64,000 nucleotides of DNA from Parvularcula lutaonensis (GTDB taxonomy: Bacteria > Pseudomonadota > Alphaproteobacteria > Caulobacterales > Parvularculaceae), in contig NZ_BMXU01000001.1 of assembly GCF_014651915.1 (NCBI RefSeq), positions 1,371,501-1,435,500 of the forward strand, written 5' to 3'. Each line of letters begins with the position of its first letter. Within the stretch, counting starts at the first letter, position 1. The notes under the pieces were generated by a model, which made no database searches, was not told where the DNA came from, and saw only the letters and a list, made by a program, of their open reading frames with translations. The position numbers and the translations under genes were made by a program. This document shows, in pieces, positions 1 to 64,000 of the stretch.

Positions 1-1
1 T

Positions 2-319
2 GCAACCACATTGTCTGATGGCAGCATACGGAACGCTGTTACCGCCCGCATCCTGAACAAGGACAGCGAGCCGCGAGAGTTCATGCTCTCTGTCAGTGGG
101 CCGGATGCGCTTGAGGTTTCAGCCGTCGGCAGGGATGTCGAAGACCGGTCAATCGCATTCACCGTCCCCGGCGACCGCCAAGTGAAGGTCCGCCTGTTCT
201 TGACCCTTCCTGCCGAGGCCCAACGCCATGAGGAAATCGATCTGACCCTGACCGACCTCGCGAGCGGCGAGACGACCACCCGCACCATGAGCTTCGTCCG
301 GGCGGGACCGAACGGATAG
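2..319 (+). CDS. ccoG: CcoG/FixG/RdxA cytochrome cbb3 oxidase accessory protein, C-terminal part
   Basis: The reading frame is open from the window edge to the TAG at 317-319, so only about the last 105 residues are present. The segment begins with the pattern TLSDGSIRNAVTARILNKD, typical of the immunoglobulin-like C-terminal domain of the CcoG/RdxA/FixG family. The ferredoxin-like and membrane parts lie upstream, outside the window. The family is a membrane-bound iron-sulfur protein involved in copper handling for cbb3-type cytochrome oxidase assembly. The assignment is supported by the ccoH, ccoI and ccoS genes that follow immediately on the same strand (14 nt to ccoH). Confidence 0.9.
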   Translation, partial: ATTLSDGSIRNAVTARILNKDSEPREFMLSVSGPDALEVSAVGRDVEDRSIAFTVPGDRQVKVRLFLTLPAEAQRHEEIDLTLTDLASGETTTRTMSFVRAGPNG

Positions 320-332
320 AGGAGGAGAAACG

Positions 333-836
333 ATGATGGAAAGGCGCAGCGGAAACGAGATCACGGGTCGGCACGTCCTGTTCGCTTTCATCGCGTTCTT
401 CGCGGTCGTGATCGTGACGGATACGATCTTCGTGAAACTGGCGGTCACCAGCTTCCCGGGAGAGCAGGTCGAGAAATCCTACTATCAGGGCCTCAACTTC
501 AATGATCAGCTTGCAGAGAAAAAGCGGCAGGCTGCGCAAGGCTGGAGGCTGAAGCTCGTCGAGAACCCCCGCGCAGGAGAGACAAGGCGGCTCGTCGTCC
601 GGCTCGAAACCGCCACCGGTGAACCGCTTGCCGATACAGTGCTGACTGGCAGGATTGTCCGCCCAGTGACGGATCGCGGGCTTCAGAATCTTGATTTCGA
701 GTACCAAGGCAACGGGCTCTACACCGCCGAGATCACGCCGCTCGACCGTGGGGTCTGGGACCTCTCGCTCAAGGCTACGGCGGAAGGCGATACTGAGCCG
801 GGGCTCGAAGCGACGAGAAGGATGATGGTGCCATGA
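333..836 (+). CDS. ccoH: FixH/CcoH cbb3 oxidase assembly membrane protein
   Basis: The product is 167 residues. A single hydrophobic segment lies at about residues 11-33 (HVLFAFIAFFAVVIVTDTIF), followed by the family hallmark FPGEQVEKSYYQGLNFND and a beta-rich extracytoplasmic domain. FixH/CcoH proteins are single-span inner-membrane proteins needed for stable cbb3 oxidase assembly. A strong ribosome-binding site GAGGAG lies just upstream; ATG codons at 333 and 336 are both usable. The stop codon overlaps the start of ccoI (ATGA at 833-836), which indicates translational coupling inside a ccoGHIS operon. Confidence 0.93.
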   Translation: MMERRSGNEITGRHVLFAFIAFFAVVIVTDTIFVKLAVTSFPGEQVEKSYYQGLNFNDQLAEKKRQAAQGWRLKLVENPRAGETRRLVVRLETATGEPLADTVLTGRIVRPVTDRGLQNLDFEYQGNGLYTAEITPLDRGVWDLSLKATAEGDTEPGLEATRRMMVP

Positions 837-3058
837 CCGCTGCCGTCCGCCATCTTGGTTGCCCCTCCGGCCTTACCCCTGCAAGGATAGCCGAGGACCG
901 CCCCGATCCTCGGCCATTCGTCCGTGAACAAGGCGGCGAACGACACCTCGAACTCTCAGTGACCGGTGCGAAATGCGCTGGCTGCATCGCCAAGATCGAG
1001 GGAGCGTTGACGGCGCTTCCCGGGGTGAGGTCTGCGAGACTGAACCTTTCGACGGGGAAGCTGGCTGTCCGATGGACAGGGTCTTTGGCACCGATCGCGA
1101 TCACCGAAGCGGTGAATGACCTTGGCTATACGGCCATCCCCTTCGACCCGGCAGCGGCCGAAGACGCTGACGACGGCCATGGGCGCTTCCTCCTGCGCTG
1201 CATGGCCGTGGCCGGTTTTGCGTCAGCCAATATCATGCTGCTTTCTGTATCGGTCTGGGCCGCGCATGACGGTGAGATGGGCGAGGCGACGCGCGCGCTC
1301 TTGCATCTCATCTCTGCACTGATCGCCATTCCCGCGGTCGCCTTTGCCGGGCGGCCTTTCTTCCAATCGGCGTGGAAGGCACTGAGGCATGGCCGCGCCA
1401 ATATGGACGTGCCGATCTCCCTTGCCGTTTTCCTGGCGCTCGGCGTGTCGCTGTTTGAAGCACTGAGCGGCGGCGAGCACGCCTATTTCGATGCGGCCGT
1501 CATGCTCTTGTTCTTCCTGCTGATCGGGCGCTGGCTCGATCACCGGCTACGGACGAAAGCGCGCTCGGCCGCGCGGGACCTTCTCGCATTGCAGGCAACG
1601 ACCGCCCTGCGGCTCGATGACAACGGCCATGCTGAGGCAGTTTCGGCCAGGGACATCCGGCCGGGCGACAAGCTGGTGGTGCAACCGGGCACGCGCCTGC
1701 CGGTCAATGCCGAGGTCATCGAGGGGACCTCGGATCTCGACGTCGCATTCCTGACTGGCGAAACCTTGCCGAGGCTTGCCTCCCAAGGTGACACGGTCCT
1801 CGCCGGGGCGCGCAACCTTTCGTCCCGCCTCGTCGTCAAGGCCACGTCGGACACCGCAACCTCGGTGCTCTCCGACCTTGTCCGGCTTGTCGAAGCCGGC
1901 CAGCAGGCAAAAGATCAGTATACCATCCTGGCTGACAAGGCAGCCAGGGCATATGTCCCCATCGTCCATTCCCTTGCTGCGCTGACCGTCGCCGGTTGGC
2001 TGCTTCTGGGCGGATCGGTCCGGGAGGCGGTGATGGCGGCGACGGCGACGCTCATCATCACCTGCCCATGCGCTCTTGGACTGGCGACACCTGCGGTCCA
2101 GGTCGTTGCGACCGGCGAGCTTTTCCGGCGCGGGGTTCTGGTGAAAAGCGGCAACGCGCTCGAGCGATTGGCCCGGATCAGGCACGTCGTCTTCGACAAG
2201 ACCGGAACGCTGACCGAGGGCAGGCTCGAATGGACGAATGCGGAGATCCTGAGCCCGCGCGCGCGAAGCGCGGCCTTTGCCCTGGCGCGGGCAGGGCTTC
2301 ATCCGATAGCAAGGTCGATTGCCGCGTCAGCGGGGCCCGGCGTCCTCGCAGAAGACGTCACCGAGGTGCCTGGCGAGGGCCTGTCAGGCAGGGTGTCAGG
2401 CGAGACCGTCAAGATCGGACGGGCTGGCTTTGTCGGCATCCCGGAAGAAGACGCAGGGTCTGCCGGTCCGCAGGCATGGCTCAAGGTCGGGGACGACGAG
2501 CCGGTGCTGTTGACCTTCGAGGACCGCGTCCGAGCCGATGGCCGGGCCACGATCGAGGCTCTGCGGGACGCAGGGATAACGGTATCGCTGCTCTCGGGGG
2601 ACAAGGAAGCCGCCGTCCGCGCCGTGGCGGAAACACTCGGCATTGAGCAGTACCGGTCTGAGGTCCGACCTGAGGACAAAGCAGAGTTCATCTCTGAACT
2701 GAAGAAGAGCGGATCCGTCGCCATGGTGGGCGACGGCATCAACGATGCCCCTGCTCTCGCGCTGGCCGATGTCTCTCTGTCACCGGGCACGGCCGCCGAT
2801 GCCGCGCAATCCGCAGCTGACTTCGTCTTCCAGGGTGAAGGCATCAGCGCTGTCCATCAGACCTGGCGCATGGCCAGGCGGGCGCGGCGTCATATCCTGC
2901 AGAACTTCGCCTTTGCGGCCGTCTACAACCTGGTCGCTGCCCCGGCCGCCATGGCCGGGCTGGTGACGCCACTCATCGCGGCGCTCGCCATGTCCGGGTC
3001 ATCGATGGTGGTGACGCTCAACGCCCTCAGGCTGAAGACCCACGGAGGAAACCCATGA
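833..3058 (+). CDS. ccoI: FixI/CcoI copper-transporting P1B-type ATPase
   Basis: The product is 741 residues, the usual size for CcoI. It has an N-terminal heavy-metal-associated domain with the metal-binding motif KCAGC at about residue 46, membrane segments, the transmembrane CPC motif at residues 411-413, the phosphorylation motif DKTGTLT with Asp455, the TGE actuator motif, and the hinge GDGINDAP from about residue 633. The CPC motif assigns it to the Cu+-exporting P1B-1 group. In the CcoI subgroup this ATPase exports copper used for the CuB centre of cbb3 oxidase rather than for detoxification. Its place between ccoH and ccoS supports that role. It overlaps both neighbours by 4 nt (ATGA). 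Confidence 0.96.
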   Translation: MTAAVRHLGCPSGLTPARIAEDRPDPRPFVREQGGERHLELSVTGAKCAGCIAKIEGALTALPGVRSARLNLSTGKLAVRWTGSLAPIAITEAVNDLGYTAIPFDPAAAEDADDGHGRFLLRCMAVAGFASANIMLLSVSVWAAHDGEMGEATRALLHLISALIAIPAVAFAGRPFFQSAWKALRHGRANMDVPISLAVFLALGVSLFEALSGGEHAYFDAAVMLLFFLLIGRWLDHRLRTKARSAARDLLALQATTALRLDDNGHAEAVSARDIRPGDKLVVQPGTRLPVNAEVIEGTSDLDVAFLTGETLPRLASQGDTVLAGARNLSSRLVVKATSDTATSVLSDLVRLVEAGQQAKDQYTILADKAARAYVPIVHSLAALTVAGWLLLGGSVREAVMAATATLIITCPCALGLATPAVQVVATGELFRRGVLVKSGNALERLARIRHVVFDKTGTLTEGRLEWTNAEILSPRARSAAFALARAGLHPIARSIAASAGPGVLAEDVTEVPGEGLSGRVSGETVKIGRAGFVGIPEEDAGSAGPQAWLKVGDDEPVLLTFEDRVRADGRATIEALRDAGITVSLLSGDKEAAVRAVAETLGIEQYRSEVRPEDKAEFISELKKSGSVAMVGDGINDAPALALADVSLSPGTAADAAQSAADFVFQGEGISAVHQTWRMARRARRHILQNFAFAAVYNLVAAPAAMAGLVTPLIAALAMSGSSMVVTLNALRLKTHGGNP

Positions 3059-3198
3059 ACGTCTTGCTGGTCCTGATCCCGGTCGCGCTCTTTCTCGGCG
3101 GGCTTGGCGTGGCTGCTTTCTTCTGGGCACTGAGCGACCATCAGTATGAAGACCCCGAAGGCGCCGCCCAGCGGATCCTTCTCGACGACGACCTCTAG
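3055..3198 (+). CDS. ccoS: CcoS/FixS cbb3 oxidase maturation protein
   Basis: This is a 47-residue protein beginning MNVLLVLIPVALFLGGLGVA, with one transmembrane helix at about residues 3-25, then the family signature FFWALSDHQYEDPEGAAQRIL and an acidic tail DDDL. CcoS is a small membrane protein needed for cofactor insertion into cbb3 oxidase. Its ATG overlaps the ccoI stop (ATGA at 3055-3058), and a GGAGG ribosome-binding site sits at 3044-3048 inside ccoI. It closes the ccoGHIS operon; the convergent DUF2189 gene ends only 4 nt further on. Confidence 0.93.
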   Translation: MNVLLVLIPVALFLGGLGVAAFFWALSDHQYEDPEGAAQRILLDDDL

Positions 3199-3202
3199 GC
3201 GC

Positions 3203-3988
3203 TTACTGGCCGGTCGATCCGAAGGTGCTGCGGTATCCGACCCAGGTGGCGTAGCCGAGCAGAGGGAAGAGAACCGCGAAGCCAAGCAGGAACGTCGCCG
3301 CTCCGACGAAGAGAGAGAGCGCAATCAGCCACGCCCAAAGGAGCATCGTGCGGGGATGGCGTTTCACCGCCTCGATGCTTGCACCGATCGCTGTCGCGAA
3401 ATCGACATGGCGGTCCATCAGCATGGGGATCGAAAATGCGGTCATCGCGAAGATGCCGAAGGCCATCAGGCCGCCAAGGATGCTGCCGATGGCGAGCATC
3501 GCGATTCCTCTCGGGGTGGTGAGGGCAAAAGCCGCGAACTCGCTCAGCGAGGAAAGGCCGGAGGCATGGAAGATGGCGAAGAGCGCCGCAGCGATGATCG
3601 TCCAGAAGAGAACGGCGACGAGCAGGATGACGCCGAGATAGGCGATCTGCGTCGGAGACGCTGCGCGCGGCAAAAGGGTCTCCCGGATGGTTGCCCTGCG
3701 CCCCTCGTCGTCCGCCCGCGCAACGGCATAAAGGCCAGTGGCCATGAGCGGGCCGACAAGGGCGAACGCACCGATCGCGATCGGGATGACGGAGGCAAGC
3801 CCCGACGCGGCGAGAACTCCGAAGAGCCCATAGCCGATGGCGACGAAGAGAAGCCCATAGCCGAGCGAGATCAGGAACTGCCGACGGTAGATACCCACCG
3901 CCTCGCCGAGCCAGTCCCAAGGAGAGTCAGTACTCCGCAGGGCCTTCTGCCCGCTGCTGCTTGTCCCTGCCGCTCCCGCCTGCGCCAT
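3203..3988 (-). CDS. DUF2189-type polytopic membrane protein
   Basis: The product is 261 residues with about six predicted transmembrane helices, including a glycine-rich pair near residues 50-100 and a C-terminal stretch around WAWLIALSLFVGAATFLLGFAV. Features such as LMDRHVDFATAIGASIEAVKRHP resemble DUF2189 integral membrane proteins, whose function is unknown. The ATG at 3988 is preferred over an in-frame codon at 4009 because a GGAGGTG ribosome-binding site lies directly upstream of it. It points away from the ureohydrolase gene with a 98 nt gap and converges on ccoS. DUF2189 genes often lie near cbb3 oxidase genes, so a membrane-assembly link is possible but unproven. Confidence 0.75.
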   Translation of the reverse strand: MAQAGAAGTSSSGQKALRSTDSPWDWLGEAVGIYRRQFLISLGYGLLFVAIGYGLFGVLAASGLASVIPIAIGAFALVGPLMATGLYAVARADDEGRRATIRETLLPRAASPTQIAYLGVILLVAVLFWTIIAAALFAIFHASGLSSLSEFAAFALTTPRGIAMLAIGSILGGLMAFGIFAMTAFSIPMLMDRHVDFATAIGASIEAVKRHPRTMLLWAWLIALSLFVGAATFLLGFAVLFPLLGYATWVGYRSTFGSTGQ

Positions 3989-4086
3989 CGGGCACCTCCG
4001 TCCTCGCATTCCTTCAAATCCTGCGAGGCTAAACCGGCGCTGCGGGCCTTTTCTTGATCGAAGCCAAGGTTTCTGCGCCGACGCGC

Positions 4087-5646
4087 CTAGAGTTGGGGGC
4101 TTTCCCCGCCCTCGTCCAGCGGCCCCGCGCGCCTTTGGCCCGGCGGGGACCAGGCGTAGCCCTCGTCAACCTCGACCTGCTTGCCTTCAGCCTTGCCCAG
4201 CTCACCCGCCTCGGGCTGGCGGTGTTCGGTGGTCAGGTCGCTGTAATAACCAGCATCGTCAAAGCCTTCCTTGCGCATCGCCATGCCGGTGAGGCAGGCG
4301 TGAACGATGAAATTGGCATTGAGTGCGGTGGCATAGGTCGGATCGAGCATTGGGGCGACCTCGACAATCTCGAAACCAAGGATCTCATTCTCCGCACACA
4401 GACCCCGGATGAGCGGAATAGCCTCCCGCATGGTCAAGCCGCCGGGGACGGGCGTTCCGGTCCCCACCATATAGGCCGGGTCCAGAACATCGACATCGAA
4501 GGAAATGTAGATCGGCTTGCCGCCCTCTCGCGCTTCGCGGAGGGCGGTCGTCATCACGGTATCCCAGCCCTTTTTCTCAACCTCGGCCATGGTGTGATAG
4601 CGCATGCCGTTGTTCCGCATCCACTCGAAGCCGTCAGGTCCCGGCCATGGGCCGCGCAAGCCGACCTGGATGTAGCTCGCCGGGTCCACGTGGCCTTCCT
4701 TGACGAGCCGGTAGACAGGTTGCCCATGGGTGATCCAGTGGGCCCTGCCGCGGCCTGCGTCGTAGTGGGCATCGAAATGGATGACGCCGAAGCTCTTCTT
4801 ACCGTGAACATCGGCCAAGGCTGCGACATTGGGATATTCGAGGCTGTGATCTCCGCCGACAATGAAGGGCACCGCTCCCGCATTGGCGATCTCGCGTACG
4901 CGTTCGCGGACATGGTGCACACTGATCTCGGTGCTCATGTTGTCAACAGCAATGTCGCCATAGTCGACAATGGTGAGGACCTGTTCCGGTGCGATCATGG
5001 TGGCCATATCCTCGCCAACCATGCCGTAGACGGCGCGCATGGCCTGCGGGCCGTATCGTTGGCCTCGATATCCGCTTCCCATGTCGAGGGGCGCACCGAC
5101 AATGGCGACATCGACATTGCCCGCCTCAAGGTCCTCCGGATACACAGCAACCGGCGCACCGGCGAAGGTTGCAATGCCGAACCGGCTGGAAGCATAGTAG
5201 TTGATATTGATCGGGCCGGGCTCGCGCTCAGGGTCCATCTCCTTCGGCCTCATCACCTTCCAGGAGTTGAAGCTTGAGCTATCCGTATTGAGAGGAATAG
5301 AAGCCATATCCGTTTCCGGATCGAACTTTGCCTCGTCGGCGAGGAACTTCATGCCCTCGATATAGGCGATGGTCGCCTCGCGGGTTTTGGGCTTGAGCTT
5401 TTCGAAAAGGCGTTCGGGCTTCGGATAAGCCCCGACGCCTTCATCCGAGAGAAAGAACTCTCGCAGCTCCTCTGGCGCGTCTTCGAGTCGCCTCTCAAGC
5501 CAGCGGGGAAGCTCGACCGGTTTCTCCCCGGCTTCGGTCGCGACTGGTGCCGGGGCCTCGGCATCCCGCGGGCGCTCGACCTGCGCCAGTGAAGTGACGG
5601 GCCAGATCACTGCCGCAGCCAGCAGAGTGTGGAGATTCCTGTGCAT
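4087..5646 (-). CDS. Exported arginase/agmatinase-family ureohydrolase
   Basis: The product is 519 residues from the chosen ATG at 5646, which has a GGGGGAAGG ribosome-binding site and opens a clean signal peptide (MHRNLHTLLAAAVIWPVTSLAQ). The ureohydrolase core spans about residues 175-455 and carries the binuclear manganese motifs GGDH (264-267), DAHYD (292-296) and DVDVLDP (384-390), plus the LDMGSGYRGQRYGP substrate-side segment. The family hydrolyses agmatine, guanidinobutyrate or related guanidino compounds to urea plus an amine. Agmatinases are normally about 300-350 residues and cytoplasmic. The signal peptide, a roughly 150-residue N-terminal region and a roughly 60-residue C-terminal tail are unusual. 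The substrate cannot be fixed from sequence. Confidence 0.88.
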   Translation of the reverse strand: MHRNLHTLLAAAVIWPVTSLAQVERPRDAEAPAPVATEAGEKPVELPRWLERRLEDAPEELREFFLSDEGVGAYPKPERLFEKLKPKTREATIAYIEGMKFLADEAKFDPETDMASIPLNTDSSSFNSWKVMRPKEMDPEREPGPININYYASSRFGIATFAGAPVAVYPEDLEAGNVDVAIVGAPLDMGSGYRGQRYGPQAMRAVYGMVGEDMATMIAPEQVLTIVDYGDIAVDNMSTEISVHHVRERVREIANAGAVPFIVGGDHSLEYPNVAALADVHGKKSFGVIHFDAHYDAGRGRAHWITHGQPVYRLVKEGHVDPASYIQVGLRGPWPGPDGFEWMRNNGMRYHTMAEVEKKGWDTVMTTALREAREGGKPIYISFDVDVLDPAYMVGTGTPVPGGLTMREAIPLIRGLCAENEILGFEIVEVAPMLDPTYATALNANFIVHACLTGMAMRKEGFDDAGYYSDLTTEHRQPEAGELGKAEGKQVEVDEGYAWSPPGQRRAGPLDEGGESPQL

Positions 5647-5737
5647 ACCGAGCCTTCCCCCAAGGTGTTGCCCCACGCCTTTTGCAGTCAGTCCACTCTC
5701 GAGGAGCGGTAAAAGCAATCCCAAGCCGCAGCCGGCT

Positions 5738-6727
5738 TCATGCCTGCAAGATGAGGAAGGTCCGCTCGATCATCCAGAACATTGCAAACCCTCCGCACCC
5801 GACCAGAACCGCCTGGCGGGCAGGCTGCAGGGTCTTTCCGGCAATCGCGATGAGTCCGAGCAAGACTGCGATAATCGCAATCTGGCCCAGCTCAACACCG
5901 ACATTGAAGAAGAGGAGGCCACTGAGCCTTTCACCTTCCCCGACCCCGAGCCCCGCGAGCGCGCTCGCAAAGCCGAGGCCGTGGAGGACGCCGAAGAGGC
6001 CGATCGTCAGGAAGGACGCAAGCGAAGCCTGGGAGGCCCTATCCGCCGACATCGCCTCCCGCGCAAGGAAAACGATGGACAGCGCAATGACGGCCTCGAC
6101 CGGGAGGATCGGAACCCGGATCACATCAAAAAAACCAAGCGCGAGGGACACGGAATGCCCCGCCGTGAATGCCGTGACCAGACGCAGAAGCGCCCCGCCT
6201 GCCGTCATCAGCGTCAGGACGATAACGAAAAGAAGGTGATCCCATCCGAACCAGATATGCAGGACGCCCTGATAGAGAAAGTCGCCCGCCAACTTGGTCA
6301 GGGACCGGCCGGCGACCTCGCCGAGGGGGAGCTCCAGTAGCCCGTCCGACGCTGTCACAGCCGTGCGCACGGTCCGGGCATCGAGCCTTGCCTCGAACTC
6401 GGCCCCATCGAGGCGCCACGGAAGGACGATAGCGTCCGGTGGCCCGAGGGGACGATCACAAGAAAGCGCGTAGACGGAGCGAATGCCTTGCCCTTCGACG
6501 AACCGGCCACGGAGCTCGCCTGTGCACTGGTCCGGCCAAACCGGACTGTCCAGCGTGGCGAGTTGTTGCGGGAGGTCGGCTGTGAGAAGGTAGGTGTGGA
6601 CGCGCTCTTCTCCGTGCTCGTCTTCGATTGAAGGCTCGAGCGCGATTTTCGCCGTACGGACGACATCTGCCCATGCGTCGCCGGGAAAGAGCGAAACCAG
6701 CACAACGAGGATGATCCTAGTCCACAT
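5738..6727 (-). CDS. HupE/UreJ-like membrane protein with N-terminal extracytoplasmic domain
   Basis: The product is 329 residues. It has an N-terminal signal peptide (MWTRIILVVLVSLFPGDAWAD), then a soluble domain of about 120 residues, then about six to seven helices. The motifs HIWFGWDHLLFVIVL, TAGHSVSLALGFF and LHGLGFASALAG are characteristic of the HupE/UreJ_2 family. Classical HupE/UreJ proteins carry nickel, but no hydrogenase or urease genes lie nearby. The extended version with a periplasmic domain is common beside PPIase genes and has no established substrate. Its start overlaps the end of the isomerase gene by 11 nt, so the two are probably translated together. Confidence 0.85.
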   Translation of the reverse strand: MWTRIILVVLVSLFPGDAWADVVRTAKIALEPSIEDEHGEERVHTYLLTADLPQQLATLDSPVWPDQCTGELRGRFVEGQGIRSVYALSCDRPLGPPDAIVLPWRLDGAEFEARLDARTVRTAVTASDGLLELPLGEVAGRSLTKLAGDFLYQGVLHIWFGWDHLLFVIVLTLMTAGGALLRLVTAFTAGHSVSLALGFFDVIRVPILPVEAVIALSIVFLAREAMSADRASQASLASFLTIGLFGVLHGLGFASALAGLGVGEGERLSGLLFFNVGVELGQIAIIAVLLGLIAIAGKTLQPARQAVLVGCGGFAMFWMIERTFLILQA

Positions 6728-7499
6728 TGTAGCGGCTCTTCAGAGCATCGAGGCGCTGGTTGAGCGCCTGTTCCGCACGCGCATACAGGAGGTCCTGCCG
6801 AACCGCGTCACTGACCTCGGCGAAGGCCAGCTGGCGCGGCGGGAACTCTTCTGACTTGAAGACGTAATGGATCCCGCGCGCCGATCGGACGGGTCCTGTC
6901 CATGTGGCGCTCGGAGCCGCGTCGAGCGCTTCCAGAAACCCCGCTCCTGCGAGGCCCCTGATCGCCGAGGCCTCGTAGGCTTCGAAGGAGTGGCCAGCCC
7001 AGAAAGGATCGCCTTCAAGGACCAAACCTTCGCGAAGCCTCGCCATGGCGTCCTCGGGCACGCGGGCCTCGGACAGAAAAAAGACGTGCCTGAACGAATA
7101 GGACCACTCAGTCGTGTATCGCCCCAGATTGGCTGCGTAGTGATCGAGCACTTCTTCGTCCGTTGGCTCCGGCAGGCTGCCGACGATACGGCGCTTCTGC
7201 AGCTCGATCAGCCGTTGGCGGACGATGCCGTCGGAGAGGTGCAGCCCGTCATCGACGGCCGCGCGAAAGAGGAGCGAATCGCGGAGCAGCTCGGCCTCGA
7301 ACATGGCCATGCGCGTGCTGTCAGGCGGGGAGCCCCACATCTCCTCGAAGTCTGCCGCACGACGATCGAGAGCCGCCTGCGACACGCGGACAGCCTCCGT
7401 CCCGGAGCTGGCGATCAATTGGTTCAGCAGGAACAGTGCCGCGCCGAGCACGAGGAACTGCACCATTGGACGCATCGCAAGATGTCGGAAAATGTCCAT
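6717..7499 (-). CDS. Membrane-anchored parvulin-type peptidyl-prolyl cis-trans isomerase
   Basis: The product is 260 residues. A single N-terminal helix (FLVLGAALFLLNQLIASS, about residues 14-31) anchors the protein, with the remainder predicted periplasmic. The middle resembles the SurA/PpiD-type N-terminal chaperone region (RQRLIELQKRRI), and the C-terminal half carries a rotamase-like segment (YSFRHVFFLSE ... GPVRSARGIHYVFKSEEF). The ATG at 7499 has an AGGGG ribosome-binding site. It is the upstream gene of a two-gene unit with the HupE/UreJ-like gene and may help fold that protein's exported domain; this is inferred from context only. Confidence 0.82.
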   Translation of the reverse strand: MDIFRHLAMRPMVQFLVLGAALFLLNQLIASSGTEAVRVSQAALDRRAADFEEMWGSPPDSTRMAMFEAELLRDSLLFRAAVDDGLHLSDGIVRQRLIELQKRRIVGSLPEPTDEEVLDHYAANLGRYTTEWSYSFRHVFFLSEARVPEDAMARLREGLVLEGDPFWAGHSFEAYEASAIRGLAGAGFLEALDAAPSATWTGPVRSARGIHYVFKSEEFPPRQLAFAEVSDAVRQDLLYARAEQALNQRLDALKSRYNVD

Positions 7500-7624
7500 A
7501 AAGAACAGCCCCTAGCTGCCAGAAGAGCCTAGCACCGGTCGAACGCCAAAAGACAGGTCGCGATAGCAGGGGCACCGGATCCGCCGCGGCGCGAGACTTA
7601 TAGAGCCAGACCCATACGGTCCCT

Positions 7625-9832
7625 TTACTGATTACAGTGCTCCGTGCCAAAATAGTGTGTGAGGACGCTCGTCGTGACGGCGTCCCTTTCCTTGTCCGTC
7701 AGAGAGAGCGGCTCCGCAGGCCCGCCGCATGCGGAGGCCACACAACGCCGTCCTGCTTTTGACCGGACGCGGATACGCGTCCTGGCATCGTCGCCGAAAT
7801 TCTCACTGAAATGATCTGATTCCAGCACCTCGCGTGCCGCTTGGCATTGGCCGCTGTGTGCAAGAGCCTCGGCGTGCAACCACCGGACGCGGGCATCCGG
7901 GAGGCTGCCGGGAGCGAATCTCTGCCCAGCGCCCTCGAGGATACTCTCGAGCAGCGTGAGGGCGTCAGCGGGACGGCCATCGTTGAAAGCGATCTCGGCC
8001 TGCAATGTCGTGGAGAGGATCACATCGCGGCTGTTGGGAGCGTACTTCAAAAGGTCCGCATGGACACGGTCTGCGATCTTGCTGGCGGTCTCGCTATCAC
8101 CGCTCCCGTAGAAAAGGGCTTCAGCGGCCCGCAGCCGATAGGCGCTGTCCTGTACGATATCCTTGCCGACGGTGTTTTCATCAGCGATCTTCATGGCTTC
8201 GACAATCGACGCCACCCGGCCATCGAGATCGCCGAGCCGCTCGAGCATCCGCCCGCGCTTGTCCCAGAGGAATTGCCGAAATTGAGGCGACGGCTCGTTC
8301 TCCAGTGCCTTTTCGAGCACCGGCAGCGCGGCTCTCGCATCGCTCTCCTCATAGGTCATCTCGGCAACCGTGGCGGCGGCGGCAGCGTGATTGGCCGTGT
8401 TCGCGCCGGGTCCCTCCGCATACCGCGCGAGATAGCGACGGGCATAGGGGAGCGCCTCGTCCTCCCGGCCAGCGTTGCGCAGGGCGACGTACAGCGCACC
8501 CTCTCCCTGCAGCAGCCAGTAGGGATCCCCATAGCCGGCATCGATCCATGGCTTCAGGATCTCTACGGCCCCATTGAAGTCGTTCTTGTACAGGAGAGTC
8601 CGCCCCACGGTGAAGACGACACGGGCCGCGGCATCGGGCTCGTCCTGCCACGTGGCGTGCGCTTCACGGGCAGCTGTCAGGTAATGCTCCGTAAACGCCT
8701 CTTCGTCAACGCCCAGATCGAATGCAGCACGCTGCATCAGGCTGGCCGTGGTCGCCTGCTGGCCTCCTGTGAACTGCGCGTCCTGCAGGGCGAGCTCTGT
8801 AGCGGCCAGTGATGCGGCCAGCTCCGACCGGCTTTTCGCGACACTGTCGAGGAGAACGAGACTGGCCGTCAGCCCACCGACGAGCGAGACCAAGAGCGCT
8901 GCAGCGGTTACGGACAGAACAGTGTTCCGCCTCACGAAACAGGCGAAGCGGTAGCCATTGCCACCGCCAAAGGCCTCGACGGGCCGATTCTCCAGCACCG
9001 CGCGGATGTCCGACGCGAGACGGTCGACACTGCTGTAGCGGTCCTCCGGGTCAGGAGCTGTAGCCTTGCGGATGATTGCCTGAAGCTCTGGAGAAAGACC
9101 TTCTGTCGTTGGCAATTCGACGCCGCCCGCAGCGTTCCGCTTCGGCAACTTCTCGGTCAGCAGGGTATAGAGGACGAGGCCGAGCGAGAAGACATCCGAA
9201 GCCACCGAAGCAGGCTCGCCTCGCCACTGTTCAGGGGCTGCAAACAGGGCGGTCATGCCGCCTTCCGGGTTGGCCCGGTCCATTGATACGGAAATTCCGA
9301 AATCGATCAGGCGCGGTCGTCCGTCCTTGTCGAGAAGGATGTTTGACGGCTTGATATCCCGGTGAAGCACGAAAGCTCGGTGGGCATAGATCACGGCGTC
9401 ACAGATCTCGAGGAAGAGGCGCAGCCGGTCGTCTCGTGACAGCTCGGGTGGGATTTTCTCCGAAAGCGGCGTGCCTTCGACGAGCTCCATGACGAGGAAA
9501 GGGCGCCCGTCCGGGGCGGTGCCCCCATCGATCACGCGTGTGATTCCGGGGTGCTCCAGCTGTGCGAGCGCCTGCCGCTCCCGGCGGAACTGCTCGGCAG
9601 CTCTGGGATCGGTCAGGGCGACGAGTTTCAGCGCCGCTGTCGCTTCGTAAGCACCGTCGGCCCGTTCGACCTCGTAGACCTCACCCATACCGCCGCGGGC
9701 AATCAGCCTACGGATACGCCACGCGCCGAAGACCGTGCCGGGTTCAGACGATGGTTCGGGACCGGACGAAAGCTCGGGCGCGCTGGTTCTCAGGAAATGT
9801 GTCGGGGCATCGTCGTCGCTGGTTGAGCTCAT
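7625..9832 (-). CDS. Transmembrane Ser/Thr protein kinase with C-terminal tetratricopeptide-like region
   Basis: The product is 735 residues. The kinase domain (about 36-285) has the glycine loop ARGGMGEVYEV, the ATP lysine K69, the catalytic loop HRDIKPSN (D159), DFG at 177-179 and APEQWRGE, so it looks catalytically intact. One transmembrane helix lies at about 305-328. It is followed by about 400 residues of helical, alanine-rich repeats resembling tetratricopeptides, predicted to be extracytoplasmic, with several cysteines near the end. It begins 3 nt after the ECF sigma gene and is the last gene of the unit. Kinases of this build paired with ECF factors are known in several phyla, where phosphorylation can activate the sigma factor; here that is inference. 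Confidence 0.92.
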   Translation of the reverse strand: MSSTSDDDAPTHFLRTSAPELSSGPEPSSEPGTVFGAWRIRRLIARGGMGEVYEVERADGAYEATAALKLVALTDPRAAEQFRRERQALAQLEHPGITRVIDGGTAPDGRPFLVMELVEGTPLSEKIPPELSRDDRLRLFLEICDAVIYAHRAFVLHRDIKPSNILLDKDGRPRLIDFGISVSMDRANPEGGMTALFAAPEQWRGEPASVASDVFSLGLVLYTLLTEKLPKRNAAGGVELPTTEGLSPELQAIIRKATAPDPEDRYSSVDRLASDIRAVLENRPVEAFGGGNGYRFACFVRRNTVLSVTAAALLVSLVGGLTASLVLLDSVAKSRSELAASLAATELALQDAQFTGGQQATTASLMQRAAFDLGVDEEAFTEHYLTAAREAHATWQDEPDAAARVVFTVGRTLLYKNDFNGAVEILKPWIDAGYGDPYWLLQGEGALYVALRNAGREDEALPYARRYLARYAEGPGANTANHAAAAATVAEMTYEESDARAALPVLEKALENEPSPQFRQFLWDKRGRMLERLGDLDGRVASIVEAMKIADENTVGKDIVQDSAYRLRAAEALFYGSGDSETASKIADRVHADLLKYAPNSRDVILSTTLQAEIAFNDGRPADALTLLESILEGAGQRFAPGSLPDARVRWLHAEALAHSGQCQAAREVLESDHFSENFGDDARTRIRVRSKAGRRCVASACGGPAEPLSLTDKERDAVTTSVLTHYFGTEHCNQ

Positions 9833-9835
9833 GGC

Positions 9836-10441
9836 TCACACGGCCATTTGTTGCGCGAGCCAGTTCCTCGCTGCCCGCCATTCGCGCCGGACCGTCCGTG
9901 TCGAGCATCCCATCAGCTCGGCGGTCTCTTCTTCGGTCATGCCCGAGAAGTAACGGGCATCGAGAAGCCGGGGCCATCGCGCGTCCTGCACGCCCATGGC
10001 CGAGATGAGGTTCGTAATCGCAACGATGTCTTCCGGGGTTTCCTCGAACTCCGGAAAAAGCGGCGATGCCTGCTCCATCGGGACCTCGGCGAAGCGGTCG
10101 CGCGAGGCCGTCGTCCTGCGCCGTGCATAGTCGCAGATCACCTGCCTGATCGCGAGAACCGCCGTGCTGACGAAGTGATCGTTCGATGTCCAGGTGACGG
10201 TTCCCGAGAGCTTGAGCAAAGCCTCATGGACGATGTCGTGGGTCAGCAGTGAAATGGGGACCGCGTGGCGTCGCCGCTTTGACCGGGCGATACGCAAAAG
10301 GGCATCGTAATGCTCTTCGACGAGCACCGCGGCGGCCTGCTCTTCCTGCAGTGTGTAGGCGCTGGCCAACTGGTCTTGCAAAGCCCCCATGGAAAGAGGA
10401 TTGCAGAAAACAATACTGGTCGCAAGGCTCGGGGCGTTCAT
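9836..10441 (-). CDS. ECF-type RNA polymerase sigma factor
   Basis: The product is 201 residues. Region 2 lies at about 38-115 (HYDALLRIARSKRR ... LTHDIVHEALLKL ... IRQVICDYARRR). Region 4 is at about 145-198 with a clear helix-turn-helix MTEEETAELMGCSTRTVRRE. The pattern resembles the ECF/Sig-70 families encoded beside Ser/Thr kinases rather than anti-sigma factors, and no anti-sigma gene is present here. The ATG at 10441 lies 3 nt after the barrel gene's stop and has no clear ribosome-binding site, so translation is probably coupled; ATG 10390 is an alternative start. It could control its own operon. Confidence 0.9.
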   Translation of the reverse strand: MNAPSLATSIVFCNPLSMGALQDQLASAYTLQEEQAAAVLVEEHYDALLRIARSKRRRHAVPISLLTHDIVHEALLKLSGTVTWTSNDHFVSTAVLAIRQVICDYARRRTTASRDRFAEVPMEQASPLFPEFEETPEDIVAITNLISAMGVQDARWPRLLDARYFSGMTEEETAELMGCSTRTVRREWRAARNWLAQQMAV

Positions 10442-10444
10442 TGG

Positions 10445-11710
10445 TTACAGGGCAAACCCAATGCTGAGGGTCACGCGGGACGCGTCGCCGAACTGTCCGA
10501 AAAGCCCTTGGCGCGGTCCGTAGAATAGATCGCCGCCCAGCGTGGCGGTCCACGGACCGCCGAGCTGTCGCGTGAGCTCCGTACGAAGAACGCCGTCGCC
10601 CGTCCCATGGGTATGCAGGCTCTCGGCCATCAGGGTCCACCGGTCCGTGCCGAGATCGCGCCGGACCCGCAGGGTGGTCACCACGTCCCGGTCCGGGCGC
10701 ACCGCATCGACGTCGGACGTCAGCTGGTCGATGATGACCTGTGCGTTGAAATACGTCTCGCCGAACGCATACCAGTCAGCACCCGCCCCCACCGTGAGAC
10801 GGCCCGTCTCATCATCCATCGGAAGCGACGCGGGGCGAAGGTTGACGGGCTGGTCGAATACATAGGCGGCCTCGAACCGCAGGACGGCGGCGCCCGCGGG
10901 CCGGACCAGATCGACGCCGAGCATGGTCGTCCGGTCGTGAGCAACCTCCAGTCCGGTTCCGTTGAAGCGCACGACACCTTCAAGGTCAGGCCCGGACAAG
11001 GCTACGAGATGCGCGTCTGTCCTGCCGAAGGACGTTCCGATCCGCGCGCCGAGGCGAGGGCTCTCCCCGAACCCTCCGGGCACGTCTCGCTCGGGATTGG
11101 TGGCGGTCACCCCAACTTCGTATCCACCGCGGAACCGCGGCGCTACCGGCTCGAAGGCGTCGCCAGGCGCAGCGACCTGTGTGACGCTCCCGAAGGGCGC
11201 CGCGGCGAAATCATAGGACAGACGGCCGACCTCGCCCCGGAGCCGCGCCGCCCAGACGGGGATCCGGTCGGGTCTCGGTTCCCTCGCGACCCACTCGGTC
11301 AACCTCTGGGGATTGAAGCCGTCCGTGATCCGAACACCATCGAGGACACCCCAGGCGACCGTCTGCTTCCCCAGCGTCAGGCGAGAATGTCCGAGGTCGG
11401 CCTCGAGCGTGACATGATCGAGTTCCAACCTGGCATCGTCGCCGATCTCAAGCGGCTGTTCAGCATCCGCGAAGCCGTCCAGTCGCCCGAGCCCTGTCCG
11501 AGATCCCGCGGCTTCGATCCGCACCCCCGCACGGAAGGAGAGCCACGCCGAGAGCTCCTCGCGCAGCTCCGGGCGGAGCAAGGCATAGGTCTGAGCGACG
11601 CCGTCCCCATCGGCCGCCATCCTGAGTTCGCCGTCCAGCCGCAAAGGGTGTGCCCTCGCCTGGCCCAACAACATAACCGTCAGCACTGTGAGCGATGCAA
11701 GTCTTATCAC
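10445..11710 (-). CDS. Outer-membrane beta-barrel protein of the exporter operon
   Basis: The product is 421 residues with a signal peptide (MIRLASLTVLTVMLLGQARA) and alternating amphipathic strands throughout, ending in an aromatic/hydrophobic final strand (DASRVTLSIGFAL) as in barrel proteins. Segments such as LTLGKQTVAWGVLDGVRITDGFNP and RIPVWAARLRGEVGRLSYDF resemble DUF1302-like outer-membrane proteins often found with MMPL exporters. The start is GTG at 11710, overlapping the TGA of the LolA-like gene (GTGA). It probably forms the outer-membrane end of an envelope transport route together with the two genes before it. Confidence 0.75.
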   Translation of the reverse strand: MIRLASLTVLTVMLLGQARAHPLRLDGELRMAADGDGVAQTYALLRPELREELSAWLSFRAGVRIEAAGSRTGLGRLDGFADAEQPLEIGDDARLELDHVTLEADLGHSRLTLGKQTVAWGVLDGVRITDGFNPQRLTEWVAREPRPDRIPVWAARLRGEVGRLSYDFAAAPFGSVTQVAAPGDAFEPVAPRFRGGYEVGVTATNPERDVPGGFGESPRLGARIGTSFGRTDAHLVALSGPDLEGVVRFNGTGLEVAHDRTTMLGVDLVRPAGAAVLRFEAAYVFDQPVNLRPASLPMDDETGRLTVGAGADWYAFGETYFNAQVIIDQLTSDVDAVRPDRDVVTTLRVRRDLGTDRWTLMAESLHTHGTGDGVLRTELTRQLGGPWTATLGGDLFYGPRQGLFGQFGDASRVTLSIGFAL

Positions 11711-12480
11711 GGAAGCTGGCTTCCGGCCCGGTCAAGGTCGCGCGCATCGAACAGCGTGGCGCTCAGTCCCCGGGCGACGCGGGAGTCGTCAACGCGGACA
11801 GAAGTCGACCGTCCGGTCTTGTGGTTGACGACCTCGAAGGACTTGGCAGTCCAACTGTCACCAACACGCTGAACTTCATTTACCTCGATTGTCTTCAGCG
11901 GTTCGCCTTCGGGATCTGCGAAATCGATGAGCATAGGGAACCAGGTCTCGGGATCGATCTCGGCCCGGAACCCTCCATAGCCGGTTTCTCGGGCGACCTG
12001 CGGGCTCTTGGATGTCCCGATCAGGACGAGGCGACCGTTCTTCTCACCGCCCGCCTCGAAGTCATAGTCGGCGAGGCCGAATTTGAAGTCGTCCTTGACA
12101 TCGCCATAGGTCAGTTCCGTGGCCATGAACCGGCCAGACCTGTCCGTCGAAGGGATACGCCGCACTCTCTCCGTTGACGGAAGGAAAAGCCAGGTCTCGT
12201 CGGCCGCTTCGGGGGCGACGTAATCGAAGCTGAGAAAGGCCGTATCGCGAATATTGGCGGGACGGTCGAAGAGCAGCAGCATGCGGCTGACTTCATCTGT
12301 CTCGCGCACGGCCAGGCGTGCGGTCCGCTCTCGCTCCCGTCCCTTGCTATCCCGGAGCGTAAATGTGATCTGGCCTGTTCGCTCATCGTCAGCGATGCGG
12401 TTAGCGATCTTCTCGGCAATCGCCTCGCCGGACATCGCTTGGGTGACGGCCAGAAGGCAGACGGCGGCAAGTTCAAGCAT
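11707..12480 (-). CDS. LolA-like outer-membrane lipoprotein-sorting family protein
   Basis: The product is 257 residues from ATG 12480, which has an AAAAGG ribosome-binding site and gives a signal peptide (MLELAAVCLLAVTQAMSG). The beta-rich domain includes RLLLF-type and ETWLFLPSTERVRRIPSTDRSGRFMATE segments and YGGFRAEIDPETWFPMLIDF. These match the LolA-like 'outer membrane lipoprotein-sorting protein' family that accompanies MMPL exporters. Such proteins are thought to carry lipids or lipidated cargo across the periplasm. It overlaps the exporter gene by 8 nt and the barrel gene by 4 nt. Confidence 0.85.
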   Translation of the reverse strand: MLELAAVCLLAVTQAMSGEAIAEKIANRIADDERTGQITFTLRDSKGRERERTARLAVRETDEVSRMLLLFDRPANIRDTAFLSFDYVAPEAADETWLFLPSTERVRRIPSTDRSGRFMATELTYGDVKDDFKFGLADYDFEAGGEKNGRLVLIGTSKSPQVARETGYGGFRAEIDPETWFPMLIDFADPEGEPLKTIEVNEVQRVGDSWTAKSFEVVNHKTGRSTSVRVDDSRVARGLSATLFDARDLDRAGSQLP

Positions 12481-14782
12481 GAGCCTTTTGCTTTCCACGC
12501 TGATAAAGCGCTGTGAGTGCGGGAATGAGGATGAGCGCACCGAGAAGGCTTCCGACCGCCGAGGAGGCGATGAGAAGACCGAACCATCGCAGGACGGGAG
12601 TGCCGCTGGTCGCGACCACGCAGAAACCCGCCGCGAGGCTCAGGGCACTGAAAAGGCATGCACGCATCACCGTGTCGTAGCCAGCAGGCAGGAGCTGCCC
12701 CGGCGACTTGGGTTCCGCCTTGAGCGCCTTGGTCAGGTGGATGCCGAAATCCACCCCGAGACCGGCGGCGATCGCTGCACACATCGACGTTGCCGGCGCC
12801 AGATCGATGCCGAACACCGCCATCGCGGCATAGAGCAGCAGGATCCCCGTCATGACGGGAACGATCGCGATGAGTCCCTGGCGCAGGCTCGACAGCACGA
12901 CCACGGTCGCGATGAAAACGAAGAGGACTGCCGCGCCGATCGTCCGGGCGTGACTGGCCCGCAGCGCCTTCATCCAGCCATCGTTCACCGCCAGGCGGCC
13001 GCTCACCTGGACATCGATACCGGTGTCCGCTGAAGCGTCCGCGGCGATAGAGGCGAGTTCCTCGACCAACGGTTCGTTGGCGGAGAATTTCCCCGTTGCG
13101 GCATGGCCCCGAAGCCTCGTGTAGCGGCGCCCGAAATCGATCTGGTTGTCGAAGTCCTCGGGTTCTCCGCTGGCCTCGTACAACAGCATGTATTCAGCAG
13201 GCGCATGGTCCGAGGTCGGCAGGCTGCCCGGCTGCGCACCGGTGAGGCGCTCGTGCATCAGGGAAATCTGTTCACTGAAGGCGCTGACGGTCCGGATGCC
13301 CTCGAGGGCTTCGAAGCGCTGCTGGAGGTCGTCCACCTTGGCCACGGCATCAGCGGTAAGGAGGCCACCGTCCTCGCCTGTATCAACGATGAGATCGACA
13401 ACATTTCCGCCGTCGAACCGTTCCTGCAGGATCTGGTCGGCCTGGAGGACAGGGTCACCTGCGAGAAAGTAGTTGTCTCGCTCATAGTCGAACCTGACCT
13501 GCAACGCGAATGCGAGAGCGACCGCGAGGAAAAATCCGGTCAGGATACAGGCCAGGAGAGGCCGCTCTGCCGATGCGGTTGCGAGACCCCTCAGTATCCG
13601 ATCCATCCAACTCGCGGAGGTCCCTGCGCCTTTCCGGTCGGCGAGATACACCTGAACCGCGGGCAGGAAGGTCAGGCTGAGAACACCGGCGGCCATCGTC
13701 CCCGCGGCCGCGACGAGTCCGAACTCGGCCACGGGAACCATGGGCGAGCCGACCGCCAGGCCGAGAAAACCCAAGGCGGTCGTCACACTGGTCAGAATGA
13801 TCGGCGTTGCGACATCGCGCATGGCACGACCCATCGCTGCCCGGCGGGACAGCTCTGGATGAAGCCTCCGCTGCCGCTGAAAGGCAAGGGTGAGGTGAAT
13901 GCTATCGGCCACCGCGATGGCCATGACGACAACTGGCAGTGCCGTGGTGATGAGATAGTAGCGACCGTCCATCAGGCCGATGGATCCGACGGCCACGATG
14001 GCTGCGCCCGCAACAACGATAAAGGGTGCGATGATCGCCGTCGGGCGCTTCAGGGCCCATAGCAGGAAGAGGGCAATCACGACGGCAGCAAGGGGAAGGA
14101 AGACTTTCGTGTCATCCGCGATTCGTTCAGCCAACCGACTGTTCATGGTCGCCACGCCTGTCAGGTGGACCTCGACACCGGGTGGCGCCAACCGCTGAGC
14201 GAGGTTTCTCACTTCGCTGACGACCTGTTCGGCGTGGTTCGGATCATCGACCGGAACGATTGCGGCCAGCGCATCCCCTGTATGAGCGATGAGCGTTCCT
14301 TGGAACGGAGGCATCGACGCAACCAGCTGTTCAGCCGCCTCGGGATCGATCGGGTCGCCAACGATCAGTGGCGCTTCGAGATCGCCTGCATCATTGGTGA
14401 CGATGGCCCTTTTCGACGCGAGGCTCATCACGCCCGGGGCGACGCCGCCGATCTCTTGGACCTCTTCCGTGAAGGCCCTGAGGGCGCTCAGCAGTGGTTC
14501 ATTGAGAGCCGATTTGCCCTCTTTCTCGGCAAAGACGACGATAATCGGGTCTTCGATACCGAAGGTCTCGCGAGCGAAGTCTCGCGCAGCGACGGCGGGG
14601 TGGTCATTCGCAACGAAGGCATCGACCGATGAATCCTTCTGGACCAGCGTCAATCCGTAGACAAACCAAAAGAGCGGGAGAAGGGAAATCAGCACGGTCA
14701 GCCAGGGTGCCGCCAGCAGGATATCCTGCCAGGTCCGATTACCCGTCGTGCGCGCCATCCCGGCAGAGCCAATCGCTTTCAT
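12473..14782 (-). CDS. RND-superfamily MMPL exporter
   Basis: The product is 769 residues with about 12 transmembrane helices in two homologous halves, each with a large periplasmic loop. The paired proton-relay segments MAIAVADSIHLTLAF and GLGVDFGIHLTKAL lie in the middle helices of each half, as in the HAE3/MMPL group that exports lipids, hopanoids or other hydrophobic molecules. ATG 14782 is preferred; GTG 14788 and ATG 14758 are alternatives. It is the first gene of the unit leading to the LolA-like protein, barrel, ECF factor and kinase. The 121 nt upstream (14783-14903) must hold the promoter unless transcription reads in from the VPLPA-CTERM gene. Confidence 0.92.
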   Translation of the reverse strand: MKAIGSAGMARTTGNRTWQDILLAAPWLTVLISLLPLFWFVYGLTLVQKDSSVDAFVANDHPAVAARDFARETFGIEDPIIVVFAEKEGKSALNEPLLSALRAFTEEVQEIGGVAPGVMSLASKRAIVTNDAGDLEAPLIVGDPIDPEAAEQLVASMPPFQGTLIAHTGDALAAIVPVDDPNHAEQVVSEVRNLAQRLAPPGVEVHLTGVATMNSRLAERIADDTKVFLPLAAVVIALFLLWALKRPTAIIAPFIVVAGAAIVAVGSIGLMDGRYYLITTALPVVVMAIAVADSIHLTLAFQRQRRLHPELSRRAAMGRAMRDVATPIILTSVTTALGFLGLAVGSPMVPVAEFGLVAAAGTMAAGVLSLTFLPAVQVYLADRKGAGTSASWMDRILRGLATASAERPLLACILTGFFLAVALAFALQVRFDYERDNYFLAGDPVLQADQILQERFDGGNVVDLIVDTGEDGGLLTADAVAKVDDLQQRFEALEGIRTVSAFSEQISLMHERLTGAQPGSLPTSDHAPAEYMLLYEASGEPEDFDNQIDFGRRYTRLRGHAATGKFSANEPLVEELASIAADASADTGIDVQVSGRLAVNDGWMKALRASHARTIGAAVLFVFIATVVVLSSLRQGLIAIVPVMTGILLLYAAMAVFGIDLAPATSMCAAIAAGLGVDFGIHLTKALKAEPKSPGQLLPAGYDTVMRACLFSALSLAAGFCVVATSGTPVLRWFGLLIASSAVGSLLGALILIPALTALYQRGKQKAHA

Positions 14783-14903
14783 TGTCACGCTTTTCCGGTC
14801 ACTCGATGCGGATACGACCGGGGCGGGCGAATCCGGCCATTGGGTGGGAAAGATTCTGACCCAAGGACGGAAACGCCGGCCCCTGCCGCTCCCCCTGTGC
14901 CTG

Positions 14904-15575
14904 TCAGGCTTTCGGCTTGCGTTGTTTGGAACGGGCGAAGCCGAGGCTCGCCAGACCCGCTGCGAAGAGCGGCAGTGCGCCCGGAATGGGGACGGGGTTT
15001 GTGGGCGCCGGCGTGAAGTCGATCGTCAGGATCGGACTGAACGCAGCACCAAAGCCCTGCTCCATCGACAAGAACGCCAGCGAGGCGAAACTGTCGGTCT
15101 CGAGCCGCAGGGTGAGAAGCCCGCCGAGCTGCGCCTGCAGAGGCAAGAGTTGGGTGAGGTTGAAGTTGAAGATGTCGAGCTGGCTGCCGCCGGTCGGGAT
15201 GCTGCCGTCGAAGACCTGCGTTCCGGCTGCACCGAAGTCAGCAATGGTGACCGCGCCGTCTCCTCCATAAGCGAAGATATCGACTTCCGCCGTTGCGCCG
15301 ATGGCGTTGCTGACCGGACGGGCGAGCGCTAGGCTGAGGCTCGCAGCATTGACTGTAGCGCCGGGCCCAATAGCGCCGAGGTCGAACTCCAGCACGCCAT
15401 TGACGATGTTCACGCCAGACTGGACCACGCTGATGGTATCGCTGGTCGTGTCCACGGAATCGCCGCCGAACGTTTTGACCGTGCCGTCGTCCGTGGCCGT
15501 GAATTGGATGGTGGCCGCGCTCGCCTGCCCCCCCAGGAGTGCTGCGCCCATGGCGCCGATCAGAAGTCTTCTCAT
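14904..15575 (-). CDS. Secreted protein with VPLPA/PEP-CTERM-type sorting signal
   Basis: The product is 223 residues. A signal peptide (MRRLLIGAMGAALLGGQASA) is followed by a beta-rich domain of unknown function. The C-terminus has the sorting pattern VPIPGALPLFAAGLASLGFA followed by the basic tail RSKQRKPK, close to the VPLPA-CTERM form of exosortase signals. The ATG at 15575 is chosen over an in-frame TTG at 15587 because GGGGAC lies directly upstream. Such proteins are processed by exosortase and often belong to surface or extracellular matrix; no exosortase is in the window. It lies upstream of the MMPL operon on the same strand with a 121 nt gap. Confidence 0.78.
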   Translation of the reverse strand: MRRLLIGAMGAALLGGQASAATIQFTATDDGTVKTFGGDSVDTTSDTISVVQSGVNIVNGVLEFDLGAIGPGATVNAASLSLALARPVSNAIGATAEVDIFAYGGDGAVTIADFGAAGTQVFDGSIPTGGSQLDIFNFNLTQLLPLQAQLGGLLTLRLETDSFASLAFLSMEQGFGAAFSPILTIDFTPAPTNPVPIPGALPLFAAGLASLGFARSKQRKPKA

Positions 15576-15906
15576 TTTCGTCCCCAACTTACTGGTTTAC
15601 CTGCGACGAAACCCGCCGCTGAGAAGGAAACGTCCAAGGACCAGCAATCCGGCCAAATTATTTTGCCGCTGCGGTATCTTCAGGATCGAACGCCGCTATC
15701 CTGCCGCTTTCCGCTGTCTTTTCCGGACTCATTTGCCTGTCCCGTGGCACAGCTCTGGAGCGTCACAGGATCATCGGCCCAAGACGCTTCGGGACCTGGC
15801 CGGAAGCTGCTCCCAAGCCAAAGGTCCACCCCTCAGGCCCGCAAGATGCGGGGCACACGTCCGATGCGCTTGAAGCGCATCGCTATGTCATTGGAAAAAA
15901 AGATAA
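15576..15906. other. 331-nt intergenic region with a perfect inverted repeat
   Basis: No credible coding frame is seen. The region holds the upstream side of the VPLPA-CTERM gene and the downstream side of tRNA-Ser. An inverted repeat with 10-nt arms CGATGCGCTT (15862-15871) and AAGCGCATCG (15873-15882) around one central G is perfect. On the minus strand a run of seven T residues (15894-15901 region) follows the tRNA CCA end and may assist termination. Confidence 0.7.
15862..15882. repeat. Perfect 21-nt inverted repeat downstream of tRNA-Ser
   Basis: Arms CGATGCGCTT and AAGCGCATCG are perfectly complementary around a single G. As RNA the loop would be tight and no T tract adjoins it, so a DNA-binding dimer site is at least as likely as a terminator. 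No partner copy was noticed elsewhere in the window. Confidence 0.6.
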
Positions 15907-15996
15907 TGGCGGAGAGAGAGGGATTCGAACCCTCGGTACGGTTACCCGCACAACGGTTTTCGAGACCGCCCCGTTCGACCACTCCGGCACCTCTCC
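15907..15996 (-). tRNA. tRNA-Ser (anticodon CGA)
   Basis: Read on the minus strand, the 90 nt fold into a serine tRNA. The acceptor stem GGAGAGG pairs with TCTCTCC (one G-T pair). The anticodon loop CTCGAAA gives anticodon CGA, which reads UCG. A long variable arm typical of class II tRNAs follows (GCGGGTAACCGTACC region), then the T-arm GAGGGTTCGAATCCCTC. The discriminator is G, and CCA is encoded (15909-15907). A T-rich stretch follows directly. Confidence 0.96.
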
Positions 15997-16109
15997 GGGG
16001 AAGCGGCTCACTAGTCGAAAGGCTGCGCCGTTGGCAAGAGGTTTTGCGAACGAAATCGTGCGGTATCCCGCGCTTGGAACTGCGGGCCTTTGCGCCTATC
16101 AGTGAGGTC

Positions 16110-16568
16110 ATGAAACAGATCGTTTCCGCCCTCGCCCTTGTCATGGTCGCCGCTTGTGCCGGAACGCCGGACTACGGCCCCGCCAATGCGCGCGGTTTTG
16201 GCTATGCCGAACAGCAGATCGAGACCGGCCGGTACCGGGTCAGCTACAAGGCCCGGAATGCGGTCGAGGCCGAGGACGGCGCTCTTCGCCGTGCAGCGGA
16301 ACTGACGCGGATGCGCGGCTTTGACTACTTCACCGTGGTCAGCCGCGATGTCAGCCGTGAACGCAGTGGCGGCGGAAGTTCCATCGGCATCGGCGGGGCC
16401 ACTGGCGGTCGGCGCAGCGGTGTCGGCGTGGGGCTGAGCGTGCCCCTTGGCGGCGGAAGCGAAGAAGTCACGACACGCCTCGAAATCGTCATGGGCAAGG
16501 GCAGCAAGCCGGATGATCCGCGCGCCTATGACGCCAACGCGGTGCTGGGGAACCTCGGCACCCTCTAA
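16110..16568 (+). CDS. CC0125/CC1285-family lipoprotein
   Basis: The product is 152 residues with a lipoprotein signal (MKQIVSALALVMVAAC, lipid-acceptor Cys16). The conserved body GFGYAEQQIETGRYRVSYKARNAVEAE... and LRRAAELTRMRGFDYFTVVSRD matches the alphaproteobacterial CC0125/CC1285 lipoprotein family of unknown function. It is followed by a glycine-rich stretch (GGGSSIGIGGATGG) and a beta strand TTRLEIVMGKG. A GAGG ribosome-binding site precedes ATG 16110. It lies 17 nt before zwf on the same strand and could be co-transcribed, but no functional link is evident. Confidence 0.85.
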   Translation: MKQIVSALALVMVAACAGTPDYGPANARGFGYAEQQIETGRYRVSYKARNAVEAEDGALRRAAELTRMRGFDYFTVVSRDVSRERSGGGSSIGIGGATGGRRSGVGVGLSVPLGGGSEEVTTRLEIVMGKGSKPDDPRAYDANAVLGNLGTL

Positions 16569-16585
16569 CCCTCAAGAGACTGCCC

Positions 16586-18037
16586 ATGGCCATGGCCGAT
16601 ACCTTCGTCCTGTTCGGTGCGACTGGCGATCTTGCCAAGCGCATGCTTTTCCCTTCGCTCTATTTTCTCCATGCGGAGGGCTTCCTTGATGACGACGTGC
16701 GGATTCTCGCCGCCGCGCGGAGCCCGCGCAGCAATGAGGAGTTCCGCGCAGAGGTCGCCAGCTGGTGCTGCGAACGGGCTGACGGTGCCAAACAAGATGT
16801 CGTCGATGCCTTCGTCGCGCGGATCCATTACCTTGCCATCGATGTGACGACCCCCGAAGGATATGACGAACTGGCCGCCAAGATCCGTGAGAATGGCAAG
16901 GGCAAGGAGGTTGTCTTCTACCTCTCGACCTCGCCATCGATCTTCGGCGCGGTGTGCCAGGGCCTGAAATCCCACGGCCTCTCCGAACCGCCGCACCGGA
17001 TCGTGGTCGAAAAGCCCATCGGCTATGACCTCGAGAGCAATATCCGCATCAATGATACGGTAGCCGAGGCCTTTTCCGAGGAACGGACGTTCCGTATCGA
17101 CCACTATTTGGGCAAGGAAACCGTCCAGAACCTCATTGCACTGAGGTTCGGCAACAGGATCTTCGAACCACTCTGGAACTCCCAGACGGTCGAGAGCGTG
17201 CAGATCTCGATCGCCGAGACGCTCGGCGCTGAGGGACGCGGCGGCTATTATGACGAATATGGCGCCATGCGGGACATGATGCAGAACCACTTGCTGCAGC
17301 TCCTCTGCCTGGTCGCCATGGAGCCGCCATCGAGCCTCAACGCCGAGGCCATCCGGAACGAGAAGGTCAAGGTGCTGCGAAGCCTGGGCCCGATCACGGC
17401 GGAGAATGTCGAGGCGAGAACCGTCCGGGGCCAGTATAAAGAGGGTTTCGATCCCGATGGCGGCAAGGCCGCATCCTACCGCGACGATGTCGAAAACCCC
17501 AAAAGCGAGACGGAGACCTATGTTGCCGTCGCGGCAGATGTCCGGAACTGGCGCTGGGCCGGGGTGCCCTTCTATCTCGAGACCGGCAAGCGGATGGCGG
17601 AGCGCAAGACCCATGTCGTCATCGCGTTCAAACCAGTCCCGCACTCGATCTTCGGCGATGATGCGAGCCCGAACGAGTTGCATATTGTTCTGCAGCCTGA
17701 GGAACGGATCACCCTGCAGATCATGAACAAACGGCCCGGCATTTCGGCGGAGGGCATGCCGCTGCAAGAGCTACCGCTGAACCTGTCCTTGTCCGAGGCG
17801 ACCAACGGGCAACGGAGGCGCATTGCCTATGAGCAGCTGATCCTCGACGCGCTGACCAACAACCCCTCGCTCTTCGTCCAGCGGGACGAGCAGGAAGCAG
17901 CGTGGAAATGGATCGATGCCATCGCAAAAGCTTGGGCGGAACGGGGGATGGAGCCGAAACCCTACCGCTCGGGCAGCAATGGTCCGTCGGCGAAGCATGT
18001 CCTGACTGAACGCAACGGGCACAGCTGGTATGAGTGA
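16586..18037 (+). CDS. zwf: Glucose-6-phosphate 1-dehydrogenase
   Basis: The product is 483 residues, the normal family size. It has the N-terminal NADP-binding motif LFGATGDLAKRMLFPSLY and the active-site motif RIDHYLGKETVQNLIALRFGN, and ends with the usual KPYRSGSNGP region. It oxidises glucose-6-phosphate to 6-phosphogluconolactone, feeding pgl and edd that follow. ATG codons at 16586 and 16592 are both possible; the second gives MADTFVLFGATGD. The end overlaps pgl by 8 nt. The zwf-pgl-edd order is the standard alphaproteobacterial Entner-Doudoroff operon. Confidence 0.97.
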   Translation: MAMADTFVLFGATGDLAKRMLFPSLYFLHAEGFLDDDVRILAAARSPRSNEEFRAEVASWCCERADGAKQDVVDAFVARIHYLAIDVTTPEGYDELAAKIRENGKGKEVVFYLSTSPSIFGAVCQGLKSHGLSEPPHRIVVEKPIGYDLESNIRINDTVAEAFSEERTFRIDHYLGKETVQNLIALRFGNRIFEPLWNSQTVESVQISIAETLGAEGRGGYYDEYGAMRDMMQNHLLQLLCLVAMEPPSSLNAEAIRNEKVKVLRSLGPITAENVEARTVRGQYKEGFDPDGGKAASYRDDVENPKSETETYVAVAADVRNWRWAGVPFYLETGKRMAERKTHVVIAFKPVPHSIFGDDASPNELHIVLQPEERITLQIMNKRPGISAEGMPLQELPLNLSLSEATNGQRRRIAYEQLILDALTNNPSLFVQRDEQEAAWKWIDAIAKAWAERGMEPKPYRSGSNGPSAKHVLTERNGHSWYE

Positions 18038-18692
18038 CTTCAGGGAATTTGCCAGCCGCGACGCACTCTATGAGGAGGCGGCAAGTCGCATTGCGTCGGC
18101 GCTGACCGCGGCAGTGTCCGAGCACGGCAAGGGCCACGCGGCCCTCGCCGGCGGCTCGACCCCGAAACCGATCTATGAGCGCATGGGGCGGGACGGCACG
18201 GTTCCGTGGGACAAGGTCGTCCTGACACTGACCGATGAGCGTATGGCGCCGCCTGGCGACCCTGCCAGCAATGAGGCAATGATCCGCAAGGCCCTCGAAG
18301 GCGGGCCGGGCGAGAACGCGACCTTGGTCCCGCTCTTCGAGGAAACCGATGGCCTGCCGGACCAGGACATCATTCTTCTCGGCATGGGCACCGACGGGCA
18401 TTTCGCTTCGCTTTTTCCGGGGGCGAAGGAGCTGGCCGAAGGGCTGGCCGACAAGGCACCGCCAGTGCTGAAGGTTGTTCCCGACCCTCTTCCAGCCCAT
18501 GCGCCCTTCCCGCGGCTCAGCCTCTCCCTTCCCGCGATCCTGTCAGCGGGCGAGATCATCATCGCCATCACCGGCGAGGAGAAGCGCTCCGTCCTCGATC
18601 GGGCCCGCGAGGACGGACCGGTGGAGGAACTCCCCGTCCGCGCGCTTCTTCGTTCCGACCATCCGAATATCACTTTCTTCTGGGCTCCGTAG
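18030..18692 (+). CDS. pgl: 6-phosphogluconolactonase
   Basis: The product is 220 residues of the DevB/Pgl type. Visible motifs are ALAGGSTPKPIYERMG (sugar-phosphate loop), TLTDERMAPPGDPASNEAMIRKAL and LLGMGTDGHFASLFPGA. It hydrolyses 6-phosphogluconolactone to 6-phosphogluconate in the cytoplasm. It overlaps zwf by 8 nt, so translation is likely coupled, and lies 9 nt before edd. Confidence 0.95.
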   Translation: MSDFREFASRDALYEEAASRIASALTAAVSEHGKGHAALAGGSTPKPIYERMGRDGTVPWDKVVLTLTDERMAPPGDPASNEAMIRKALEGGPGENATLVPLFEETDGLPDQDIILLGMGTDGHFASLFPGAKELAEGLADKAPPVLKVVPDPLPAHAPFPRLSLSLPAILSAGEIIIAITGEEKRSVLDRAREDGPVEELPVRALLRSDHPNITFFWAP

Positions 18693-18701
18693 GAGGCTCC
18701 C

Positions 18702-20486
18702 ATGACACTGACCGTCAAGGAAATCGTCGCTCGCATCGAAGAGCGCAGCAAGGACGCACGCGCCGAATATATCGAGAAGTGCGAGGAAATGGCGAAAAGG
18801 CCGCGACGCGATGGCCTCTCCTGCGGCAACCTCGCCCATGGCTTCGCCGCAGCCGATCCGGGAGACAAGCTCCGCATCCGGACCGGCGCGAAGAATATCG
18901 GCATCGTCACGGCCTATAACGACATGCTCTCGGCTCATGCGCCGTATAAGGACTTTCCTGACCAGATCAAGGATGCGGCGCGCAAGGCCGGCGGCACGGC
19001 CCAGGTCGCCGGCGGGGTTCCCGCAATGTGCGATGGCGTGACGCAGGGCCAGGACGGCATGGAGCTATCGCTTTTCAGTCGCGACGTCATCGCCATGGCG
19101 ACCGCGGTCAGCCTGTCCCATGACATGTTCGATGCCGCGCTATGCCTCGGCGTCTGCGACAAGATCATTCCCGGACTGACAATCGGCTCTCTCTCCTTCG
19201 GTCACCTGCCGGTCCTTATGGTCCCGGCGGGACCCATGACATCCGGCCTTCCGAACAAGGAGAAGGCACGCATCCGCGCGCTTTACGCACAGGGCAAGAT
19301 CGGGCGCGAGGAATTGCTGGAAGGCGAAATGGCCTCTTACCACAGCAAGGGCACCTGCACCTTTTACGGCACGGCCAATTCCAACCAGATGATGATGGAG
19401 ATGATGGGCCTGCACCTGCCGAGTGCCGCCTTCTACAATCCGGACACGCCGCTTCGCGAGGCGCTGACGCGGCGAGCGGCAGAGCATGTCCTCGAAATGG
19501 ATTCGAGCCGCGCGATGATGCATGTCGTCAGCGCCGGGAGCATCGTCAACGCGATCATCGGGCTTCTCGCGACGGGCGGCTCGACCAACCACACGCTCCA
19601 TATCCCTGCCATGGCCCGCGCCGCTGGCATCATCGTGACGTGGGAGGACTTCGCCGATCTTTCCAGGATCACGCCGCTTCTCGCGCGGGTCTATCCGAAC
19701 GGCTCCGCTGACGTGAACCACTTCCATGCAGCAGGCGGCATGGCCTTTGTCATCCGTGAACTGCTTGAGGCCGATATCATCGCCAGGGACGTGGTGACAG
19801 CGATGGGCAAGGGCATGGAGGCCTACACCCGCGAGCCCTTCCTGGATGGCGGCAATGTCGTTTGGAAAGCAGGGCCCACGCGCAGCCTCAACACCGATAT
19901 CCTCCGCCCCGCGAGCGAACCGTTCGCCGCGCAGGGAGGGCTCAAGCTCCTCACGGGGAATCTTGGCGAAAGCGTCATCAAGACCTCCGCCGTAGACCCT
20001 GCCCATCGGAAGGTTCGCGCACCTGCGATCGTCTTCGACACGCAGGAAGAGTTTCTCGAGATGTTCAAGCGCGGCGAACTCGAAAAGGACTTCGTTGCCG
20101 TCCTGCGGTTCCAGGGACCGGCCGCCAACGGGATGCCGGAGCTGCACAAGCTTTCCCCGCCATTGGGGGTGCTCCAGGACAAGGGCTTCAAGGTCGCGCT
20201 GGTCACCGACGGCCGCATGTCCGGCGCCAGCGGCAAGACACCTGCAGCGATCCACATCACGCCGGAGGCACTGCGCGATGGCCCGATCGGCCGTGTGCGG
20301 ACGGGGGACATCATCAATCTTGACGCGGACAGAGGCGTGCTCGAGGCCGAAGTCGAAGACCTGATGAGCCGCGACGCAGCCCGTCATCAGCGCAACAGCC
20401 ATAATGGGCTCGGCCGTGAGCTTTTCGGCGCTTTCCGCAGCGTGGTGAGCCCGGCCAATGAAGGCGCCTGCACGCTGTTCGAATAG
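18702..20486 (+). CDS. edd: 6-phosphogluconate dehydratase (Entner-Doudoroff)
   Basis: The product is 594 residues of the IlvD/Edd dehydratase family. Cysteines suited to the iron-sulfur cluster are in MCDGVTQGQ and [10 protein letters not shown], followed by [21 protein letters not shown] and the C-terminal [23 protein letters not shown]. It converts 6-phosphogluconate to 2-keto-3-deoxy-6-phosphogluconate. An AGGAGG ribosome-binding site sits just before ATG 18702. No eda aldolase gene follows in this window; the next gene is convergent, 3 nt away. Confidence 0.97.
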
Positions 20487-20489
20487 CGG

Positions 20490-21827
20490 TCAGGCGCGCA
20501 CCTTCCCCAGCGCGACGAAGGCAAGAATGGCGACCGACAGGCCGGCCACGATATTGGTCAGCGCAATACCGAAGAAGACCGCCCAGGGCGGCCCGAACTG
20601 GGTCGCGATCCATGCCGCGGGGATATAGAGGATAAAGCTTCTGAGGAACGTGAACAGGAGCCCGACCCAGGCCTTGCCGATGGCGTTGAACGCGGCCGAG
20701 GCATTGATGACCACGCCATAGCCGCCAAGCGTGACGCCGACGATCAGGAGATAGCTCGTAGCGATGTTCCGTACCGCGCTGTCATCCGTAAACAGACCGA
20801 CGATCGGATCTGCCAGCAGGAAAAAGCTTGCTCCGAGAACGAAGCCGCAGAGGACGACGAAGAGGAAGGCGTTTCCGATTGCGGCCTTGGTCCGGTCCGG
20901 CTTGCCGCTGCCCCAGTTCTGGCCCGCGACGGGACCAATGGCGCTGGACAGGGCGAGCATCGGAATAGTCGTCAGGGCTTCCACTCGCGTTGCCACGCCG
21001 AAGGCCGCGACCGCTTCATTGCCATAGGTGGCGAGGAAAGCCGTCACGATACCGATCGACAGCGGGTTGATCATGTTGCTGCCCGCAGCAGGGATGCCGA
21101 CCTTAAGAACCTCCCATGCCGAATGGGCGAACGCGGTGGCAGTGGGCACGGCTGCTGTGAGCAGTTTCTCCCGGTGGATCACCACGAACATGGCCGCGAC
21201 CAGCATGATCGCCCGCGCGGCCAACGTGGCCCAGGCCGCGCCTTCAACCCCGAGAGGCGGGATCGGCCCCCAGCCGAAGATGAAGGCCGGGTCGAGCGCG
21301 ATGTTGATGAGCGCGCCTGCGACCATGATGAGGCTCGGAACGGTCGAGTCGCCATTGGCCCTGATGAGGCCCATGGCGACCATCGGGACCACAAGGAACG
21401 GCACACCGACAAACCAGACGCGCATATAGGCAACCACCATGTCGAGAACGCCGCCCTGTGCGCCGAGCAGGGAAAACAGAGGCCGCGCAAGGAACCATCC
21501 TGCGACACTGACGAGAGCGACAATGATGAAGGACAGGATCATCGCGTCGGTTGCCAGCCGCCGGGTCCTGTCCATGTCGCCGCGCCCTATCGCGCGGCTG
21601 GCCACGGATGAGGCGCCGGCGGACATACCGATGCCGAGGCTCGTGATGGTGAGCACGACGGGGAAGGTGAAGCTGATCGCTGCCAGCTCCTCGGTGCCGA
21701 GCTTCCCCAGGAAGAAAGTGTCGGCGAGGCTGACCGACAGGACTGCCGCAACGCCGATGACCATGGGCAGCCCAAGGCGCGCAAGGTGCCCCGCGACGGG
21801 GCCTTCGGTCAGGTCTCGATTGGCCAC
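20490..21827 (-). CDS. MATE-family multidrug/Na+ efflux transporter
   Basis: The product is 445 residues with 12 predicted helices in two halves. It begins with the family opening LGLPMVIGVAAVLSVSLADTFFLGKLGTEELAAISF; other family features are GMSAGASSVASRAIGRGD and GPVAGQNWGSGKPDR. MATE transporters export cationic compounds using Na+ or H+. The start is GTG at 21827 with a GGAG ribosome-binding site 7 nt away. It follows the hybrid kinase gene by 67 nt on the same strand. Its substrate is unknown. Confidence 0.93.
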   Translation of the reverse strand: MANRDLTEGPVAGHLARLGLPMVIGVAAVLSVSLADTFFLGKLGTEELAAISFTFPVVLTITSLGIGMSAGASSVASRAIGRGDMDRTRRLATDAMILSFIIVALVSVAGWFLARPLFSLLGAQGGVLDMVVAYMRVWFVGVPFLVVPMVAMGLIRANGDSTVPSLIMVAGALINIALDPAFIFGWGPIPPLGVEGAAWATLAARAIMLVAAMFVVIHREKLLTAAVPTATAFAHSAWEVLKVGIPAAGSNMINPLSIGIVTAFLATYGNEAVAAFGVATRVEALTTIPMLALSSAIGPVAGQNWGSGKPDRTKAAIGNAFLFVVLCGFVLGASFFLLADPIVGLFTDDSAVRNIATSYLLIVGVTLGGYGVVINASAAFNAIGKAWVGLLFTFLRSFILYIPAAWIATQFGPPWAVFFGIALTNIVAGLSVAILAFVALGKVRA

Positions 21828-21894
21828 GTCATGCTCCGCGGGGTCCAGATTTCACCTGATAACCCGGCTGGCCCGGCCACCCAACAGGGCAGGA

Positions 21895-24279
21895 TCACGC
21901 GGCTTCTTCGGAAATCCAGTGGCGGATCTTGGCGAGGATCGCGTCTTGGCGAAGGGGCTTGGCAACGTAGTCGTCCATGCCAGCCTCGCGGCAGCGGCGC
22001 TTGTCCTCTTCCATGGCATGCGCGGTAGCAGCGATGATCGGCACACGTCCGAAGCTGTTCTCGCGCTCATAGGCGCGGATCGCCTTGGTGGCTTCGAGGC
22101 CGTCCATCTCCGGCATGGAGACGTCCATGATGATAAGGTCGGGCCGCTTCTCGATGAACTTCTCGACCGCCACCTTGCCATTCTCCGCGATATCAATCTC
22201 GAAGCCGAGACCCGCGATCATGTTCGTGACCACGAGCTGGTTCACGCGGTTATCCTCTGCGATCATGATCCGGAGACCGTTTGCAGCCGGAGCTTCTTCT
22301 TTGTCTTTCTCCGAAGAGCGTCCTCCGACCTGGACATTGCCATGCTCGTCGATCCGGCCGGCGTCCGCGAGGTTCTTCGTCTGCTCCACGCCGGACGCGA
22401 CCATCGCTTCGCTGACGGCACGGACCAGCGGCTCGATCCTGTAGGGCTTGGAGACGAACGCCGTGCGGCCGTCATCCCGGCTCGGCTCGCCGATCTGCGA
22501 CGGCGAGGCCATGATGACGAGGGGGCGGTCGGCAAGCATGTCATCCGCGCGAATGGCTTCGCGCAGCTCGTCGCCATCCATGTCCGGAAGGTCGTAGTCG
22601 GAAATGATGATGTCTGGACGCGAGGAGCGGCTCAGCACCTGCAGGGCCCGCTTGCCTGTCGTCGCAGTTTCCACGCGCGCGCCCCAGGAGCCGACGAGCT
22701 CATCGAGGACATCGCGGGTCTGGTCCTTTGAATCAATAATCAGGACACTGAGGCCATCCATGGCATCGGTCGGCATGTTGATCTCGGCCTGCATCTTCGC
22801 GATCGGCAGGCGGATCTCGAAGGAGAATGTCGAGCCTTCGTTCTCGACGCTCTTCGCCTTGATCTGTCCGCCTGCGAGCTCGATAATAGACTTGGAGATC
22901 GACAGGCCGAGGCCGGTGCCTTCGTAACGGCGTATCGACGAGCCGTCGGCCTGCTCGAATTTTTCGAAGATACGCGCCAGCTTGTCCTTGGCGATGCCGA
23001 TACCGGTGTCAGTGACGGCGATATTGAGGCGTGCCTTGTCGTCTTTCATCTGGCCCGTGATATCGACGCGCACGGACCCTTCTTCGGTGAACTTCACGGC
23101 GTTGCCGACGAGGTTCGTCACCACCTGGCGAAGGCGCCCGCCATCGCCGATGAAGCACTCGGGCAGGTCGGGTTGGTATCGGACAACCAGCTCGATGTTC
23201 TTCTCTTCGCAGCTTCCGGCCACCAGCGAGACGACATCGTCGACGGCTTCACGCAGGTTGAACGGTGCGCTGACGAGTTTGAACTTGCCAGCCTCGATCT
23301 TGGAGAAGTCGAGGATATCGTTGATGATCGTCACGAGGCTGACGCCGGACGACATGATGACGTTGGCCAAGTCCCGCTGGCGGCTCGTTAGCTCTGTCTT
23401 CAGAAGGAGCTCCGTCATGCCGATCATGCCGTTCATTGGCGTGCGGATCTCATGGCTCATATTGGCCAGGAACTCTGACTTGGCGCGGCTCGCGGCCTTG
23501 GCTTTCTCCGTCGACAGGAACAGTTGCTCGGTCCGCTCTCGGACGGTTTCTTCAAGCGTCGCGTCACGCTGCGCGATCTCTGACAGCATGGCGTTGAAGT
23601 TGTCAGCGAGTTGGCCAAGCTCGTCTTCGGAGTACTGATCGACGCGCGCCGTGTAGTCGCGCTCACCGCGCACGTGCTGCATCGCTTCGTTGAGCCGGGC
23701 GATGGGAATAGAGACGAAGCTTGCGACGAAACGCGCCAGGATCCAGCTTATCGCGAGAGCGAACAAAAGGACGATGCCGGAAAGACGCTGGTAGCGTTCG
23801 ATGCGCTGCTGCAGGCGTTCGCTCGAAACGCGGACCTGCAGGGCGCCGATCACTTCGCCATCGGCCGTCACAGGCGTCTGGATTGCAAAGGCACCGGGCA
23901 GCGAAGCACCAAGGGTCCTGTCAAGCGGAAGGTCAACCGGCGCACGCGGAGCGTCGAGGGGTAGGCTCTGGCTGATATACTTCCCCTTCACCGAGCCGAC
24001 AGCATCGACGACATAGGCTGCCTGTATGTCCGAAACGCCTTCGAGGCTGCGCAGGTTCCGGTTGATCGTCGCCTCGTCGTCGAAGGTCAGCGCTGCCGCG
24101 ACATTGGCTGCCGTCACTTCGGCGAAGCCCTGGCGGTCGGCGAGAAGCTCCTTGCGAAAGGTCTGGGTCTCCAGGAACACGAAGCCTGCATAGGCGGCCA
24201 TCAGCACCACCACGGTCGAGACCATGATCGCGAAGTTGACCTTCCAGTAGATCGGTAGCCTACGGAACAGCAAAGGCAT
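21895..24279 (-). CDS. Hybrid sensor histidine kinase (CHASE8-HAMP-HisKA-HATPase-REC-REC)
   Basis: The product is 794 residues. Helix 1 lies at about 15-37, then a periplasmic segment with the CHASE8-like pattern [19 protein letters not shown], helix 2 at about 168-188, and a HAMP domain. HisKA carries the phospho-acceptor in [19 protein letters not shown] (about His276). The ATPase domain has N, G1 and G2 boxes ([24 protein letters not shown]). The first receiver contains [10 protein letters not shown] and the second [17 protein letters not shown]8 is the sensor type of YfiN, which YfiR inhibits, and a YfiR gene directly precedes it (TGATG overlap). The output here is phosphotransfer rather than cyclic-di-GMP. 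Confidence 0.93.
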
Positions 24280-24830
24280 CACTCGGGCACCTCCTCGGCA
24301 AGATCGAGGAGCTGTGCGCTTACCGTCAGCTGATGTGAGACAACCGTCTTTTTACTGATGATCAGTTCCGGACGCCCTTCGCGGTAGGCCATCTCGATGA
24401 CGCCGCCGATCTTGGCAAAACCCGGTTGCGGAGAGACAGTCAGCGTCGGCTTGCCTTTGAGTGCGCCCAGCACCACCGGGTCAGCGAGGCCACGGGAGAA
24501 ATAGACGAGATGGCAGGGTCGCTTGCCCAGCGCTTCAGGCGGAACCGCATGGAGCGTGATCGGGCGTCCGCCGACCGTCTGGCCACGGACTTCAAGGAAG
24601 CGACCGAAGGCCGGGTCGTCATCGCGCAGGCAGATCCGGAAGCTGAGGCCGTAGTCTGCATCTTCCGGCCACGTCGTGAAACGGGCGATATTGACAATGT
24701 GCGAGGGGTGTTCAGTCTGCGCGCGCGCCGACGAAGTGGCAGCAAGAGCCGCACACAGGGCGAGGACCATCCGCAAAAGGATGTCCGCTGCAGCCGATCG
24801 GCCGCGGAGATGTGCAAGCAGGCCCTGCAT
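24279..24830 (-). CDS. YfiR-family periplasmic protein (DUF4154)
   Basis: The product is 183 residues. It carries a signal sequence ending SSARA, an opening segment [21 protein letters not shown] and the family pattern [40 protein letters not shown]. YfiR proteins are periplasmic regulators that bind and restrain the sensor domain of the membrane partner. The signal peptide has a long n-region from ATG 24830; ATG 24770 would give a shorter one. The stop overlaps the hybrid kinase start, so the two are probably made together as a sensor pair. Confidence 0.88.
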
Positions 24831-24929
24831 GTACGCTCTTCGCCCTTCCCTCTCTCGCCACCCTAGAGGGACACAGTGAAGGCAAAGCTAAGGCGCACAC
24901 ATTTCAGTCTTAATGAGGGATGAACAAGA

Positions 24930-26753
24930 CTAGGCGCCCAAGGCCCGAGCAATCCAATAGGTCAGTCCAGCCGCCACATAAGCAAGCGCGAAGAGATACC
25001 CGACCATGAACGCGGTCCAGCGCCCGGAGTTCATCTCTCGCCTTGCCACAGCGATGGTAGAGATACATTGCGGCGCGTAGACATACCATGCGAGGAAAGC
25101 GAGTGCTGCAGCAAGGCTCCACTCGTTTTGCAGCACCGCGGCGAGGCTCTCTTGGTTTTCTTCGGCATTCTGGACGGCGTAGACCGTACCGAGCGCGCCC
25201 ACGGCGACTTCGCGGGCCGCGAGACCGGGAATGAGCGCAATGACCATCTCCAGCGTAAAACCGATCGGCCTGAACAGGGGCTCGATCACGCTACCGATAC
25301 GGCCGGCAAAGCTCTCCCGCAGGGTATCCCCCGGATAGCTGACAAGAACCCACAGGACGATGGACACCGTGAAGATGATCGTCCCGGCCCGACGCAGGAA
25401 GATGAGCGCGCGGCGCCACAGACCGATCAGAAGATCCTTCGGCTGCGGCCATTTGTAGGACGGTAGGTCCATGACCAGGCGCTGCGTCTGGCCACCTGCC
25501 ACGGTCTTCTTGAGGACAAGGGCGACGAGAAGGCCGCTGACGACCGCTGCGAGATAGAGGCCGAAGAGCACGAGGCCCTGCAGGTTGAAGGGACCGACCA
25601 GCCTGTTCGGGATGAACGCCGCGATCAGAACGGCATAGACAGGTAGCCGCGCCGAACAGGTCATGAGCGGGGCGACGAGGATCGTGACCAGCCGGTCGCG
25701 TTCGGACTCCATCGTCCGCGCGGCCATCATGCCCGGGATCGCGCAGGCGAAACTCGACAGGAGAGGGATCACTGCACGGCCTGAAAGGCCCGCACGGCGC
25801 ATCAGCTCATCGGTAAGGAACGCCGCCCTCGCCATGTAGCCGGACATCTCGAGCACGAGGATGAAGAAGAAGAGGATCAGGATCTGCGGAAGGAAGATCA
25901 CGACGCTGCCGACACCGGCGAGGATACCGTCGACCACGAGGCTCCTCAGCCAGTTGTCGGGCATGGCGCCCTCGATAGCGGTCTGCAGGCCGACGACAGC
26001 CCTGTCGAGCTGGTCCATGGGCCAAGCCGACCATGCGAAAACGGCCTGGAAGACAAAGAAAAGGATTGCTGCGAGGATAACGAGACCGGCGACCGGGTGG
26101 AGGAGAACCCGGTCGATCCCCGCGGTGAACTGGTCCCCCTCAGGCTCCTGCGTGATCGCCAAGGAAGCGAGGTCTCGCGCCGACGGCAGGTCATCGGCAG
26201 CAACGCGCCCGCCTTCCAGGAGCGCCTTTTCGATATCCGAACGGCCTGCCTTGCGCGGCGCCGTGGTCAGGACGACAGGAACACCAAGGGCCCTCTCGAG
26301 CGCTTCGGCATCGAAGGCGAAGCCATCACGGATCGCAAGATCCGCCATGTTGAGGGCGACGATCGACGGGATCCCGAGGCCCAGGATCTTGAGCACGAAG
26401 GGCATCTGGCGCTTCAACTGACCCGCATCGACGACAATGACCAACGTGTCGGGCTTGGGGAGCGCCTCCGACCGGCCGCTGATGACGTCGAGCGTGACCT
26501 TGCTGTCCGCGCCCCGCGGTTCGAGGCCGAGAAGCCCCGGAAGGTCGATGATGCGCAGGTGGTCGGCGCCGCTAAGGCGCCCTTCGGCGAACTCCACGGT
26601 CACGCCCGGATAATTGCCGATCTTGGCCCGGCCGCCTGTCAGCCCATTGAAGAGTGTCGTCTTGCCAACATTCGGCGGGCCGACGAGTGCGATGACGCGC
26701 TCCTTGGCTTCGGTTTCCGTCGCGGCGGCCGGTGCACTGTCGAGCGGGCTCAT
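24930..26753 (-). CDS. feoB: Ferrous iron transporter FeoB
   Basis: The product is 607 residues, a short form compared with the roughly 770-residue enterobacterial protein. The G domain has G1 GPPNVGKT (about residues 25-32), switch I GNYPGVTVE, G3 DLPGLLGL and G4 NMAD. The membrane part contains two Gate repeats (for example CAIPGMMAARTMESERDR and CSARLPVYAVLIAAF) and the core AAREVAVGALGTVY. It imports Fe2+ with GTP use. ATG 26753 overlaps the feoA stop (ATGA); a longer upstream extension is rejected because it would run through feoA. No feoC is seen. Confidence 0.96.
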   Translation of the reverse strand: MSPLDSAPAAATETEAKERVIALVGPPNVGKTTLFNGLTGGRAKIGNYPGVTVEFAEGRLSGADHLRIIDLPGLLGLEPRGADSKVTLDVISGRSEALPKPDTLVIVVDAGQLKRQMPFVLKILGLGIPSIVALNMADLAIRDGFAFDAEALERALGVPVVLTTAPRKAGRSDIEKALLEGGRVAADDLPSARDLASLAITQEPEGDQFTAGIDRVLLHPVAGLVILAAILFFVFQAVFAWSAWPMDQLDRAVVGLQTAIEGAMPDNWLRSLVVDGILAGVGSVVIFLPQILILFFFILVLEMSGYMARAAFLTDELMRRAGLSGRAVIPLLSSFACAIPGMMAARTMESERDRLVTILVAPLMTCSARLPVYAVLIAAFIPNRLVGPFNLQGLVLFGLYLAAVVSGLLVALVLKKTVAGGQTQRLVMDLPSYKWPQPKDLLIGLWRRALIFLRRAGTIIFTVSIVLWVLVSYPGDTLRESFAGRIGSVIEPLFRPIGFTLEMVIALIPGLAAREVAVGALGTVYAVQNAEENQESLAAVLQNEWSLAAALAFLAWYVYAPQCISTIAVARREMNSGRWTAFMVGYLFALAYVAAGLTYWIARALGA

Positions 26754-26989
26754 GCGGGCTCCACCTCGATCGCAAGGGCCTCGTCGCGGCGGAGCGCGAT
26801 CACCGCGCGGCCCAGTTGCACCGCCAGAGGTGTGCCGCCGATCAGGCCTCGGCGGACGATCCAAACGGCTTCGCCGGGGACGAAACCATTATCAGCCAGC
26901 TGCGCCGTCAGCGCATCCTCTCCGCGCAGGGCAAGGATGGTGGCTTTCTGGCCGTTCTTCAGGCTCGGTAGGGGAATGGGCGCGCTCAT
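26750..26989 (-). CDS. feoA: FeoA ferrous transport accessory protein
   Basis: The product is 79 residues with the SH3-like FeoA fold pattern: LKNGQKATILAL, QLADNGFVPGEAVWIVRRG, GTPLAVQLGRAVIALRRDEALAIEVE. FeoA is a small cytosolic partner needed for FeoB activity. It overlaps feoB by 4 nt. A Fur-like palindrome lies 20 nt upstream of its ATG, which fits iron-repressed expression. Confidence 0.93.
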   Translation of the reverse strand: MSAPIPLPSLKNGQKATILALRGEDALTAQLADNGFVPGEAVWIVRRGLIGGTPLAVQLGRAVIALRRDEALAIEVEPA

Positions 26990-27008
26990 GGCACCCCAAT
27001 CCCACGCC

Positions 27009-27023
27009 TGCGAATGACTTGCA
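27009..27023. promoter_or_regulatory. Putative Fur-type iron box upstream of feoA
   Basis: The site TGCGAATGACTTGCA is a near-palindrome (TGCnAAT-n-AnTTGCA) that closely resembles the alphaproteobacterial Fur/Mur consensus TGCAAATnATTTGCA, differing at two positions by my comparison. It sits 20 nt before the feoA start, where a repressor would block the promoter. Confidence 0.6.
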
Positions 27024-27108
27024 ATAGACGCCCTTCACGGCGCGGCTTTGCCATAGCCTGCGCGTGACCCTAGAACCCGCGCCGGGAAACGCACCAAGGG
27101 AAAATAAC

Positions 27109-28908
27109 GTGAAAAAGACCCTCCTCGCAGCGCTCGCGCTCTCCACGGCCCTCACCCTGCCGATGGATGCCCATGCCCAGCGCGCCACCAAGAAGAACGC
27201 CGAGAAATTCCTCGCCGAGGTCGAAGCGAACCTGAAGGATCTCAGTGAAGAAGCGGCGCGCACCGCATGGGTCCGCGCGACCTACATCACCTATGACACC
27301 AGCTGGCTCGAAGCACGGATCTCCGCAGAGCTGACCAAGCTCTCCGTCCAGTACGCGAACGAAGCAAAGCGCTATGACCGGACGGACCTGCCGGCCGACA
27401 TGCGCCGCAAGATGAACATCCTCAAGCAGTCGATCACCCTGCCCGCGCCCAGCGAAGAAGGCGCCGCGGACCGCCTGTCGGAGATCACCACCCGGCTCGA
27501 CAACGCCTATGCCACCGGCACCATCGAATTCGGCGGCGAGACCGTTCCGCAGAACCAGACCGAGATCCTGATGCGCACCTTGCGCGATCCCGAGCAGCTC
27601 GAGGAGGTCTGGACCAAGTGGCGTGAGAATTCGAAAGCGATGAAGGACGACTATGTCGCCATGGTCGAGATAGCCAACGAAGGCGCGCGGGAACTCGGCT
27701 ATGCCGACCTCGGACAGATGTGGCGCTCGAACTACGACATGGACCCTGACGCCTTCGCCGAAGAGGTCGATCGTCTCTGGGGTCAGGTGAAGCCGCTCTA
27801 CGACAATCTCCATTGCGCCGTGAAATACAGCCTCAACGAGGAGTATGGCGACGAGGTCGTCCCGCTCGACCAGCCGATCCGCGCTGACCTTCTTGGCAAT
27901 ATGTGGGCGCAGAGCTGGGGCTCGATCTACGACCTGGTGAAGCCCGAAGGCATCGAGGCGGAAGCCGTGGACATCGAAGCGGCGCTCAAGGCCCATGGCT
28001 ACACACCGCTCAAGATGGTTCAGCAGGCGGAAAGTTTCTTCACCTCGCTCGGCTTCGAGCCGCTGCCTGAGACCTTCTACGAGCGCAGCCAGATCACCAA
28101 GCCGGTGGGCCGCGAGGTGGTCTGCCATGCCTCGGCCTGGAACCTCAACGACGAGGACGATCTCAGGATCAAGATGTGTACGGAGGTCAATGCGGACGAC
28201 TTCCAGACCGTCCACCACGAGCTTGGCCACAATTTCTACCAGCGGGCCTATTCGAAACAGGACTACCTGTTCCGCAATGACCCGAATGACGGTTTCCACG
28301 AGGCGATCGGCGACATGGTTGCGCTATCGATCACCCCGGCCTACCTGCAGGAGATCGGCCTGATCGACGAAGCTCCGCCTGCGGAAGCCGACCTTCCGAT
28401 CCTGATGCAGAAGGCCCTCGACGGGGTCGCGTTCCTCCCCTTCGGCCTCCTCGTCGACAAATGGCGCTGGCAGGTCTTCTCGGGCGAGCTGCAGCCGAAC
28501 GAGTGGAACGATGGCTGGTGGGCCCTGCGTGAGGAGTACCAGGGTATCCGTCCGCCGGCGGAGCGTCCTGCGGACGCGTTCGATCCGGGTGCGAAGTACC
28601 ACATTCCGGGCAACACGCCTTACATGCGCTACTTCCTGGCGCGCATCCTGCAGTTCCAGTTCTACAAGGCTGCCTGCGACCAGATCGGCTGGGAAGGCCC
28701 GCTTCACCGCTGCTCCTTCTACGGATCAGAGGAAGTCGGCCAGCGCTTCAACGCGATGCTCGAGAAGGGCAACTCGCAGCCCTGGCAGGATAGCCTCGAA
28801 GAATTCACCGGCACCCGCGAAATGGACGGCTCGGCCATGGTCGAGTATTTCCGTCCCCTGATGGACTATCTCGAAGAACAGAACGCAGGCCGCAACTGCG
28901 GCTGGTAA
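27109..28908 (+). CDS. Secreted M2-family peptidyl-dipeptidase (ACE-like)
   Basis: The product is 599 residues, the size of a single-domain bacterial angiotensin-converting-enzyme homologue. A signal peptide (KKTLLAALALSTALTLPMDAHA) begins at GTG 27109, which has an AAGGG ribosome-binding site; an earlier GTG at 27064 is less likely. The gluzincin zinc motif HHELGHNFYQ (His370, Glu371, His374) is followed about 25 residues later by EAIGD, which supplies the third ligand. It removes dipeptides from peptide C-termini in the periplasm or outside. It is divergent from feoAB and isolated, with a hairpin after its stop. Confidence 0.94.
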   Translation: MKKTLLAALALSTALTLPMDAHAQRATKKNAEKFLAEVEANLKDLSEEAARTAWVRATYITYDTSWLEARISAELTKLSVQYANEAKRYDRTDLPADMRRKMNILKQSITLPAPSEEGAADRLSEITTRLDNAYATGTIEFGGETVPQNQTEILMRTLRDPEQLEEVWTKWRENSKAMKDDYVAMVEIANEGARELGYADLGQMWRSNYDMDPDAFAEEVDRLWGQVKPLYDNLHCAVKYSLNEEYGDEVVPLDQPIRADLLGNMWAQSWGSIYDLVKPEGIEAEAVDIEAALKAHGYTPLKMVQQAESFFTSLGFEPLPETFYERSQITKPVGREVVCHASAWNLNDEDDLRIKMCTEVNADDFQTVHHELGHNFYQRAYSKQDYLFRNDPNDGFHEAIGDMVALSITPAYLQEIGLIDEAPPAEADLPILMQKALDGVAFLPFGLLVDKWRWQVFSGELQPNEWNDGWWALREEYQGIRPPAERPADAFDPGAKYHIPGNTPYMRYFLARILQFQFYKAACDQIGWEGPLHRCSFYGSEEVGQRFNAMLEKGNSQPWQDSLEEFTGTREMDGSAMVEYFRPLMDYLEEQNAGRNCGW

Positions 28909-28914
28909 CAGTTC

Positions 28915-28945
28915 GCGTCATCGCGACTCCCTGCCGCGATGACGC
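28915..28945 (+). terminator. Terminator-like hairpin after the M2 peptidase gene
   Basis: Arms GCGTCATCGCG (28915-28925) and CGCGATGACGC (28935-28945) form a perfect 11-bp stem with a 9-nt loop, beginning 6 nt after the TAA. No T run follows, so it may protect the 3' end or act as a bidirectional barrier to the convergent gene rather than terminate by itself. Confidence 0.5.
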
Positions 28946-29011
28946 CGCCCACTCCTTGGGCAGCACCGTGCAGGCCTCCAGCCATAGCGGCGGGTGGCTT
29001 CGCTATTCCCC

Positions 29012-29890
29012 CTACAGCCGCTCCGCGCTCATCGTGTCGCATGCGGAGATATCCTTCGCCTGATACCCGATGGTGAACCAACGCTGGCGCTGCTCGGAGG
29101 TGCCGTGGGTGAAACTGTCGGGCACCACGCGGCCCTGCGCCTTGCGCTGCAATGTGTCATCGCCAATGGCACTCGCCGCGCGCAGAGCTTCTTCGATGTC
29201 GCCCGGGTCGAGGGGGATCTCCGTCCTGCCGGCCCAGACGCCCGCCAGGCAATCCGCCATCAGCTCGAGCCGCACGAGATAGGCATTGCTCTCCGCCTCG
29301 CTCCCGGCACGCGCCTGCAGCTGGCGCACCTGCTGGCTGATACCCGTCACGGTCTGGATGTGGTGGCCCACCTCATGGGCGATGACATAGGCCTGGGCGA
29401 AGTCGCCGGGAGCGCCGAAACGGCGCGAGAGCTCGTCGAAGAAACTCGTATCGAGATAGACCTCGCGATCCGCAGGGCAGTAGAACGGCCCGACGGCTGA
29501 CGATGCGAAGCCGCATCCGCGTGTGTTCACGCCGCCGGAGAAAAGGTTCAGCGTCGGCTCGGGATAGTCGCCAAGCCCTTCCTCCCGGAACACCTCCGAA
29601 AACGTCTGCTCCGTCGACAGCAGCACCGCGCCGACAAGCTGGTCATAGCTGCGGTCGATGCTGCGTGAGGCTTGGGGCGCCGAGGTCCCCATCGAGAGCG
29701 GATTGATGCCGATGGCGCTGAGCGCGAAGAAACCAAGGCCGAGGACCACGACCCCGCCGATCCCGAAGCGGCTGGCCACCAGCCTGACCAGCAGGAACAG
29801 GAGCCCGGCTCCGCCGCCACCCATGCGCGCGCCGCCCTCGCCACGCCGGTCACGTATATTGTCGGATTGGCCAAAATCGTCGAGCCGCAT
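29012..29890 (-). CDS. YpfJ-type neutral zinc metallopeptidase
   Basis: The product is 292 residues of the KPN_02809/YpfJ family. A short N-terminus (MRLDDFGQSDNIRDRRG) precedes one transmembrane helix (about residues 42-60). The catalytic segment AYVIAHEVGHHIQTVTGIS contains HExxHH, with downstream LELMADCLAGVWA supplying a likely further zinc ligand. A cysteine-containing region CGFASSAVGPFYCPADREVYLD is typical of the family. ATG 29890 has AAGGAG 8 nt upstream. The physiological substrate is unknown. Confidence 0.92.
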   Translation of the reverse strand: MRLDDFGQSDNIRDRRGEGGARMGGGGAGLLFLLVRLVASRFGIGGVVVLGLGFFALSAIGINPLSMGTSAPQASRSIDRSYDQLVGAVLLSTEQTFSEVFREEGLGDYPEPTLNLFSGGVNTRGCGFASSAVGPFYCPADREVYLDTSFFDELSRRFGAPGDFAQAYVIAHEVGHHIQTVTGISQQVRQLQARAGSEAESNAYLVRLELMADCLAGVWAGRTEIPLDPGDIEEALRAASAIGDDTLQRKAQGRVVPDSFTHGTSEQRQRWFTIGYQAKDISACDTMSAERL

Positions 29891-29950
29891 GGGATTTCTC
29901 CTTCAACGCCGGCCTAACACCTCGCCAAGGAAAGCCTCCCGGCCAAGCCC

Positions 29951-30397
29951 CTAGCGCAGCAGGTCCGTCCGCACCTTGAGAGACCGCTGGGCGATGGCGA
30001 TCTCCCGAAGGAAAAAGGCAAGGCCCACGGTGAGGAGCCCCATCGTGCCGATGAAAAGCGCCGCCACGAGCGCGAAGACGAAGACATCGAAAGGCGTCAA
30101 CTGCTCGAAAAACAGGAGCGCGACCACAAGGCAGACCAAAAGGGCCGAGGCGGAGGTTGCATAGATCGCCCGGTTCGCCGCCCTGATCCGCGAGCCGAGA
30201 GCCGCCAGCTCCTCCTTGTGTCGGCGATAGGGCTCGGCATCTTCCCCGCGCTCCATCACGTCTTCGAGGTAGCGCGCACGGTCGACGACCCGGCCGAGCC
30301 GCTGGGTCATGACATTCAGCAGGGCGCCGATGCCGGCGAGCAGGAAAATCGGTGCAAGGGCGAGCGAGACAGCTTCGGTGATCGACTGGGCTTCCAT
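29951..30397 (-). CDS. DUF2721 membrane protein
   Basis: The product is 148 residues from ATG 30397. It has a first helix (SLALAPIFLLAGIGALLNVM), the conserved RLGRVVDRARYLE after it, a short charged cytoplasmic stretch, and two C-terminal helices (YATSASALLVCLVVALLFF and FALVAALFIGTMGLLTVGLAFF). This is the DUF2721 architecture; the function is not known. A longer reading frame starting at 30511 would overlap the divergent hydrolase gene and adds no conserved sequence. Confidence 0.82.
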   Translation of the reverse strand: MEAQSITEAVSLALAPIFLLAGIGALLNVMTQRLGRVVDRARYLEDVMERGEDAEPYRRHKEELAALGSRIRAANRAIYATSASALLVCLVVALLFFEQLTPFDVFVFALVAALFIGTMGLLTVGLAFFLREIAIAQRSLKVRTDLLR

Positions 30398-30503
30398 GCC
30401 CGGAGGTGTGGGAACCTCCGCCGGTCCGGTCAAGGAGCTGCGCGCCGCGCTTGACCTTCGCGGCTGGCGAACGAGCATCCTCAAGCTGAAGGGAAGGTCG
30501 CCC

Positions 30504-31856
30504 ATGCGCATGATTGCCGTCGTTCTTGCCCTGTGGTCGGCAGCCCTTGCCGCCCCGACTTACGAAGACGTCAGGGGCCACTGGATTGGCGCGCTGGTGA
30601 AAGACGGCGCGCCGCTCAATGTTCATGTCGAGATCACCAAGGCCGAAGACGGTACGCTCGCCGCGAAACTGACCGTTCCCGAGTGGATCTGGTACGAGGC
30701 CAGCCCCGACGAAGCCCGCCTGACCGAGACGGGCCTCGTCATCAAGAATTTCTACGCAGGCGATGCCGTTCTGTCCTTCGATCCAAGATACCGACAGCTC
30801 GTCGGAAAGGTCGCCAGCAAGGAAGAAGCGATCCGTGTCCATCTGAAAAAGGCCCTGCCGCCGCCCGCGCCGCCCTTCACCGAAGAGACAGTCGCGTTTC
30901 GCTCCGCTGACGGAACATTACTCAGTGGCGCCCTGGTCCTGCCGCGGGGCAGAGAGCCAGTTCCGGCGATGATTCAGCTTCACGGTCGTGGGTGCGGCGT
31001 GCGCAACACTGGCGAGGCCAGGGTCTTCGCTCGCTACGGCACGGCCGTCCTCGCCTTCGACAAGCGCGGCGCGGGCGGCAGCGCGGGCGCCTGCGGTCCG
31101 GCAACCCATGACGACACCGTGGCCGACGCCGCGGCAGCCTTGGAATGGCTCGCCGGGCATCCGCGCATCGACGCCTCCCGTATCGGGCTGCGCGGATCGT
31201 CAGCAGGCGCATGGACCGCGCAAGCTTTGGTCGAAGAAGCTAAAGCAGGGCGGGCCGCGGTGAAGCCGGCTTACATCGTGACCTGGGTCGGTCCCGGGAC
31301 CTCCATCTTCCAACAACAGTTGAGCTCTGCCGCCGAGGTCGCGGCTGCCGAGGGCCTCCCCGAGCACGCAGGCCCCCTGTCCCAGGAAGCCGTCCGCCTC
31401 GCCGCTGCCGAGGGCGTGGACAAGGAGGCGGCTTTCAACCGGCTCTTGGAGATCAGGAAGCAGGCCGAGGAAGAGGGCTGGTATGGCCGGATGTTCGGCG
31501 GCGATGACCTGCCGAAGACCATCGAGGACATGGACACGCTGTTCCTCAGGAAATTCCGCTACGATCCCGCGAGCCTCTTCGCGGAGCTGACGGACACGCC
31601 TTACCTGGCCGTGTTCGGCGAAAACGACCCCGTAGTGCCACTGGCCGAGAACGTCGAGGCTCTGGGCGCCATCGAAGCGGCTGGCGGCGACCTCACGGTT
31701 CATGTCGTTCCCGGTAGGGGCCACGGGGTGGAGCACGGCGACGACACCTCCACGCTCCTCAACGGTGAGCCCTATTTCAAGCATGACACGGTGGAGCCTG
31801 AATTCATGATCGCGACCATCGAGTTCCTGCGGGACAAGGGTTTTCTTCCCCGCTAA
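30504..31856 (+). CDS. Exported alpha/beta hydrolase
   Basis: The product is 450 residues from ATG 30504, with a GGGAAGG ribosome-binding site. A signal peptide (MRMIAVVLALWSAALAAP) is followed by a roughly 110-residue beta domain, then an alpha/beta hydrolase fold. Motifs are MIQLHGRGCGVRN (oxyanion region), nucleophile elbow RGSSAGAW, acid GENDPVVP and catalytic histidine GRGHGVEHG. The family includes serine esterases and peptidases such as the S9/BAAT-like group; the exact substrate is unclear. It is divergent from the DUF2721 gene. Confidence 0.85.
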   Translation: MRMIAVVLALWSAALAAPTYEDVRGHWIGALVKDGAPLNVHVEITKAEDGTLAAKLTVPEWIWYEASPDEARLTETGLVIKNFYAGDAVLSFDPRYRQLVGKVASKEEAIRVHLKKALPPPAPPFTEETVAFRSADGTLLSGALVLPRGREPVPAMIQLHGRGCGVRNTGEARVFARYGTAVLAFDKRGAGGSAGACGPATHDDTVADAAAALEWLAGHPRIDASRIGLRGSSAGAWTAQALVEEAKAGRAAVKPAYIVTWVGPGTSIFQQQLSSAAEVAAAEGLPEHAGPLSQEAVRLAAAEGVDKEAAFNRLLEIRKQAEEEGWYGRMFGGDDLPKTIEDMDTLFLRKFRYDPASLFAELTDTPYLAVFGENDPVVPLAENVEALGAIEAAGGDLTVHVVPGRGHGVEHGDDTSTLLNGEPYFKHDTVEPEFMIATIEFLRDKGFLPR

Positions 31857-31910
31857 GTACATCCTGCATTTCACTTGCGCAGTGCACAAAAACCAGTCAC
31901 TGGCCCCGCC

Positions 31911-33751
<1,841 letters not shown>

Positions 33752-33755
<4 letters not shown>

Positions 33756-34441
33756 GAATAGCCAGCAAGCACGATCAGGCTTACCGGGATCCCGGTGATG
33801 GCCCCCGTTGTCAGGGCGCGGGGCCATCCTGCTTTCTGGGACAGCAGAGCGCCGAAGAACCAGGCGATCATCAGCCCACCAACGATGGCCACAACAGGCT
33901 CGACCACGCCGTTGGCGCCGCCATCGCCAAAGAGGCGGGAAAACGGCTCCGCTATGGTGACACCGAAGCCGACAGTGAAGACTGCATAGAAGCCTGAGCG
34001 GACGGCGGCCACGATCGACCAGTCGGGGACACGCGCCAGCATCCCTGCGACGAGCGCGAAGAGGCCAATCGAGGTCGCACCGAGAAAAAGCGGGAAGAGA
34101 AGCGCTGCGACCTGCCAGACTTCGCCCTCAGAAGCGGCTGATCCGATCTCCGTGCCGACCCGGGCCATGGCCCCACCACTATCGGCAAGAAACGTCGCCG
34201 CGAGGAGAAGGCTCGTCAGAACACTGATAAGGAAGAAGGCTCCCGGCGCGAGACAGATCCCGCGCCGCCCTTCCGGCTCTATCGCGGGAATCATCCGTCC
34301 CAGCGCCCGAGGCCAGAAGATGCAGGCGAGTGCAGTGGGCAGCAGCATCAGCGCAGCGAGCGCCAGCTGTGTCGCGGTGCCGTCGATCACGCCGAGCGTC
34401 CGGCGCCCGCCGTCTTCCATCTCAGGTTCGTCAGGCAGCAC
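33752..34441 (-). CDS. Polytopic membrane protein of unknown function
   Basis: The product is 229 residues with about five to six predicted helices (for example LALAALMLLPTALACIFW, FFLISVLTSLLLAATFLA, LFLGATSIGLFALVAGML, VVAIVGGLMIAWFFGALL, GAITGIPVSLIVLAGYS). I do not recognise a family; the topology loosely resembles Yip1-type proteins. The start is probably GTG 34441 with GAGG upstream, or ATG 34420. It lies 11 nt after the YbjN-domain gene on the same strand, so the two may be co-transcribed. Confidence 0.65.
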
Positions 34442-34452
34442 GAGGGTTTGCC

Positions 34453-34956
34453 TCAGCTTCCCGCGTAAGCCTGCTGCATGTCCTGGCGGAACTTGCCGAT
34501 GATGCCAGGCCAGCGGTCGAGGCGGTTCCTGATATGCTCATCCGTCACACCGCCCGTCAGGTCGATGACGTAATCGACACCGATCTGCGCGGAGCCTTCG
34601 AGGACATAGGCACGACCGTTCTTGTTGCCGTCGTTGAAGCTGTTGACGATCCGGAAGTCGCGGTCCGTGATCGGGCGGCGCAGATCGAAATTCGCGAACA
34701 TCACGAGCTGGCCGCAGCGCTGGGGATTACCTTCGCAGTCGACGGCCCGGACCACGAAGATGACGCCATCGGCATTGCCGGTGGCGACAGGCGCACCGGT
34801 ATCGGCATCGAAAGTCATCGTCGGCGAAAGTCCGGCTTCTTCCATGACCCGCTCGATGTCTTGGGCCGTCAGGGACTCGGTCACCGGACGGAGGTCCTGC
34901 GCGCTTGCTGCCCCGAAAGCCAGGAATGCCGCCGCGCCCGCGAGTAATGCCTTCAT
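34453..34956 (-). CDS. Secreted YbjN-domain protein
   Basis: The product is 167 residues with a signal peptide (MKALLAGAAAFLAFGAASAQ). The body, with TAQDIERVMEEAGLSPTMTFD and GNPQRCGQLVMFANFDLRRPITDRDFRIVNSFNDGNKNGRAYVLEGSAQIGVDYVIDL, fits the YbjN / type III chaperone-like fold. YbjN proteins are regulatory in enterobacteria, but exported alphaproteobacterial versions are uncharacterised. ATG 34956 is chosen for its signal peptide; an upstream extension to 35088 would overlap the next gene. Confidence 0.75.
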   Translation of the reverse strand: MKALLAGAAAFLAFGAASAQDLRPVTESLTAQDIERVMEEAGLSPTMTFDADTGAPVATGNADGVIFVVRAVDCEGNPQRCGQLVMFANFDLRRPITDRDFRIVNSFNDGNKNGRAYVLEGSAQIGVDYVIDLTGGVTDEHIRNRLDRWPGIIGKFRQDMQQAYAGS

Positions 34957-35042
34957 GCCATGCCCCAATGGTCGTTCACCTCTGCCCAAGGTTGCACGCA
35001 GGGCGCGGCGCTGTCCACGGCAGAGGGAAAAAAGGCCGGTCG

Positions 35043-35987
35043 TCAATTGCCTGACTGCTGCTCCATGAGCGCCAGTGCCGCCGCGCACCGCGCCTCCATC
35101 GTCGCGTGCTTGTCCCAGACAGCGTCGAGCGCGCGCCAGTTTCGGCCGAACCGCTGGTATTCCGTCAGGCCCTGCGCCGCGGCATAGGGCGTGTAACCCG
35201 GACCAAGGACCTCCTTGGCTGCGCGGCCCACGGCATAAAACTGGACCGTGTGCCAGAACTCCGGCGCGTCCACGGGCGACGCGGCGGCAAGGCGGGTTGC
35301 CGTCTCATACATCACTGAGCCGAGCGGCTCGGTGTGCGATGCCTCATGGAAGATCATTTCCAGGAGGTGCGCGCCGATATCTTCGTCCCGTGCACCGATG
35401 GTGATGTGGCGGGCGGGGTCATTGTCCGTGTAGGCTCCGGCCCAGTTCGCGTAGGCGAGGACATCGACCCTGATCGGCTCACTTGGCCAGCGTCCTTCGA
35501 GCTGCACGGCGCTCCGCTCGGCCATGGCATCGCCGTGATCTTCGAGAAGCTGCCGCAGTCTTATCCGCGTCGCCTCGGCTGCCGCGGCATGGGCAGGCCA
35601 GAATACGTCGCGATAGACCGGCATGAAATTCTCGAGCGCAACGGCGAGCTCGCGGTCGTCAAGGCGATCCGGCCCTCCGGCGATAAGCGCTTCGGCAACG
35701 CCGCGCAGCTCGTCGTCGAAAAGAAGATCCCGGTCGAGATACCGGTCATAGGCAATGCGCACGGGCTCGAAGGCAATTCTGACCTGGTCATCGAAGAGAG
35801 CCACGTCCTCTTCGGCGATCGGCACGCGGCTTCTCAGCTTCTCGTCCGAAAGCGCCCGCGCCTGGTGATAGGCATAGTGATGAAGCGCGAGCCACGGGTC
35901 GGTGTGGATCGAAAACCGCGTGCCGTCGTCTGCCTGTGCCCGCGTGAAGAGGCCCAGAAGGATCAGGATCATGACCGAATGGCGCAT
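35043..35987 (-). CDS. Secreted protein with HExxH motif, putative metalloprotease
   Basis: The product is 314 residues with a signal peptide (MRHSVMILILLGLFTRAQA). An HExxH motif is present in LLEMIFHEASHTEPLGSVMYETA, in a helical context, and a further conserved-looking segment EFWHTVQFYAVGRAAKEV lies about 25 residues later. I do not recognise the family. A zincin fold is plausible but rests on one motif. It lies 86 nt upstream of the YbjN gene on the same strand and is divergent from the sdh operon. Confidence 0.6.
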   Translation of the reverse strand: MRHSVMILILLGLFTRAQADDGTRFSIHTDPWLALHHYAYHQARALSDEKLRSRVPIAEEDVALFDDQVRIAFEPVRIAYDRYLDRDLLFDDELRGVAEALIAGGPDRLDDRELAVALENFMPVYRDVFWPAHAAAAEATRIRLRQLLEDHGDAMAERSAVQLEGRWPSEPIRVDVLAYANWAGAYTDNDPARHITIGARDEDIGAHLLEMIFHEASHTEPLGSVMYETATRLAAASPVDAPEFWHTVQFYAVGRAAKEVLGPGYTPYAAAQGLTEYQRFGRNWRALDAVWDKHATMEARCAAALALMEQQSGN

Positions 35988-36033
35988 CTCGAAGTTCTTC
36001 CCTTGCGTTTAAAGCCCAAAAGCCCGACCCGAG

Positions 36034-36048
36034 GCTCAACCGTTGAGC
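36034..36048. promoter_or_regulatory. Perfect inverted repeat upstream of sdhC
   Basis: GCTCAAC (36034-36040), one C, then GTTGAGC (36042-36048) form a perfect 7+1+7 palindrome in the 144-nt gap between the divergent HExxH gene and sdhC. Its position suggests an operator for one or both genes; no known regulator was recognised. Confidence 0.35.
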
Positions 36049-36131
36049 AAGAACCTTGCGCAACACCGCTGCTTCCCCTTGCCGCTTTGCACCCAAGTGG
36101 GGCATTGGGTAGCCAGCCAGCTGGAGTTCTT

Positions 36132-36557
36132 ATGTCCGAGTCTGCTCACCAAGTGAAATTCATCCCCGGCCGGAACGCGCCGATGTCGCCGCACCTGCAG
36201 GTGTGGAAGTTCACCGTGACCATGGCTGCATCGATCACCCACCGTGCCACAGGGATTGCGAACGCAATCGGCATGCTGCTCCTTACCGCGTGGATCGCCT
36301 CCGCCGCGATCTCGGAGGACGCCTTCGATGCTGTCATGGGCTTCCTCGGTTCGACCTTGGGCCTGATCCTTCTCGTCGGCTTCACATGGTCAATCATGTT
36401 CCACCTCGTGAACGGCCTTCGCTACCTGGCGATGGATTCGGGGAAGGCGATTTCGAAAGAAGCGGGCAACCTCACCGCAACGCTGGCTTTCGTCGCGTCG
36501 GTCATTCTCACCGGCCTGATCTTCTGGGCCGGCTTCACCTTCGGAGGAGCCAACTGA
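36132..36557 (+). CDS. sdhC: Succinate dehydrogenase cytochrome b556 subunit
   Basis: The product is 141 residues with three helices. It has the SdhC signatures RNAPMSPHLQVWKFTVTMAASITHRATG near the N-terminus and MFHLVNGLRYLAMD, which supplies a candidate heme histidine. With SdhD it anchors complex II and binds quinone. ATG 36132 follows GGAG. Its stop overlaps the sdhD start by one base (TGATG). Confidence 0.95.
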   Translation: MSESAHQVKFIPGRNAPMSPHLQVWKFTVTMAASITHRATGIANAIGMLLLTAWIASAAISEDAFDAVMGFLGSTLGLILLVGFTWSIMFHLVNGLRYLAMDSGKAISKEAGNLTATLAFVASVILTGLIFWAGFTFGGAN

Positions 36558-36895
36558 TGGCCAGCTCGGCAACCAAGCACTTCGCCCGCCAGCGTCTGAC
36601 CGCACTTGTCCAGGTGCCGCTGACCATCTGGCTCGTCATCTCGGCGATCTCGCTGATCGGGGCGAGCCGAGAGGACATGCTCGCCTGGGTCTCGACCTGG
36701 TGGGTCGCTGCGCTTCTCGTCGCATGGTTCCTGTCGGTGCCGCTTCATATGTCCATCGGTATCGGCGACGTGATCGATGACTACCTGCACAAGAAAGGGA
36801 CCCGGTCCCTGACCCATGGTCTCAACTCGATCTACGCCCTGTTGATCGGCATCGTCGGCGTCACGTCGGTCATCGCCATTACGCTTATCGCCTGA
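36557..36895 (+). CDS. sdhD: Succinate dehydrogenase membrane anchor subunit
   Basis: The product is 112 residues with three helices. The pattern VPLHMSIGIGDVIDDYLHKKGTR near the second helix is characteristic of alphaproteobacterial SdhD and contains a probable heme-ligand histidine. It partners with SdhC in the membrane part of complex II and overlaps sdhC by one base. The gap to sdhA is 15 nt and includes a GAGGAGG ribosome-binding site. Confidence 0.94.
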   Translation: MASSATKHFARQRLTALVQVPLTIWLVISAISLIGASREDMLAWVSTWWVAALLVAWFLSVPLHMSIGIGDVIDDYLHKKGTRSLTHGLNSIYALLIGIVGVTSVIAITLIA

Positions 36896-36910
36896 GGAGG
36901 CACGTTCAGT

Positions 36911-38710
36911 ATGTCGGCCACCATGCCCACCAGTTCCTATGAGATCGTCGATCACGCCTATGACGTGGTTGTTGTCGGTGCCGGCGGCGCGGGCCTGCGC
37001 GCAACCCTGGGTGCCGCGGAATCCGGTCTGAAAACCGCCTGCGTCACCAAGGTCTTCCCCACCCGCTCGCACACCGTCGCGGCACAGGGCGGAATCTCCG
37101 CGTCCCTCGGCAATATGGGCGAGGATGACTGGCGCTGGCACATGTACGACACCGTCAAGGGTTCGGACTGGCTCGGTGACCAAGATTCGATCGAGTATCT
37201 CTGCAAGAACGCGCCGGCAGCCGTCTACGAGCTGGAACATTGGGGTGTCCCGTTCTCCCGCACCGAGGAAGGCAAGATCTACCAGCGCGCCTTTGGCGGC
37301 ATGACGCGGAATTTCGGCGAGGGCCCGGTGCAGCGCACCTGTGCCGCCGCAGACCGGACCGGCCACGCAATCCTGCATACGCTCTACGGCCAGGCTGTTC
37401 GTCAGCAAGCTGAGTTCTTCATCGAATATTTCGCCCTCGACCTGATCATGGACGGCGGTGAGTGCAAGGGCGTGATGGCCTGGAACCTGGCGGACGGCAC
37501 CATTCACCGCTTCCGCGCCAAGATGGTGATCCTCGCCACGGGCGGCTACGGCCGCGCCTACTTCTCCGCGACCTCGGCGCATACCTGCACCGGCGATGGC
37601 AACGCCATGGTGCTGCGCGCGGGCCTGCCGCTCCAGGACATGGAATTCGTGCAGTTCCACCCGACCGGCATCTATGGTGCTGGTTGCCTGATCACCGAAG
37701 GTGCGCGCGGCGAAGGTGGCTACCTGACCAACTCTGAAGGCGAGCGGTTCATGGAGCGCTATGCGCCGTCTGCGAAGGATCTCGCCTCGCGCGATGTCGT
37801 TAGCCGCGCCATGACCATGGAAATCCGCGAGGGCCGCGGCGTTGGCAAGGACCGCGACCACATCCACCTGAACCTCAATCACATCCCGGCCGAGACTTTG
37901 GCCGAGCGCCTGCCGGGTATCTCGGAGACCGCGAGAATCTTCGCCGGTGTGGATGTCACGAAAGAACCGATCCCGGTGATCCCGACCGTCCACTACAACA
38001 TGGGCGGTATCCCGACGAACTATCACGGCGAGGTCCTGACGAAGGTCGACGGGAACGCCGACACGGTCGTCCCTGGGCTGATGGCCATTGGCGAGGCAGG
38101 CTGTGTGTCGGTACACGGCGCCAACCGCCTCGGCTCGAACTCGCTCATCGACCTCGTCGTCTTCGGCCGTGCCGCAGGCCTGCGATGCGCCGAGATCATC
38201 GACCCGAACGAGGCGGTCCCTGACCTCCCGAAAGGTGCCGGCGACAAGGCGCTCGATCGCCTCAACAGGTTCCGTTATGCCGATGGCAGCACGGGCACGG
38301 CCGAGCTGCGCCTCGAGATGCAGAAGGTCATGCAGAACAACGCTGCCGTCTTCCGGACGGGCGAGGTCCTGAAAGAAGGCCAGGAGAAAATCCGCGAGGT
38401 CTACAAGGGTGGCGAGGACATCTCTGTCACGGACCGGACCATGGTCTGGAACACCGACCTCGTCGAGACGCTCGAATATGACAACCTCATCGCCCAGGCG
38501 ATCGTCACTATGGATTCGGCTGCGAACCGGGAAGAAAGCCGCGGCGCCCACGCCCGTGAAGACTTCCCGGAACGCGACGACGAGAACTGGATGAAGCACA
38601 CCATCGCCTGGTTCGAGAACGGTGAGAGCGACATCGACTACCGTCCGGTGCACACCTGGACCCTGTCGAATGAGATCAGCTACATCGAACCACAAAAGCG
38701 GGTCTACTGA
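36911..38710 (+). CDS. sdhA: Succinate dehydrogenase flavoprotein subunit
   Basis: The product is 599 residues, standard length. The FAD-binding motif GAGGAG is at about 23-28, the covalent FAD histidine His54 is in [11 protein letters not shown], and dicarboxylate-site segments include [10 protein letters not shown] and [20 protein letters not shown]. It oxidises succinate to fumarate. Unusually, sdhB does not follow: a strong terminator and two unrelated genes separate them. Confidence 0.98.
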
Positions 38711-38736
38711 GCCCCGCTTCCGGCGTTGAAGGCAAA

Positions 38737-38761
38737 GGCCCCGCTTCGGCGGGGCTTTTTC
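38737..38761 (+). terminator. Rho-independent terminator after sdhA
   Basis: GCCCCGC (38738-38744), TTCG tetraloop and GCGGGGC (38749-38755) form a perfect 7-bp GC stem followed by TTTTT. This is a textbook intrinsic terminator 27 nt after the sdhA stop. Confidence 0.93.
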
Positions 38762-38771
38762 GTTGCGGTCA

Positions 38772-38788
38772 TCACTTGAGCCAAGTGA
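38772..38788. promoter_or_regulatory. Inverted repeat between sdhA terminator and next gene
   Basis: TCACTTG (38772-38778), AGC, CAAGTGA (38782-38788) is a perfect palindrome with 7-nt arms, 82 nt before the next start. It is a possible operator for the downstream gene; the binding protein is unknown. Confidence 0.35.
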
Positions 38789-38870
38789 AAGAGAGCGGCG
38801 ATATCGACCTCCTGCTCTGGCGGGCGGGGGACTCTCTGGATAAGGTATCACCGACCTTGGGAGGCCGCTT

Positions 38871-39458
38871 ATGATCTTCGCCCTGTCCGCCGCATTGGTC
38901 CTGTCCGCACAGGACGGCTCGACCCTTGAGGCTTATCGCGCCTGCGCGGAGATCGAGCGGAGCCGGGCGCGGCTCGCCTGTTTCGACCGTGTCGCCGCCG
39001 GGGATCCTGCGCTCGCCAAGGCAGCGGAGCCCGCGGATCCGGTTGCGGTCGCCCAAGCCGCGCCAGAGCCTGCGCCGCGCCGTGTCGAGCCTGCTCCAGA
39101 ACCCGATCCCGAGGCCCTGGCCCTGATCCAGCAGCGCCTCGAAGAAGCCGAAGCCCGCGCTCGGGAAGCCGAGCGGGAGCTCCTCACGGCCCGCAAGGAA
39201 GCGCGCAGCGCCAAAAAACCGCCGAAAGAGTACTCGGCCAATGTCGAAGCGATCGGCTGGGCCCCCCGCGGCGAGCTGATCCTTCGGCTCGATAATGGCG
39301 AGACCTGGCGCCAGCTTTCCAGCGACAACACACGCATCCCTGAGCGCAAGCGGGACGAAATCAGGAGCGTGACCCTCAAGAAGGGCGCCATCGGCTCCTG
39401 GTGGATCGAGATTGAGCCCCTTGGCCGCCGCATCCGTGCAAAGCAGCAGGAGGATTGA
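38871..39458 (+). CDS. Hypothetical exported protein with coiled coil
   Basis: The product is 195 residues. A short hydrophobic N-terminus (MIFALSAALVLSAQ) precedes the motif YRACAEIERSRARLACFDRVA, a pattern with two cysteines seen at the start of several small envelope proteins, including VasI-like ones. An alanine/proline-rich linker and a coiled coil (about residues 80-115, IQQRLEEAEARAREAERELL) lead to a C-terminal beta domain (ANVEAIGWAPRGELILRLDNGETWRQL). Function unknown. A GGGAGG ribosome-binding site precedes ATG 38871. It sits between sdhA and sdhB without an evident role in complex II. Confidence 0.75.
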   Translation: MIFALSAALVLSAQDGSTLEAYRACAEIERSRARLACFDRVAAGDPALAKAAEPADPVAVAQAAPEPAPRRVEPAPEPDPEALALIQQRLEEAEARAREAERELLTARKEARSAKKPPKEYSANVEAIGWAPRGELILRLDNGETWRQLSSDNTRIPERKRDEIRSVTLKKGAIGSWWIEIEPLGRRIRAKQQED

Positions 39459-39505
39459 GCCGTTAGCGGTTGCCAGCGGCGACGGAGCCGTCTTCTCTCT
39501 CGGCC

Positions 39506-40327
39506 ATGAGCACCCAGCAAATCACTTGCCCGCTTTGTCAGCACCCTGAGCGAAAGCTTGCCGCAAGTTGGGCGGAATGGGAAGACAGCCTCAGCCGCCG
39601 CCCTGACGGACCGATGCGCCTTGAGGCTGGCAGGGCCTGCGGTGTCGCGGCGATGGCGCCCGACCTGATGGAGTGTCTCGCCTGCGGCTCGGTCGGCATG
39701 AGCGTGATCCCGAATGGCGAACAGCTCGGCCAGTTCTATTCCCATTACCACATGACCGATGGCTTCGTGGCCAAGGCTGGCAAGAAAGTCGCCCGCGCGC
39801 GCAAGCGGCTCCGGCTTCTCTCCCTCATCGCGCCGAGGGCCGGGAACGGGCAGCGGCGTTTCCTCGAGATTGGCGCATCGATCGGCACGGCCGCGGAAGC
39901 GGCCCGCAGGATGGGCTTCGAGGCGCACGCCGTGGAAATCGACACCGACGCGATCGCCAAGGGAAAAGAACTCTTCCCGCAGGTCCAATTCATCGAGGGC
40001 CAGGTGGACGACGTTCCCACGGACGAGCCCTACCAACTCCTCTACGGCGCCGAGGTCATCGAGCACGTCCCCGACCCCGCTGCGTTCCTGCGCGCCTGCC
40101 ACGCCCGGCTCGACAGGAACGGCCTCCTGTTCATGACGACGCCGGACTGCGGACACCCGAGGCGTCCGAAGGCCCTTCTCGACTGGCATTCGGTCAAGCC
40201 GCCCGAGCACATCAATCTTTTCACCAAGGCCGGGATGAAAGCCCTTCTGGCTGCCAATGGCTTCAAGCGCTTCTGGCTACCGCCCCACGCCAAGCCGGGT
40301 ATGAGGATCATCGCAAGGAAGACCTGA
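39506..40327 (+). CDS. Class I SAM-dependent methyltransferase with N-terminal zinc-binding motif
   Basis: The product is 273 residues. The N-terminal cysteines CPLC (about residue 7) and CLAC (about residue 55) look like a zinc ribbon, as in many sugar or surface-polymer methyltransferases. The SAM-binding motif RRFLEIGASIGTAAEAARRMG and post-motif YGAEVIEHVPDPAAFLRACH place it in the Methyltransf_23-type group. The C-terminus has HINLFTKAGMKALLAANGF. The substrate is unknown. ATG 39506 is preferred over an upstream TTG at 39470. It lies 142 nt before sdhB. Confidence 0.82.
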   Translation: MSTQQITCPLCQHPERKLAASWAEWEDSLSRRPDGPMRLEAGRACGVAAMAPDLMECLACGSVGMSVIPNGEQLGQFYSHYHMTDGFVAKAGKKVARARKRLRLLSLIAPRAGNGQRRFLEIGASIGTAAEAARRMGFEAHAVEIDTDAIAKGKELFPQVQFIEGQVDDVPTDEPYQLLYGAEVIEHVPDPAAFLRACHARLDRNGLLFMTTPDCGHPRRPKALLDWHSVKPPEHINLFTKAGMKALLAANGFKRFWLPPHAKPGMRIIARKT

Positions 40328-40469
40328 GGAGCCATAATCCGTCTCGACGGTGAAACAACCGGCAAACCTCGGGAAACCCGCGCCAAATCGCCCTTTGATT
40401 TCGATCCACAAACCCTTTACCTGCAACGGCGAAGAGCAAGAGCTTATCTAGTCCGGAGCGTTCTCAGTC

Positions 40470-41291
40470 ATGGTCGAACTCACCCTTCCGCGGAACTCGA
40501 AAATCAGCGGCCAAGGCAAGACCTACAAGTCCGAAGCGAAGGGCGATGCCAAGCTGCGGACCGTCCGTGTGTATCGCTACGACCCGGACACCGGCGAGAA
40601 TCCGCGGATCGACACCTACGAGGTCGACACCGACGGTATCTCGATGGTCCTCGACCTGATGATCAAGATCAAATCCGATCTCGATCCGACTCTCGCCTTT
40701 CGCCGCTCCTGTCGCGAGGGTGTCTGCGGCTCCTGCGCGTTCAATATCAACGGCAAGAATGGCCTGGCTTGCACCACAGGGCTCGACGAACTCGGCAAGG
40801 GTGACATCAACATCTACCCCCTCCCGCACATGCCGGTGGTCAAGGATCTCGTCACGGACCTGACCAAGTTCTACGAGCAGCACGCCTCGATCCAGCCCTT
40901 CCTCCAGTCCGATGAGGTGCCGGAGAAGGAGCACCTGCAAAGCCCTGAGGAACGCGAGCTTCTCGACGGCCTTTACGAATGTATTCTGTGTGCGTCTTGT
41001 TCGACCGCTTGCCCATCCTATTGGTGGAACGGGAACAAGGAAGACGAGGGCCTTCAGGACGAAGAATATCTCGGCCCGGCCGCGCTTCTTCAGGCCCATC
41101 GCTGGATCAAGGACAGCCGCGACGACAGGACCGAAGAGCGGCTGGCCCAGCTTGACGATACCTTCAAGCTCTACCGCTGCCACACGATCATGAACTGCGT
41201 CCAGGTCTGCCCGAAGGGTCTGAACCCGGCCGCAGCCATCGCCGAGATCAAGCGTATGCTCGTCGAACGCCAGGGCCAGAAGGTCACCTGA
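40470..41291 (+). CDS. sdhB: Succinate dehydrogenase iron-sulfur subunit
   Basis: The product is 273 residues. The [2Fe-2S] cysteines are in [21 protein letters not shown], and the [4Fe-4S]/[3Fe-4S] clusters use [15 protein letters not shown] and [17 protein letters not shown]. It passes electrons from SdhA to quinone. The gene stands alone, 1.76 kb after sdhA, with a 142-nt leader that should hold its own promoter and a terminator just after its stop. Confidence 0.97.
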
Positions 41292-41315
41292 CACCGTATC
41301 AACGCCGGAACAAAA

Positions 41316-41338
41316 AAAGGGGGCCAGAGGCCCCCTTT
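41316..41338. terminator. Bidirectional terminator between sdhB and eipA
   Basis: AAAGGGGGCC (41316-41325), loop AGA, GGCCCCCTTT (41329-41338) form a 10-bp stem with A-rich sequence before and T-rich sequence after. It can end transcription of sdhB on the plus strand and of the convergent DUF1134 gene on the minus strand. Confidence 0.85.
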
Positions 41339-41365
41339 CTCATGCGGATCGCGCAGCGCGAGCGG

Positions 41366-41983
41366 TTAGAACGGGTTGACCTCCCGTTCCGGCGTGAACT
41401 TGATGTATTCGACCGAGACCCCGGTGCGCGCACCAATGCCCGAACGGATCGGAACGACGGTGATGCCGTCCTTGGTCATCGCCTCGCCGCCGACACCGCC
41501 GACGAAGAAGATGCTACCGCCACCGCCGGGAAAGCGCCGGAAGATTCGCTCGGTCGGGCCGAGATTGTAAACCAGGATGAAGACTTTCGACGCATCGGCG
41601 CCCAGGTCAAAGCCGAGGCTGGGTCCCTGCCAGAACACCGGCACTGGCTCCGCACCCGGACGGTAGAGATAGCCGCGGCCATAGGTAAGGCCGACGCCAA
41701 CCGCCCCGCCAACTTCCTCACCGGCTATAAAGGCCTGAGGACGGCCCTGTCTCTCGAAGACTTTGGCGATCACCTCGGCCATTTCGGCAGAAAGCTGGCC
41801 GAAAGCGTTCTCCGCCTCATCGAAAAGCGTTGCCTTGCTGTAGGTCGGGTAGTCGAAATCGGTGGTGACTTTTTCCGAGACGATCGAGCCAGATCCAGCC
41901 GGTGGCTCTTGGTCTACGGAGCTGCAGGCGGTGATCGCAAGCACCGACGCAGCAAGCCCCAGAGGGAAAGATTTGTTGATGAT
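41366..41983 (-). CDS. eipA: EipA-like DUF1134 envelope lipoprotein, probable ATC start
   Basis: The conserved body (FIAGEEVGGAVGVGLTYGRG, FWQGPSLGFDLGADASKVF, GITVVPIRSGIGARTGVSV) matches DUF1134, the family of EipA, a periplasmic envelope-integrity protein in Brucella and Caulobacter. The first conventional start in frame (GTG 41944) gives only seven residues before the Cys of a lipobox. Reading from ATC 41983 gives a complete lipoprotein signal, xINKSFPLGLAASVLAITAC (Cys20), and an AGAAGGG ribosome-binding site lies 5 nt upstream (rc of 41989-41995). So the gene may start at a near-cognate ATC, or a start-codon mutation or sequencing error may exist. It lies 84 nt after the dehydratase on the same strand. 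Confidence 0.85.
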   Translation of the reverse strand: MINKSFPLGLAASVLAITACSSVDQEPPAGSGSIVSEKVTTDFDYPTYSKATLFDEAENAFGQLSAEMAEVIAKVFERQGRPQAFIAGEEVGGAVGVGLTYGRGYLYRPGAEPVPVFWQGPSLGFDLGADASKVFILVYNLGPTERIFRRFPGGGGSIFFVGGVGGEAMTKDGITVVPIRSGIGARTGVSVEYIKFTPEREVNPF

Positions 41984-42067
41984 GGTAGCCCTTCTCGCAG
42001 CAGCCGCCGCGACGTTGCAGATGGAAGGTCTAACGGCACTTTTCAGGTTCCATCGCCATGACCGGAA

Positions 42068-43045
42068 TCAATTTTCTTTGAGCGCCCGCGCCAGCGTCGA
42101 AGGATCTGCATTCCCCCCGGACAGGATGATCGCGGTCGACCGGCTTGCCGTATCGACCTTGCCGTTCAAAACCGCAGCCAACGCGACGGCCCCTCCAGGC
42201 TCGACGACGACCTTGAGCTCGTGAAGAGCAAAAGCCATGGCCGACAGGGCTTCGTCGTCCGAAACGGTCACTCCGCGCGCATCGAGGCCGCGGAGGATGT
42301 CGAACGGAATGGCCCCCGGCATCTCAACAAGGAGCGCGTCGCAGATCGAGCCACCGCGCTGGGTGTTCGCCTGCCGTTCGCCCGTAGCGAGGGACCGGCC
42401 GAGGTCGTCGAAACCCTCGGGCTCCACCACGATGATCTCGGCATCAGGATAGCTGGCGCGGACGGCGATACCGATCCCTGCCGCAAGCCCTCCGCCCGAG
42501 GCGCAGATCACCACCTGGTCGATCGGGCCTTCCATGTCCTCGGCCAATTCCAGGCCCGCCGTCCCCTGCCCTGCGACGGTGAGCGGGTGGTCGAAAGGTG
42601 GGACGAGCTTCGCCCCTCGTTCCTCCGCCAGCCTGGCTCCGATCTCCTCCCGGCTCTCGTTCTCACGGTCATAGAGGATGACTTCCGCTCCATCCCTTGC
42701 TGTCCGTGTGCGCTTCGCTTCGGGTGCGTCGGCGGGCATGACGATCGCGGCAGGCACGCCCGCCATCTTCGCCGCGCGCGCCACGCCCTGTGCGTGATTG
42801 CCAGAGGAATAGGCCACGACGCCCCGCGCTTTCTCGTCCTCGGTCAGCGAAAGGATGTGGTTGAGACCACCTCGCAGCTTGAAGCTTCCCGTGCCCTGCA
42901 GGCACTCGGCCTTGGCGAGGACCCTGCCCTTCGCGACCTCGTCGAGCGCATCGCAGCGAAGGAGCGGTGTCCTCAGGATGTAGGGCGCAATGCGCCGATG
43001 TGCAGCTTCGAGGTCAGCAAGGGTCACTGGAGCGTTGTCAGCCAT
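42068..43045 (-). CDS. Threonine/serine dehydratase, PLP fold type II
   Basis: The product is 325 residues from ATG 43045. The PLP lysine is in QGTGSFKLRGG (Lys56), with SSGNHAQGVARAA and the phosphate loop ASGGGLAAGIGIAVRA. No C-terminal ACT-like regulatory domain is present, as in catabolic threonine dehydratases or serine racemase-like enzymes. It deaminates threonine or serine to the 2-keto acid; exact specificity cannot be told. It is divergent from zapE with only 26 nt between starts. Confidence 0.9.
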   Translation of the reverse strand: MADNAPVTLADLEAAHRRIAPYILRTPLLRCDALDEVAKGRVLAKAECLQGTGSFKLRGGLNHILSLTEDEKARGVVAYSSGNHAQGVARAAKMAGVPAAIVMPADAPEAKRTRTARDGAEVILYDRENESREEIGARLAEERGAKLVPPFDHPLTVAGQGTAGLELAEDMEGPIDQVVICASGGGLAAGIGIAVRASYPDAEIIVVEPEGFDDLGRSLATGERQANTQRGGSICDALLVEMPGAIPFDILRGLDARGVTVSDDEALSAMAFALHELKVVVEPGGAVALAAVLNGKVDTASRSTAIILSGGNADPSTLARALKEN

Positions 43046-43071
43046 GGTTTCGCCCCCTATCCGATGCCGCA

Positions 43072-44217
43072 ATGGCGCGCACCCTTTCCCAATATGAAGA
43101 GCTGCTTTCCGAAGGCCTGCGACCCGACCCGGCCCAGCGTGCGGCAGCCGAAGCGCTCGACGCGCTCGAAACCCGCCTCCGGGACGGCAAGCGGCGCAGC
43201 CTGCCATGGCAGCCGCCACGCGAGGCGTCGGGTCTTTATCTCTATGGCGGCGTCGGCGCGGGCAAGACCCTGCTGATGGACCTCTTCGCGCGATCAGCGC
43301 CGGACCTGCCGACGCGCCGGGTCCACTATCACGTCTTCATGGAGGAGATGCACGGCTTCATCGCCAACTGGCGTGACATGGGGGAGGCGGAGCGGCGCAA
43401 GCACCCGAACCGAGGCCGCCGGGCAAGTCTCGATGATCCCATTCCCCACGCCGCCAAGGCAGCCTTTCAGGAGGCCGAGCTTCTCTGTCTCGACGAGATG
43501 CAGGTGACGGACATTGCCGATGCGATGCTGCTCGGGCGGCTCTTTGAAAACTATTTTGCCCGCGGCGGCACGCTGGTGGTGACGTCCAACCGTCACCCTA
43601 CGGATCTTTACAAGGACGGCATCAACCGCGAGCTGTTCCTGCCGTTCATCGACCTCATCCAGGAAGTCATGACAGTGCACGAAGTGAAGGCCGCCGAGGA
43701 TTACCGGCTGGCGGGCTTCCAGAAGCATGGCCTCTACTTCACCCCGCTCGACGAAGACGCCGATCGCGCGATGGATGCGGCTTTCGAGGCGCAGGCGATG
43801 GGCGAAGACGCCCATCCGGAAACGCTTTTCGTCTCGGGACGGAAGGTCGTCCTCTCTCAGGCTACCGGCGATGTCGCGAGGGCGAGCTTCGCCGATCTCT
43901 GCGAGAATCCCCTTGGCGCCAGCGACTACCTCGCCATCACCCGGCGTTTCGCAACCGTCTTTCTCGACCGCATCCCATTGCTGTCGCCGGAGAACGCTGA
44001 CGCGGCCAGTCGCTTCCGCACACTGATCGACGCACTTTATGACCACCGGTGCAAGCTCGTCTGCTCTGCGGCGGCGGAGCCGGACAAGCTTTACACCTCA
44101 GGCAAGCTCGCCTTCGAGTTCGAGCGCACCGCCAGCCGCCTGTTCGAGATGCGCACGGAGGCTTACCTCCGGGAGGAACACCGCTGCGAAGAGCGTCAGA
44201 ACGGAAAGGCCAGGTAG
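43072..44217 (+). CDS. zapE: AFG1/ZapE-family ATPase
   Basis: The product is 381 residues. Walker A is LYGGVGAGKTLLMDLFA and Walker B LLCLDEMQVTDIADAM, with the sensor region GGTLVVTSNRHPTDLYKDGINRELFLPFI. This is the AFG1-like family, called ZapE in bacteria, associated with division or quality control of membrane complexes. ATG 43072 starts MARTLSQYEELL. It is divergent from the dehydratase gene, and its end overlaps a doubtful small frame on the opposite strand. Confidence 0.93.
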   Translation: MARTLSQYEELLSEGLRPDPAQRAAAEALDALETRLRDGKRRSLPWQPPREASGLYLYGGVGAGKTLLMDLFARSAPDLPTRRVHYHVFMEEMHGFIANWRDMGEAERRKHPNRGRRASLDDPIPHAAKAAFQEAELLCLDEMQVTDIADAMLLGRLFENYFARGGTLVVTSNRHPTDLYKDGINRELFLPFIDLIQEVMTVHEVKAAEDYRLAGFQKHGLYFTPLDEDADRAMDAAFEAQAMGEDAHPETLFVSGRKVVLSQATGDVARASFADLCENPLGASDYLAITRRFATVFLDRIPLLSPENADAASRFRTLIDALYDHRCKLVCSAAAEPDKLYTSGKLAFEFERTASRLFEMRTEAYLREEHRCEERQNGKAR

Positions 44218-44366
44218 GACGGCAGGTCCTTCCTCTTGACGGTTGCCATCGCCAGCATCACTACGGACACGGAATAACCTGCCGCGATCAGGCGAGGGAG
44301 CCAACCGCTGGTGCCCACTTTCGCCACCCGCCAGCCGGACCAGTCTCCCCCCCTGGCGGGGTCCAT
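44196..44366 (-). CDS. Doubtful small membrane protein
   Basis: A 56-residue frame starts at ATG 44366 (GAGTAGG just upstream) and contains one hydrophobic segment (LIAAGYSVSVVMLAMATV) with tryptophans before it and a basic stretch KRKDLPSYL after it. The end overlaps zapE by 22 nt. The composition is more protein-like than the rest of the intergenic region, but no family is recognised. It may not be a gene. Confidence 0.25.
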   Translation of the reverse strand: MDPARGGDWSGWRVAKVGTSGWLPRLIAAGYSVSVVMLAMATVKRKDLPSYLAFPF

Positions 44367-44564
44367 CCTACTCGAGGCACAGGCAACGCGGGGGGCACGC
44401 TCCTTCTGCTTGCCGCAGCTTGGGCAGCGGGCGCTGCGCCGGGAAGTTTGCTGAACGGCGCCGATCGCCGCAGCGCGGCAAAGCTGCGTTCTTCTGGACA
44501 ACCGGCGGGGTCCCCCTTAGCGTCCGGCGCTTTGAACAACAGGCTTTGAGGAGCGCCCCCGCTC
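44218..44564. other. 347-nt region between zapE and the AGCS symporter gene
   Basis: Apart from the doubtful small frame at its left end, I see no convincing gene. I looked for a glycine riboswitch, which often precedes AGCS symporters, and did not recognise its conserved core. The right end carries the ribosome-binding site GAGGAG at 44548-44553 for the symporter. Confidence 0.5.
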
Positions 44565-46061
44565 ATGGGATTTGAAGGACTAATCCAGGGACTGAACCAG
44601 ATCGTCTGGGGCGTGCCGATGCTCGCTCTCCTTCTGGGAACCGGCCTTTACCTGACCATCGGCCTGCGCTTCATGTCGGTGCGCAAGATCCCTTTCGCCT
44701 TGAGCGAGTTGTTCCGGAAACGCTCGGGAAAGGGCGAAGGCGAGGTCTCGCCCTTCGGCGCCCTCATGACGGCCCTCTCCTCGACCATCGGCACCGGGAA
44801 CATTGCGGGCGTTGCCGCGGCCATCGCCATTGGTGGGCCAGGCGCGGTGTTCTGGATGTGGATGACGGCGATCGTCGGCACGGCGACCAAGTATTCCGAG
44901 GGCGTCCTCGCCCTTCGCTTCCGTGAAACCGACGCCAACGGCAACCATGTCGGCGGCCCGATGTATTACATCAAGAACGGCATGGGTAAGAGCTGGCTCT
45001 GGCTCGCGGGGCTCTTCGCGACATTCGGCATGCTGGGCGCCTGGGGAACCGGCGCGCTGGTCCAGTCGAACTCCATCGCGGACGGCCTCCATTCCGCCTA
45101 TGACATCAACCCGATCCTGACCGGTGCCATCGTCTCCCTCGGCGCAGCCGCGGTCATTCTTGGCGGGGTGAAGCGGATCGCTGGCGTTGCCTCCAAACTC
45201 GTTCCGTTCATGGCAGCCGCCTACCTTGTCGCGGGGCTCATCGTGATCGGAGCCAATATCGACGAAGTCCCGCGCGCCTTCGGCCGGATCTTTGCGGGTG
45301 CGTTCGGCCTCGACTCCGCAGGTGTCGGCATCTCGATCGGCCTTCTCATGCTGGCGATGCAGAAAGGTGTCGCGCGCGGCATCTTCTCCAACGAAGCAGG
45401 CCAGGGCTCCGCTCCCATCGCCCACGCGGCGGCCAAGAACCGGGACCCGGTGAACCAGGGCATCGTCGCCATGCTGGGCACCGTCATCGACACACTGATC
45501 GTCTGCACGATCACCGCCATTGTGATCCTCACTTCGGGCGTCATCGGCGACAACTGCATCCCGACCGCAGCCACGCTCGAGATCTTCCAGAACGGCCTGC
45601 AGCCCGAAGGCTGCGACACCGGCGTGCCGCTCACCGCTTCGGCGTTCGATGCCACGCTGACGGGCTTTGGCGAGCACCTCGTTTCGATCAGCCTCGTGGT
45701 CTTCGCCTTCACGACCATCCTCGGCTGGAGCTATTACGGCGAGCGCTGCTGCGCCTTCCTGTTCTCGGAAAAGGCCATCGTTCCGTTCCGGATTTCCTGG
45801 GTGGTCGTGGTCTTCCTCGGTTCTGCGCTCATCAGCTTCCAGGACAGGATCGCCGGAATCGTGAACCTCGTCTGGGTGTCGGCTGATACGCTGACCGGGC
45901 TGATGGCGGCGCCGAACCTCGTCGCCCTGATCTTCCTGAGCCCGATCGTGTTCAAGATGACGAAGGACTATTTCGAGGCGCGCAAGAACGGCTCCGTCGA
46001 AAACGCCATTGCCTCGGCGAAAGAGGCTTCCGAAGAAGCCTCTCTGCTGGGTCAGAAGTGA
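44565..46061 (+). CDS. AGCS-family sodium:alanine/glycine symporter
   Basis: The product is 498 residues with about ten to eleven helices. The family signature is ALSSTIGTGNIAGVAAAIAIGGPGAVFWMW; other conserved parts are GGPMYYIKNGMG, GIFSNEAGQGSAPIAHAAA and a WSYYGERCCAFLF segment. It imports alanine, glycine or a related amino acid with Na+. It has a long leader (347 nt). Confidence 0.94.
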   Translation: MGFEGLIQGLNQIVWGVPMLALLLGTGLYLTIGLRFMSVRKIPFALSELFRKRSGKGEGEVSPFGALMTALSSTIGTGNIAGVAAAIAIGGPGAVFWMWMTAIVGTATKYSEGVLALRFRETDANGNHVGGPMYYIKNGMGKSWLWLAGLFATFGMLGAWGTGALVQSNSIADGLHSAYDINPILTGAIVSLGAAAVILGGVKRIAGVASKLVPFMAAAYLVAGLIVIGANIDEVPRAFGRIFAGAFGLDSAGVGISIGLLMLAMQKGVARGIFSNEAGQGSAPIAHAAAKNRDPVNQGIVAMLGTVIDTLIVCTITAIVILTSGVIGDNCIPTAATLEIFQNGLQPEGCDTGVPLTASAFDATLTGFGEHLVSISLVVFAFTTILGWSYYGERCCAFLFSEKAIVPFRISWVVVVFLGSALISFQDRIAGIVNLVWVSADTLTGLMAAPNLVALIFLSPIVFKMTKDYFEARKNGSVENAIASAKEASEEASLLGQK

Positions 46062-46085
46062 TAGGAAGAAGCAATGGCGATCGGC

Positions 46086-46553
46086 TCAGCGCAGCTTGGC
46101 CGTCATCGGACTGCCTGCCGAACGTTCGGCATGACGCCGCATCATCTCCTTGCGGACGAGCGCCACATTGCGCTTGTTCGCCTTGAAGAAGACATCGAAC
46201 AAATCGCCGATCACCGGGATCGAGCCGATGGTCGCGTCGATGCCTGAATTCAGCACCATCTTGAGAAGCGTGCCCCGGCTCGCACCGGCGCGCGCGGCTT
46301 CGGCGATCAGGTAACCCGAGATCCCGAGCGCCGCCGCATCACCGACCACAGGCACAAGCCCGAGCAGGGAATCGAGTCCGAAACGGATGCCGAGAAAGCT
46401 GAACTGGCTGTCCAGCAACTTGGCGATCCGGTCGAGACGGACGATCTCCGTCGGCAACGGTTTGTGCTCGGTCACGGGCTTCCTCTTCACTGGCAGGCGC
46501 AGCGGCATGTCGCCCGCCCGCGGTAACGCAAAGGCTCTGTCACGCCAGTGCAT
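46086..46553 (-). CDS. DUF4112 protein
   Basis: The product is 155 residues. The conserved block VRLDRIAKLLDSQFSFLGIRFGLDSLLGLVPVVGDAAALGISGYL, followed by MVLNSGIDATIGSIPVIGDLFDVFFKANKRN, is the DUF4112 pattern with two amphipathic or membrane-associated segments. Function unknown. The start may be ATG 46553 (AAGG upstream) or ATG 46508. It lies 10 nt after the Pmp3-like gene and is probably co-transcribed. Confidence 0.85.
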   Translation of the reverse strand: MHWRDRAFALPRAGDMPLRLPVKRKPVTEHKPLPTEIVRLDRIAKLLDSQFSFLGIRFGLDSLLGLVPVVGDAAALGISGYLIAEAARAGASRGTLLKMVLNSGIDATIGSIPVIGDLFDVFFKANKRNVALVRKEMMRRHAERSAGSPMTAKLR

Positions 46554-46563
46554 GGGCAGGACC

Positions 46564-46731
46564 TTAGCGGGTCAGGATGACGTAGAGGGCGTGGATGATC
46601 GCGACGGGATACCCGAAGACGGTGATCGCGAGGATCAGGTTGATCCAGAAATGCATCCCAAGACCCACCTGCAGGAACACGCCAAGCGGCGGCAGGATGA
46701 TCGCTGCGATAACGCGAAGAATGTCGGCCAT
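46564..46731 (-). CDS. Pmp3/YqaE-family small membrane proteolipid
   Basis: This is a 55-residue protein with two helices: MADILRVIAAIILPPLGVFLQVG, then LGMHFWINLILAITVFGYPVAIIHALYVI. The pattern ILPPLGVFLQVG is diagnostic of the Pmp3/YqaE/UPF0057 family, linked in other organisms to membrane potential and salt or cold stress. ATG 46731 has a GGAGG ribosome-binding site 7 nt away. Confidence 0.93.
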   Translation of the reverse strand: MADILRVIAAIILPPLGVFLQVGLGMHFWINLILAITVFGYPVAIIHALYVILTR

Positions 46732-46847
46732 GATTTGCCTCCGTGAAAGCTTCACGCGAGAAACGGGCCCCGGCGCTGTGCCGTTCCGAAGGGAACTTCG
46801 CAATCGCGTGGGCACACCCGCCACAGGGGCGGGAGCGCCCACGCGAT

Positions 46848-47912
46848 TTAGAAGGCGTATTGCCAGCCAATCGTGGCCGTCAGGTCAGTTTCGAGCTGTG
46901 GGCCGTTGAGGTCGCGATAGATAGGGAAGCCGACCTCAGCCGCGACCCGGTGCCCGCGCAGGGCTCCTTGCTGACCGGCAAGGTTGAGGCCGAGGAAAAC
47001 CTCCACCGTCTCACCGCCGAAATTGGCTGGGTCCGCGGTCTGGACCGGCGCAACGATGAGCGGGTCCTGGCCGTCGATCCGGCCTTGGGTCACGCCCTTG
47101 AGGCGGATAAAGCCCGCCGCCGCGTGACTGTGCGCGTAGCCAAACCAAGCCGTCGCCTCGGCCCGGTCGCCAAGAGTGTAGCCCTCGCCATTGTCACCGC
47201 TGCGCACGACGCCCGAGACCTGTCCGCCCCAAGCCAGCTTCCCTTCCCGATCGCGGTAGGTGAAGCCCGGTTTGAAGTCATAGGTGCCGGAGCCGAGCTG
47301 CATCGGATAAGGCAGCCGCGGCTCAGGCCGCATGCCCATCGGGGTCAGGATCTGATCGGTTTCTTCGATGGAGCCGGTGGGCAGGCTGATGCCAAGGTTG
47401 AGGTTGAACTGCCGACCTTCCTTCTTCCCATCATCGAGGCCGATGATCGCTGCAACAGTCGTGTCACCAAAGCCAGCCGTCTCGGTTTCGAAATTGCCGA
47501 GCTCGGTGGTGCCCATGCCGCCCTGGAAGGTGACGTGGTCCATGGTGTTCGTTAGATAGCTGCCCATCGCCATCAGGGTCACCTTGTCCGTCACGCCCCA
47601 CATCGCGCCGACCATGTGCATGTCCATGGTCATCTCAAGGGGCACGACGCGCAGGGTCGGCGGCTGCATCGGCCGGCCGAAGAAGCGGTTCGGGACGGTG
47701 GTCGCGATCTCTTCGGGGGAAAGCGTGTCAGTGCCGTCGCGGTTGCCCTCCATATCCATCCGCATGAAGCGGTAGGAGACCATGAACTCACCAGCTTTGT
47801 GACGGTGGTCGGCCATGACGCCGATCGGCGCGTGGTCCGCAGCGTGGGGGCCGTCATGCGCAAGCGCGGGCGAAGTGGCGAGCGCGAGCACTGCCAGGGA
47901 AATGCGTTTCAT
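46848..47912 (-). CDS. Outer-membrane transporter-type beta-barrel protein
   Basis: The product is 354 residues with a signal peptide (MKRISLAVLALATSPALA) and a histidine/methionine-rich start to the mature protein (HDGPHAADHAPIGVMADHRHKAGEFMVSYRFMRMDMEG). Alternating strands follow, ending in ATIGWQYAF. It resembles the Phenol_MetA_deg/'transporter' barrel group. The His/Met content and the cysteine-rich neighbour gene hint at a metal link, which is inference. ATG 47912 has AAGGA upstream. It follows the small protein gene by 38 nt. Confidence 0.75.
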   Translation of the reverse strand: MKRISLAVLALATSPALAHDGPHAADHAPIGVMADHRHKAGEFMVSYRFMRMDMEGNRDGTDTLSPEEIATTVPNRFFGRPMQPPTLRVVPLEMTMDMHMVGAMWGVTDKVTLMAMGSYLTNTMDHVTFQGGMGTTELGNFETETAGFGDTTVAAIIGLDDGKKEGRQFNLNLGISLPTGSIEETDQILTPMGMRPEPRLPYPMQLGSGTYDFKPGFTYRDREGKLAWGGQVSGVVRSGDNGEGYTLGDRAEATAWFGYAHSHAAAGFIRLKGVTQGRIDGQDPLIVAPVQTADPANFGGETVEVFLGLNLAGQQGALRGHRVAAEVGFPIYRDLNGPQLETDLTATIGWQYAF

Positions 47913-47950
47913 TTGGTAATTCCTTCGTTGACTGATCAAAATTGGGTGGA

Positions 47951-49372
<1,422 letters not shown>

Positions 49373-49373
<1 letters not shown>

Positions 49374-49912
49374 TGGAACAGGTGGCGCCGGGAGCTGAAG
49401 TCCTCCGTACCGAAAGGCTCATCCTCCGGCGCTTCCGCTTGTCGGACACGCAAGCCTATTTCGAGATGATGAACCAGCCTGCGGTGGAGGCGACCCTGAT
49501 TCCGGGGCCCGCCTCCCTCGCCCAGGCTGGCCGCGACATCGCCATGGTGGAAGGTCACTGGCCCCTCCGGGGCTTCAGCTTCATGGCGGTGGAAGAGAAG
49601 ACGACCGGCCTCCTCGTGGGCCGTGTCGGCCCCTGGTATCCGGTGGGCTGGCCCGCGCTCGAGGTCGGCTGGACCATCCATCCCCGCCGCTGGCGACGGG
49701 GTTACGCCGCCGAAGCGGCCAGCGCCGCCTGCCGCTGGATCTTCGAGCAGAAGCCGGACCTCGACCGGGTGATCCACGTCATCGACCCGACGAACAAAGG
49801 CAGCCAGGCCGTTGCAGAGAAGATCGGCGGCACGAACACCGGCGAGCCCTTCGTCCATCCGGTCGCGGGCAAGCTCGACATCTGGGCGACGCCGCGCTCG
49901 GCGATCCTCTAA
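49373..49912 (+). CDS. GNAT-family N-acetyltransferase
   Basis: The product is 179 residues of the RimJ/RimL-type Acetyltransf_3 group, beginning with TERLILRRFRLSDTQAYFEM and carrying LEVGWTIHPRRWRRGYAAEAASAAC as the acetyl-CoA site, then HVIDPTNKGSQAVAEKIG. The substrate is unknown. It is coupled to mdh by a one-base overlap and its stop overlaps the convergent hydrolase (CTAA). Confidence 0.9.
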
Positions 49913-50655
49913 ACGCCCCAGAACCGGGCCAGCCTCTCAGCCACGAAGTCCGGGTCTTGCGCGACGACCCAGTGCCCGGCCGCGGGAGCGACGTGGAAGG
50001 GCACGCTGCGTTCCTTCGCAAAGGCCTGGCCATAGACAGGCGGCACGTAAGGATCCTTCCCGCCCCAGATCACCATGCCCTTGGATGGCATACGGTGCAC
50101 ATCGGGCAACCAGTCGGGAAAACGCGCCAGTCCGCCTGCGGAGCGATAGAGCTTCAGGATCGCCGAGCGCATCGTGCGGTCGGCAGCCGCGCTCTCGATG
50201 GCCGCGAGATCGGGCGGCATCCCCTGCCGCATCAAGATCCGCTTCGCCACCGCTTTTGGCATCGCCATCATCAGCTCACCGATGACCGGCGTGTTCCAGA
50301 GACTGGCAAATGTATGTCCGGGATAGTCCTTCTGCACCACGGCACCGGAGAGGACCCAGCTCCTGAACAGCTTGGGCCGCAGGCTAACGGCCCGCGTCGT
50401 GAGCAGGGCGCCCCAGTCATGACCGACGATATCGACGGGCACGCCGTTGCAGGCAATGCGCTCGACCTGTGCCAGCAGCCAGTCGGCATAGGCGTCCTTG
50501 GTACACGAAAAACCCGCGGGAAGTGGCGAGCCAAATCCCGGCAGGGACAACGCCACCACAGGCCCCTCGCGCTTGGGCAAGCGATCCTTCAGTGGACGCC
50601 ACAGCGCCGCGGTATCCGGCACGCCGTGAACCAGGATCAGGGCACTCGATCGCAT
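49909..50655 (-). CDS. Alpha/beta hydrolase, epoxide-hydrolase-like
   Basis: The product is 248 residues from ATG 50655, chosen for a GGGAGAG ribosome-binding site; ATG 50706 is an alternative. The oxyanion region is LVHGVPDTAALWRPL, and the nucleophile elbow is GHDWGALLT, with an aspartate nucleophile as in epoxide hydrolases and haloalkane dehalogenases rather than serine. A later GGKDPYVPP and AAGHWVVAQDPDFVAE supply the acid and histidine. The substrate is unknown. Confidence 0.85.
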   Translation of the reverse strand: MRSSALILVHGVPDTAALWRPLKDRLPKREGPVVALSLPGFGSPLPAGFSCTKDAYADWLLAQVERIACNGVPVDIVGHDWGALLTTRAVSLRPKLFRSWVLSGAVVQKDYPGHTFASLWNTPVIGELMMAMPKAVAKRILMRQGMPPDLAAIESAAADRTMRSAILKLYRSAGGLARFPDWLPDVHRMPSKGMVIWGGKDPYVPPVYGQAFAKERSVPFHVAPAAGHWVVAQDPDFVAERLARFWGV

Positions 50656-50767
50656 CACGCTCTCCCGCCAGTGAGTCGGCACGGCGATCCTATGCGAAAT
50701 CGTCATGGATGCGATGGGAACGAACGATGCTCAATGGCTTTGTTGCAGCATCATCCAGGAGGTGCCC

Positions 50768-51486
50768 ATGAGAGCCCTGATCGCCATTCTCCTTGCCACG
50801 GCTCCTGCCCTCGGGGCGGCGCAGTCTCCGATCATCGCAGAACGCCCGGGCTTCAGCACCAGCCCGCAGGCGCTCGGCCGCGGCTTCGCCCAGCTCGAAA
50901 CGGGCGTTGAGTGGAACCTCCTCGCCGACCGCGGCAACGCCCCGCAATTCCTCGCCCGCTACGGCTTGGGCGGGGACACCGAATTACAGTTTGGCTGGTC
51001 AGGTTTCACTTCGGCGAGGGCGAGACATCGGCCAGCGGGGTGACCCTTTCAGTGAAGCATGCCCTCACGCCCGGAGAGGGTGCGAAGCCTGCTTTCGGCA
51101 TCATTGGCACGGCGGTCATTCCCTCCGGCGATGACGCAGGCTCGCAGATCGACGGATCGATCGGCGCCTTGTGGTCGAACAGCCTCGGCAAGGGTTTCGG
51201 CCTCTTTGGCACGGCCACGTTCGGCACGACATCTTTCGGTGAAGACCGCAGGAACCAGTTCTCCAACGCCGTGGGCCTCTCCTACAGCCCAGGCGGAGCC
51301 CACGGATTCTTCATCGAGCATTTTGTTCAGGCGACCGAGGGTATCGACGCCGACGTCGGGTATATCGATGGCGGATACACCTACCTGCTGCGCCAGAACG
51401 TGCAGCTTGACCTCAATGGCGGTATCAGCGTCGGTGATGCCGATGCAGGCTCCTTCATCGGCGGTGGCCTCGCGATCCGGTACTGA
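50768..51486 (+). pseudogene. Outer-membrane transporter-like barrel gene with a frameshift
   Basis: The first frame from ATG 50768 (AGGAGG ribosome-binding site) encodes a signal peptide (MRALIAILLATAPALGAAQ) and the barrel opening IIAERPGFSTSPQALGRGFAQLETG, then runs out at 51043. The continuation (HFGEGETSASGVTLSVKHAL ... GGGLAIRY) is in another frame to 51486. Adding one T in the run at 51004-51006 would give GWSGFHFGEGETS and restore one 240-residue protein. The family looks like the Phenol_MetA_deg-type transporters. It is either a recent pseudogene or a homopolymer sequencing error; programmed frameshifting is possible but no standard slippery site is seen. Confidence 0.75.
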
Positions 51487-51535
51487 GGCAATCGAGGCCA
51501 TGGACGGCGCGCCGCCCACGCGGCAGGGTCGCGAA

Positions 51536-52381
51536 ATGCGTTTTCTTCTCAGCCTCAGTGCCGCCCTCGCCCTTTCCGCCTGCAGTGGCCCCGCCATCCT
51601 CAACGCCGTGGCTCCGAAGCTTTCCGGCCAATGGGAGCGGCAGACCGACATCGCCTATGGCGAGATCGAGCGCCAGAAGCTCGACGTCTACATGCCGACG
51701 AGCGAGGGTCCGCACCCGGTCCTCGTCTTCATCCACGGCGGCTCGTGGGAGAAGGGCAACAAGAACGATTACCCTTGGCTCGGTCGGCGCTTCGCGTCCG
51801 AGGGCTACGTCACGGCGGTCATCAATTACCGCCTATCGCCCGAATTCGACTATGACGACTTCATGGCCGATGTCGCGAAGGCCGTGGCCTATGTCCATGA
51901 AAACGCCAGCGAATGGGGCGGCGATCCTGATCGCCTGTTCCTCGCCGGTCACTCCGCAGGCGCCTACAACGCCGTGCAAGTCGCTGTGGCGCCGGAATTT
52001 CTCGAAGCCGAAGGCACTTCGCCCGACATCATTGATGGCGTGGCCGGCATTGCGGGACCATACAGCTTTCTGCCTCTCGACAGCCGCGTGACCAAGGCGG
52101 CCTTCGGCGGGGCGGACGACCTCAAAGCCACCCAGCCGGTCAACCGCCTGACCCCCGATGCGCCCCCCATGATCCTTCTCCACGGCAAGGATGACGACGT
52201 CGTCAGCCCGAAAAACTCCACCGAGCTCGCGCGCATGCTCGAAGGTCTCGGCGTCGAGGCGAGGAGCGTTCTTTATGACGACATCGACCATATCGAGATC
52301 ATCGTCGCCGTGGCGCTCACGGACCGGGCGCCAGTCGTCGCGGACATGACAGGCTTCTTTGAAGGGCTCGACGCGCGCTGA
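51536..52381 (+). CDS. Lipoprotein alpha/beta hydrolase (BD-FAE/esterase-like)
   Basis: The product is 281 residues with a lipobox (MRFLLSLSAALALSAC, Cys16). The esterase core has the oxyanion motif FIHGGSWEKGNKNDY, nucleophile elbow AGHSAGAYNAV, a later LHGKDDDVVSPKN (acid) and IDHIEI (histidine). This is the HSL/kynurenine-formamidase/BD-FAE-like group of carboxylesterases, here anchored to a membrane in the envelope. ATG 51536 is preferred over 51500 because it places the lipobox correctly. Confidence 0.87.
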   Translation: MRFLLSLSAALALSACSGPAILNAVAPKLSGQWERQTDIAYGEIERQKLDVYMPTSEGPHPVLVFIHGGSWEKGNKNDYPWLGRRFASEGYVTAVINYRLSPEFDYDDFMADVAKAVAYVHENASEWGGDPDRLFLAGHSAGAYNAVQVAVAPEFLEAEGTSPDIIDGVAGIAGPYSFLPLDSRVTKAAFGGADDLKATQPVNRLTPDAPPMILLHGKDDDVVSPKNSTELARMLEGLGVEARSVLYDDIDHIEIIVAVALTDRAPVVADMTGFFEGLDAR

Positions 52382-52421
52382 CACCTTGACCTTGCGCCGC
52401 GAGAGGCGAACTCTCCCGGCC

Positions 52422-53825
52422 ATGAAGAGCATCATCCTCGCCGCAGCCGCCAGCCTCTCCGTCGCCTCTGCCCAGGGCATCCCTGACGAGGTGAAAGAAA
52501 CCGCTGACTTCCTTCTGCGGCAGGGGCTGGAAGACCGAGTCGGCTATCAGACGACCGAGGACCTGACGACCGAAGTCGGCGCCCGCCTCGGCGGCTCCGA
52601 GGCCGAGGCACGCGCCCGCGACTGGGCGGTGGAGCATCTCGAAGAGCTCGGCTTCTCCAACGTCCGGATCGAAGAGTTCACCATGCCCTACTGGGCGCGC
52701 GATTATGAATATGCGGCCATTGCTGAGCCTTTCCCGCAGGAGCTTCACATCACGGCGCTCGGCAATTCCGTCGGCACGCCCGAGGGTGGCCTGACCGGCG
52801 AAATCGTCCGCTTCGAGACCCTCGACGACCTCATCGAGGCGCCGATGGATAACGCTCTGCGCGGCAAGATCGTTTTCGTCGACGAGGGCATGACCCGGAC
52901 GCAGGACGGCTCGGGCTATGGCGTCGCGGTGCGCAAGCGCTCGGGCGCGGCCAATGAAGGGGCCAAGCGCGGCGCGATCGCGGCCCTCATCCGATCGGTG
53001 GGTACGGACGAACACCGTTTCCCGCACACAGGCGGCATGCGCTATGAAGACGGCGTCAGGAAGATCCCCACGGCAGCACTCAGCTTCCCTGACGCCGAGC
53101 AGCTCCAGCGCGCGCTGGAGCGCGGCCCCGTCTCGGTCACCCTCGACATGGCGGTGGAGACCAAGCAGGAAGTCACCTCGGGCAACGTCATCGCGGAGAT
53201 TCCGGGGCAGACGGACGAGATCGTCGTGATCGGTGGCCACCTCGACAGCTGGGATCTCGGCACAGGCGCCGTGGATGACGGAGCAGGCATCGGCATCACG
53301 ACGGGCGCCGCCAAGCTGATCCTCGATCACGTCAACGAGACGAACGAGAAACCCCTGCGCACCATCCGTCTCGTTTATTGGGGTGCCGAGGAAGTCGGCC
53401 TTCTCGGCGCCCGCGCCTATGCGGAACAGCACAGGGACGAGCTTTCCAAGCACGCCGTGGCCGCCGAAAGCGATTTCGGCGCCCGTGAGATCTGGAAAAT
53501 GGACACGCGCTTCGGCGAGGACAAAATCGGGCTCGGTCGCGACATGATCCGTGTGCTGGCCCCCGCCGGTGTCGCCCTTGGCAACAACCAGGCAGGCGGC
53601 GGACCCGACGTTACGCCGCTCCGGGCGATGGGGGTGCCGGTCGTCACCCTCCGGCAGAATGGCTGGGACTATTTCGATCTTCACCACACCGCCGACGACA
53701 CCTTCGACAAGATCGACCCTGACGAGCTTGCCCAGAATGTCGCCGTCTATGCCGCTTTTACGTGGATGGCCGCCAACACGCCGGGCGGGTTCCGCGCGGA
53801 CGACGCTGCGACACCCTCGGAGTAG
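52422..53825 (+). CDS. Secreted M28-family aminopeptidase
   Basis: The product is 467 residues with a signal peptide (MKSIILAAAASLSVASAQ), then a PA-domain-like insert. The M28 zinc-site motifs are GGHLDSWDLGTGAVDDGAG, EEVGLLGA and LHHTADDTFDKID. It is likely a carboxypeptidase-Q/aminopeptidase-type exopeptidase acting outside the cytoplasm. It lies 40 nt after the lipoprotein esterase gene and 33 nt before the PhoD-like gene, which suggests one transcription unit of exported hydrolases. Confidence 0.92.
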   Translation: MKSIILAAAASLSVASAQGIPDEVKETADFLLRQGLEDRVGYQTTEDLTTEVGARLGGSEAEARARDWAVEHLEELGFSNVRIEEFTMPYWARDYEYAAIAEPFPQELHITALGNSVGTPEGGLTGEIVRFETLDDLIEAPMDNALRGKIVFVDEGMTRTQDGSGYGVAVRKRSGAANEGAKRGAIAALIRSVGTDEHRFPHTGGMRYEDGVRKIPTAALSFPDAEQLQRALERGPVSVTLDMAVETKQEVTSGNVIAEIPGQTDEIVVIGGHLDSWDLGTGAVDDGAGIGITTGAAKLILDHVNETNEKPLRTIRLVYWGAEEVGLLGARAYAEQHRDELSKHAVAAESDFGAREIWKMDTRFGEDKIGLGRDMIRVLAPAGVALGNNQAGGGPDVTPLRAMGVPVVTLRQNGWDYFDLHHTADDTFDKIDPDELAQNVAVYAAFTWMAANTPGGFRADDAATPSE

Positions 53826-53858
53826 GAACTGTCACAATCGACCGCTAGGAGGCGCAGC

Positions 53859-54989
53859 ATGAATTTCCTGCGCTTCACTTCTGCCGCCTTGGCCCTCGCC
53901 GCCTGTTCCACCGCGCCTGTCATCGAGGAAGCCGGCGTCCCGCCCCGGCCCTTGGAGCCGTGGTCGCAGGTCGAGCCGATGGCTTCCGCGCCCCTCGACA
54001 GGTCCGCACCGGTCACCCGTATCGCCTTCGGGAGCTGCATCAAGCAGAAGGACCCGCTCGACGTCCTCGACGTCATCGCCGCGCGCGATCCTGACCTCGC
54101 CGTGCTCTTGGGCGACAATGTCTATGGGGATGTCTGGGACCTCGCCGATGCCAACCTGACCGAGCTGGTCGTCGCCTACCAGGACCTTGCCGCACGCGAG
54201 GAGTTCACGCGTTTCCGCGAAGAGATCCCACTGCTCGTGACCTGGGACGACCATGACTACGGCCAGAACGATCAGGGCGGGAACTACCCCCGCAAGTTCG
54301 AGACCGAGAAGATCTTCGAGAACGCATGGGCGCTCCCTTCCGATGATGAACGCCGCGCCCGAGATGGGGTTTACACGTCGGAAGTCCTCGGCCCCGAGGG
54401 CCAGCGGCTTCAGATCATCCTGCTCGACACCCGCTTCTTCCGCTCGGACCTGACGAGGACCGACGAACGGAATGCTCCGGGTAAGGAGCGCTATGTGCCG
54501 AGCGCTGACCCCGAGCAGACGATGCTCGGGGCCGAACAGGAGCGATGGCTGGCCGAAGTCCTTGCCCAGCCCGCTGATCTCCGCATCCTCGTCAGTTCCA
54601 TCCAGGTCATCGCCGAGGGCCATGGCTGGGAAGCATGGCGCACCCTGCCCCTTGCTCGTGAACGGCTTTATGACACGATCGATAAAAGCGGCGTGCGGAA
54701 CATTGTGATGGTATCGGGCGACCGGCACCTTGGCGGCATCTATCTCGAGAAGGAAACGACAGGATTTCCGCTTTATGAGCTGACCGCTTCCTCGATCAAT
54801 GCGCCGCAGAGCATCTGGCGCGAAAGGGACGGCAACACCTCGATCGAACCGGGGCCGAAACGGCTTGGCGATCCCGTCTACACGATCAATTACGGCGAAA
54901 TCGAAATCGACTGGGAAGCCAGGACAGTGGACCTATCCGTGCGCAACGAGTGGGGCGCCGCCGTCCGGGAGGCAACGTTAGGCTTCTGA
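53859..54989 (+). CDS. PhoD-like phosphatase/phosphodiesterase lipoprotein
   Basis: The product is 376 residues with a lipobox (MNFLRFTSAALALAAC, Cys16). The metallophosphoesterase core has RIAFGSCIKQ, LLGDNVYGDV, TWDDHDYGQND, LLDTRFFR and VSGDRHLGG, typical of PhoD-like proteins. It probably acts on phosphodiesters or phosphate esters at the cell envelope. A ribosome-binding site AGGAGG precedes ATG 53859. Confidence 0.92.
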   Translation: MNFLRFTSAALALAACSTAPVIEEAGVPPRPLEPWSQVEPMASAPLDRSAPVTRIAFGSCIKQKDPLDVLDVIAARDPDLAVLLGDNVYGDVWDLADANLTELVVAYQDLAAREEFTRFREEIPLLVTWDDHDYGQNDQGGNYPRKFETEKIFENAWALPSDDERRARDGVYTSEVLGPEGQRLQIILLDTRFFRSDLTRTDERNAPGKERYVPSADPEQTMLGAEQERWLAEVLAQPADLRILVSSIQVIAEGHGWEAWRTLPLARERLYDTIDKSGVRNIVMVSGDRHLGGIYLEKETTGFPLYELTASSINAPQSIWRERDGNTSIEPGPKRLGDPVYTINYGEIEIDWEARTVDLSVRNEWGAAVREATLGF

Positions 54990-54994
54990 GCTGC

Positions 54995-55399
54995 TCAGTC
55001 TTCCGGCAAGTCCGGCATCGGGCCTGCCGGCTCCCACATTTCTATCTTCACCCCGTCGGGATCAGTGACCCAGGTGAACTTGCCATAGCCCTCGTCAACG
55101 ATGTCCTCGACCTCAAGGCCTTCGCCGCGCAGCTTCTCGACCATGCCCTCGATATCCTCGACGACAAAGTTGAGCATGAAGGGCTGGCCGGCATCGCCGA
55201 GATACTTGGTATCCCGATCAAAGAACGAGACAAGCGACATTTCCTGGTGGTCAGGCTTGTCAGGTCTGCGCCAGCGCATCTCGACGCCGTTATAACCGTC
55301 TCCGGGGCGCAGCCCGAGATGCTTCTGATACCATTCGGTCCGGGCCTTGGGGTCAGAGGTCTTGTAGAAGACCCCGCCCAGCCCAACGATCCGCGCCAT
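54995..55399 (-). CDS. VOC/glyoxalase-like protein
   Basis: The product is 134 residues from ATG 55399, which has a GGAGGCG ribosome-binding site. The fold shows GVFYKTSDPKARTEWYQKHLGL and FTWVTDPDGVKIEMWEP, with candidate metal residues typical of the vicinal-oxygen-chelate superfamily. The enzymatic reaction cannot be assigned. The gene converges on the PhoD-like gene with a 5-nt gap. Confidence 0.88.
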   Translation of the reverse strand: MARIVGLGGVFYKTSDPKARTEWYQKHLGLRPGDGYNGVEMRWRRPDKPDHQEMSLVSFFDRDTKYLGDAGQPFMLNFVVEDIEGMVEKLRGEGLEVEDIVDEGYGKFTWVTDPDGVKIEMWEPAGPMPDLPED

Positions 55400-55431
55400 G
55401 GTCGCCTCCTCTTCTCGTGAAAGGCATCCCA

Positions 55432-55464
55432 AAGAAAAAGCCCGGTCGCATCAACGCCCGGGCT
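55432..55464 (-). terminator. Rho-independent terminator after rplS
   Basis: On the minus strand, AGCCCGG and CCGGGCT form a 7-bp stem (plus-strand 55458-55464 and 55439-55445) with a 12-nt loop, followed by TTTTT. It lies 26 nt after the rplS stop and ends the leuS-to-rplS unit. Confidence 0.85.
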
Positions 55465-55489
55465 CATCCGAAAAGCAGTGCGGGAGGGC

Positions 55490-55903
55490 TTACTGGCCCT
55501 GCTCGGCCTTGCGCTTGGCCTTCTTGGCCTTGGCTTCGGCGAGACGCTTGGTGTCCACCTTTTCGGCGATACGGGCTGCCTTACCCTGACGACCGCGGAG
55601 GTAGTAGAGCTTGGCACGACGGACCTTGCCGCGACGGACGACTTCGATCGAATCGACGAGCGGCGAATAGATCGGGAAGACCCGCTCGACGCCTTCGCCG
55701 AAGCTGATCTTGCGAACCGTGAAGCTCTCATTGATGCCGCCGCCGGAGCGCGCGATGCAGACGCCTTCGAAGGCCTGCAGGCGCTCACGTTGGCCCTCGC
55801 GGACCTTCACCTGGACACGCACCGTGTCACCGGGCGCAAATGCGGGAACTTCGGGTTTCAGTTCTTGTGCCAGCTCGGCTTCGAGCTGCTGGATGATGTT
55901 CAT
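55490..55903 (-). CDS. rplS: Ribosomal protein L19
   Basis: The product is 137 residues: [16 protein letters not shown] at the start, the L19 body ([58 protein letters not shown]) and a lysine-rich C-terminal extension common in alphaproteobacteria. L19 lies at the subunit interface of the 50S particle. It overlaps the trmD stop by 4 nt. Confidence 0.98.
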
Positions 55904-56628
55904 CGTTCGTCCGTCTCTGTATCCGGCGGATTGGACCCCGCCCTCTTCCCATCACGGGTGAGCAAGTCGGGTCGTCGCGCGCGCGTCAGCTGGAGAGACT
56001 GCTCTCTCCGCCACTGGTCAATCTTCTTGTGGTCGCCTGAGAGGAGCACATCCGGAATGGACCGCCCTTCAAACTCCCGTGGCCTCGTGAACTGGGGGTA
56101 TTCGAGCAGGCCCTGCTCAAAACTCTCGTCATCCCGCGAAGCGAGGGCGCCCAGTACACCGGGGACCAGCCGCACGCAAGCCTCGATCATCGCCATCGCG
56201 GCGACTTCTCCACCTGCCAGCACGAAGTCCCCGAGGGAGACCTCGATCAGCCCCCGCGCCTCAATCACCCGCTGGTCCACGCCCTCGAACCGGCCGCAGA
56301 CGAAAAGTGCGCCGGGGCCCTTCGCCAGCTCATGGGCGAATGCTTGGTCGAAGCGCCTGCCGCGGGGGCTGAGGAGAAGTTTCGGACCCGGAACCGACGA
56401 AGCCTCATCGATCGTTCTGGCCAGCACGTCCGCTTTCATGACCATGCCGGGACCACCGCCTGCGGGGGTGTCGTCCACCGTCCGGTGCTTGTCCTCGGCA
56501 TAGTCGCGCGGATTCCAGACCTGATAGGACCAGAGCCCGTCCTGCAGCCCGCGTCCCAGCACGCCCACCCCCAGGGGGCCCGGAAAGGCATCCGGGTAAA
56601 GCGAAACAAGACCGGCCTTCCACGTCAT
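55900..56628 (-). CDS. trmD: tRNA (guanine37-N1) methyltransferase
   Basis: The product is 242 residues from ATG 56628. It begins [20 protein letters not shown] and carries the trefoil-knot SAM motifs [16 protein letters not shown] and [19 protein letters not shown]. It methylates G37 of several tRNAs to prevent frameshifting. Its start overlaps the holA stop (ATGA), whereas in most bacteria trmD follows rimM. No rpsP or rimM is in this window. Confidence 0.97.
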
Positions 56629-57680
56629 CGGCTGGCGCTCACCGCGAGGCGCATGAGGATGTTCTCCGCGATCGCCTGCGCAGGCGCCCCGGTCTTCTTG
56701 CACTGGGCCTCCGCCTCATAGATGGCCGCAGCGGCGCGTTCGAGCTTCCCGAGGGGCCATTTCCTGAGCTGTTCCTCGACGGCGGCCTGCTCCTTGAAGA
56801 AGACTGGCGGCTTGATCTTCTTGATTGCCGCGCCCGGCCCGTCGCCTGCCGCCAGCGCCTGTGCGGCAGGCATCAGCCGCAGGATGCGGTTCTGGGTGAG
56901 ACGGAGCAGGGCAATCACGTTCGTCCCGGCCGCCTCAGCCTCCGCCAGCGCAAGGGACAGCCCCTTCGGTCGGCCCGACAGCGCGAGAGAGGCCACCGCG
57001 AAGCTGTCATCCTGCGGCGCATCGGCAAGACAGGCCTGAACGTCCTCGGCAGTGACCTTTACCTGTGCGCCGCCCCGGACCGAGGCCGGCCCCATGAAAA
57101 GGATCAGCTTCTCCACCTCCTGCCGCAGGATCCCGCGGTCTTCACCCAGCGCCATGGTGAGGAGATCGGCGGCCTCCTCCGTCAGTGTCAGACCTTCTTC
57201 GGCGCATTGATGGCGGATGGCCGCTTTCGTGTCGCGCACGCCTTCCGGGTAGCATGGGATGGCGACCGCCTGCCGGCTACCCTCGCAGGCTTTCCGGAGG
57301 GCAGCGGATTTCTTGAGGTCGCCCGCCTCGACAATGACAAGCCCCGCGCCGTTGAGCGAGCCCGCCTCGGCCGTCTTGAGGAGCGCGCTCACCGCTGACG
57401 CGACGCCAGCCGAGCTCGACCGCACGCGGATCACCCGCCTGCCACCGAGAAAGCTCTGCGCCGCAGCCTCATCGGTGAGCTTTGCAGCATCAGCCGCATC
57501 CTGGTCGGAGAGGTTCGCGACCCGCCACGGATCATCGAGATCCTCCGCCACCGTCTTGGCCAGTTCCGTCGCGCGCTCATGCACCAGGCCCTGCTCTGGA
57601 CCATAGATTAGTGCACAGACGATGCCTGCGTCCGGTGCCGAGAGAAACGCGGCGATGTCGCGTCCCTTGAGCGCGGTCAC
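56625..57680 (-). CDS. holA: DNA polymerase III delta subunit
   Basis: The product is 351 residues of the HolA family: LIYGPEQGLVHERATEL early, then DAAKLTDEAAAQSFLGGRRVIRVR, VEKLILFMGP and the C-terminal GKLERAAAAIYEAEAQCKKTGAPAQA. It is the clamp-loader subunit that opens the beta clamp. It overlaps lptE at its start and trmD at its end by 4 nt each. leuS-lptE-holA is the usual alphaproteobacterial order. Confidence 0.94.
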   Translation of the reverse strand: MTALKGRDIAAFLSAPDAGIVCALIYGPEQGLVHERATELAKTVAEDLDDPWRVANLSDQDAADAAKLTDEAAAQSFLGGRRVIRVRSSSAGVASAVSALLKTAEAGSLNGAGLVIVEAGDLKKSAALRKACEGSRQAVAIPCYPEGVRDTKAAIRHQCAEEGLTLTEEAADLLTMALGEDRGILRQEVEKLILFMGPASVRGGAQVKVTAEDVQACLADAPQDDSFAVASLALSGRPKGLSLALAEAEAAGTNVIALLRLTQNRILRLMPAAQALAAGDGPGAAIKKIKPPVFFKEQAAVEEQLRKWPLGKLERAAAAIYEAEAQCKKTGAPAQAIAENILMRLAVSASR

Positions 57681-58273
57681 GGCGCCTCCGCCCCTTCGCG
57701 CTCGGATTCGATCCGCGCTTCGTTCTCAAGCTGCCGGACAGCATCGAGGGTGTTCGACTCAGGGAAAAGCGTTTCGTTGCTCGTCGTCGGTGCAACGTCC
57801 TGCGCATAGAAGGCGGCATCAAGCTCGATCTTGCGGGCAAGGTCGAGAACCGCACGGCGGACAGCATCCTCGCGCGCCACGAGGGAGGCATACTGGCTCG
57901 GCGTCACGGCGAAGGAAGCGACGCTCTGGAGGTTCTGGACCCGGCGCTCGCCGGTTTCCTTGTCCGTATACGTCACCTTGCCAGTGAGGGTGTAGTTGAA
58001 CCGGCGGGCGTTCGAGTCGATGTTGACAGAGACTGCACGGCGCTGCTCGCGCAGGTCGATCGCCATCTGGTAGCGCTCATCGCCATCCTGGGGCGGCAGG
58101 CGCTTGCTCAGGGTGGAACGCATCAGGTCGCGAGCATCCTGCGGCCCGCGGACATCGCCGATGGAGACATCACCCAGCGGCCCGCCCAGCTCTCCATCGA
58201 GACCGGACGCATAGAGCGGACGGAAGCCGCAGCCCGAAAGCGCCAGGGCAGCGAGGAGAGCCAGCCAGCGCAT
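57677..58273 (-). CDS. lptE: LPS assembly lipoprotein LptE
   Basis: The product is 198 residues with the lipobox [15 protein letters not shown] (Cys15) followed directly by GFRPLYA, the hallmark of LptE. The body has MRSTLSKRLPP and FNYTLTGKVTYTDKETGE strands. LptE plugs the LptD barrel that inserts lipopolysaccharide in the outer membrane. It overlaps leuS by one base and holA by 4 nt. Confidence 0.93.
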   Translation of the reverse strand: MRWLALLAALALSGCGFRPLYASGLDGELGGPLGDVSIGDVRGPQDARDLMRSTLSKRLPPQDGDERYQMAIDLREQRRAVSVNIDSNARRFNYTLTGKVTYTDKETGERRVQNLQSVASFAVTPSQYASLVAREDAVRRAVLDLARKIELDAAFYAQDVAPTTSNETLFPESNTLDAVRQLENEARIESEREGAEAP

Positions 58274-60888
58274 CAGCCGGCCACTACGTTGACGATACGG
58301 CCAGGAACGACGATCACCTTGCGGACGGTCTTGCCCTCGAGGAAACGTGCGACATCGTCCTGCGCAAGAGCAATCTTCTGGACCTCGTCCTGGGGCGCAT
58401 CGGGCGCGACCTTGATCTCGCCCCGGCGCTTGCCATTGACCTGCACCGGCAGGGTGATGACATCGTCGGCGAGCAGGCTCTCGTCAGCCTTAGGCCAGGG
58501 GGCATCGGCACACAATCCTTCACCGCCCAAGAGCTCCCAGCACTCCTCGGCCAAGTGCGGCATGAACGGTGCGGTCAGCTGCGTCAGGGCACGGAGCGCC
58601 TCGACCATGACCGGAGCGGCCTCGCCTTCGGGACTGATGCCTTTCAGTGCACCGAGGAACTCATAGAGCCGCGCAATCGCCTTGTTGAAACGGAAATGTT
58701 CGATATCGCCTGTGACGCCGTCGATGGTCTTATGCGTCCTGCGGCGGATTTCCATCAGGTCGTCAGGCAGATCCGTGCCCGGCGCACCCGCACGCTTCAG
58801 CACGCCCTCGCCCCGCTCGACCGTTTCGTAGACCCTGTTGGCGAAGCGCCAAGCACCTTCGGCGCCCGCCTCGGTCCACTCGACATCGCGCTCGGGCGGG
58901 CTGTCCGACAGCATGAAGAACCGCACGGCATCCGCACCATAAGCATCGGCCATGGCCATCGGATTGACGACGTTCTTCTTGGACTTCGACATCTTCTCGA
59001 TCGGGCCGATGGTGACCGGAGCGCCGCTGTCGCGGGCAAAGGCCTCACCGCCCCTGATTTCGACCTCTTCAGGGAAGAGCCAGTTGCCTGCTTCGTCCCT
59101 ATACGTTGCATGGGTCACCATGCCCTGCGTGAAAAGGTTGGTGAACGGCTCGTCTACATCCGTGTACCCGCATTCCTTCATCATGCGGGTGAAATAGCGC
59201 GCATAGAGAAGGTGGAGGATCGCATGCTCTATGCCACCGATGTACTGCTGCACGGGCAGCCATCTGTCCGCCTCTTCCTTGTCGACCGGCTTGTCGTCAG
59301 GTTGCGACGCGAAGCGTGCGAAATACCACGAGCTGTCGACGAATGTGTCCATCGTGTCGGTATCGCGCCGGGCGTCCTTGCCGCATTTCGGGCAGGAGAC
59401 TTCCCGCCACGCCTTGGCGCAGTCGCGGTCGAGCGGATTGCCAGGGGCCTTGAACTCCTCGGGGTCGATCTCCGGCAGGCTGACCGGCAACTGGTCGTCA
59501 GGAACCGGAACGGTGCCGCAGTCATCGCAGAGGATGATCGGCATGGGACAACCCCAGTAGCGCTGGCGGCTGAGCCCCCAGTCGCGAAGGCGATAGTTAG
59601 TCGTCCCTTCGCCCCACCCCATCTCTTCGATTTTGGCGATCGCGGCAGCAAGGGCTTCCTCTGTCGTCATCCCGTCGAGAAAGCCCGAATGGATCATCGT
59701 GCCGGGCCCTGTATAAGCCTCGGTCCGGCCATCATCGGTCGGGCAACTCGGGTCCGCGGTGGCCTTGAGGTCATTTTCATGGCCGGGCGTCGGCGCGATC
59801 ACCGGCTTCACCGGCAGCCCGTATTTCCGTGCGAAATCGAGGTCGCGCTGGTCATGGGCGGGACAGGCGAAAATGGCGCCCGTGCCATACTGCATCAGGA
59901 TGAAGTTGCAGGCATAGACCGGCAGCTCCTCACCCGTGAACGGATGGCGGCCCGTCACCGGGAGGGGAACGCCTTTTTTCTCGGCCTTCTCGATCTCGGC
60001 TTCGGAAGTTCCCTGCGCCGCGCACTCGGAGATGAAGGCGGCGACCGCAGGATCGCTTTCAGCATAATGCTTCGCCAACGGATGGTCCGGCGCGACACCG
60101 AGGAACGATGCGCCGTAAAGCGTGTCGGGGCGCGTCGTGTAGATCTCGAGCTTGTCCGTAGGCAAATCATTGCCTGAGAGCGGGAAAGCCATCTTCAGGC
60201 CCTCGGACTTCCCGATCCAGTTCCGCTGCATTTCCTTGACATGAGCAGGCCAGCCCTCAAGCCGGCCATCGTCGAGAGCGGCGAGGAGGTCATCCGCACG
60301 CTCCGTGATCTTGAAGAACCAGGTCGACATCGACTTCTTCTCGATCGGTGCGCCGGAGCGCCAGCCCTTGCCGTCAACCACCTGCTCATTCGCAAGGACC
60401 GTCATCTCGACCGGGTCCCAGTTCACGAGACTCTCGCGCCGCTCGACAAAGCCCTTCTTCAGGAACTCGAGGAACAGCTTTTGTTGGTGCACGTAGTATT
60501 CGGGATCGCAGGTGGCGAACTCGCGGCTCCAGTCGATGGCGAGGCCCATGCGTTTGAGCTGGCCGCGCATGACGTCGATATTGCCGTAGGTCCACTCTCG
60601 CGGGTGGCCGCCATTGTCCCGCGCCGCGTTCTCAGCCGGCAGGCCGAAGGCGTCCCAGCCCATCGGATGAAGGACGTCGAAGCCCTGGGCCCGCTTGAAA
60701 CGTGCAATGACATCGCCCATCGCATAATTGCGGACATGGCCGATATGGATCTTCCCCGAAGGATAGGGGAACATCTCGAGGACATAGTATTTCGGGCGGT
60801 CGCCATCGCTTCTCGCTTCGAAGCACTTCTCTTCGTCCCAGCGCTGTTGCCATTTGGGTTCCGCGGAGGCGGGGTTGTACCGTGCCAT
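58273..60888 (-). CDS. leuS: Leucyl-tRNA synthetase
   Basis: The product is 871 residues, with HIGH at about 48-51 in [14 protein letters not shown], an editing domain, zinc-type cysteines in the CDDCGTV and [18 protein letters not shown] region, KMSKS in [11 protein letters not shown], and the anticodon-binding C-terminus. It charges tRNA-Leu. It begins a chain of overlapping genes leading to lptE, holA, trmD and rplS. Confidence 0.98.
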
Positions 60889-60971
60889 ATCGGTTGACGA
60901 CCTTCACAAGAGACAAGGGCCGAGGCGTGGCCCCGGCCGGTTCAGCATAAGGTAAACGGAGGCGAAGGAAA

Positions 60972-60988
60972 GCGCGGGACTCCCGCGC
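60972..60988 (-). terminator. Possible terminator between the DUF3576 gene and leuS
   Basis: GCGCGGG and CCCGCGC form a perfect 7-bp stem with a 3-nt loop (overall palindrome GCGCGGGACTCCCGCGC). On the minus strand it is followed by TTTCCTTC, a weak T-rich tract. It lies 6 nt after the DUF3576 stop, so leuS may have its own promoter. Confidence 0.5.
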
Positions 60989-60994
60989 GTCCCA

Positions 60995-61450
60995 CTAGCT
61001 GACGGCGTTGAGACGGAGCTCGCGCGCCCGCGTCAGGATCGCGTTCTCGAACTCGCGCGCCGTGTTCGGATTGATGGCCGCATCGAGCCACTGCCCGGTC
61101 TGCGCGTCGCGGATCTGGCGGAAAACGCGGACCTTCAGGGCATCGGCGCGCAAGGCGGAATCGAGGATCAGGACGTTGGCCCGGAAACGCTCGTTCGGCG
61201 CCTGCTGGCTGGCGAACCAGTCCGTGATGATGACGCCGGCCACCGGGTCGGCGGACTGCAGCGGCATGAAGTCGATCGTCTCCAGCGAAGCGGTCCACAG
61301 GTAGCGGTTCACCGTCGTCGCCATCGGCGCGTTGGCAGAGGCGCCGACATTGAGCCGCTGGGTGTTGCCTGAATCCGCGCAGGCGGCGAGCACCGCCGCG
61401 AATGCTGCCGTGCCAAAAATCTTGATCAGACGTCCCGTCTCAGTGCCCAC
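60995..61450 (-). CDS. DUF3576 lipoprotein
   Basis: The product is 151 residues from GTG 61450 (AAAGG upstream), with a lipobox ending FAAVLAAC (Cys24). The conserved body NRYLWTASLETIDFMPLQSADPVAGVIITDWF ... LKVRVFRQ is the DUF3576 pattern, commonly encoded next to leuS in alphaproteobacteria. Function is unknown; an envelope role is implied by lipidation. A longer upstream frame to 61561 adds no conserved sequence. Confidence 0.9.
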   Translation of the reverse strand: MGTETGRLIKIFGTAAFAAVLAACADSGNTQRLNVGASANAPMATTVNRYLWTASLETIDFMPLQSADPVAGVIITDWFASQQAPNERFRANVLILDSALRADALKVRVFRQIRDAQTGQWLDAAINPNTAREFENAILTRARELRLNAVS

Positions 61451-61645
61451 ACTCGATACCTTTGCGTTTTGAGGCCGGATAGCACCCCGCCGCGGCCTTT
61501 CAAACCCCTGAGAACCCCTATGGTTGCAGGGAAGACGCACCCGGCCTGAAAAATCGGACAAGACCGTGAGGACGCGGGCAAATTCGCTTCCCCTCGCCTA
61601 TTTGATGGGCCAAGGTCGGGAACGACCAAGGAGGAAAGTCCCATC

Positions 61646-62875
61646 GTGCGTGCGCTTCTTGCCACTGCGGCTTTGCTGGCTGCACCCACTGCTTGGGCGC
61701 AGGACGAGGCTGTCGTGGTTGAAGGCGACGCGGTTCTGACCGCCGGCGCGACCGACGACAACGTCGAAGCCGATCTCGACGCGCGCCTCACGGTGACCGG
61801 CACCACCACGCTTTCCGGTTTCGAGCTCGGCGCTTCCGCTGGCATTCGCCTCGACGGCGACCAGCCCGACAGGCGGGCCGCCGGTGGCCGTTACACCTCA
61901 CTCACTTCAGGCGGATTGCGCGGTTTCGGTCCCGAAACCAACAGCGACATCTTTCTCGACAGGGCCTATCTCTTCGCCCGCGGCGGCTTTGGCAGCGTTC
62001 ATGTCGGCGCCCATGAGGGGGCAGCCGCCCGCCTCGCCGTCACCTCGCCGAACATCTTCCGTGCGCTGGGCGTCAATGACTGGCGGGCCGACCCGACCGG
62101 GATGAACGACGTCAACACGGTCAACGACTTCTCCGGCAACGCGCCGAAGATCACTTATATGCCGCCTCCGGGTTTTCTCGGCGGGCTGATCGGCAACCTG
62201 CAGCTCGGCGTGTCCTACGCGCCGTCCTTCGATACCTGTGGCGACAACCGCTGCGCACCCCTTGACGGCTTCACCCTCGACCCGAGCGGGAACGTCGTCC
62301 TGCAGGACCAGCGCTGGCGCGATGTTTCCGAAGCGGCCCTTTACTACCAGAACGGCTTTTCGATGGGCGGCGACCGTCTCGTCCTGGGCCTCGGTGCAAG
62401 CTTCGTCCGGGCCGAGGAAGAGCAGTCGACCTTCGCGACGGTCCAGAACGACTTCCTCGACGATTACGAAGCCCTCGCCCTCGGGCTCAACCTTGCCTAT
62501 GGCGACCTGACCATCGGCGGTTCCGTGAAGTCGACCAACACCGGCCTCGATTCCGGCACTGTCGGGCCGAGCGACTATCTCGCCTTCGACGCTGGCCTCA
62601 CCTACACGGCCGGCGACTGGAAGATGATGCTTGGCTACGGCAAGGCCGACGCCGAGCGAGATGCCAGCCTGCTGATCGGCCCGACCAACAGCGTCAACGT
62701 CCCCTTCGCCCTCGACCGGCGGACCCAGACCGCCCAGGCCGGTGTGGCCTATGTCCTGGGCCGCGGCGTCACCCTGGGCGCGGCCGCGCAATATGTGGAC
62801 AGCGACAAGCCCGACATGCTCGGCGGCGATGAGGACACGGCCGCGGTCATGATCGAAAGCTCGATCCGCTTCTAG
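61646..62875 (+). CDS. Gram-negative porin
   Basis: The product is 409 residues with a signal peptide (VRALLATAALLAAPTAWAQ), alternating amphipathic strands and a terminal aromatic residue (ESSIRF), as in alphaproteobacterial general porins. Segments GFGSVHVGAHEGAAARLAV and GNLQLGVSYAPSFDTCGDNRC match the Porin_4 type. The GTG at 61646 lies 11 nt after AAGGAGG; an ATC at 61643 is 8 nt away, a better distance, so the true first codon is uncertain. It is divergent from the DUF3576 gene with a 195-nt gap. Confidence 0.87.
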   Translation: MRALLATAALLAAPTAWAQDEAVVVEGDAVLTAGATDDNVEADLDARLTVTGTTTLSGFELGASAGIRLDGDQPDRRAAGGRYTSLTSGGLRGFGPETNSDIFLDRAYLFARGGFGSVHVGAHEGAAARLAVTSPNIFRALGVNDWRADPTGMNDVNTVNDFSGNAPKITYMPPPGFLGGLIGNLQLGVSYAPSFDTCGDNRCAPLDGFTLDPSGNVVLQDQRWRDVSEAALYYQNGFSMGGDRLVLGLGASFVRAEEEQSTFATVQNDFLDDYEALALGLNLAYGDLTIGGSVKSTNTGLDSGTVGPSDYLAFDAGLTYTAGDWKMMLGYGKADAERDASLLIGPTNSVNVPFALDRRTQTAQAGVAYVLGRGVTLGAAAQYVDSDKPDMLGGDEDTAAVMIESSIRF

Positions 62876-63489
62876 ATATCCGTTCCGGCAGCGAAAGCGT
62901 CGATGGCTCCGAAGCCCTGAAACGGCGTGCCTTCCAGCTCCGCCGCCCGTACCTCATTCATTCCGCCGAGCGCGAAAAGCGGCAGCGGCGAAGCCTGTGC
63001 CAGCGCCACGGCGCGCTCCCGGCCAAGGGGCTCCCGGCCCGGATGGCTTCGCGTGCCATGGATCGGAGACAGGAACCCGGCATCGGCGCCCGCCATGATC
63101 GCCGCGACGATCTCGTCCTCGTCATGGGTCGGCATGGTGACGATCCCCTCGCCCTCCGGGTAGGCGTGGCAGCCATCGGCCCCCGCCAGAACGCCCCGCG
63201 CCATCAGGAACAGGTGCCCACGGCCCTGGACCGTCTTGCGCACGCGCTCCGCGAGCGCGATCCGTTCCTCCGCCTCGAGATGGTCATGCCGGAAGATGAC
63301 CGCGATGGGGGGAATGCCTTCGGGCAGGGCTGAAGCGAGCTCTTCCAGCGGGGGCAGCCGGTCGGCATCGGAGAACAGCGCCAGCGCGAAGGGCAGGCCG
63401 CAAGGCTTGGCGCTCGCCTGCCTCATCCGCCATGCTGCGTCGCTCAGGGCGATGACACGTTCGGAAAAGTCTGCCACGGGCTCTCGCAT
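62872..63489 (-). CDS. Thiamine-phosphate-synthase-like protein (ThiE/TenI superfamily)
   Basis: The product is 205 residues. The TIM-barrel pattern is LPFALALFSDADRLPP, GIPPIAVIFRHDHLEAEERIALAERV, GADGCHAYPEGEG, GADAGFLSPIHGTRSHPGREPLG and LPLFALGGMN. This resembles thiamine monophosphate synthase-like proteins, but some catalytic pieces are altered, so activity is unsure. The ATG at 63489 overlaps the yggS ATG on the other strand; ATG 63426 is an alternative that fits the family start. Its stop overlaps the porin stop (CTAG). Confidence 0.75.
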   Translation of the reverse strand: MREPVADFSERVIALSDAAWRMRQASAKPCGLPFALALFSDADRLPPLEELASALPEGIPPIAVIFRHDHLEAEERIALAERVRKTVQGRGHLFLMARGVLAGADGCHAYPEGEGIVTMPTHDEDEIVAAIMAGADAGFLSPIHGTRSHPGREPLGRERAVALAQASPLPLFALGGMNEVRAAELEGTPFQGFGAIDAFAAGTDI

Positions 63490-64000
63490 GGACACTGAGA
63501 CCCTGATCCGCAACCGAAACGATGTCCTTGAAGCCATCGCCAAGGCCGCAGAGGAAGCGGGCCGGAAGGCGAGTGACGTTACGCTGACGGCCGTTTCCAA
63601 AACCTTCCCTGCAGAAACCATCCTGCCGCTCCTCGAAGCGGGGCATCGCGTCTTCGGCGAGAACCGGGTGCAAGAAGCGCAGGCCAAATGGCCCAAGCTG
63701 CGCGAGCGCTTCCCCGATCTCGAACTGCGCCTCATCGGTCCGCTCCAGTCGAACAAGGCGAAGGACGCCGTCGCGCTCTTCGACGTGATCGAGACCGTTG
63801 ATCGTCCGAAGATCGTTCGTGTCCTGGCCGAGGAGATGGAGCGCCAGGGCCGCAAGCTGCCTGTCTTCGTGCAGGTGAACACCGGTGAAGAACCCCAGAA
63901 AGCGGGCGTCGTGCCTGCCGAAGCCCAAGCCTTCGTCACGGCCTGCCGCGAGGAACATGGCCTCGATGTTGTCGGCCTGATGGCCATTCCTCCTGTGGGA
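63488..64000 (+). CDS. yggS: YggS/PLPBP-family pyridoxal phosphate homeostasis protein, 5' part
   Basis: The reading frame is open to the window edge, giving 171 residues of a protein usually about 220-240 long. The PLP lysine is in VTLTAVSKTFPAETI. Other family parts are FGENRVQEAQAKWPKL, LRLIGPLQSNKAKDAV, IETVDRPKI and FVQVNTGEEPQKAGV. It is a PLP-binding protein involved in vitamin B6 and amino-acid balance. ATG 63488 overlaps the opposite gene's start codon. Confidence 0.96.
   Translation, partial: MDTETLIRNRNDVLEAIAKAAEEAGRKASDVTLTAVSKTFPAETILPLLEAGHRVFGENRVQEAQAKWPKLRERFPDLELRLIGPLQSNKAKDAVALFDVIETVDRPKIVRVLAEEMERQGRKLPVFVQVNTGEEPQKAGVVPAEAQAFVTACREEHGLDVVGLMAIPPVG

Follow-up and report, generated by a model that had tools for sequence, protein, structure and literature searches.

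The window analysed here is a stretch of 64,000 nucleotides from the genome of Parvularcula lutaonensis. Five of its open reading frames, all on the minus strand, encode in order an MMPL transporter, a LolA-like carrier, an outer-membrane barrel, an ECF sigma factor and a receptor kinase. These genes and the features that adjoin them are listed below.

7625..9832, minus strand: Hanks-type Ser/Thr receptor kinase (Pkinase 2.6e-36, TPR_12 1.9e-8)
9836..10441, minus strand: ECF sigma factor, sigma2 + sigma4, PF07638 (Sigma70_ECF 8.2e-23)
10445..11710, minus strand: outer-membrane beta-barrel, divergent DUF1302 relative (matches of homologues, AF2, Foldseek)
11707..12480, minus strand: periplasmic LolA-like carrier, PF17131 (LolA_like 1.5e-35, 123 bits)
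12473..14782, minus strand: MMPL / HAE3-type RND inner-membrane transporter (Pfam MMPL 1.4e-26)
14811..14839, minus strand: candidate operon promoter, assigned to the linked sigma factor, TGGCCGGATT-N13-CGTATC, beginning 57 bp upstream of the MMPL ATG
14904..15575, minus strand: secreted PEP-CTERM-like protein (signal peptide and C-terminal VPIPGALPLFAAGL sorting tail, by eye)
15627..15655, minus strand: second candidate promoter, TGGCCGGATT-N13-CGTTTC, before the PEP-CTERM-like gene (PWM score 20.2)
15907..15996, minus strand: tRNA-Ser(CGA), at the segment edge (ARAGORN)

The MMPL and LolA-like genes overlap by 8 nt (ATGCTTGA), the LolA-like and barrel genes overlap by GTGA, and gaps of 3 nt separate the barrel from the sigma gene and the sigma gene from the kinase gene. 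The open reading frame coordinates agree in strand, order, overlaps and gaps with what an earlier note on this DNA had described. The same note had remarked on the absence of an anti-sigma gene, and no anti-sigma family match was obtained among the ten open reading frames scanned with Pfam.

The first three genes encode a putative transport route across the envelope. The transporter gene starts at the ATG at 14782, with a GTG also available at 14788, and its product keeps an intramembrane Asp in each half (VADS and GVDF, by eye). The best NCBIfam match is TIGR00921 HAE3 (1.8e-46), at 158.6 bits and under the cut-off of 351.9. By profile the protein belongs to the same RND branch as the hopanoid transporter HpnN, also HAE3 (TIGR03480, 2e-31), but it lies far under the HpnN cut-offs (108.8 versus 751.85; 52 versus 1100), and HpnN is said in the available text of PMC6394551 to work without dedicated partners, unlike the window trio. 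The LolA-like gene begins at the ATG at 12480, in a frame that opens at the GTG at 12540; the protein also matches DUF1329 (1.5e-7, 31.5 bits against a cut-off of 23.1) and, in the PDB, 3bk5 (2.9e-24), 4z48 and 9tp6. The window barrel has no match in Pfam or NCBIfam. DUF1302 is matched by two of the three homologous barrels scanned (L067, 2.1e-10; L150, 4.6e-15), the one from L075 having no match. AF2 predicts a beta-rich fold for the window barrel at moderate confidence (pLDDT 66.8, pTM 0.66), and among solved structures Foldseek matches it best to porins, OprD-type channels and AlgE (E ~1e-9). At two loci elsewhere, MMPL and the LolA-like protein are fused in one frame (L067:5833-9030, 1065 aa; L068:10837-13983, 1048 aa), a natural fusion suggesting that the RND pump hands over directly to the LolA-like carrier. 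A second and far more distant type of MMPL/LolA-like/barrel trio occurs in the same family (L070-L073), with no sigma or kinase matches.

The remaining two genes encode the predicted regulators. The Sigma70_ECF match spans residues 34-200 of 201, so the protein consists of sigma2 and sigma4 only; against NCBIfam TIGR02999 it reaches 119.4 bits, under the cut-off of 126.15, and a profile search of solved structures with the sigma clade gave no match. The kinase has the catalytic Lys, HRD and DFG, and a single hydrophobic segment at about residues 304-326 is followed by TPR-like helices (AF2 model pLDDT 72.4, pTM 0.47). We infer a cytoplasmic kinase domain, one transmembrane segment and an extracytoplasmic C-terminal TPR-like domain.

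How widely is this gene set kept? Searches with the sigma factor and the barrel covered 398 genomes of the order, with the first few candidates per genome scored, so all counts are lower bounds. Sigma matches occur in at least 102 and barrel matches in at least 31 of the 398 genomes; a strong barrel match (E <1e-20) was obtained in at least nine (own, G081, G084, G324, G333, G057, G011, G031 and G183), and all five genes are contiguous in at least five (own, G081, G084, G324 and G333). No further genome had the sigma gene within 20 kb of the barrel gene among the matches listed. In the order search, neither this sigma clade nor this barrel occurs in the genomes of the same genus. Among 385 genomes of the class, barrel-profile matches number 17 and are strong solely in the own genome, G705 and G729 (two places), and sigma-profile matches number 11, all weak except the own one. 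The strong trios of G705 and G729 have no kinase match alongside. A remote ECF-like match in G705 (E 1.1e-6), some 7.8 kb past the barrel and without a kinase match, was judged unrelated to the trio.

Only in the window are all five genes co-directional and in one-operon order. The sigma gene is divergent from MMPL in the four relatives; it is convergent with the kinase gene in G084 (L075) and G081 (L078), whereas the kinase gene lies downstream of the sigma gene in G324 (L076) and downstream of the barrel in G333 (L077). Strict conservation of a five-gene operon is therefore ruled out, and what is conserved is the neighbourhood, not the operon. The earlier note had proposed a search for the five-gene order in related genomes; the genes are contiguous in these four, but order and strand differ and the position of the kinase varies; the translational linkage of sigma and kinase to the exporter, which gave that note its headline, is special to the window, the sigma gene being on the opposite strand in the other four. 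Because the five genes are kept contiguous, although rearranged, in four genomes of another family, their neighbourhood is more than chance. The note had also made its case depend on whether sigma and kinase genes occur without the trio in most relatives. For the wide sigma family they do, with the exporter trio at four of the 36 fetched non-window sigma loci and a kinase match at 32; within the sigma factor's own clade they do not, the trio being present in five of seven.

In gene trees, the MMPL sequences from the trio-linked genomes group in one clade (100/100), and their sigma factors fall within a seven-row clade (100/98) alongside those of the trio-less loci L074 and L080. The "trio" label needs three changes on the sigma tree and so does not mark one unbroken group. 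The sigma and MMPL trees share the inner pairs (L075, L078) and (L076, L077), and the five kinases cluster weakly, with L085 falling among them (80/77). We read these patterns as one module with losses, which they are compatible with rather than proof of. The window MMPL sits on an unusually long, flagged branch (1.57) within its clade. As for the two trio-less members of the sigma clade, L074 (G224) and L080 (G174), no kinase was found in the fetched stretches, that of L074 ending at its contig end; L074 has a TGGCC-type site that points at a Methyltransf_24 gene, and L080 is near a TcfC/CooC_C (chaperone-usher-like) gene.

The evidence for regulation comes from a promoter motif. The motif TGTCCGGTT-N13/14-CGTWW faces MMPL in all five trio-linked loci, the window site being admitted after the pattern was widened by one letter. 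In the four relatives it consists of TGTCCGGTT (TGTCCAAAT in L078), 13-14 nt and CGTWW, 72-94 bp before the MMPL start. When each locus was left out in turn, its site ranked 1 of 38922 in L075, L076 and L077, 3 of 34104 in L078 and 5 of 127920 in the window. The nine tested MMPL genes of sigma-less trios score 2.2-9.2, where random 450-bp pieces reach 10.8 at the 95th percentile (L071 and L072 left out, some gene starts approximate, and the random pieces including the training loci). In 32 held-out sigma loci, six of 22 matches lie within 480 bp upstream of the sigma gene, with 0.59 expected (binomial p 1.9e-5); these six come from six different loci and are all oriented away from the sigma gene. 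The genes faced at held-out loci include a methyltransferase gene at L074, and those at L079, L081, L084 and L104 and the first gene of L102 have no Pfam family. At L083:3144-6858, a sigma relative and a kinase stand beside a three-gene operon that ends in Peptidase_S46 and is preceded by a motif match.

Exact matches to the window-derived pattern number two in the own genome, one preceding MMPL and one preceding the PEP-CTERM-like gene; these had to match, as the pattern was built from them, and what is informative is the absence of others. Three one-mismatch matches were obtained there, along with one match of the reversed control. With the relatives' pattern, the single exact match in G084 and in G324 is the MMPL site, the MMPL site of G333 is a one-mismatch match, and that of G081 does not fit. 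No wide regulon is claimed from one-mismatch matches: in six other genomes they number 9, against 29 for the reversed control, and therefore exact or near-exact sites alone are meaningful. Autoregulation through a sigma-facing site in the relatives was rejected, since the best scores (5.5, 0.2, 6.1 and 3.7 in L075-L078) are at background level. A site before the L075 kinase gene scores 14.1, where the 99th percentile of random pieces is 14.6. The change of TGT to TGG in the -35 element is common to the window sites and to L074; the sigma factors of the two are sisters (98/90). Residue T181 of the sigma4 recognition helix was considered as the cause of this difference and set aside as a lead only; the window and L074 fit, and L081 does not. 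A strong motif match (score 20.8) also lies at window positions 61532-61560, where a frame that matches DUF3576 begins.

The shared promoter motif that the earlier note proposed to look for upstream of 14782 is thus present, also facing MMPL in four relatives, and its search elsewhere in the own genome yields one further exact match, before the PEP-CTERM-like gene. Taken with the conserved neighbourhood, the shared motif makes the proposal that the sigma factor transcribes the exporter a probable one.

Whether the kinase controls the sigma factor as in described pairs is a separate question. EcfP/PknT of Vibrio parahaemolyticus and EcfK/PknS of Xanthomonas citri are ECF43 sigma factors with Ser/Thr kinases, according to the available text of PMC8999054, PMC8103513 and PMC13147305. 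Like the window pair, they consist, as described there, of a two-domain ECF gene beside a membrane Ser/Thr kinase gene with no anti-sigma gene, and EcfK/PknS adjoins the system that it controls (T6SS), as the window pair adjoins the exporter. The predicted output here differs, being an HAE3/LolA/barrel exporter. In ECF43, phosphorylation falls on the Thr at position 3 of the DAED-equivalent motif, which reads STTA in EcfP and QATE in EcfK (available text of PMC13147305, PMC8999054 and PMC8103513), and Thr occupies this sigma2.2 position in 88% of ECF43 according to the accessible part of PMC13147305. The window sigma2.2 motif is L-T-H-D (LTHD-IVHE), which, in contrast to EcfP and EcfK, places H68 at the phospho-Thr position beside Asp69 at position 4. 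Across the seven-row clade, position 3 is H, E, E, V, S, M and A, with Thr in none of seven and Glu in two; outside the clade, 18 of 30 sigma rows have Thr there. Position 2 is Thr in all seven (Thr67 in the window) and position 4 is Asp in all seven, so that the ECF43-type uncharged replacement of the DAED acids is not seen in the window or the clade. The linker E-T-P-E, which contains Thr135 in the window, is also invariant in the seven clade members and is a further difference from EcfP and EcfK; by a hand count of spacing, EcfK T106 would come before Thr135.

Because the clade lacks the ECF43 phospho-Thr, the EcfP mechanism is not simply transferable, and the known phosphorylation mechanism to which the earlier note appealed does not carry over directly. 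If phosphorylation is the switch, the phosphosite would be at a position other than that of EcfP and EcfK, with Thr67 and linker Thr135 as candidates. The ECF43 switch does not appear to operate as described, and a related switch is possible.

These residues bear on an alternative in which the sigma factor drives the exporter but has no phospho-switch, being active whenever it is made, while the kinase targets another protein (e.g. the exporter) or tethers the sigma factor at the membrane. The acids at position 4 throughout the clade and at position 3 in two members, the lack of Thr at position 3, and the absence of a kinase from the fetched L074 and L080 stretches are in its favor. However, the kinase gene is contiguous in five of five trio-linked loci and present at most of the fetched sigma loci, Thr67 and the E-T-P-E linker are invariant, and EcfK, although it retains Glu at position 4 (QATE), is still activated by its kinase and needs a linker site, as described in the available text of PMC13147305. 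We consider this alternative rather unlikely, and prefer a kinase that acts on the sigma factor.

The direction of transport is the second point at which another reading has to be weighed. The earlier note knew of no description of the five-gene combination, and none was found in open-access papers; the nearest, in their available text, are the ECF43 papers and the AmeABCD paper (PMC6394551). In AmeABCD of Castellaniella defragrans an HAE3 RND protein, a DUF1329 LolA-superfamily protein and a DUF1302 protein are encoded together. The window trio shares the DUF1329 match, while its transporter falls under the HAE3 cut-off and its barrel is tied to DUF1302 through homologues. AmeABCD differs from the window, where the open reading frame list and Pfam place no AmeC-like gene between or beside the five genes; in the available text of PMC6394551 it comes with neither sigma factor nor kinase, and its barrel (605 aa) and LolA-like protein (451 aa) exceed those of the window in length. 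The trio might instead be an importer or an outer-membrane lipid-maintenance path under the same control. The MMPL protein has sterol-sensing/Patched-like matches in the Pfam scan, in the PDB it matches an NPC1-related sterol transporter best, and transport direction is not readable from sequence; yet the best NCBIfam match is to an HAE3 RND, and AmeABCD, the nearest studied cassette, is described as an efflux system in the available text of PMC6394551. We hold import or lipid maintenance to be improbable and keep outward transport as the preferred reading.

The surroundings of the segment bear on its history. The PEP-CTERM-like protein has a weak DNRLRE domain match, below the cut-off, and its gene is a probable further target of the sigma factor, given the site before it. 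Its homologue in the same-genus genome G009 (L186, 50% identical) has no motif site (score 0.7); G009 lacks this barrel and has a distant sigma factor only. The five-gene segment starts just past the 3' end of tRNA-Ser(CGA), and synteny with the same-genus genomes G009 and G003 stops at 15905 (blastn, tblastn). Five same-genus zwf stretches were compared: the tRNA-Ser junction is present in G009 and G003, one stretch is cut at 2.1 kb, and two have no tRNA there. The segment looks acquired. A tRNA-island reading was rejected, as no integrase was found in the window and no direct repeat longer than 12 nt was found. That the sigma/kinase pair and the exporter are adjacent mainly by co-travel on an acquired tRNA-Ser segment, with a loose regulatory tie and the main sigma targets elsewhere, is very improbable: the tRNA junction and the absence of the barrel and this sigma clade from close relatives agree with it, but the motif precedes the exporter in every linked locus and is at background level before the nine unlinked ones, no other exact match occurs in the own genome or, with the relatives' pattern, in G084 and G324, and neither an integrase in the window nor a direct repeat over 12 nt was found.

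Starting from the gene set, the conserved neighbourhood, the motif and its position, all of which are observed, we propose a circuit in which the kinase acts on the sigma factor and the sigma factor on the exporter promoter, dedicated to one exporter and with positive feedback in the window only; we regard it as likely. The receptor kinase, with its TPR domain outside, would sense envelope state, cargo or the exporter, and, with its kinase domain inside, would activate the neighbouring ECF sigma factor. The sigma factor would then recognise TGtCCGGtT-N13/14-CGTww and transcribe MMPL-LolA-barrel. The RND pump, the periplasmic LolA-like carrier and the outer-membrane barrel would together export a hydrophobic molecule. 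As the operon of the window ends with the sigma and kinase genes, activation would feed back positively there, and the secreted PEP-CTERM-like protein would be a second target. In the relatives the sigma gene is divergent and no site faces it, so this feedback would be special to the window. A more specific form of this reading is tentative and, on balance, doubtful: the locus would come near to a single-operon kinase-controlled ECF system, a closed exporter-sensing loop with a promoter class of about one exporter (plus, in the window, a surface protein), switched at Thr67 or Thr135 and with natural acids at the usual position.

Judged from sequence comparison, the five genes form a real, rare and conserved module with a well-supported predicted target and a switch mechanism of candidate standing. 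Few outputs of kinase-activated sigma factors have been studied (T6SS, polymyxin resistance), and a single switch residue is accepted for them. With its predicted promoter and output, and lacking that residue, this locus is a compact case that makes both the switch mechanism and the function of HAE3/LolA-like/DUF1302-type exporters directly testable.
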